From a virus: a stretch of 22,230 nucleotides of DNA. The stretch is taken from IMG/VR virus record IMGVR_UViG_3300007640_003802, positions 1-22,230 of that record, one strand, 5' to 3'. The notes beneath the pieces were generated by a model, which saw only the letters and a program-made list of their open reading frames with translations, was not told the DNA's origin and ran no database searches. This document shows, one piece after another, positions 1 to 22,230 of the stretch (position 1 is the first letter of the stretch; each line of letters starts with the position of its first letter). The translations under genes and the position numbers were made by a program.

Positions 1-358
1 ATCCGAATAGTTTAGCAAATCCATCGCTCGTTGTCAAGCAAAGCAGATTGCCAGCCTCGGCAACCTCTCTAAGCCTGTCATAGCTAGAATCAGACACGTA
101 TTTAATTAAATCAAACCATCCAGCCTTGTTCTTACAAATTAAAATAAACGTACCAAAGTCGCATCCGATGATTGGCTTAATCTCATGCTTTCTACATGCA
201 GCATGGAAGTCAACAGCACCAGACATGCTGCCAATGTCGGCAAGAAGAACGGCATCGTAGCCTAGTTCTTTTGCCTTCTTTGCCAACTGATCACACTTTG
301 AAAAACCAAGCAATAGACTAAAATGAGTCTTACAATTTAGTGCGATTTTACTCGACAT
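1..358 (-). CDS. dnaE: DNA polymerase III alpha subunit (DnaE-type), N-terminal PHP domain, partial
   Basis: The visible 119 codons begin MSSKIALNCKTHFSLLLG and run off the left edge, so only the N-terminus is present. The order of blocks is that of the PHP domain of bacterial C-family replicative polymerases: THFSLL (residues 11-16), then AKKAKELGYDAVLLAD, then SGAVDFHAAC and IKPIIGCDF, which correspond to the family's GAVEFYKAAKKAGIKPIIGCE block. The protein would be the phage replicative polymerase. The usual HxH near the start is replaced by Asn-Cys-Lys and the TDHG motif by ADIG, so PHP metal ligands are missing and this domain is probably catalytically dead. The start overlaps the end of the upstream glycosyltransferase gene by 11 bases. 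The call rests on the PHP domain only; the polymerase core lies outside the window. Confidence 0.85.
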   Translation of the reverse strand, partial: MSSKIALNCKTHFSLLLGFSKCDQLAKKAKELGYDAVLLADIGSMSGAVDFHAACRKHEIKPIIGCDFGTFILICKNKAGWFDLIKYVSDSSYDRLREVAEAGNLLCLTTSDGFAKLFG

Positions 359-1253
359 GACTTCTAAATTCCTTTCGGGTTCTATCCATATCCTGCTTAA
401 CTTTCTCTACACCAATACTATCACGCTGTAACGTGATATTCGCAAGCTGCCGTGCCAGTGCTTTTGGTTCAAGAATTGTCAAATTGTATTCAACAATCTT
501 CCTGACAATTTCTGGCATCATTTTTCCATTCAGGGTATTCAGGGTGACTGATAGGATCTTGTCCATCACTGCCCACGAACACTTAGAGAATGGTGCTTCA
601 CGATAATACCACAATGGCGGCAATCTTTCAACTACTGGTAATGCTCCCATTTTTATCGCTTCAAAAAATCTGAACGTTTCTGGACTGCTGGCCCCCGGTG
701 GGCATAGAACAACCTTAGAATCGTTAAGAAGGCCGATGTAATCGTCATGACTTAACCCCTTTCCAAATCCATCAGTAATTTCAACATAGTAATTGAACTT
801 GTCGCCAGTTTCCTTCATGAGTTTGTCAAGCCCACGCTTGAAAAAATCACGGGTTCCAGTGTCGGGAATCTGACCAATAAATGTGAAGTCATATTTTCTA
901 TCAGGTATTGGCTGCGGGTCTGGCATGTTGTCACAGTTGACAAAAGGTCCAAGCGGCAATGGATGTGTTATACAATTTAGGTACGGTAGTTCAAACTTAT
1001 CAAGCCAATGATAATTCTGAAAAATGAAATGTACTTCCTTTACGAAGAAGTCATGGGCTATGATATGCATCTCACGAGATGTTGAGAAAACTATGTTTAG
1101 CTTATCATCATTAAAGTTGTCCCAACCTCCCTGATCGTACTTAATGACAACACGATATTGCTCTGGTAGCATGTCTGCTAAATAACCAGCAGTATCTAAC
1201 AGAAACTTATTACCCTGATCAAATTCCTTATGCCAATCAATTAATTCTGCCAT
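348..1253 (-). CDS. exostosin-like glycosyltransferase (GT47-type C-terminal domain)
   Basis: The 301-residue protein has the signature of the exostosin family in its C-terminal half: YDFTFIGQI near residue 120, then YIGLLNDSKVVLCPPG followed by SSPETFRFFEAIKMGALPVV (about 172-208). This matches the family pattern of Y..L..S.FCL.P.G....R..EA...G.IPV and forms the nucleotide-sugar side of a GT-B fold. No signal peptide or membrane segment is visible, so it should act in the cytoplasm. It lies between the Cas4-like nuclease and polymerase III alpha, an odd place for a sugar transferase. It could glycosylate phage DNA, a virion protein or a host surface component; the sequence does not decide which. 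The family call is good, the acceptor is unknown. Confidence 0.7.
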   Translation of the reverse strand: MAELIDWHKEFDQGNKFLLDTAGYLADMLPEQYRVVIKYDQGGWDNFNDDKLNIVFSTSREMHIIAHDFFVKEVHFIFQNYHWLDKFELPYLNCITHPLPLGPFVNCDNMPDPQPIPDRKYDFTFIGQIPDTGTRDFFKRGLDKLMKETGDKFNYYVEITDGFGKGLSHDDYIGLLNDSKVVLCPPGASSPETFRFFEAIKMGALPVVERLPPLWYYREAPFSKCSWAVMDKILSVTLNTLNGKMMPEIVRKIVEYNLTILEPKALARQLANITLQRDSIGVEKVKQDMDRTRKEFRSHVE

Positions 1254-2275
1254 TAGCCTGGAGCCTCATAGTAATTGGAATCGAACCCGTCACGCTTTAG
1301 TTTCTCGGTAGCCTCATCATAGCCAAAAGCCCTTAAATGCTCTTCGGCATACTCACACATGGAGGTATTAGTTCCAGGCCACTTTGTCTTATAGAAATGG
1401 CATAGCTTAGTACACTTAAAGCTCTTGCGATCTCTTGAGCATGGTTGCGGAAAATCATTTCTGGTAATTGACTTCCATCGCTTCTCTAGCATTCCTAGAA
1501 ACTTTTGCTGGTCATCCTTATCAAAGCACATAGAGAAAGGTCCACCATCTCGTATGAAGAATATTGACATGATAGCCTGATCGTAGTCTGGAAACAACTT
1601 CGTAATAGCGTAGTTGTATAGTAGTAGCTGTGGGTCTTCACATAGTTTTTCATATGTCTTTTCCTCTCCAGTAGCCCAATTTAAACGGCGACCAGTCTTC
1701 CAGTCAATTACCTCAATAACACCATCGTCTATTTCTGTTACAAAGTCAATAGTACCCTTAATAGCAAGTCGCCCTTCTACGTCATTACCTTTATTATCCT
1801 TATAGGTAAACGTAGCCCATGGCTCATCAATAGGAATGTCAAAATGTGGTTCAGCGGCCACAATCTTTCTATTCCTTGGATCAAACTGACCATCATTATA
1901 TTCAATTGCTATCTGCACAAGCTCATCACAAAACTTGTAATCAGCATTGGTGTATTTATGAGTGCAATTAGAAGTGTAGTTTTCGTATGATTGCTTCAGC
2001 ATCTTGTCTACGAACTTTTTAGTATACAAAGCTTTTGGAGTACACTTAACTTCTCCAATAGCGTCATCCACTATCGTCAGACTCTTAGCGTCTGGGTTAT
2101 CCTGATGCTCTTTCTTAAGAGTGGCAAGAACCTCCATTACCTTATGGACAATAGTTCCAAGCTGTGCCTTCTTGCCAGATGGGGACTGATAGCCCAGCAC
2201 ATAGGTAAAATAGTATTGTAGCTGACAATACTCATACCCATTGTATGACGACGATCTAATGTAAGGACATAACAT
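1253..2275 (-). CDS. PD-(D/E)XK nuclease, Cas4/AddB-RecB-like, with probable Fe-S cluster
   Basis: The 340-residue protein carries the RecB-family nuclease motifs in order: GTIVH (40-44), GTIDF (174-178, Asp177), EVIDWKTGRR (188-197, Asp191 and Lys193) and QLLLY (216-220). An N-terminal Cys17 and C-terminal Cys288, Cys292 and Cys307 (Cys279 is also near) resemble the four cysteines that hold a 4Fe-4S cluster in Cas4 and AddB. Proteins of this kind degrade or trim DNA ends from single strands and often work with phage recombinases. No CRISPR array or other cas gene is present, so a recombination or end-processing role is inferred. The gene sits directly behind the dNMP kinase gene, whose TGA lies four bases upstream of its start, with AAAGGG as RBS. 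Confidence 0.8.
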   Translation of the reverse strand: MLCPYIRSSSYNGYEYCQLQYYFTYVLGYQSPSGKKAQLGTIVHKVMEVLATLKKEHQDNPDAKSLTIVDDAIGEVKCTPKALYTKKFVDKMLKQSYENYTSNCTHKYTNADYKFCDELVQIAIEYNDGQFDPRNRKIVAAEPHFDIPIDEPWATFTYKDNKGNDVEGRLAIKGTIDFVTEIDDGVIEVIDWKTGRRLNWATGEEKTYEKLCEDPQLLLYNYAITKLFPDYDQAIMSIFFIRDGGPFSMCFDKDDQQKFLGMLEKRWKSITRNDFPQPCSRDRKSFKCTKLCHFYKTKWPGTNTSMCEYAEEHLRAFGYDEATEKLKRDGFDSNYYEAPG

Positions 2276-2278
2276 GAA

Positions 2279-3103
2279 TCACCCTTTCTTAAAAGTATGA
2301 ATACCAGAAGTATTAGGTTCAGTTCGTGGCTGAATCTTACTTGGCACAACAGCTCCACCCAACCAGCCCCAACTCTCAAGAAGGCGAACTAGTTCTACAT
2401 TTACATCATGAATACCGAGATTAGCATTATCTATAACAGCGTCCATTCCATCATAGTTTGCCAATTGATTTTCGCTATGATGTGAATCTTCGTATGGGTT
2501 TCTTGTTAGATAAATAACCTTTCCACCAGCGTCCTGAATTGCCTCAACCTCATTTGGAAATCTTAGGTCGTCAATAACCGCAAGCAATGGCTGTTCTGCC
2601 TGTATGTCATCCACAAGACGCCGCTGCCAAATGTCTGGATAAATCTTACGGCACAGATCGCTACCAAAAAATTGTAGAAACTCTCTATTCGTCATGCGTC
2701 CAGTTTTGTCTGTGACCCCTGGCATGTCTTCCCATCTATACTTTGTCTTCAAGTCCTTCTGGGCATTGTTTCCGTATACCTCAGAACGATTCAACTTAAA
2801 CATATGGATACAGAATTCCTTTAGGGGGCGAGCCATAGAATAGCTCTTTACAAAAGGCCACATGTTGTATGCTGCCCATTCGGCAAATTCCATATCGCTA
2901 CGGTTTACATCTAGCATACCTTTTGACTCATACTCTTCGCCGTCCTCTGACTTAATGACAGATTCCACCATTAGCTTTCCATCTTCAAGAATGCTAAAGT
3001 TGTTAATAACACTATGGCATCTCATCTGATAGCCATGAAGAAAATTACTTGCTGTGGTCTTGCCAGCCTGCTTTGTGCCAGCAAATCCTATAATCTTTGT
3101 CAT
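2279..3103 (-). CDS. deoxynucleoside monophosphate kinase, T4 gp1-like
   Basis: The protein opens with a P-loop, GTKQAGKT (residues 9-16), and continues with features of phage dNMP kinases: SMARPLKEF, the stretch REFLQFFGSDLCRKIYPDIW, and VIDDLRFPNEVEAI followed by VIYLTRN. Enzymes of the family phosphorylate dNMPs to dNDPs at the expense of ATP and feed phage DNA synthesis. At 274 residues it is slightly longer than T4 gp1 (241), with the extra length in an insertion after the P-loop and a tail after residue 250 (the tail is low in recognisable motifs). The start shares ATGA with the primase stop, so the two are probably translated together. It complements the RNR and dUTPase genes farther upstream in transcription. 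Confidence 0.82.
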   Translation of the reverse strand: MTKIIGFAGTKQAGKTTASNFLHGYQMRCHSVINNFSILEDGKLMVESVIKSEDGEEYESKGMLDVNRSDMEFAEWAAYNMWPFVKSYSMARPLKEFCIHMFKLNRSEVYGNNAQKDLKTKYRWEDMPGVTDKTGRMTNREFLQFFGSDLCRKIYPDIWQRRLVDDIQAEQPLLAVIDDLRFPNEVEAIQDAGGKVIYLTRNPYEDSHHSENQLANYDGMDAVIDNANLGIHDVNVELVRLLESWGWLGGAVVPSKIQPRTEPNTSGIHTFKKG

Positions 3104-4128
3104 TGAGTTACTCCTAGTAATTGAGGACCAAGTTCTTCTTTAATTTGTTCTATTGAGAGATCGCCAACGTCTTTGGTGGAAATCGTTGGTCTGTAGTAGT
3201 TGAATCTTCTGCCACCCTTCTTAACTATCTGTTCATATGCTTTTTCGCCAGCCTCATCTGAATCTGTCAGCACAACAACATTCATAACTCCACATTTTTC
3301 AAGCAGGATAAGCTGATCGTCAGTAAGACTACAACCAAAGATTCCAACAGTTTGAGTATAACCGGACTCATGCATTCTCCAAACGTCTCCCTGTCCTTCT
3401 ACCAGGATAACGCTGCCGGTTTCTAGTATCCTGTTATAGGCACGATGTATGCCGTATAGCACACACTTTTTGAACCCCTTGCTGTACAGCCATTTTGGTT
3501 GCATTCTATCGTTTTCTGCTCTACCGGCACATCCAATAAACATAAAGTTCTGATCATAAATTGGTGCTACAGACCTTCCGCTCATTGGCTTGCCAGTCTC
3601 AAACGAGTGACCAACATCAAAATCATCCAAAGTCTCTGGCTTAAAACCACGCTTGATAAAATACTCAGATGGTATTTTAAGCTTGCTACGAACCTGATCT
3701 CTGGTTATTGAAGACTCTGGTATTTCCTGAACACGCTGAAACTCTTCTAGTGGATTAAAGTGTTTTGCTTTAACGCCTTCTAGTTCAGTCTCACCGCCGA
3801 TAAAATCTAGAGTAAACTGGTATGCTTCATTAAGGTTGACTTTTCTACCATACTTAGATTCCATGGTTCCACGAATGAAACCTAAAAGATTATTGGAATA
3901 CTCTTCCTCGCAATGCTTAGTCCAGCACTGCCAGTTACCCTTAATGGTATTGCCATCACTAAAGATACAACACGCTTCTGTGTTGTCTCCACCATGGATG
4001 GGACACGCAAAAGCGAATCTATTGGGATGTTCAATAAAGTCAACTTGGAAATGATCTAATAGCCTGCCAATATCCTCGGCAGCGGCATTAGACATCTTCA
4101 ATATCTGTTCCCGGCTCAATGTCGCCAT
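3100..4128 (-). CDS. DNA primase with zinc finger and TOPRIM domain
   Basis: A zinc finger at the N-terminus (Cys42, His45, Cys68, Cys73, in CPIHGGDN and QCWTKHC) is of the CHC2 type that recognises primase start sites. A TOPRIM domain follows, with VILVEGQGDV (Glu244) and VVVLTDSDEAGEKA (Asp289 and Asp291), the metal-binding acidic residues of DnaG-like primases. At 342 residues it is shorter than cellular DnaG and has no visible helicase-binding extension, as expected when the helicase is a separate protein. It overlaps the end of the helicase gene by 41 bases. A later ATG at 4095 would reduce this to 8 bases (ATGTCTAA) and keep both domains, but it lacks a good RBS; the longer start has AAGGA about ten bases upstream. 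Confidence 0.88.
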   Translation of the reverse strand: MATLSREQILKMSNAAAEDIGRLLDHFQVDFIEHPNRFAFACPIHGGDNTEACCIFSDGNTIKGNWQCWTKHCEEEYSNNLLGFIRGTMESKYGRKVNLNEAYQFTLDFIGGETELEGVKAKHFNPLEEFQRVQEIPESSITRDQVRSKLKIPSEYFIKRGFKPETLDDFDVGHSFETGKPMSGRSVAPIYDQNFMFIGCAGRAENDRMQPKWLYSKGFKKCVLYGIHRAYNRILETGSVILVEGQGDVWRMHESGYTQTVGIFGCSLTDDQLILLEKCGVMNVVVLTDSDEAGEKAYEQIVKKGGRRFNYYRPTISTKDVGDLSIEQIKEELGPQLLGVTQ

Positions 4129-5566
4129 CTATTTCAAATCCTTCTTCACGTTGTTGATTGGTATTATGAATTTGGTTCCTAGTTCTACTTTCTTCAATTC
4201 TACCAATGTTACCAAACATCTTCACACTAATGTAGTCGCCATCATCAAGACCGCCACCATGCCTAGCAACCACAGGAACCAATTTACGGTTCCCGTGTAC
4301 TACTCCATCTGTAGCAATCTCTTCTTCAGACTTTAACTTAAAAATAGTAAAGCTAGTACAAAGCCAAATGAGTCTGTCTGAACCAGACACAACATCAGTT
4401 GATTCCTTTGTGATACCATCACGATTCAACTGTACAAAGCTCAAACATGGCACATCATACTTTACGCAAAAGTTATGTAGTTTAGTAATCTGGAATCCAA
4501 GCACCTGATATTCTTGCATGGAAGAACTAATGCTCTCGCCACCCATTAACTTTAGATAGTCATAGACTATTAAGCAATCGTTTGTCTTGCCATTCTCGTC
4601 AAATCCAACGTGCTGATAAATCCACTTACGTGCGATTGACAAAATGTTATCAAACGGTTGACCGGCAATACTAATGTAGTGGTATGGCATTTTCTCAAGC
4701 TCTTCAGCCGCAGCCTGAACCTTTTCTAGTTCAGTTGGGTTTTCGCCAAACTGACCAGTAGAAATTCTGCGAACATCAACACCACTTAGACACGCAAGAA
4801 TACGATTCTGGTGATCCTGCCTACCCATTTCTGTATCAAGCATTAATACTGGAATACCTAGCTTGCCAGCAACGTGCATAGCAACAGCATCTCCAAACAT
4901 GGACTTACCAACCTTTGGACGAGCAGCAACAAGATCAACAGACTTTCTTCTAAGCCCGCCACCAATAGCATTATCGTACTGTGGAAATCCGCTTGGAATA
5001 CCAGCATAATCGCTTGGGTTTGAGATAAGGTACTCTACATAGTCCTTTACATCTGCACCAATAATCTCAGTCTTTTTGTCGGATGATTCATAGATTGATC
5101 CAGTGGCATCCAACAATGGCTCTTCAATTTTTGATACAATGTCAAGCACATCTTCATCACCAGAAATGTCACCTAACTGCTGAGAGCAGGCGGCTAATGT
5201 TTTCTGTAGTTGCCGTGCTAGTTTTAGCTTGGCAATCTTGGCGGCATGGGAGGCGACATTTTCTTTATGGATAGGGAAATTAAAAAGAGATCGGATAAAG
5301 CCAATCTCTTCTTTGTTGTTAAGCTGATCCGAAATTCCAAGATCGCTTGCTGCCGAGAGAATAGACGTTAAGTCTACCTTAGAGCCTTCCATGACAGACT
5401 TATGAATGCAGGAAAATAATACCTGATTCATAGTATCATTGAAGCAGTCTTCGTCTACGAAGTCTACCTCTAGATAGGCATCAAGACCGTACTGACATAA
5501 CCCAGCCAGAACGGCTCTCTCTGCCGCAGGATTAAATAGTTGCTTTTGTGTTGTTTTCTTTTTCAT
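4088..5566 (-). CDS. replicative DNA helicase, DnaB family
   Basis: The 492-residue protein starts MKKKTTQKQL and has the two-domain DnaB layout. The N-terminal domain holds AAERAVLAGLCQYG (about 14-27). The RecA-like motor has SGFPQYDNAIGGGL, Walker A ARPKVGKS (215-222), LMLDTEM, the Walker B strand CLIVYDYLKLMGG, and a SFVQLNRDG segment followed by SGSDRLIW. DnaB enzymes unwind the fork 5' to 3' on the lagging strand as hexamers. The start at 5566 is chosen over a TTG 24 bases upstream because it forms an ATGA junction with the preceding gene and has AAGG eight bases away. The gene leads directly into primase, giving the classical helicase-primase pair. The C-terminus is acidic and ends DIEPGTDIEDV. 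Confidence 0.9.
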   Translation of the reverse strand: MKKKTTQKQLFNPAAERAVLAGLCQYGLDAYLEVDFVDEDCFNDTMNQVLFSCIHKSVMEGSKVDLTSILSAASDLGISDQLNNKEEIGFIRSLFNFPIHKENVASHAAKIAKLKLARQLQKTLAACSQQLGDISGDEDVLDIVSKIEEPLLDATGSIYESSDKKTEIIGADVKDYVEYLISNPSDYAGIPSGFPQYDNAIGGGLRRKSVDLVAARPKVGKSMFGDAVAMHVAGKLGIPVLMLDTEMGRQDHQNRILACLSGVDVRRISTGQFGENPTELEKVQAAAEELEKMPYHYISIAGQPFDNILSIARKWIYQHVGFDENGKTNDCLIVYDYLKLMGGESISSSMQEYQVLGFQITKLHNFCVKYDVPCLSFVQLNRDGITKESTDVVSGSDRLIWLCTSFTIFKLKSEEEIATDGVVHGNRKLVPVVARHGGGLDDGDYISVKMFGNIGRIEESRTRNQIHNTNQQREEGFEIDGDIEPGTDIEDV

Positions 5567-6012
5567 CGTGACCTTATACATCTGTCGCAAATGTAATTAT
5601 CACGGGCATGTGCTGGGTGAACCTCATAAGACTGGCTACACTTACCACATACCTGCGATACCTTCTTGAATGGCTTTCTCTTTCTTTCAGATGGAGAAAC
5701 AGACGGAGTTGCTATATCCCTATCCGATCCATCGTCAACAAACTGTATTTCTCTCTTAACCTGATTTACAGGCACGGCAGAAGAACCCTTAGCCTCATCA
5801 CGCACCATTGTGAAATCATCATTGACGTTTCTGGGAGAAACTGCCCGTGGTCTTTCTACAACTGGTTCTGGTGCTTTAGGCTTAGTGTCTGTCTCTCTCT
5901 TTGGAGTGCTAGACTCAAGACTATCCACCATGTCCTTCGCCATCATTATAAGCTCTGGATCGCCACTGTCAAGTGCCATTCTCATCAATTTTAGTGCTTC
6001 TTTAAGTGCCAT
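5563..6012 (-). CDS. uncharacterised protein with C-terminal zinc ribbon
   Basis: The family is not recognised. The 149-residue protein has a short helical N-terminus (MALKEALKLMRM and on to about residue 32), then a long low-complexity middle rich in Pro, Arg, Lys and Ser (about 33-118), then a compact zinc ribbon at the very C-terminus with Cys122, Cys125, Cys142 and Cys145 (CGKC...CDRC). Such a tethered ribbon could bind single-stranded DNA or a partner protein. It sits between the possible recombination mediator and the helicase and shares ATGA with the helicase start, so a role as helicase loader or replication accessory factor is a reasonable guess from position only. The RBS AGGAG lies eight bases before the start. 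Confidence 0.7.
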   Translation of the reverse strand: MALKEALKLMRMALDSGDPELIMMAKDMVDSLESSTPKRETDTKPKAPEPVVERPRAVSPRNVNDDFTMVRDEAKGSSAVPVNQVKREIQFVDDGSDRDIATPSVSPSERKRKPFKKVSQVCGKCSQSYEVHPAHARDNYICDRCIRSR

Positions 6013-6013
6013 C

Positions 6014-6475
6014 TTATTTTCTCCTGGCTAAATTGAGTAGGATATCTGATAGTTTTTTAATGTTGTCCACTTTGGCCTGAAGGGTTTCCACGCGAGCCTG
6101 AGCATTATTCTTGATCTTCAGTATCTCAGAAGCCAAGGGGTTTTCCCTAACACAGTTATAGTATTTCTCCTGCCATTTGGCATACTGCCCTCCATACTGA
6201 CTTATTTTGTTGGCAATAATGTACCAGATACTTTCATCTGCCCATTGCAGCTTTACCTTTTCTGCTGAAAGCATGGACTCAAGATGATTAGAATACGAAT
6301 ACAAATCGTATGCATACTTATGGCATTGTGCGTATGTTAGAGAGTCTAACCTAGATCCATCAAGATTTAACGCTTCCTCTATGTCGTCGCTTATCTTAAC
6401 TTCTCTTATGCCAATAGCCTTTGACCATCTATCAATGTTCTCTACAAATTCTTTAAATCTTTCTTCTCCACTCAT
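6014..6475 (-). CDS. helical protein, possible UvsY-like recombination mediator
   Basis: The 153-residue protein (from MSGEERFKEF) is almost wholly predicted helical. It has a middle rich in Tyr (about 45-110: YAQCHKYAYDLYSYSN, then SQYGGQYAKWQEKYYN) and a C-terminal coiled-coil-like segment ending LSDILLNLARRK. No family is certain. The size, the helical make-up and the place just after the RecA/UvsX-like gene resemble the UvsY mediators of T4-like phages, which load recombinase on coated single strands; this is inference. The start at 6475 is chosen over 6487 because GAGG lies six bases upstream of it. The gene overlaps the VSR-like nuclease gene by 23 bases. Confidence 0.65.
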   Translation of the reverse strand: MSGEERFKEFVENIDRWSKAIGIREVKISDDIEEALNLDGSRLDSLTYAQCHKYAYDLYSYSNHLESMLSAEKVKLQWADESIWYIIANKISQYGGQYAKWQEKYYNCVRENPLASEILKIKNNAQARVETLQAKVDNIKKLSDILLNLARRK

Positions 6476-6857
6476 CAATGTCCTCATCGTAGTTAAAGAC
6501 TATTAGTGTAATGTCATTTATCTCACACCAGTTTCTCTTGTCATTATCTCTTGCTTTTGCACGATAGAAGTCTAGCTTGCTCTTGTAAAAGAACTTGTTA
6601 AACTTATAGTGTTGTTCGCCGTGAACCTCAACCAGTATCTTACGATTCGGAATAAACAAATCGCCTCGCAGTGTGCTTTTTCTATACTGGTCTTTGGTTC
6701 CAGGCAAAGAAACTTCTTGTAGAACTCTATCATGAGTAAACACCTCATCAAGCAAAGCCTTTGCCTTCTTGTGAAGTGCGGATCGTGACGACGCTTTAGC
6801 TTGGCAGTTGGTTGGATTCCAAACATATTCCTTGCCGTCTAGACCCTTAATGTTCAT
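6453..6857 (-). CDS. VSR/DUF559-like PD-(D/E)XK endonuclease
   Basis: The 134-residue protein has the core of the small restriction-endonuclease-like fold seen in VSR and DUF559/DUF2726 proteins. Glu48 lies in VLQEVSL, Asp66 in LRGDLFIPNRK, and Glu78 and His80 in ILVEVHGEQHY; then come RNWCEINDITLIVFNYDED and a basic C-terminus. The D...ExH arrangement and the late beta strand match the catalytic core of these single-domain DNA nucleases. A nick or branched-DNA cleavage role in recombination or repair is inferred from its place directly behind the recombinase gene, with which it shares ATGA. The RBS AAGGAG is strong. Exact substrate unknown. Confidence 0.62.
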   Translation of the reverse strand: MNIKGLDGKEYVWNPTNCQAKASSRSALHKKAKALLDEVFTHDRVLQEVSLPGTKDQYRKSTLRGDLFIPNRKILVEVHGEQHYKFNKFFYKSKLDFYRAKARDNDKRNWCEINDITLIVFNYDEDIDEWRRKI

Positions 6858-7936
6858 AACATCTCCTTAATCATTCTTTCTAGTTCTACCCCAACCTCTG
6901 GGTTCTCAGCAAAGAATCCGTAGAGATTATCCTGTCCCTGAAACTTAAAAGCCTTAGATACTGCTTCTGGATCAGAAACGTCAACATCTGGCTTGATCTT
7001 CTTGACTAGTTCTGGTAGTTCATTCATGAACGAACAAGTCATCCATGCTCCAGCCTTTTCAATCATGCCAACATCCATAGCCAGGATAATAACTTCTTGT
7101 ACCTTATCAATCCCCTTGCCATATCTAATCCAGCTCTGGACATTACCTCCAGGTGGACCCATAGATGAGCAAACGATCTTCCAGTTTACAGCCTGACCAA
7201 TTCTATCACCTTTGGTATTAACCCATGGGGTGACAGCAGAAACCTTTTCCCCGCCACCAGCTATTTCCATTCTAGTATCTGCCTGATACTGAATCTTATT
7301 GCCACCGTCTGCCATCTTGGCTTTACCAAAACCAGAAGTGTTAGCAATGTAGTGAGTAATAGCAATCACCAAGCCACGCTGCCGTGGCAATAACTGTCCC
7401 ATCTTTTTCGTAAAGACAGACAGAATCTTAGGTAGACCCGCTCGTCCAGCACTCATATCTCCATCCAATTCCTTTGCAGGCATAAGAGACGATATGGAGT
7501 CTATGATAAGAACCGAGCCATGGAAATCTGGATGACTCATTAGCTTATAGGCAATGTCCAGAAAGTCTTCTGCCGGAATTGGCTTATCCTCTGGATGAAT
7601 AATCTTCATCTTTGCTGGGTCAAGCTCTGGAACCTCAAAATTCATTTCCTTTAGTCGGCCCTCAACATCTAGATAGATAATTGGTCTGCCTTCCTTTTGG
7701 CAGTTACACGCTATCTGCATAGCGGTTGTGGTCTTGCCGCTCTTTGGATCTCCAGTAAGAGTTACCCATGAGCCTTCCCTGATGCCGCCACCAAGAGCAA
7801 GATCAATAGCGGGACTGACGCTTATAACCTTGAGATTCTTTTGCTCCTCTAGTAGTTCATTACCATTAATGATAATGTTTCCATATTCCTTGATCAACTT
7901 TTGAACGTAGTCATTTTCAATTCTGTTTTTTGCCAT
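6854..7936 (-). CDS. RecA/UvsX-family recombinase
   Basis: The 360-residue protein is a RecA-type strand-exchange ATPase. It shows Walker A GDPKSGKT (62-69), IIYLDVEGRLKE, the Walker B strand VLIIDSISSLMP, GRAGLPKILSVFTKKM, an ITHYIANTSGFGK segment and GGNKIQYQADTRMEI, which fits the second DNA-binding loop and the following conserved strand. It polymerises on single-stranded DNA and drives recombination-dependent replication and repair. It is closer in style to phage UvsX and RecA-like proteins than to host RecA, with a diverged N-terminal helix. AAAGG precedes the ATG by about seven bases, and the start overlaps the previous gene by 20 bases. A nuclease and a possible mediator follow, making a recombination module. 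Confidence 0.9.
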   Translation of the reverse strand: MAKNRIENDYVQKLIKEYGNIIINGNELLEEQKNLKVISVSPAIDLALGGGIREGSWVTLTGDPKSGKTTTAMQIACNCQKEGRPIIYLDVEGRLKEMNFEVPELDPAKMKIIHPEDKPIPAEDFLDIAYKLMSHPDFHGSVLIIDSISSLMPAKELDGDMSAGRAGLPKILSVFTKKMGQLLPRQRGLVIAITHYIANTSGFGKAKMADGGNKIQYQADTRMEIAGGGEKVSAVTPWVNTKGDRIGQAVNWKIVCSSMGPPGGNVQSWIRYGKGIDKVQEVIILAMDVGMIEKAGAWMTCSFMNELPELVKKIKPDVDVSDPEAVSKAFKFQGQDNLYGFFAENPEVGVELERMIKEML

Positions 7937-8402
7937 CGTCTGCCTTTCTGAGCCTGTTAACTAAGGAGTTTTTACTTCCGAATGATTTGCGAGGTTTGTA
8001 TACAAGGTTATCAGTGTTCACAACAGTTTTGACTTTCTTCTTTTCCTCTGCTATTATTGCGGCACTTTTTTTGATACCTTCTTCAATCCACTTGGTAATC
8101 AATACAAATTTTTTAGAAGAGTGAAGAAAACCCAGCGAGTAGATACGTTTATTCGCTGGGCTCTTTAGATAGTGAAGTAAAGCCTCTTCGCCATACTTCT
8201 TTATAACTTTGTTAGCAACCCTGATCTGTACTTGGTACTCGTCCCTATAGGACTTGTTCCAAAACTTAAACTCAAGACTGCCAACGTTTTCACGTTCACG
8301 CTTACGCATACATAACATCTCTGCTACGTACTGTGCAGCAGAACAAGGCTCACCTGTTGAGATGCTTTTGTACTTCTTCGTGTTGCTTTTTTGGTGATCC
8401 AT
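7917..8402 (-). CDS. uncharacterised basic protein
   Basis: No family is recognised. The 161-residue protein is strongly basic, most of all in its last 50 residues, which are rich in Lys and Arg and suggest nucleic acid binding. The first half contains TGEPCSAAQYVAEMLCMRKR and LEFKFWNKSYRDEYQ, which look like a folded, conserved core beginning near residue 16. The gene lies directly before the recombinase and overlaps it by 20 bases, so a replication or recombination accessory role is likely. The annotated ATG has no clear RBS and overlaps the upstream gene by 53 bases; the real start may be internal, though no second ATG occurs before residue 29. Confidence 0.65.
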   Translation of the reverse strand: MDHQKSNTKKYKSISTGEPCSAAQYVAEMLCMRKRERENVGSLEFKFWNKSYRDEYQVQIRVANKVIKKYGEEALLHYLKSPANKRIYSLGFLHSSKKFVLITKWIEEGIKKSAAIIAEEKKKVKTVVNTDNLVYKPRKSFGSKNSLVNRLRKADDGKKQN

Positions 8403-8856
8403 TCTTAAAAATCATGTGTTTAAGGTTTTCGGGCGTTAATACTCGCGTTCCTGTTTTTTGTTCAAGCTCTGAGATGGGCCATGTGTATTTAGAAATATCT
8501 AAACATGAACAGTCATCTCTTAGTAATCCAACAGTTAGTGTTTGAAACGATTGGGAGTGTGATCCGTCCATGGCTTGATCCTTTGCCATGCCACGCATTA
8601 CCACAACCCCATCAAGCCCATCTGGGTCTTCAAAGAAAACCTCTGCTGGTGCTCCAAACATGTGTAGCTCGACCTTTGTTATAAATAGATCATTATCCTC
8701 ACAATGCTTCTTCAAACGCAACCATGGGTTTTCAAAGCCTGGACGATCATAATCTCCGTACACTTTAGTCCCATCGTTTAAAGTAATCTGCCAGCTAATG
8801 TATAGCTTATTATAGCACAGATCCTCAAAGTATGGGTCAATGGATGTACATAGCAT
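8350..8856 (-). CDS. uncharacterised protein
   Basis: No family is recognised. The 168-residue protein begins MLCTSIDPYFEDLCYNK and looks like an alpha/beta domain: YISWQITLNDGTKVYGDYDRP suggests a beta hairpin, and LFITKVELHMFGAPAEVFFED another. The middle contains MRGMAKDQAMDGSHSQSFQ, and the C-terminus is charged (KKQHEEVQKHLNR). There is no signal peptide or membrane segment. The RBS AAGGAGT is optimal. The 53-base overlap with the next gene suggests coupled translation. Position at the head of the recombination block points to DNA metabolism, but no function can be given. Confidence 0.7.
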   Translation of the reverse strand: MLCTSIDPYFEDLCYNKLYISWQITLNDGTKVYGDYDRPGFENPWLRLKKHCEDNDLFITKVELHMFGAPAEVFFEDPDGLDGVVVMRGMAKDQAMDGSHSQSFQTLTVGLLRDDCSCLDISKYTWPISELEQKTGTRVLTPENLKHMIFKNGSPKKQHEEVQKHLNR

Positions 8857-8859
8857 ATT

Positions 8860-9180
8860 CTACTCCTTGATCCTATGAATTGCACTACGTAACTTACGAA
8901 TGTGACTCATTGTCTTAGGCTCTTTCTTTCTCTTATCGTCTGCCGCAGAAGACGCATTCTCAGTCATGATTACAACACCATACTCTTTATTTCTGGCATA
9001 TAGATCCATGTCTGTTGGCTTCTTAATAACCTCTGTCTTCTTATTTGCAGTAAGTGAATCACGATAAGCAGTTACAGCCTTTAGTGATCTTTCTAGCTCT
9101 TCGGATAGTTCCTCTGCTGACATCTTTAGATTCTCAGCAATGTATTCCTTATCTGAATTTGAAAGCGGTCCCTTCTTCAT
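8860..9180 (-). CDS. uncharacterised small basic protein
   Basis: The 106-residue protein is unrecognised. Its first 50 residues are predicted helical, with heptad-like Leu spacing (MSAEELSEELERSLKAVTAY). The C-terminal third is highly basic (KRKKEPKTMSHIRKLRSAIH). The first part resembles the short helix-turn-helix seen in small phage regulators (DKEYIAENLKMSAEELSEEL), but no confident DNA-binding motif can be assigned. GAGGAGT precedes the ATG by about seven bases. It is separated by one base from the upstream gene's stop and is clearly co-transcribed. Confidence 0.65.
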   Translation of the reverse strand: MKKGPLSNSDKEYIAENLKMSAEELSEELERSLKAVTAYRDSLTANKKTEVIKKPTDMDLYARNKEYGVVIMTENASSAADDKRKKEPKTMSHIRKLRSAIHRIKE

Positions 9181-9181
9181 A

Positions 9182-9523
9182 TCAAGAACTCCTCATTAAA
9201 AGTCTTCGGGCTTGAGTGTAGTACAATGTATTCTTGGTCTTTAGAAATTTCTCATAACGTTCATACGTCTTGGCATCAACCTTTCTAAACTTAAAAAGCT
9301 TTTGAGTCAGGTACTGCCTGGAATCTGTATGATGTGGATCAACCAATTCTCCACGGGCATACTTTACGAAATGATTTGTCTTACCGCTGGTGGTTACTAG
9401 CTTCACAACAGCTTGATCTTCCTTTTGGGTTGGCTTGCCATTCTTATCCAAGAAGACAATATCGGCAACATCTGGGTCTGGAAGATTTAGTCCCTTCAGG
9501 TCGTCTTCTGTTAGTCTATCCAT
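9182..9523 (-). CDS. uncharacterised protein
   Basis: The 113-residue protein is unrecognised. The N-terminus is acidic (MDRLTEDDLKGLNLPDPDVA), the middle holds likely beta strands (VVKLVTTSGKTNHFVKYARG), and the last 50 residues are basic and rich in Tyr and Lys (KTYERYEKFLKTKNTLYY). No signal, membrane segment or catalytic motif is visible. The gene overlaps the previous one by 13 bases, and a GGAG lies 11 bases before the ATG. It belongs to a run of small genes between the zinc-ribbon gene and the recombination block. Confidence 0.65.
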   Translation of the reverse strand: MDRLTEDDLKGLNLPDPDVADIVFLDKNGKPTQKEDQAVVKLVTTSGKTNHFVKYARGELVDPHHTDSRQYLTQKLFKFRKVDAKTYERYEKFLKTKNTLYYTQARRLLMRSS

Positions 9524-9762
9524 TCGTTAAGTTTCTCCATTTTTGCCTTAAGAATCCTAATCGCCTCTGCCTCGTTTACTGCATTAAATGAGAACTGAGC
9601 TTTTGTAGTAATACCATACTTTTCTAGCAGTCTGTTTCCAATAATCTCTGGCTCAAGTAGCCCATCATTATTCATCTTGCGAATGTCCACTTTCATTGTC
9701 ACAGTAACATTGTGTGGGCAGTCACGCCTAGCAATATGTTTTGACTCTTCATTCATCCCCAT
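9511..9762 (-). CDS. uncharacterised small protein
   Basis: The 83-residue protein (MGMNEESKHIARRDCPHN...) is unrecognised. A predicted beta strand (VTVTMKVDIRKM), a turn, and a C-terminal helix (AVNEAEAIRILKAKMEKLNEWI) suggest a small alpha/beta domain. The pattern of a basic strand followed by an amphipathic helix could bind nucleic acid or a partner, but nothing confirms it. ATG at 9762 is preferred with GGTGA about six bases upstream; TTG at 9768 overlaps the previous stop as TTGA but has its would-be RBS too close, and ATG at 9756 is also possible. Confidence 0.6.
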   Translation of the reverse strand: MGMNEESKHIARRDCPHNVTVTMKVDIRKMNNDGLLEPEIIGNRLLEKYGITTKAQFSFNAVNEAEAIRILKAKMEKLNEWID

Positions 9763-9764
9763 GA

Positions 9765-10112
9765 TCAATCACCATTCTTAATCCAGTTTAGCTTTTGCTG
9801 CGGAGTCATCTTATTGATTCTACACTGCTCCTGGCGAACCTTGCGTCTTTCCTGCTCTTTTGGATTATTAATGTTATCAGCAGCTTGTTTGTCTTGTAGC
9901 TCATAATGACCCATATTTTGGGTATTTCTGTCTGCTAGATGCTGAACAGTGCCAGGATCGCCTCTGACGAAAAAATTTGGGGGCGAGATAAACACCTTGA
10001 CTAGTTCGTTTTTCCCGCAGTGTGGGCATACGTGAACAGATGGTGCGTCGTGCGGCTGAAAGATCTCAGTATAGTAAGCACATTTCTCACATTCAAAATC
10101 ATACGTTGGCAT
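9765..10112 (-). CDS. FmdB-type zinc-ribbon protein
   Basis: The 115-residue protein begins MPTYDFECEKCAYYTEIFQP, the typical opening of FmdB/CxxC regulatory-type zinc ribbons, with Cys8, Cys11, Cys29 and Cys32 in two CxxC pairs. After a short strand (VKVFISPPNFFVRGD) the rest is hydrophilic and lysine/glutamine-rich, without a known domain. Members of the family are small metal-binding proteins of uncertain role, often annotated as putative regulators. The start at 10112 is chosen over the TTG at 10127 because AAGGAG lies seven bases upstream. The leader between this gene and phoH holds a perfect hairpin. Confidence 0.8.
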   Translation of the reverse strand: MPTYDFECEKCAYYTEIFQPHDAPSVHVCPHCGKNELVKVFISPPNFFVRGDPGTVQHLADRNTQNMGHYELQDKQAADNINNPKEQERRKVRQEQCRINKMTPQQKLNWIKNGD

Positions 10113-10133
10113 TTTGTTCTCCTTCAAATAATG

Positions 10134-10157
10134 GGAGGCTAACGGGTGCTAGCCTCC
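10134..10157 (-). terminator. intergenic hairpin between phoH and the zinc-ribbon gene
   Basis: A perfect 8-base inverted repeat (GGAGGCTA at 10134-10141 against TAGCCTCC at 10150-10157) with an 8-base loop lies about 30 bases after the phoH stop and about 20 bases before the next start. The transcript does not run into a U-tract after the stem (CATTATTTG follows), so it is a poor intrinsic terminator. It may be an RNA-processing or stability element, or a regulator of the next gene. Confidence 0.5.
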
Positions 10158-10187
10158 ACATAGTAATCAATCAGAATCTCTGTTTTT

Positions 10188-10868
10188 TCACAGGCGAGCA
10201 ATAATATCCGCAATAATTTTATTACGCACAATATCTGTTGGAGTTAATCTACATAGAGAAACCCCATTAATGTCTGACAGTCTGTACATACAATCATCAA
10301 GACCACCAATACAATTTTCTGGTAGGTCTGTCTGAGTAACGTCGCCATTAATAACAGCCTTGGAATCAATTCCAATTCGTGTTAAAAACATCTTAATTTG
10401 TTCATATGTCGCATTCTGTGCTTCGTCTAGTATCATAAATGTTTTGTGGAAATTTCTACCACGCATATATTCTAGCGGACAAAGCTCAATAATGTTCTTA
10501 GACTTAGCCATGTTAAAAGTATCTGGGGTCAGATATAGCTTCATTTCCTCAATAATTGGAATTAGGTATGGCAAAATCTTTTCCGTAAGTGTCCCTGGCA
10601 AAAACCCAAGACCGCGACCAGACTCTACCACTGGTCTTGTGATTACGATCTTATCAATCCTTTCCTCTAGCAAATACTGACAAGCCAAGCCCACTGATAA
10701 TGCAGTCTTACCAGAACCGGCAGGACCACTACAGAATGTAACGTCAGAATTATTCATTGCTTTGATATAATCTGCTTGGTTACGGCTTTTTGGCTTGAGT
10801 ACTTTCTTTGTTGGTGGAGCCTTTTTCTTTGCAGGAGTTAAAGGCGTTAGCGGTTTTTTTCTTGACAT
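10188..10868 (-). CDS. phoH: PhoH-like ATPase
   Basis: The 226-residue protein has the single RecA-like ATPase domain of the PhoH family: RNQADYIKAMNN, Walker A GPAGSGKT (48-55), KIVITRPVVESGRGLGFLPG (73-92), PLEYMRGRNF and the Walker B stretch FMILDEAQNAT (Asp148 and Glu149). The residues after Walker B, with INGDVTQTDLP, are also typical. PhoH proteins are common in phages; they bind ATP and may act on RNA, but their phage role is not settled. The N-terminal 30 residues are Lys/Pro-rich. The RBS AAGGTG lies seven bases before the ATG. A hairpin follows the gene. Confidence 0.92.
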   Translation of the reverse strand: MSRKKPLTPLTPAKKKAPPTKKVLKPKSRNQADYIKAMNNSDVTFCSGPAGSGKTALSVGLACQYLLEERIDKIVITRPVVESGRGLGFLPGTLTEKILPYLIPIIEEMKLYLTPDTFNMAKSKNIIELCPLEYMRGRNFHKTFMILDEAQNATYEQIKMFLTRIGIDSKAVINGDVTQTDLPENCIGGLDDCMYRLSDINGVSLCRLTPTDIVRNKIIADIIARL

Positions 10869-10882
10869 GTTTTGTCACCTTC

Positions 10883-11851
10883 TTAGGATGTTGTAAAATC
10901 ATTGTTTTTGTTTTCGTAGGTTAATGTAATACTAGCATTTGAACCTCCCGCGTCTGCTCCGCTTTCTGAGAAATCTGATAGATAATTTTTAGCCCCAAGG
11001 TTAAAAGTAAAATCAGAGGTAACAATAGCAATAGATTTATTATCTGCTAATTCACTAGCTGGTGAATCCTTGCCAATATCAAATGTGGCAAAGTTATCAC
11101 GTTTCAGACCAGTAAAAGAACATGAAATTCCTACTGGCATCTGTAGGAAAAAGTAATCATTTACATTCTCATCTGCATCATATCCAGACCATGGGCTTCC
11201 ATAGTTAACAATATTAGTGTATGTAAACGTGAGTTGAATATTGATTTCCTGTATACCGTAGACAGTTTGGCTATCAACCTCTAAACCATTAGTAAATGCC
11301 GTGGTAACTTCAGAAGGTAATGTAGATGATAGAATATCTATGTATTTTCTTCGTAGTGTAGTTGCTGATTGTGGTGATGTTGGTAGCCCTGAAGCACCAC
11401 TAGTTCCGTACTTTGCTATTCTTGACTCTAGTGTAATCTCTTCTGTAAGAGATCCCTGTGCGGTCATGGAATAGGATATGGAAGTTATTCTACATTTATA
11501 GTATGTTACAGTAGTGTATGACCCAGAATTGCCGATGTTAGAAGTATCATCTTGACCATAAACGATTGCTATATCTTTTGTGGCGAATGTACCTTTATCA
11601 TAGCCAATATCTGCTATTACGTGACTTGCACATGGATGGAATAGACTATCTCCAGAAGAAAGAACTCTACTGATGTTTATAGTATGAGTCTTATCTTTGG
11701 TTTCATAGATAAATTTTTGATAGTGCCTGCCCTCGTCTGACTGAAATACCCTATCAATACTAGAGCTAACACCGACAGACTGAACACCATTTAAGAATGC
11801 TCCATCTACAGCAACGGCCTTACAGGCCCAAAAGATACGATCATTAGCCAT
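10883..11851 (-). CDS. probable phage structural protein, tail-tube-like
   Basis: The 322-residue protein is rich in Ser, Thr, Gly and Asn, low in charge, and predicted to be almost all beta, as expected of a virion protein. The segment YYKCRITSISYSMTAQGSLT followed by EEITLESRI (about 120-150) resembles the turn seen in tail tube proteins of contractile and long-tailed phages; the opening SVGVSSSIDRVFQSDEGRHY and the C-terminal SNASITLTYEN fit a beta-sandwich tube subunit. No signal or membrane segment is present. The gene lies alone between phoH and dut, away from any visible structural module. The structural call is fairly safe; tail tube is a guess. The RBS is weak. Confidence 0.5.
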   Translation of the reverse strand: MANDRIFWACKAVAVDGAFLNGVQSVGVSSSIDRVFQSDEGRHYQKFIYETKDKTHTINISRVLSSGDSLFHPCASHVIADIGYDKGTFATKDIAIVYGQDDTSNIGNSGSYTTVTYYKCRITSISYSMTAQGSLTEEITLESRIAKYGTSGASGLPTSPQSATTLRRKYIDILSSTLPSEVTTAFTNGLEVDSQTVYGIQEINIQLTFTYTNIVNYGSPWSGYDADENVNDYFFLQMPVGISCSFTGLKRDNFATFDIGKDSPASELADNKSIAIVTSDFTFNLGAKNYLSDFSESGADAGGSNASITLTYENKNNDFTTS

Positions 11852-11853
11852 GC

Positions 11854-12327
11854 TTAACGTCCAGTACTGCCAAAGCCCCCGGTCCCACGATCAGATTCAT
11901 CCATAGAAGTGACCTCACCAATAGATACACATCCAATAGCCTGAACAAGAAGTTGTGCGATTCTATCGCCAATTTCTATTACTACTGGCTCATCTCCATG
12001 ATTCTGTAGAACAACGCAAACCTCGCCTCTGTATCCAGAGTCAACAACCCCAGCAAGTGTGTCGATGCCCTTCTTAACTGCCAATCCAGACCTGGGCCAA
12101 ATGAGCCCAACATAACCAGAAGGTATGCCAAGCACAAGCCCAGTTTTTACCATGGCTCTTTTACCTGGATCAATTACTAAATCCTGCACAGAACAAAGAT
12201 CATAACCAGCATCATCTGGGTTTGATTTTCTTGGCATTTGTGCCGTCTTAATAAGTCTTAAGACTTTTAGTTCAGTATTTGTAGACGTTGGAACAACAGT
12301 AACACCATGTGAAAAAATGTTTGTCAT
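11854..12327 (-). CDS. dut: dUTP diphosphatase, trimeric Dut family
   Basis: All five signature motifs of trimeric dUTPases are present in the 157-residue protein: DDAGYDL (38-44), WPRSGLA (77-83), GVVDSGYRGEV (93-103, with the conserved Asp96 and Tyr99), GDRIAQLLV (120-128) and RGTGGFGSTGR (147-157), whose Phe-containing tail closes over the base. The enzyme hydrolyses dUTP to dUMP and pyrophosphate, keeping uracil out of DNA and supplying dUMP for thymidylate synthesis. Its first 20 residues extend before the usual beginning of the fold. AAAGGA lies six bases before the ATG. It directly follows the ribonucleotide reductase gene, so the two are probably co-transcribed. Confidence 0.95.
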   Translation of the reverse strand: MTNIFSHGVTVVPTSTNTELKVLRLIKTAQMPRKSNPDDAGYDLCSVQDLVIDPGKRAMVKTGLVLGIPSGYVGLIWPRSGLAVKKGIDTLAGVVDSGYRGEVCVVLQNHGDEPVVIEIGDRIAQLLVQAIGCVSIGEVTSMDESDRGTGGFGSTGR

Positions 12328-12344
12328 AAAGTCCTTTCTTATGT

Positions 12345-14543
12345 TTATCTAATTTCGCAGCTTCCACCTGAGCAAGCCCATTCCTGTTCTGCTTTGACGT
12401 TGTTTTCCTCTTCGATTACTTCTGTATAATCAACGTCTGTATACTCTCTCCGCATGTCAACCCATTCTTTCCATACGAATACATCCTTCATGCAGTATGT
12501 TAGCATCTTTAGGTCGCCATTCATGTACTTATCAGCAAAACGTTGGCATCGCTCCAGATACTCCTGCTTGTCTTTGCCCTTAATCTTTTGACCAAAGCCA
12601 AGCAGACTATCGCAGGCTGCCCATAGATTATCCTCAAACAATCTTAGGCCAACTTCAATAAGACCGCTAACAAAAAGTGAAGCATCACCATAACGTTGTA
12701 CCTGTTCAGTTGGCAGATAGACAGTAGTGAATGGTGCTTGTGCATAATCTTTATCACCAGCAATTGGAAGTAGCGACACACCACAGAAATACTGTCTGTT
12801 GTCATACAGGAAGTTTGTAACTTCTTCCCATTCATCTGGCTTTACATTGATAGTGTTGGAAACATTGTGAACAAGCCACTTCTGAGTGCATAGCTCAGGA
12901 TTAGTACCATTTACAACCCAGCTCTGCTGTGTGCTTTTCACATAGTTTAACAAGTCTACAGCATCAAGCTGATTCTTGGTCTTTGACCCGTCTGGAACCT
13001 CAACACAGAATGATACAACATCATCTGAGTCGTTATTTGACCATACGCTTTCTTCACAAGCTCTTGGGTTCTTGCCTCTGAAGTGCTGATAAATTGGTTC
13101 CATCTTGTTGGCCTGAACGCGACGAATGTAACGCTTGGCGTGATGTGGGTGAATACCAGACGATGTTCCAAGAATACAACTGGAAGTGCCTTCTGGCTTA
13201 ACACATGTTGTACGTGCCGCTTGGTTAATACCAATAAGATGGGCAACCTCCTCGTTGGTTTCTCTTACTATTGTAGCACCACGCTTCTGAATTTCTGGAT
13301 CTAGACAGATCTCATGTTGTTCCATGATACCAGTCATTGAAACACCAAGCAGTGCTTCTCTGGCGATAATACGCTCAGATACTTCACCCAGATATGGGAA
13401 AGTACTAAATCCAGCTTGAAGTGTACCAATGATAGCAGCAGACACGCAAGCATCATAAAAGTCTTGCTCTGTCTTGACCTTGGCACAGTTAATAGTTGAC
13501 AGATTACATGCCTGCCAACCAGTTTCTCCGGTCTTTTCATCAACAGGCCACATGCCAATCTCAACGCATGGATTAACAATAAGCTCAGTTGAGTCTGACC
13601 AAATAAACCCAGGCTCTCCAAATTCCTTAACAGAACTCATTAGTTCTGAAAATTCTTCCAGAGTGGTTTTATCTCTTAGCAAGAGAGCAGAATTGTTAGA
13701 TCTACCTCTTTGTGGATTTTCTATAAACCAATTTCCTGTCTTAGCCTTTGCCATTTCTTCGTCATCCGGCGAGAACACGCAGATAGTTGCACTCCTACGA
13801 ACCCCACCGCTAATAACAGCATCAGCAGCGTACATAACAATATCATATGCATCAACCGACTTTAGTCGATCACCTCCGTTTTTAATAACTCTCTCAAAAA
13901 CTTTTTTGATGTTGTTTAAAGCCTTTTTAAGCGGTTCTGGTCCCGGTGCTTTTCCTCCACTTGATTTGAGTAGTGATCCAGCGGGTCTAATCTGTGAATA
14001 ATCAAACGTAACATTCTTAGCATTATAACCTGGAAACAACTCGCAATCATCAAAATAACTGCTAACAAGAACCCCAACTGCATCTGACCATCCTTCTATT
14101 GAGTCTTCTATAACGAACTTCTTTGAGCCGCTCTTGCTCTTTACGAAATTTGGTAGTTTTCCTACGTGATGTGTTTGTACTGAAAACCCAGTGCCACATC
14201 CGCATAGCAGGAGATACATACACTCCTGAAAAAATCGTGGCCTATCGGCGTATGAGGCAATACAATTGTAAATACGTGCGTTATGCTTGAACACAGGGCT
14301 GCCACCAAACTGTAACGCTCTCTGTGATCCTAGAATCTTTTTCTTTTTCATGTCATCATAAGCACGATTGATAAGATCAGCAATCTTACCATCAGCATCC
14401 TGCTCTGGACTAGCATATGCGTCCAGCATCATCTGGCGAACGCGATCAACTGCTTCCTGCCACGTTTCGCGTCTCTTCTTTTCTGGAATCCATCGGGCAT
14501 ACTTAGATACAAAAGTGTAGTTCATCAATGATTTTAGTGACAT
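12345..14543 (-). CDS. class II (adenosylcobalamin-dependent) ribonucleoside-triphosphate reductase, monomeric type
   Basis: The 732 residues match the length and layout of the monomeric B12-dependent reductase of Lactobacillus (about 739). Cys94 in NARIYNCIASY, Cys326 in NPCVEIG with Asn324 and Glu328, and Cys347 in WQACNLSTINC form the active-site set: Cys326 the thiyl cysteine, Cys94 and Cys347 the disulfide pair. SGGVRRSA (245-252) is the family motif before the radical loop, and the C-terminal Cys724 and Cys729 (CSGGSC) match the swinging re-reduction pair. No class I metal-binding residues or class III glycyl-radical tail are seen. It converts NTPs to dNTPs without oxygen but needs host cobalamin. 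An AAGGAG sits about 11 bases before the ATG. Confidence 0.93.
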   Translation of the reverse strand: MSLKSLMNYTFVSKYARWIPEKKRRETWQEAVDRVRQMMLDAYASPEQDADGKIADLINRAYDDMKKKKILGSQRALQFGGSPVFKHNARIYNCIASYADRPRFFQECMYLLLCGCGTGFSVQTHHVGKLPNFVKSKSGSKKFVIEDSIEGWSDAVGVLVSSYFDDCELFPGYNAKNVTFDYSQIRPAGSLLKSSGGKAPGPEPLKKALNNIKKVFERVIKNGGDRLKSVDAYDIVMYAADAVISGGVRRSATICVFSPDDEEMAKAKTGNWFIENPQRGRSNNSALLLRDKTTLEEFSELMSSVKEFGEPGFIWSDSTELIVNPCVEIGMWPVDEKTGETGWQACNLSTINCAKVKTEQDFYDACVSAAIIGTLQAGFSTFPYLGEVSERIIAREALLGVSMTGIMEQHEICLDPEIQKRGATIVRETNEEVAHLIGINQAARTTCVKPEGTSSCILGTSSGIHPHHAKRYIRRVQANKMEPIYQHFRGKNPRACEESVWSNNDSDDVVSFCVEVPDGSKTKNQLDAVDLLNYVKSTQQSWVVNGTNPELCTQKWLVHNVSNTINVKPDEWEEVTNFLYDNRQYFCGVSLLPIAGDKDYAQAPFTTVYLPTEQVQRYGDASLFVSGLIEVGLRLFEDNLWAACDSLLGFGQKIKGKDKQEYLERCQRFADKYMNGDLKMLTYCMKDVFVWKEWVDMRREYTDVDYTEVIEEENNVKAEQEWACSGGSCEIR

Positions 14544-14549
14544 GGATTC

Positions 14550-14735
14550 CTATTCTCCTTCATTTATCTTGTTCTTCTTTAAAATAACGGTTGCGTCATC
14601 AACCTTAAATGTTATACGAACCGTTTGACCATCATCTTCGACATCTATATTATCAACGATTGTCTTCACTTTGTCAACCATTTCTTTTTCGATGCCGAAG
14701 TGCTTACAAATAGACTTGATTAATCTTTCAATCAT
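14550..14735 (-). CDS. uncharacterised small protein
   Basis: The 61-residue protein is unrecognised. An N-terminal amphipathic helix (MIERLIKSICKHFGIEKEMV) is followed by two likely beta strands (VRITFKVDDATVILKKN). It sits just before the ribonucleotide reductase and its ATG overlaps the preceding stop by one base (TAATG), so it is translated as part of the same operon. The RBS GGAAAAGGA is good. A role tied to RNR is possible from position only. Confidence 0.6.
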   Translation of the reverse strand: MIERLIKSICKHFGIEKEMVDKVKTIVDNIDVEDDGQTVRITFKVDDATVILKKNKINEGE

Positions 14736-15052
14736 TATTCCTTTTCCTTATTCATGGATTCCCATCTGCGTATCATCGTGTCAAATTTCTCTACAATAAG
14801 ATTGTTGATTGTCAATTTGCAGTCTAAGACATTCTCTTCGATTTTGTCTATCTTTATTTCTAGTTTTGATTCTATTGAAGTAACTTTTGACTCAAGAGAG
14901 CTTAATCTTTTGCTGAAAGCATCGTTCACTTTTGACTCCAAAACTATAATCTGCTTGCCCATAGAAATAATCTGCAACGACACCCATGCCACGAATGGTA
15001 TGAAGGCTAATCCTAAACCTTCTAGTATTGAATGTGCTGATTCCCATGTCAT
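14735..15052 (-). CDS. small membrane-anchored coiled-coil protein
   Basis: The 105-residue protein has one hydrophobic segment near the N-terminus (about residues 9-32, LEGLGLAFIPFVAWVSLQII) followed by a long coiled-coil-like stretch (35-95: heptad-spaced Leu/Ile/Val in ALVLESKV- and SSLESKVTSIESKL-like repeats) and a basic tail. The layout suggests an inner-membrane protein with a cytoplasmic or periplasmic rod. Similar small anchored coiled coils occur as phage holin partners or spanin-like proteins, but nothing confirms that here. It overlaps the next gene by one base, and GGAA precedes its start. Confidence 0.6.
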   Translation of the reverse strand: MTWESAHSILEGLGLAFIPFVAWVSLQIISMGKQIIVLESKVNDAFSKRLSSLESKVTSIESKLEIKIDKIEENVLDCKLTINNLIVEKFDTMIRRWESMNKEKE

Positions 15053-15097
15053 TTTAAATATTCCGTTCTGTTGTGTGTGATTGTGTGATTAAGGAAG

Positions 15098-15127
15098 GGC
15101 ATGGGGAAGAAATGCCTCCCCCATGCC
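15098..15127 (-). terminator. probable terminator hairpin after the putative virion protein gene
   Basis: A perfect 9-base inverted repeat, GGCATGGGG (15098-15106) against CCCCATGCC (15119-15127), with a 12-base loop, lies about 25 bases after the stop of the putative structural gene on the transcribed strand. The bases after the stem are pyrimidine-rich (CTTCCTTAATC) rather than a clean U-tract, so termination may be partial. A tandem 8-base repeat, GTGTGATT at 15075-15082 and 15083-15090, follows. Confidence 0.6.
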
Positions 15128-15149
15128 TAAAATCTAACCTTGCTAACTA

Positions 15150-15818
15150 TCAGCCAGTGATTGGCTTATAGTCGAAGAAGTCACCACCAGTGGCGACTGA
15201 AAGATCAACGAAGTCCGTCTTCATTACCAATTCACCAGGAATTGCTCTTGTTGGATTGGCTGCGGAGTCGCTAAAGCGAGCATCTGAGCCAGCAACTGGA
15301 TCAAGCATATCCTGTGTGGATAGGGTTGGAGGAGCAGCGGAAGCAGAACCACCGGAGGTGATTGCTGAAGTCCACTGTCTGCGGCTGCCAAGCTTCGCAC
15401 CAGATGCCTTAACACCGAGCCATGAGAAACGATTAGTTCTCCACATGGTTAGTAGTTTAGCACCAAAGTCATGTACGAACTGGGCAATAGGACGACGCCT
15501 TGAATCAGCACCAGGAATGAGTAGTGATGTATTTGCAACACCTGAAAGGCTTGTTGCAATTGTCATCATAACCCATTCTGATGAATTATAAGCAAAAGTT
15601 CCACCAGATAGAACCTTCTGGGCTGCCACTAGACCATTGGCAAGTGCCTTTGGACCAGGAAGAATACCAGGATCAACGGCACTATCCTTAATCAGTAGAG
15701 ACTTAGTAATAACTGAACCAGTTGTTCCGTTGCCTAGAATTGTACCACCCTCAGTGGTAGCAGTAAAAGCACCGTTTGCTGTGTTCTTTAGATGTGAATT
15801 TGAACTAGGTACTGCCAT
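15150..15818 (-). CDS. probable virion structural protein, Ser/Thr/Ala/Gly-rich
   Basis: No family is recognised. The 222-residue protein (start MAVPSSNSHLKN) is rich in Ser, Thr, Ala and Gly, has no signal peptide or membrane segment, and contains WRTNRFSWLG and QWTSAITSGG segments that look like strand-and-turn structure. This composition is usual for phage virion proteins. The start at 15818 is set by AAGGAGT six bases upstream. The gene has its own leader of about 80 bases and a strong hairpin behind it, and looks more GC-rich than its neighbours by eye, all pointing to high expression. Head decoration or fibre protein is possible; major capsid is unlikely at this size. Confidence 0.55.
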   Translation of the reverse strand: MAVPSSNSHLKNTANGAFTATTEGGTILGNGTTGSVITKSLLIKDSAVDPGILPGPKALANGLVAAQKVLSGGTFAYNSSEWVMMTIATSLSGVANTSLLIPGADSRRRPIAQFVHDFGAKLLTMWRTNRFSWLGVKASGAKLGSRRQWTSAITSGGSASAAPPTLSTQDMLDPVAGSDARFSDSAANPTRAIPGELVMKTDFVDLSVATGGDFFDYKPITG

Positions 15819-15824
15819 CGGATT

Positions 15825-15831
15825 ACTCCTT
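15825..15831 (-). promoter_or_regulatory. strong RBS that sets the start of the putative virion protein
   Basis: AAGGAGT on the minus strand lies six to seven bases before ATG at 15818, and just behind a run of eight T residues in the leader. An upstream reading at 15848 has no RBS, so the first ten residues of that longer version are rejected. A weak TACAAT at the start of the T-run could be a -10 box but no -35 is convincing. Confidence 0.7.
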
Positions 15832-15899
15832 GAAAAAAAATTGTACAAAGTTCCAAAATAATCCGCTTGTAGTCCATGTCCTAAACATTAATACACAAT

Positions 15900-17006
15900 T
15901 TATGATTTTTCATAGACCGTGTTGTGAGTATTATTTACCCTAATAAAGGTTGTCTTCTTGCCAAAATCCTTAATAGAACCAGCACCAATATACGTGCCTA
16001 CACTTCTAAGACCGCCAAGAATATCAGAGATTACTTCGTCAGTAGTTCCCTTGTATGGAATTCTAACACACTTGCCTTCACTGGTTCTATAGTTGGCAAC
16101 TCCACCATTATGCTTATCCATGGCCTCTTTGCTTGACATACCATAAAATTTCAGTGCTGTTTTCCTCTTGCCATTACCAGTTGATGGGTCAAATGGCTGC
16201 CAGAATTCTTTCTGCCTGTGAAGACATCTGAATTCATACTCCCATTCGCCCTCACAGCAATCAGATCCAGCCAACATACCACCAAGCATTACGAAGTCAG
16301 TATTAGCTCCAAAAGCCTTACAAACGTCAGCAGGAGTCTTACAGCCACCATCGCTACAGATATGAGCATTAACACCATGGGCGGCATCAGCACATTCCAT
16401 AACTGCACTAAGTTGAGGGTAGCCAACTCCAGCCTTTAATCTTGTCGTACAAACACTTCCAGAACCAATTCCAATTTTGACAACATCAACGCCACCATGG
16501 AGAACTAATTCTTCTACCATTTCTGGTGTAACAACGTTGCCAGCCATTATTATAACATCAGGATGACGCTCTCTTATAAGACTTAGTGTTTTGACAAACT
16601 GCTCAGTATATCCATTTGCAACATCAACGCAGATGTTAAGACTTCTATCTAGCCTCGTAAAAACCTCCTCCATTTTATCAAGATCATTACAACTAGTACC
16701 AGTAGAATAAAACACAAGATCATTATTACTACCCTCTTTCTCAAAATACTCGACATACTCATTTATAGCATAGTGCTTATGAAGACATGTAATACATCCT
16801 CTTTGAGAGAGAGCGTCTGCCATTTTCATGGAACCAGTTGTATCCATATTCGCCGCCATAACTGGAACACATTCAATTGTTCTAGGGGAATGTGGGAATA
16901 TGAACTTTCTGTAGAGATCTACATCTGCTCTACTAGTAAGGAAAGACCGCTTAGGTCTAATCAAAACATCATCAAAGTCTAGCTTAACGTCTTCAATAAT
17001 CTTCAA
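15900..17006 (-). CDS. guaC: GMP reductase
   Basis: The 368-residue protein belongs to the IMPDH/GMPR barrel family and looks like GMP reductase. It has LDFDDVLIRPKRS, the active loop GIGSGSVCTTRLKAG with Cys186 in the same position as E. coli GuaC, then GVGYPQLSAVMECADAAH, ICSDGGCKTPADVCKAFGA and VMLGGMLAGSD. There is no CBS pair, and the usual length is about 346. The enzyme reduces GMP to IMP with NADPH and releases ammonia, turning guanine nucleotides toward IMP and AMP. The start is TTG (17004-17006), with AAAGGAG seven bases upstream; the next Met is residue 50, inside the barrel. It follows a deoxyribosyltransferase-like gene, so both probably reshape the purine pool. Confidence 0.9.
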   Translation of the reverse strand: MKIIEDVKLDFDDVLIRPKRSFLTSRADVDLYRKFIFPHSPRTIECVPVMAANMDTTGSMKMADALSQRGCITCLHKHYAINEYVEYFEKEGSNNDLVFYSTGTSCNDLDKMEEVFTRLDRSLNICVDVANGYTEQFVKTLSLIRERHPDVIIMAGNVVTPEMVEELVLHGGVDVVKIGIGSGSVCTTRLKAGVGYPQLSAVMECADAAHGVNAHICSDGGCKTPADVCKAFGANTDFVMLGGMLAGSDCCEGEWEYEFRCLHRQKEFWQPFDPSTGNGKRKTALKFYGMSSKEAMDKHNGGVANYRTSEGKCVRIPYKGTTDEVISDILGGLRSVGTYIGAGSIKDFGKKTTFIRVNNTHNTVYEKS

Positions 17007-17013
17007 TTGTGAA

Positions 17014-17020
17014 CTCCTTT
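17014..17020 (-). promoter_or_regulatory. RBS for the TTG start of GMP reductase
   Basis: AAAGGAG lies seven bases before TTG at 17006. No ATG or GTG occurs near this position in frame, and the domain begins at once (LDFDDVL from residue 9). The site therefore supports a TTG start, which lowers translation relative to ATG and could be deliberate. Confidence 0.75.
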
Positions 17021-17023
17021 AAA

Positions 17024-17554
17024 TTAAATGTCAAAAAAGTACCATCTATTTTGATTGTCAAAAGTGGGAGAGCTATTTACGGATTCCAAGTATCGCTTTA
17101 ACTCTTCCCAATCACTAAAAATCATATTATGAGGTATGGTTCCAAACAGCCAATCTGGGGCTTGACTTTTACCCTGCTCCACATGAACTAATATGGGTTT
17201 TTTCTGCCTATTCGCACAAAAAATTTCCTCATACGTGCCGCATGGATGGACTGATAAATCCAAGTTGACAATAATGAAATCAGAAATGTCTACCATTCTT
17301 AGGTCAACAGATCTAATGTTCTTCATGATTGAGGCTAATTCATCATACTTTCCTTGAGACTTTAGCTCCTTTTTGAGTATGTGAGTAGTCTCATCTTCCA
17401 CGCCAATTTTGCATGGCTTACAGGTAGGGTTAAAGACCGTGACACCAAGATTGGTTAGGAACGGAGTAATATACTCCCTCCACTCAACGCCACGATCCTT
17501 CACCCTATCCATAGCCCCAACTAAATAAACACGTTGTCCATTTAGTCTGTTCAT
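17024..17554 (-). CDS. nucleoside 2-deoxyribosyltransferase-like protein
   Basis: The 176-residue protein follows the family pattern: a first strand and loop QRVYLVGAMDRVKDRG (7-22), WREYITPFL, VTVFNP (38-43), a middle helix pair, then MVDISDFIIVNLDLSVHPCG followed by TYEEIFCANRQKKPILV (87-123). The Asp92 and Glu109/Glu110 positions are the ones expected for substrate binding and the catalytic nucleophile. Such enzymes move 2'-deoxyribose between bases or hydrolyse damaged or unusual deoxynucleotides. An unusual C-terminal tail ends WYFFDI. The start at 17554 is chosen because GGAGA lies five bases upstream, rather than TTG at 17566. It shares an operon with GMP reductase and the sigma-like gene. 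Confidence 0.72.
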   Translation of the reverse strand: MNRLNGQRVYLVGAMDRVKDRGVEWREYITPFLTNLGVTVFNPTCKPCKIGVEDETTHILKKELKSQGKYDELASIMKNIRSVDLRMVDISDFIIVNLDLSVHPCGTYEEIFCANRQKKPILVHVEQGKSQAPDWLFGTIPHNMIFSDWEELKRYLESVNSSPTFDNQNRWYFFDI

Positions 17555-17562
17555 ACATCTCC

Positions 17563-18018
17563 TCAATTATTGTTACACTCGTCAATAGCCTGATTGATTC
17601 TTCGCCGTGCCGTTTCACGGGAATAACCATTGGCCTCGCCAATCTCTTGAATTGTCATGTTGCCATAGTACCTCTGGCGTAGAATTTCTGCTGACTCTGG
17701 CTGAATGCTGTTCAGAATGTCGAATGCTTCCGAACCAGAGTAGTCATGGTACACCTTTTCAATGTCCTCAGTAGCATAATCACGCTTCTTGGAATTCTTC
17801 TTCAGTTGATTCTTAAAAGCGTAATTTAGCTGCTGATAAAGATAGGATGTGAACTTAGCCTTTCTATCTGGGTCATACTTTTGTGTGCATCTCCACAAAG
17901 TGGTGAGTGAGATAGACGAAATGTCATCTTCATCTAGAAAGTATCTGTACTTATTTCCAACACTCTTCATTATCGAACGCACACTATTGTCACTCAAGCA
18001 ATCGTCAATATTAAGCAT
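17563..18018 (-). CDS. compact sigma-70-like factor
   Basis: The 151-residue protein has a region-2-like block (about 27-75: FLDEDDISSISLTTLWRCTQ, then YDPDRKAKFTSYLYQQLNYA) and a C-terminal region-4-like helix-turn-helix (about 108-145: ESAEILRQRYYGNMTIQEIG followed by ANGYSRETARRRINQAID). Region 1 and most of region 3 are missing, as in T4 gp55 or small ECF factors. It would recruit host RNA polymerase to phage promoters, perhaps the late class. The start at 18018 is set by a GAGGAGG site; the longer version to 18069 adds unlikely N-terminal residues and overlaps the previous gene. No anti-sigma gene is visible next to it. Confidence 0.75.
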   Translation of the reverse strand: MLNIDDCLSDNSVRSIMKSVGNKYRYFLDEDDISSISLTTLWRCTQKYDPDRKAKFTSYLYQQLNYAFKNQLKKNSKKRDYATEDIEKVYHDYSGSEAFDILNSIQPESAEILRQRYYGNMTIQEIGEANGYSRETARRRINQAIDECNNN

Positions 18019-18024
18019 ATAATG

Positions 18025-18031
18025 CCTCCTC
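18025..18031 (-). promoter_or_regulatory. near-perfect RBS of the sigma-like gene
   Basis: GAGGAGG on the minus strand lies six to seven bases before ATG at 18018, preceded by a run of six T. It is among the strongest ribosome sites in the window and decides the start, which leaves a 19-base gap to the upstream stop. Confidence 0.75.
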
Positions 18032-18037
18032 AAAAAA

Positions 18038-18700
18038 TTAGTCGTTATTGTGAATAATGATCCCTCCAACCATATTCTTTAGTGCGGTAAGTTTGGCTAC
18101 GCTATCCAAATAAGCCTTGTTCATCTCGTTTGAACTCACGTACTCAACTGACCCGTCCACTAGGACCATTATAGACCAAAACTTTTCCTTGTCAAGCTGG
18201 CTTTTCACCAAATCCACGGTTTCGCTGACATTTATATCCGACAGAATTTCCTCCTCGGTATATGTGCAAAGCCCTTCTTCAATATCCTTACGAACGTCGC
18301 TGATCTCAAAAAGCTTGGCAACGCCCACAAAGAAGGTATATCGACCTAAAACCCTCAAAGCTTCAACGCCTTCTATAGACTCGATAAGGTCTGCCATAGA
18401 CCCCTTAATCTCAAAATTTGTGTAGCCTAACCAGCAATCCCATCTTTTTGACGGGAGCATGAAAGAATCTTCGTTGAATATTCCAACAGGAGTTTCTATC
18501 ATCTCTTTTTGTGGCATGAAAAACATGCCTGGAGGACCAAGGGCGTCATCCATGTCGTCTTCCATTTCTTCTTCATCAGAATCTAACAGTTTATCTTGCA
18601 ATAAAGAAGACAGAGATGGTCCCTTTTGGGCTTTAATTTCTTCCTCGATTACATTCCAGCTTTCCCATGCAATCTTTTTTACTTTTGGCTTTGTGTACAT
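18038..18700 (-). CDS. uncharacterised protein with acidic segment
   Basis: The 220-residue protein is unrecognised. A basic N-terminus (MYTKPKVKKIAWESW) is followed by a strongly acidic patch (40-52, DSDEEEMEDDMDD), then a likely alpha/beta domain (about 70-215: IFNEDSFMLPSKRWDCWLG, then RVLGRYTFFVGVAKLFEIS) with a C-terminal IIIHNND. The acidic patch could mimic DNA or dock a basic partner. There is no signal peptide or membrane segment. It precedes the sigma-like gene by 19 bases, so the two are probably expressed together. GGAG lies seven bases before its ATG. Function unknown. Confidence 0.65.
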   Translation of the reverse strand: MYTKPKVKKIAWESWNVIEEEIKAQKGPSLSSLLQDKLLDSDEEEMEDDMDDALGPPGMFFMPQKEMIETPVGIFNEDSFMLPSKRWDCWLGYTNFEIKGSMADLIESIEGVEALRVLGRYTFFVGVAKLFEISDVRKDIEEGLCTYTEEEILSDINVSETVDLVKSQLDKEKFWSIMVLVDGSVEYVSSNEMNKAYLDSVAKLTALKNMVGGIIIHNND

Positions 18701-18712
18701 GTGTATTCTCCG

Positions 18713-19066
18713 TTAAATTGCTTTCGTAGGACGGATTACTACTTTGTCGTCTCCAGATTTATTCAATACCTTTTCATGAATACACGCTAATACTTTATTG
18801 AATGTTTCTAGCTTGTTACTTAATACACATTGCTTGTATAGGGAAGTAACCATTGTGTCTACTAAATTTTCATGCTTTAGCTTATATAGAACATCGCCAA
18901 GGGCTTCTACACCAGCCTCATCTTGGTCCCAATCACATAAAAATGAGATTACGCCTTTCTGGTCAACATACAGCATAAGCTCGCATCGTGTTGATAGTTC
19001 ACTTTCTACGCGACCAGACATATCCTGGTCTGAGTTTGAAGGCGATGATTCTTTCGTGTCTTTCAT
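18713..19066 (-). CDS. uncharacterised small protein
   Basis: The 117-residue protein is unrecognised. A disordered Ser/Asp-rich N-terminus (about 1-25) is followed by a likely alpha/beta part (CELMLYVDQKGVISFLCDW), a helical middle (GVEALGDVLYKLKHENLVDT) and a basic tail. Its first 68 bases overlap the end of the gene before it, an unusually long overlap here. GGGAG lies about ten bases before the ATG. An internal ATG at 19021 would reduce the overlap but has a poorer RBS. Confidence 0.6.
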   Translation of the reverse strand: MKDTKESSPSNSDQDMSGRVESELSTRCELMLYVDQKGVISFLCDWDQDEAGVEALGDVLYKLKHENLVDTMVTSLYKQCVLSNKLETFNKVLACIHEKVLNKSGDDKVVIRPTKAI

Positions 19067-19388
19067 TAAATCTTACTCCCGAGTTCTGTCCACAAAAACT
19101 GCCACCCTTATTCATTCCTCTGATTGCTGGAGTCATGCAGACATAAATAGCTTCGCATGTGTCTGGTTCTGGTTTCCAAAAATCAGCAAGCTCAATGTAA
19201 GCCCATTCATAAGCAACATCGAAATGCTCTTCCCATAACTCTTTTAGTGTTTCTTCTTCGTCTTTAGATGAAATGTACTTAATTGGTATTTCGTCATTGT
19301 CATCAACGTACACACTAAAGAATCTATCGCTCATCATGTCAGCATTTCTGTCTTGATTAGCGACAATTAAACTAACCCTCGTCTTCAT
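18999..19388 (-). CDS. uncharacterised protein, possibly remote Nudix-like
   Basis: The 129-residue protein (MKTRVSLIVANQDRNADM...) has a strand, RFFSVYVDDNDEIPIKYIS, then a charged helix (SSKDEEETLKELWEEHFDV), then YEWAYIELADFW and CEAIYVCMTPAIRG. The order of strand, acidic helix with EL.EE, and tryptophan strand recalls a Nudix hydrolase, but the GX5EX7REUXEEXGU box is not intact, so this is a weak resemblance. The tail is basic (KLRPGYVWSRRK). Starts at 19424 or 19394 are less likely because a GGGGG run lies six bases before the ATG at 19388. It overlaps the previous gene by 17 bases. Confidence 0.6.
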   Translation of the reverse strand: MKTRVSLIVANQDRNADMMSDRFFSVYVDDNDEIPIKYISSKDEEETLKELWEEHFDVAYEWAYIELADFWKPEPDTCEAIYVCMTPAIRGMNKGGSFCGQNSGVRFNERHERIIAFKLRPGYVWSRRK

Positions 19389-19638
19389 TAACATCCCCCA
19401 TCTGCCCAGTGGAGGCACGTACAACAGCCTCCTGCGTTAAACTGCTAGTCTCATATGCCTTACCAACATCATTTAACACTTCCAGCGACATCTTAGCCAT
19501 TGTGTAGCTACGGATAGCCCTATCCATCTTCGCTACAGCATCCTTTGATGTTTGATCCTGAACGGCTATGTTCATGTCAAAAGCTGCCTTTGTCATTGCG
19601 TTTTCGTATTCGCTCTTCAAAACACCAAAAATATCCAT
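19372..19638 (-). CDS. uncharacterised small helical protein
   Basis: The 88-residue protein (MDIFGVLKSEYENAMTKAAF...) is unrecognised and appears helical over most of its length, with an acidic end (GDVNEDEG). The long open frame that extends to 19902 is rejected above 19638: its extra 88 residues overlap the glycosyltransferase gene in another frame, and GGAGG sits six bases before the ATG at 19638. The next gene overlaps it by 17 bases. Confidence 0.65.
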   Translation of the reverse strand: MDIFGVLKSEYENAMTKAAFDMNIAVQDQTSKDAVAKMDRAIRSYTMAKMSLEVLNDVGKAYETSSLTQEAVVRASTGQMGDVNEDEG

Positions 19639-19643
19639 TCTAG

Positions 19644-19649
19644 TCCTCC
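19644..19649 (-). promoter_or_regulatory. RBS that sets the start of the small helical gene
   Basis: GGAGGA on the minus strand lies about six bases before ATG at 19638. It excludes the in-frame extension that would run into the neighbouring glycosyltransferase gene. The roughly 60-base gap above it (19639-19699) holds a loose TTGATA and GATACT pair spaced 15 bases, which is too weak to call a promoter. Confidence 0.65.
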
Positions 19650-19699
19650 ATTGAGTATCTGATCCCTTAATACTTATCAATTGTTTTTGGCTACTTTGC

Positions 19700-20527
19700 C
19701 TATAGCATGTTTCTATCTTTGTAGAATTGTGGAATGCTAAATTTTCTCTCGCCCCAGAAGTGGACGAATACAGAATTGTATGGAAAGCTACTGGTATACC
19801 CATCCAACTCACAAAAGTTGACTGGGATAAGAGATTTATCATAGACGCATTCATCATTGAAGGTGTAAGAATCTCCGACTTCAATGTCGCTAGCTGCTTC
19901 AACAGCTTCTATAACGGTTTCCTCTATGAATCCGATTGCTGGATCAGGTGGATTCTCTAGAAAGTTAACTTGACTTAAGAGTACCTCCCTGAATTTTTTA
20001 GCACAGCTTTTTGAAGCTATTACGTTGGACGCATTAGCCTTGAATCGTTTGTATTCTGGGGATATCTTAGAACCAATAGCTCGCTCTAGATTATCAAGCA
20101 TTCCTAGTTTAGTACGATCCCAATCACGATCAAGATAAAAATCTTCCTTTGCCCAAACATAAAGCCTATCATCTGGAAGATAGAACGTGTCAAACACGTT
20201 CACATCCATGTTGCCAATTACCATATCTAAGTGCAGCCAATAGAATAGATCGTGATCAGACTCACAAAAATCTAGTAGTGCGGCAATAGCACTTAGTGTG
20301 TAGACTGAGTGATTTTTTGAATGAATGTCTTTATCTGGCTCGATAGTCGATAATATCTTAGACATCCATTTATGCTCAGTATCAATAACTTTAAGATCAA
20401 TAGAGTTGATACGGCAGTATTCACTTATTTTCTCTCTCTGGACTTCTGTCCATTCTCTTCCATCAAAATGACCATGACCACCCTCTCCAGTTCCCCAGCC
20501 ATAGGATGTATAGATGACGTTAGACAT
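19700..20527 (-). CDS. probable GT-A-fold glycosyltransferase
   Basis: The 275-residue protein has the general order of a GT-A enzyme: an N-terminal strand and loop (VIYTSYGWGTGEGGHGHF), a central LFYWLHLDMVIGNMDVNVFD (about 92-113) in the place of the metal-binding DxD strand of GT8-like enzymes, where the visible motif is HLDMV rather than DxD, and a C-terminal SVFVHFWGERK that resembles the HFxGxxK end of GT8 proteins. There is no signal or membrane segment. It might decorate the virion or host surface sugars. GAGG lies five bases before the ATG. This assignment is by pattern only and is less secure than the exostosin-like gene. Confidence 0.45.
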   Translation of the reverse strand: MSNVIYTSYGWGTGEGGHGHFDGREWTEVQREKISEYCRINSIDLKVIDTEHKWMSKILSTIEPDKDIHSKNHSVYTLSAIAALLDFCESDHDLFYWLHLDMVIGNMDVNVFDTFYLPDDRLYVWAKEDFYLDRDWDRTKLGMLDNLERAIGSKISPEYKRFKANASNVIASKSCAKKFREVLLSQVNFLENPPDPAIGFIEETVIEAVEAASDIEVGDSYTFNDECVYDKSLIPVNFCELDGYTSSFPYNSVFVHFWGERKFSIPQFYKDRNML

Positions 20528-20534
20528 TCAAGCC

Positions 20535-21008
20535 TCATTTCTGAAGATGCCAAGCAATCCCATAAAATAGTTCAGCTAGCAAACCACGCTCCTTAACACC
20601 TAGCATGGCTAACTCATCTCCTGTCTGACTCTTGAGAACAGAAAGAATAAGCTGGTCTAGCCCAACATACTTATCATTCAATGAGCCACCAAAAAACCCA
20701 CGGGCATACTCAACATATAGGTCATTAAGTTCTTGTGTATTCATGTCTTGGTATTTTAGCATTCTATCACCAAGAACCTTATGGAATACAGCGATATCTA
20801 TCCTATCATCTTTATCTGTCACGATAGCCTTAATGGGACTGACTAACTCTGAAACCTTTTCGCTTGGTTCGTCTACGCCGACATCAACAACCTCCACATT
20901 AACCACATTCTTTAGTAGATCGCCAAGACCATCTAGTGATAGATTATTACCAAATCCACCAATAATGATAAGAATAAGACCAATGACAAGGGTTAATCTT
21001 TTATTCAT
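20535..21008 (-). CDS. uncharacterised protein with N-terminal membrane anchor
   Basis: The 157-residue protein opens MNKRLTLVIGLILIIIGGFG, a hydrophobic segment of about 15 residues after a basic start, either an uncleaved anchor or a signal peptide. No lipobox is present. The rest is hydrophilic with helical stretches (LGDLLKNVVNVEVVDVGVDE, later LNDLYVEYARGFFGGS and LAMLGVKERGLLAELFYGIA). Function unknown. It overlaps the next upstream gene by eight bases and belongs to the membrane cassette; AAAGG lies about ten bases before the ATG. Confidence 0.6.
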   Translation of the reverse strand: MNKRLTLVIGLILIIIGGFGNNLSLDGLGDLLKNVVNVEVVDVGVDEPSEKVSELVSPIKAIVTDKDDRIDIAVFHKVLGDRMLKYQDMNTQELNDLYVEYARGFFGGSLNDKYVGLDQLILSVLKSQTGDELAMLGVKERGLLAELFYGIAWHLQK

Positions 21009-21273
21009 TCTCTTCTACCTTTATTAGCATAGGAAAAACTTCTTGTAGCTTACTATGGGCCTCTTCAAGACCAGAAGCCTTTAATGCATCTGACAAGGCA
21101 TCCCACTTACGCACAAGGGTAGTAAGAGTTTCCTTCTTTGCCACGACAGACTTCTTTGACGAAAACATTTTCTTAATGCCTCCAAGGAAACCCATAGCGT
21201 CGTCCTTTACGCTATAGATTACCAGGACTGCACCAAGGGTAATAGCTACAATCTGTAGCGGATTCATTTCCAT
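21001..21273 (-). CDS. small single-pass membrane protein
   Basis: The 90-residue protein has one membrane segment at residues 5-22 (PLQIVAITLGAVLVIYSV) and a basic cytoplasmic or periplasmic tail (FSSKKSVVAKKETL) with a short amphipathic end (AHSKLQEVFPMLIKVEENE). Size and layout fit a phage holin-accessory or a small envelope protein, but no family is recognised. AAGGGG lies six bases before the ATG at 21273. Its stop overlaps the start of the next gene. Confidence 0.55.
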   Translation of the reverse strand: MEMNPLQIVAITLGAVLVIYSVKDDAMGFLGGIKKMFSSKKSVVAKKETLTTLVRKWDALSDALKASGLEEAHSKLQEVFPMLIKVEENE

Positions 21274-21294
21274 TGGTTAACCCCTTTTTAAAAA

Positions 21295-21522
21295 TTACTC
21301 AGTAACGTTATTCCTGGCCCACTTAACGAGCGTATCAAGACCAACAGCAATGACAGGAACGAGCATAACGCCCATGTTTCCTAGATCAACTGATGAAATG
21401 TTCTCACCAACGTATGCTAGTGCAGCAGCAAGACCGACTAGAGCGGCATTCTTGCCAAGGTTAACAAGGTCGTTTCCATTAAGTGAGAATGACTTTGAAT
21501 CTGGTACTCTTACATTAGCCAT
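21295..21522 (-). CDS. small two-helix membrane protein, holin-like
   Basis: The 75-residue protein has two hydrophobic segments: GKNAALVGLAAALAYVG (about 23-39) and LGNMGVMLVPVIAVGLDTLV (about 46-65), a short loop between them and a charged tail (KWARNNVTE). Two close membrane helices in a 75-residue phage protein resemble class II holins, but many small phage membrane proteins look like this. AGGAG lies seven bases before the ATG. Neighbouring genes encode a lipoprotein and other membrane proteins, which fits a lysis or envelope role. No experiment or family match supports the holin name. Confidence 0.5.
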   Translation of the reverse strand: MANVRVPDSKSFSLNGNDLVNLGKNAALVGLAAALAYVGENISSVDLGNMGVMLVPVIAVGLDTLVKWARNNVTE

Positions 21523-21535
21523 TTTAGTTCTCCTA

Positions 21536-21994
21536 CTAGTGTGATTGAATAATTAAATCGTGCTTCTCGGCATGAAAAGGACACATATCCTTTTCCCCAT
21601 CAACGATCAGAACACCAATACCATCACAGTCGCAGACATCTGGGTCTGGATGTGGGGTTTGAGTGATCTTTTCTACTGGTGGCTTTTCTTCCTCTGGTTC
21701 TGACTTTGACTGTTCCACTGCCCCACCCGAATGGAAAGGGCATGGAGTCTTATGTCCATCACCATGTGTAATAGACCCAGTGCCTTTACATGGGCATTTG
21801 GCTGGATCTTCATTTGGCTTTGGATCTGTATCATCTGGAGTATTGCCCAAAACCTTTGCTTCTGCATTGTCTAGTGCTTGATTTGCCTTATTAATTTTCT
21901 CGCTAAGATCAACTGGTGATACTACAGTTTCACTTGAGCATGAAGGCAGTACAAGTGCTGAGATTGCTATCAATGAAAAAAGTCTACGTTTCAT
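21536..21994 (-). CDS. lipoprotein with duplicated CxCxGxG...CPFH motif
   Basis: The 152-residue protein begins MKRRLFSLIAISALVLPSCS, a signal peptide with a lipobox (LPSC, Cys19), so it should be lipid-anchored at the periplasmic face. Two units of one pattern follow: Cys67-x-Cys69-x-Gly71-x-Gly73 with Cys85-Pro-Phe-His88, and Cys121-x-Cys123-x-Gly125-x-Gly127 with Cys138-Pro-Phe-His141. The spacing is nearly equal and resembles the CxxCxGxG units of DnaJ, so each may bind a metal ion through three Cys and one His. A Pro/Glu-rich linker separates them. The start at 21994 is chosen because GAGGT lies nine bases away and the signal peptide begins at once. Function unknown. Confidence 0.72.
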   Translation of the reverse strand: MKRRLFSLIAISALVLPSCSSETVVSPVDLSEKINKANQALDNAEAKVLGNTPDDTDPKPNEDPAKCPCKGTGSITHGDGHKTPCPFHSGGAVEQSKSEPEEEKPPVEKITQTPHPDPDVCDCDGIGVLIVDGEKDMCPFHAEKHDLIIQSH

Positions 21995-21996
21995 AA

Positions 21997-22230
21997 TTAA
22001 AATACCTCGTCTATTGTCCACTCAACGTTTCGTGGTGGGAAACCATCTACATCGCTAAACACCCAAGCACCACCGCCTCTGAGCATTCCTGCGGCATCAC
22101 CCTGACGAATCCAGAAACTACCGTCTGGTTGGTCAAGTCTTTTAGGACCGCCATTCCATTGGCCCCATGAATTTTGGACCAAGAATAATGTCTCGTTATA
22201 AATCTCTTTAGAGTCATCCATCGCAACCCA
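21997..22230 (-). CDS. papain-like (C1-type) cysteine peptidase, C-terminal part
   Basis: The reading frame is open to the right edge, so only the last 77 residues are visible. They carry ETLFLVQNSWGQWNGGPKRL and then GSFWIRQGDAAGMLRGGGAW. The VQNSWG...GG...G.FWI pattern is the region around the catalytic asparagine of papain-family peptidases (NSWG, then GY..I), and the catalytic Cys and His would lie off the window. In phages such peptidases may process virion proteins or work on host surface proteins; that is not decided. It lies just before the lipoprotein gene, so the two may be translated together. The ATG at 22221 is internal and not the start. Confidence 0.62.
   Translation of the reverse strand, partial: WVAMDDSKEIYNETLFLVQNSWGQWNGGPKRLDQPDGSFWIRQGDAAGMLRGGGAWVFSDVDGFPPRNVEWTIDEVF

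Follow-up and report, generated by a model that had tools for sequence, protein, structure and literature searches.

A GMP reductase gene paired with a gene of the NDT superfamily in uncultured phages

Introduction

DmtZ of the Gordonia phage Ghobes is a phage enzyme of the nucleoside 2-deoxyribosyltransferase (NDT) superfamily that hydrolyses dNMPs and moves the deoxyribose 5-phosphate to another base, 2-aminoadenine being an acceptor of this transfer (PMC12884076). On the side of the pyrimidines, a shift of host nucleotides toward A/T has been proposed, in an argument from composition, for the dCMP deaminase and thymidylate synthase genes that roseophages carry (PMC11981692). Phages with genes for the nucleotide pool are nothing new, and earlier annotations of GMP reductase exist among phages; a study on the deep ecotype of pelagimyophages mentions the enzyme in passing (PMC7029224). 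The phages Cr30, XacN1 and RAS14 also have genes annotated as GMP reductase, and CM1 carries one in a record that holds no annotation.

In this work, we analysed a virus record of 22,230 bases (hereafter the window) in which a gene for GMP reductase (GMPR) follows a gene for an NDT-like protein. The window covers 22 kb of the genome of its phage, and the searches for genome content rest on relatives. In the literature searched, the GMPR-NDT pair is not described; what is new, as far as that literature shows, is the conserved linkage of the two genes and an uncharacterised NDT family.

Results

The GMP reductase gene

The pair and the gene that precedes it are arranged as follows:

15900-17006, minus strand: GMP reductase (GuaC/GMPR1 type), 368 aa, TTG start
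17024-17554, minus strand: NDT-superfamily nucleotide enzyme, 176 aa, ATG start, with putative catalytic Tyr10, Asp84 and Glu110
17563-18069, minus strand: sigma-70-like factor with regions 2 and 4, 8 bp upstream of the NDT-like gene

The start codon of the GMPR gene, a TTG at 17006 with AAAGGAG upstream, is found 17 bp past the stop of the NDT-like gene, whose own Shine-Dalgarno sequence overlaps the sigma-like gene at its stop codon. From this tight spacing we infer that the sigma-like, NDT and GMPR genes probably form one operon.

Judged by its sequence, the product of the GMPR gene is a complete and intact GuaC-type GMP reductase, for which NADPH-dependent conversion of GMP to IMP is predicted. 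It matches Pfam PF00478 (IMPDH/GMPR) at 8e-64 and phrog_9582 at 1.8e-106, and its full-length match to the GMP reductase equivalog NF003470 exceeds the curated cut-off (484 bits, cut-off 397); with a second GMPR model, TIGR01305, it scores 441, below the cut-off of 492, a shortfall that possibly comes from its insertion. This insertion adds some 20 residues after the GGMLAG/GSMFAG loop and ahead of the YGMSS motif, and is present in most of the phage relatives as well; it is missing in most bacterial homologues, in one viral relative (L082) and in the cultured phages with a measurable loop. The closest cellular GuaC proteins share 50-55% identity with the protein, and the nearest solved structure is that of human GMPR1 (2ble). 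The catalytic Cys, Thr and Glu and the GMP-binding Asp are kept (C186, T188, E310, equivalent to E289 of hGMPR1, and D219), and the hGMPR1 positions K78, D129, C186, T188, D219 and E289 are identical in 67 out of 67 distinct phage GMPRs. In the tree, this lineage's phage GMPRs group into one phage-only clade (support 96/100) separate from the bacterial GuaC proteins. The enzymes of Cr30, XacN1, RAS14 and CM1 belong to the same family, with 40-44% identity to that of the window, and fall outside this well-supported clade; the cultured-phage sequences are long branches of unsure placement.

The NDT-like gene

The gene at 17024-17554 encodes a divergent member of the NDT superfamily, predicted to be a base-exchanging or base-removing nucleotide enzyme. 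Its product scores slightly under the cut-off of PF15891 (2.8e-6, 28 bits, cut-off 30) and under that of PF05014 (7e-4, 20.2 bits, cut-off 28.8), and both profiles are matched by all 54 aligned members of the family (E <= 0.01). A search of the family sequences against the PDB gave no relevant match, and only the fold search succeeded: with the AlphaFold model (pLDDT 88), the top match was 7o62 (CtNDT, an NDT transferase; Z 15.1, 133 residues, 2.5 A), and the N-hydrolases DNPH1 and MilB were matched too (Z about 12.5). With DNPH1/Rcl, MilB and the NDT transferases (7o62, 8pqt) the protein thus has in common the fold (VIA Z about 12-15) and the Tyr/Asp/Glu triad, at an identity of about 15-22%. 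The Tyr, Asp and Glu columns are invariant across 54 sequences of the family. The preliminary description had read the two genes as a GMP reductase and a deoxyribosyltransferase-like protein, and both identities hold, the former through NF003470, the Pfam match and the intact catalytic positions, the latter through the NDT fold matches and the kept triad.

Pro104 occupies the position that in nucleoside-type NDTs holds the Asp binding the 5'-OH, a correspondence that we take from the NDT of L. leichmannii; this replacement suggests that the enzyme would accept 5'-monophosphates rather than free nucleosides as substrates.

The catalytic residues of the protein were placed by motif spacing to Tyr6, Asn77 and Glu103 of DmtZ and not by superposition (PMC12884076). 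The spacing agrees with that of DmtZ with no gaps: the specificity Asp follows the Tyr by six residues, and the Glu follows the catalytic Asn/Asp by 26. At the site of DmtZ Asp12 the window protein likewise has an Asp, and it also shares a Pro near Pro57 and an uncharged residue at the 5' pocket position. It differs from DmtZ in having no PurZ partner in 30 large relatives and no detectable sequence similarity (BLAST E 13, hhalign probability 0.2%), and homology of the two proteins, for which BLAST and hhalign give no signal, was dropped.

Both genes are under purifying selection, with median pairwise dN/dS values of 0.18 for GMPR and 0.16 for NDT (about 0.17).

Conservation of the pair

A search with GMPR only gave 80 viral loci, the best 80 of 357 IMG/VR stretches that encode a relative, and an independent search with the NDT alignment gave another 80; the two lists share contigs and hold many closely related loci, such that the counts that follow are not counts of independent events. 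The NDT gene lies upstream of GMPR on the same strand in 77 of these best 80 GMPR loci, separated by a median gap of 214 bp (34 gaps of at most 50 bp). In a further locus, L044, it is found 11 kb upstream, with an island of sugar genes in between, and in the two loci where no NDT was seen, L029 and L043, the contigs end 1.9 and 0.9 kb upstream of GMPR. Conversely, GMPR follows downstream on the same strand in 73 of the 80 independently found NDT loci, and in four of the seven others the contig ends within about 0.8 kb. In L098, the NDT gene is directly followed by the glycosyltransferase gene that elsewhere comes after GMPR, from which GMPR appears to have been lost there while NDT was kept; in L109 and L111, NDT stands in other gene contexts with no GMPR.

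The phage records searched hold a single homologue of the window NDT family, in the metagenomic huge phage LR756511, where no match to GMPR was found. No NDT-like gene of this family was found in Cr30, XacN1 and RAS14, which have a GMPR and in this differ from the window. The pairing is therefore conserved, yet not obligate, and its carriers are many uncultured phages, mostly water-dwelling. The two enzymes had been described beforehand as a pair, and this pairing indeed extends over many phage contigs (77 of the best 80 of 357 GMPR loci). The accompanying statement that GMP reductase is unusual in phages holds only with qualification: a relative is encoded in 357 IMG/VR stretches, and Cr30, XacN1, RAS14 and CM1 each have one.

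Islands of genes for glycosyltransferases and sugar-nucleotide epimerases, very variable in content, were observed immediately upstream of the NDT-GMPR pair or within it (L004, L065, L265, the last being the region that precedes GMPR in the L044 record, and others). Separately, lone NDT genes at L111:5695-6231 (GC 56%) and L088:7938-8507 (GC 40%) have similar-looking neighbours in an apparent tail/baseplate region, and both are on the strand opposite to most of these neighbours.

Genes for DNA precursors and for base modification

Three further genes of nucleotide metabolism are encoded in the window:

2279-3103, minus strand: deoxynucleoside monophosphate kinase, by profile matches
11854-12327, minus strand: canonical dUTPase, TIGR00576 above cut-off
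12345-14543, minus strand: adenosylcobalamin-dependent (class II) ribonucleotide reductase (RNR), by profile matches

They had been described as nearby; all are within the window, and none is adjacent to the pair. Gene content was sampled in 30 large relatives, which are incomplete contigs of 114-244 kb. Class II RNR, dNMP kinase and dCMP deaminase (above cut-off) were each found in 28 of the 30, ThyX in 23, and a phosphoribosyltransferase above cut-off in three only. PurZ/PurA (PF00709) was found in none of these 30 incomplete contigs, with the controls matched in 14 out of 14 cases; ThyA-type enzymes or dUMP/dCMP hydroxymethylases and QueC of the queuosine pathway were likewise found in 0/30. 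A search for Tet/JBP gave no match in the relatives, but its controls were also unmatched.

A DeoC-like protein was observed beside structural genes (L037:14495-15151; cluster c7, 69 loci in all; TIGR00126 at 4e-14). A route from dNMP through deoxyribose 5-phosphate to an aldolase, suggested by the place of this gene near the pair in relatives, was considered and dropped: with xPSTG for KTSTG the protein has lost the Schiff-base Lys, and it probably does not function as a deoxyribose-phosphate aldolase. Another protein, of about 180 aa and encoded upstream of NDT (L025:652-1200; cluster c11, 57 loci in all), looks by eye like a macro (ADP-ribose-binding) domain; Pfam did not confirm this, with a best E of 0.21 in one of 20 members.

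Discussion

The general theme of purine-pool remodelling that had been proposed for this locus is supported. We favour, with a probability of about 0.6, the reading that the pair is part of an ordinary phage programme for DNA precursors, with GMPR shifting purines from G to A beside the pyrimidine route from C to T. GMP, coming from degraded host RNA or from the host pool, would be converted by GMPR to IMP, which PurA and PurB of the host would convert to AMP, with RNR and kinases then giving dATP; the step from IMP to AMP must be the host's, because PurA was not found in the 30 relatives. The purine pool would thereby move from G to A in parallel to the shift from C to T by dCMP deaminase, dUTPase and ThyX, and together they would push the nucleotide pool toward A/T, suiting DNA of low GC. 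Raising dATP by draining guanine nucleotides was the part of the preliminary description that fits best, although we infer the pathway itself. We are less sure about the NDT-like protein, which may act on 5'-mononucleotides and, by way of a covalent intermediate at Glu110, cut or swap the base of dNMPs; in this way unwanted dNMPs could be trimmed or bases salvaged, and an exotic base would not be needed. The roseophage dCMP deaminase and thymidylate synthase genes are likewise proposed to work toward A/T, in the pyrimidine branch, whereas GMPR would do so in the purine branch (PMC11981692). Conversion from C to T by phages is well known, and a matching purine branch, from GMP to IMP, in many environmental phage contigs would, if true, round off the account of how nucleotides of the host are rebuilt by low-GC phages.

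The base composition is consistent with the precursor programme. The loci of the relatives have 28-37% GC (median 32%), which gives a genomic A:G of about 2.2; the window, with 41%, has the highest GC in the set and still keeps GMPR, and L111, with NDT and no GMPR, has 56%. Cultured phages with a GuaC-type GMPR have a local GC of 38-50%, and the GC of their hosts is roughly 65-67%, such that the three cultured carriers examined are low-GC phages of high-GC hosts, a relation that is a correlation only. Phage GC is usually below that of the host, so the link to composition may be only this base rate. The earlier proposal of an altered DNA composition is borne out only weakly, as a matter of base balance, and is not supported where modified bases were meant.

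The alternative that survives best, and one to be taken seriously even if we do not expect it, is that the two genes are neighbours by common descent only, independent accessory metabolic genes with no joint pathway, which would be compatible with the precursor programme. Each gene also occurs singly elsewhere among phages, synteny among relatives extends to the wider region, and the sugar-gene island of about 11 kb parts the two genes in L044. Against it, the linkage on one strand is kept in all testable loci among the best 80 of 357 for GMPR, despite differing genes between and around them, and the window keeps the pair where the adjacent glycosyltransferase and the other neighbours seen in relatives are gone. 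L098 without GMPR, NDT alone in LR756511 and L111, and GMPR alone in Cr30, XacN1 and RAS14 mean that the two enzymes need not work in one coupled pathway.

Interference with host signalling or defence is unlikely in our estimate: either a nucleotide signal would be destroyed by the NDT-like enzyme, or GMPR would lower the pool derived from GTP (GTP, ppGpp, guanine-based messengers). N-glycosidases do occur among NDT-superfamily enzymes, and the macro-domain-like gene often lies just upstream in relatives, but its assignment by eye was not confirmed by Pfam, and the partners that co-occur with the pair are genes for DNA precursors, with no defence or signal gene shown beside it. Equally doubtful is a stronger version of the purine shift, in which the NDT-like protein would be a natural deoxyribose-5-phosphate transferase swapping the purine base on dNMPs and would make up, with GMPR, a two-enzyme shunt from G to A (dGMP to dIMP/dAMP) at the monophosphate level, widespread in uncultured aquatic phages.

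We consider it very improbable that phage DNA receives an unusual purine nucleotide (dI, dZ or a new base) through GMPR and NDT, the latter moving deoxyribose 5-phosphate onto that base as DmtZ does for 2-aminoadenine (PMC12884076), for although the window protein has the catalytic layout of DmtZ by motif spacing and the Asp at the Asp12 position, and glycosyltransferases flank the pair in relatives, it lacks detectable similarity to DmtZ in sequence, PurZ/PurA, ThyA-type hydroxymethylases and QueC are found in 0/30 large relatives, and the precursor genes present are canonical. Chemically altered DNA (diaminopurine, inosine, queuosine), for which PurZ and queuosine genes had been the suggested checks, consequently finds no support in these relatives.

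Two observations concern other genes in these records. In XacN1 (L086), two genes, one annotated as poly(ADP-ribose) polymerase and the other a von Willebrand factor A gene, are found at 1092-3023, about 4 kb upstream of the GMP reductase gene. At 2-358 of the window, cut by its end, there is a PHP-domain protein with a DnaE-like start, suggesting that this phage has a replicase of the bacterial Pol III alpha type.
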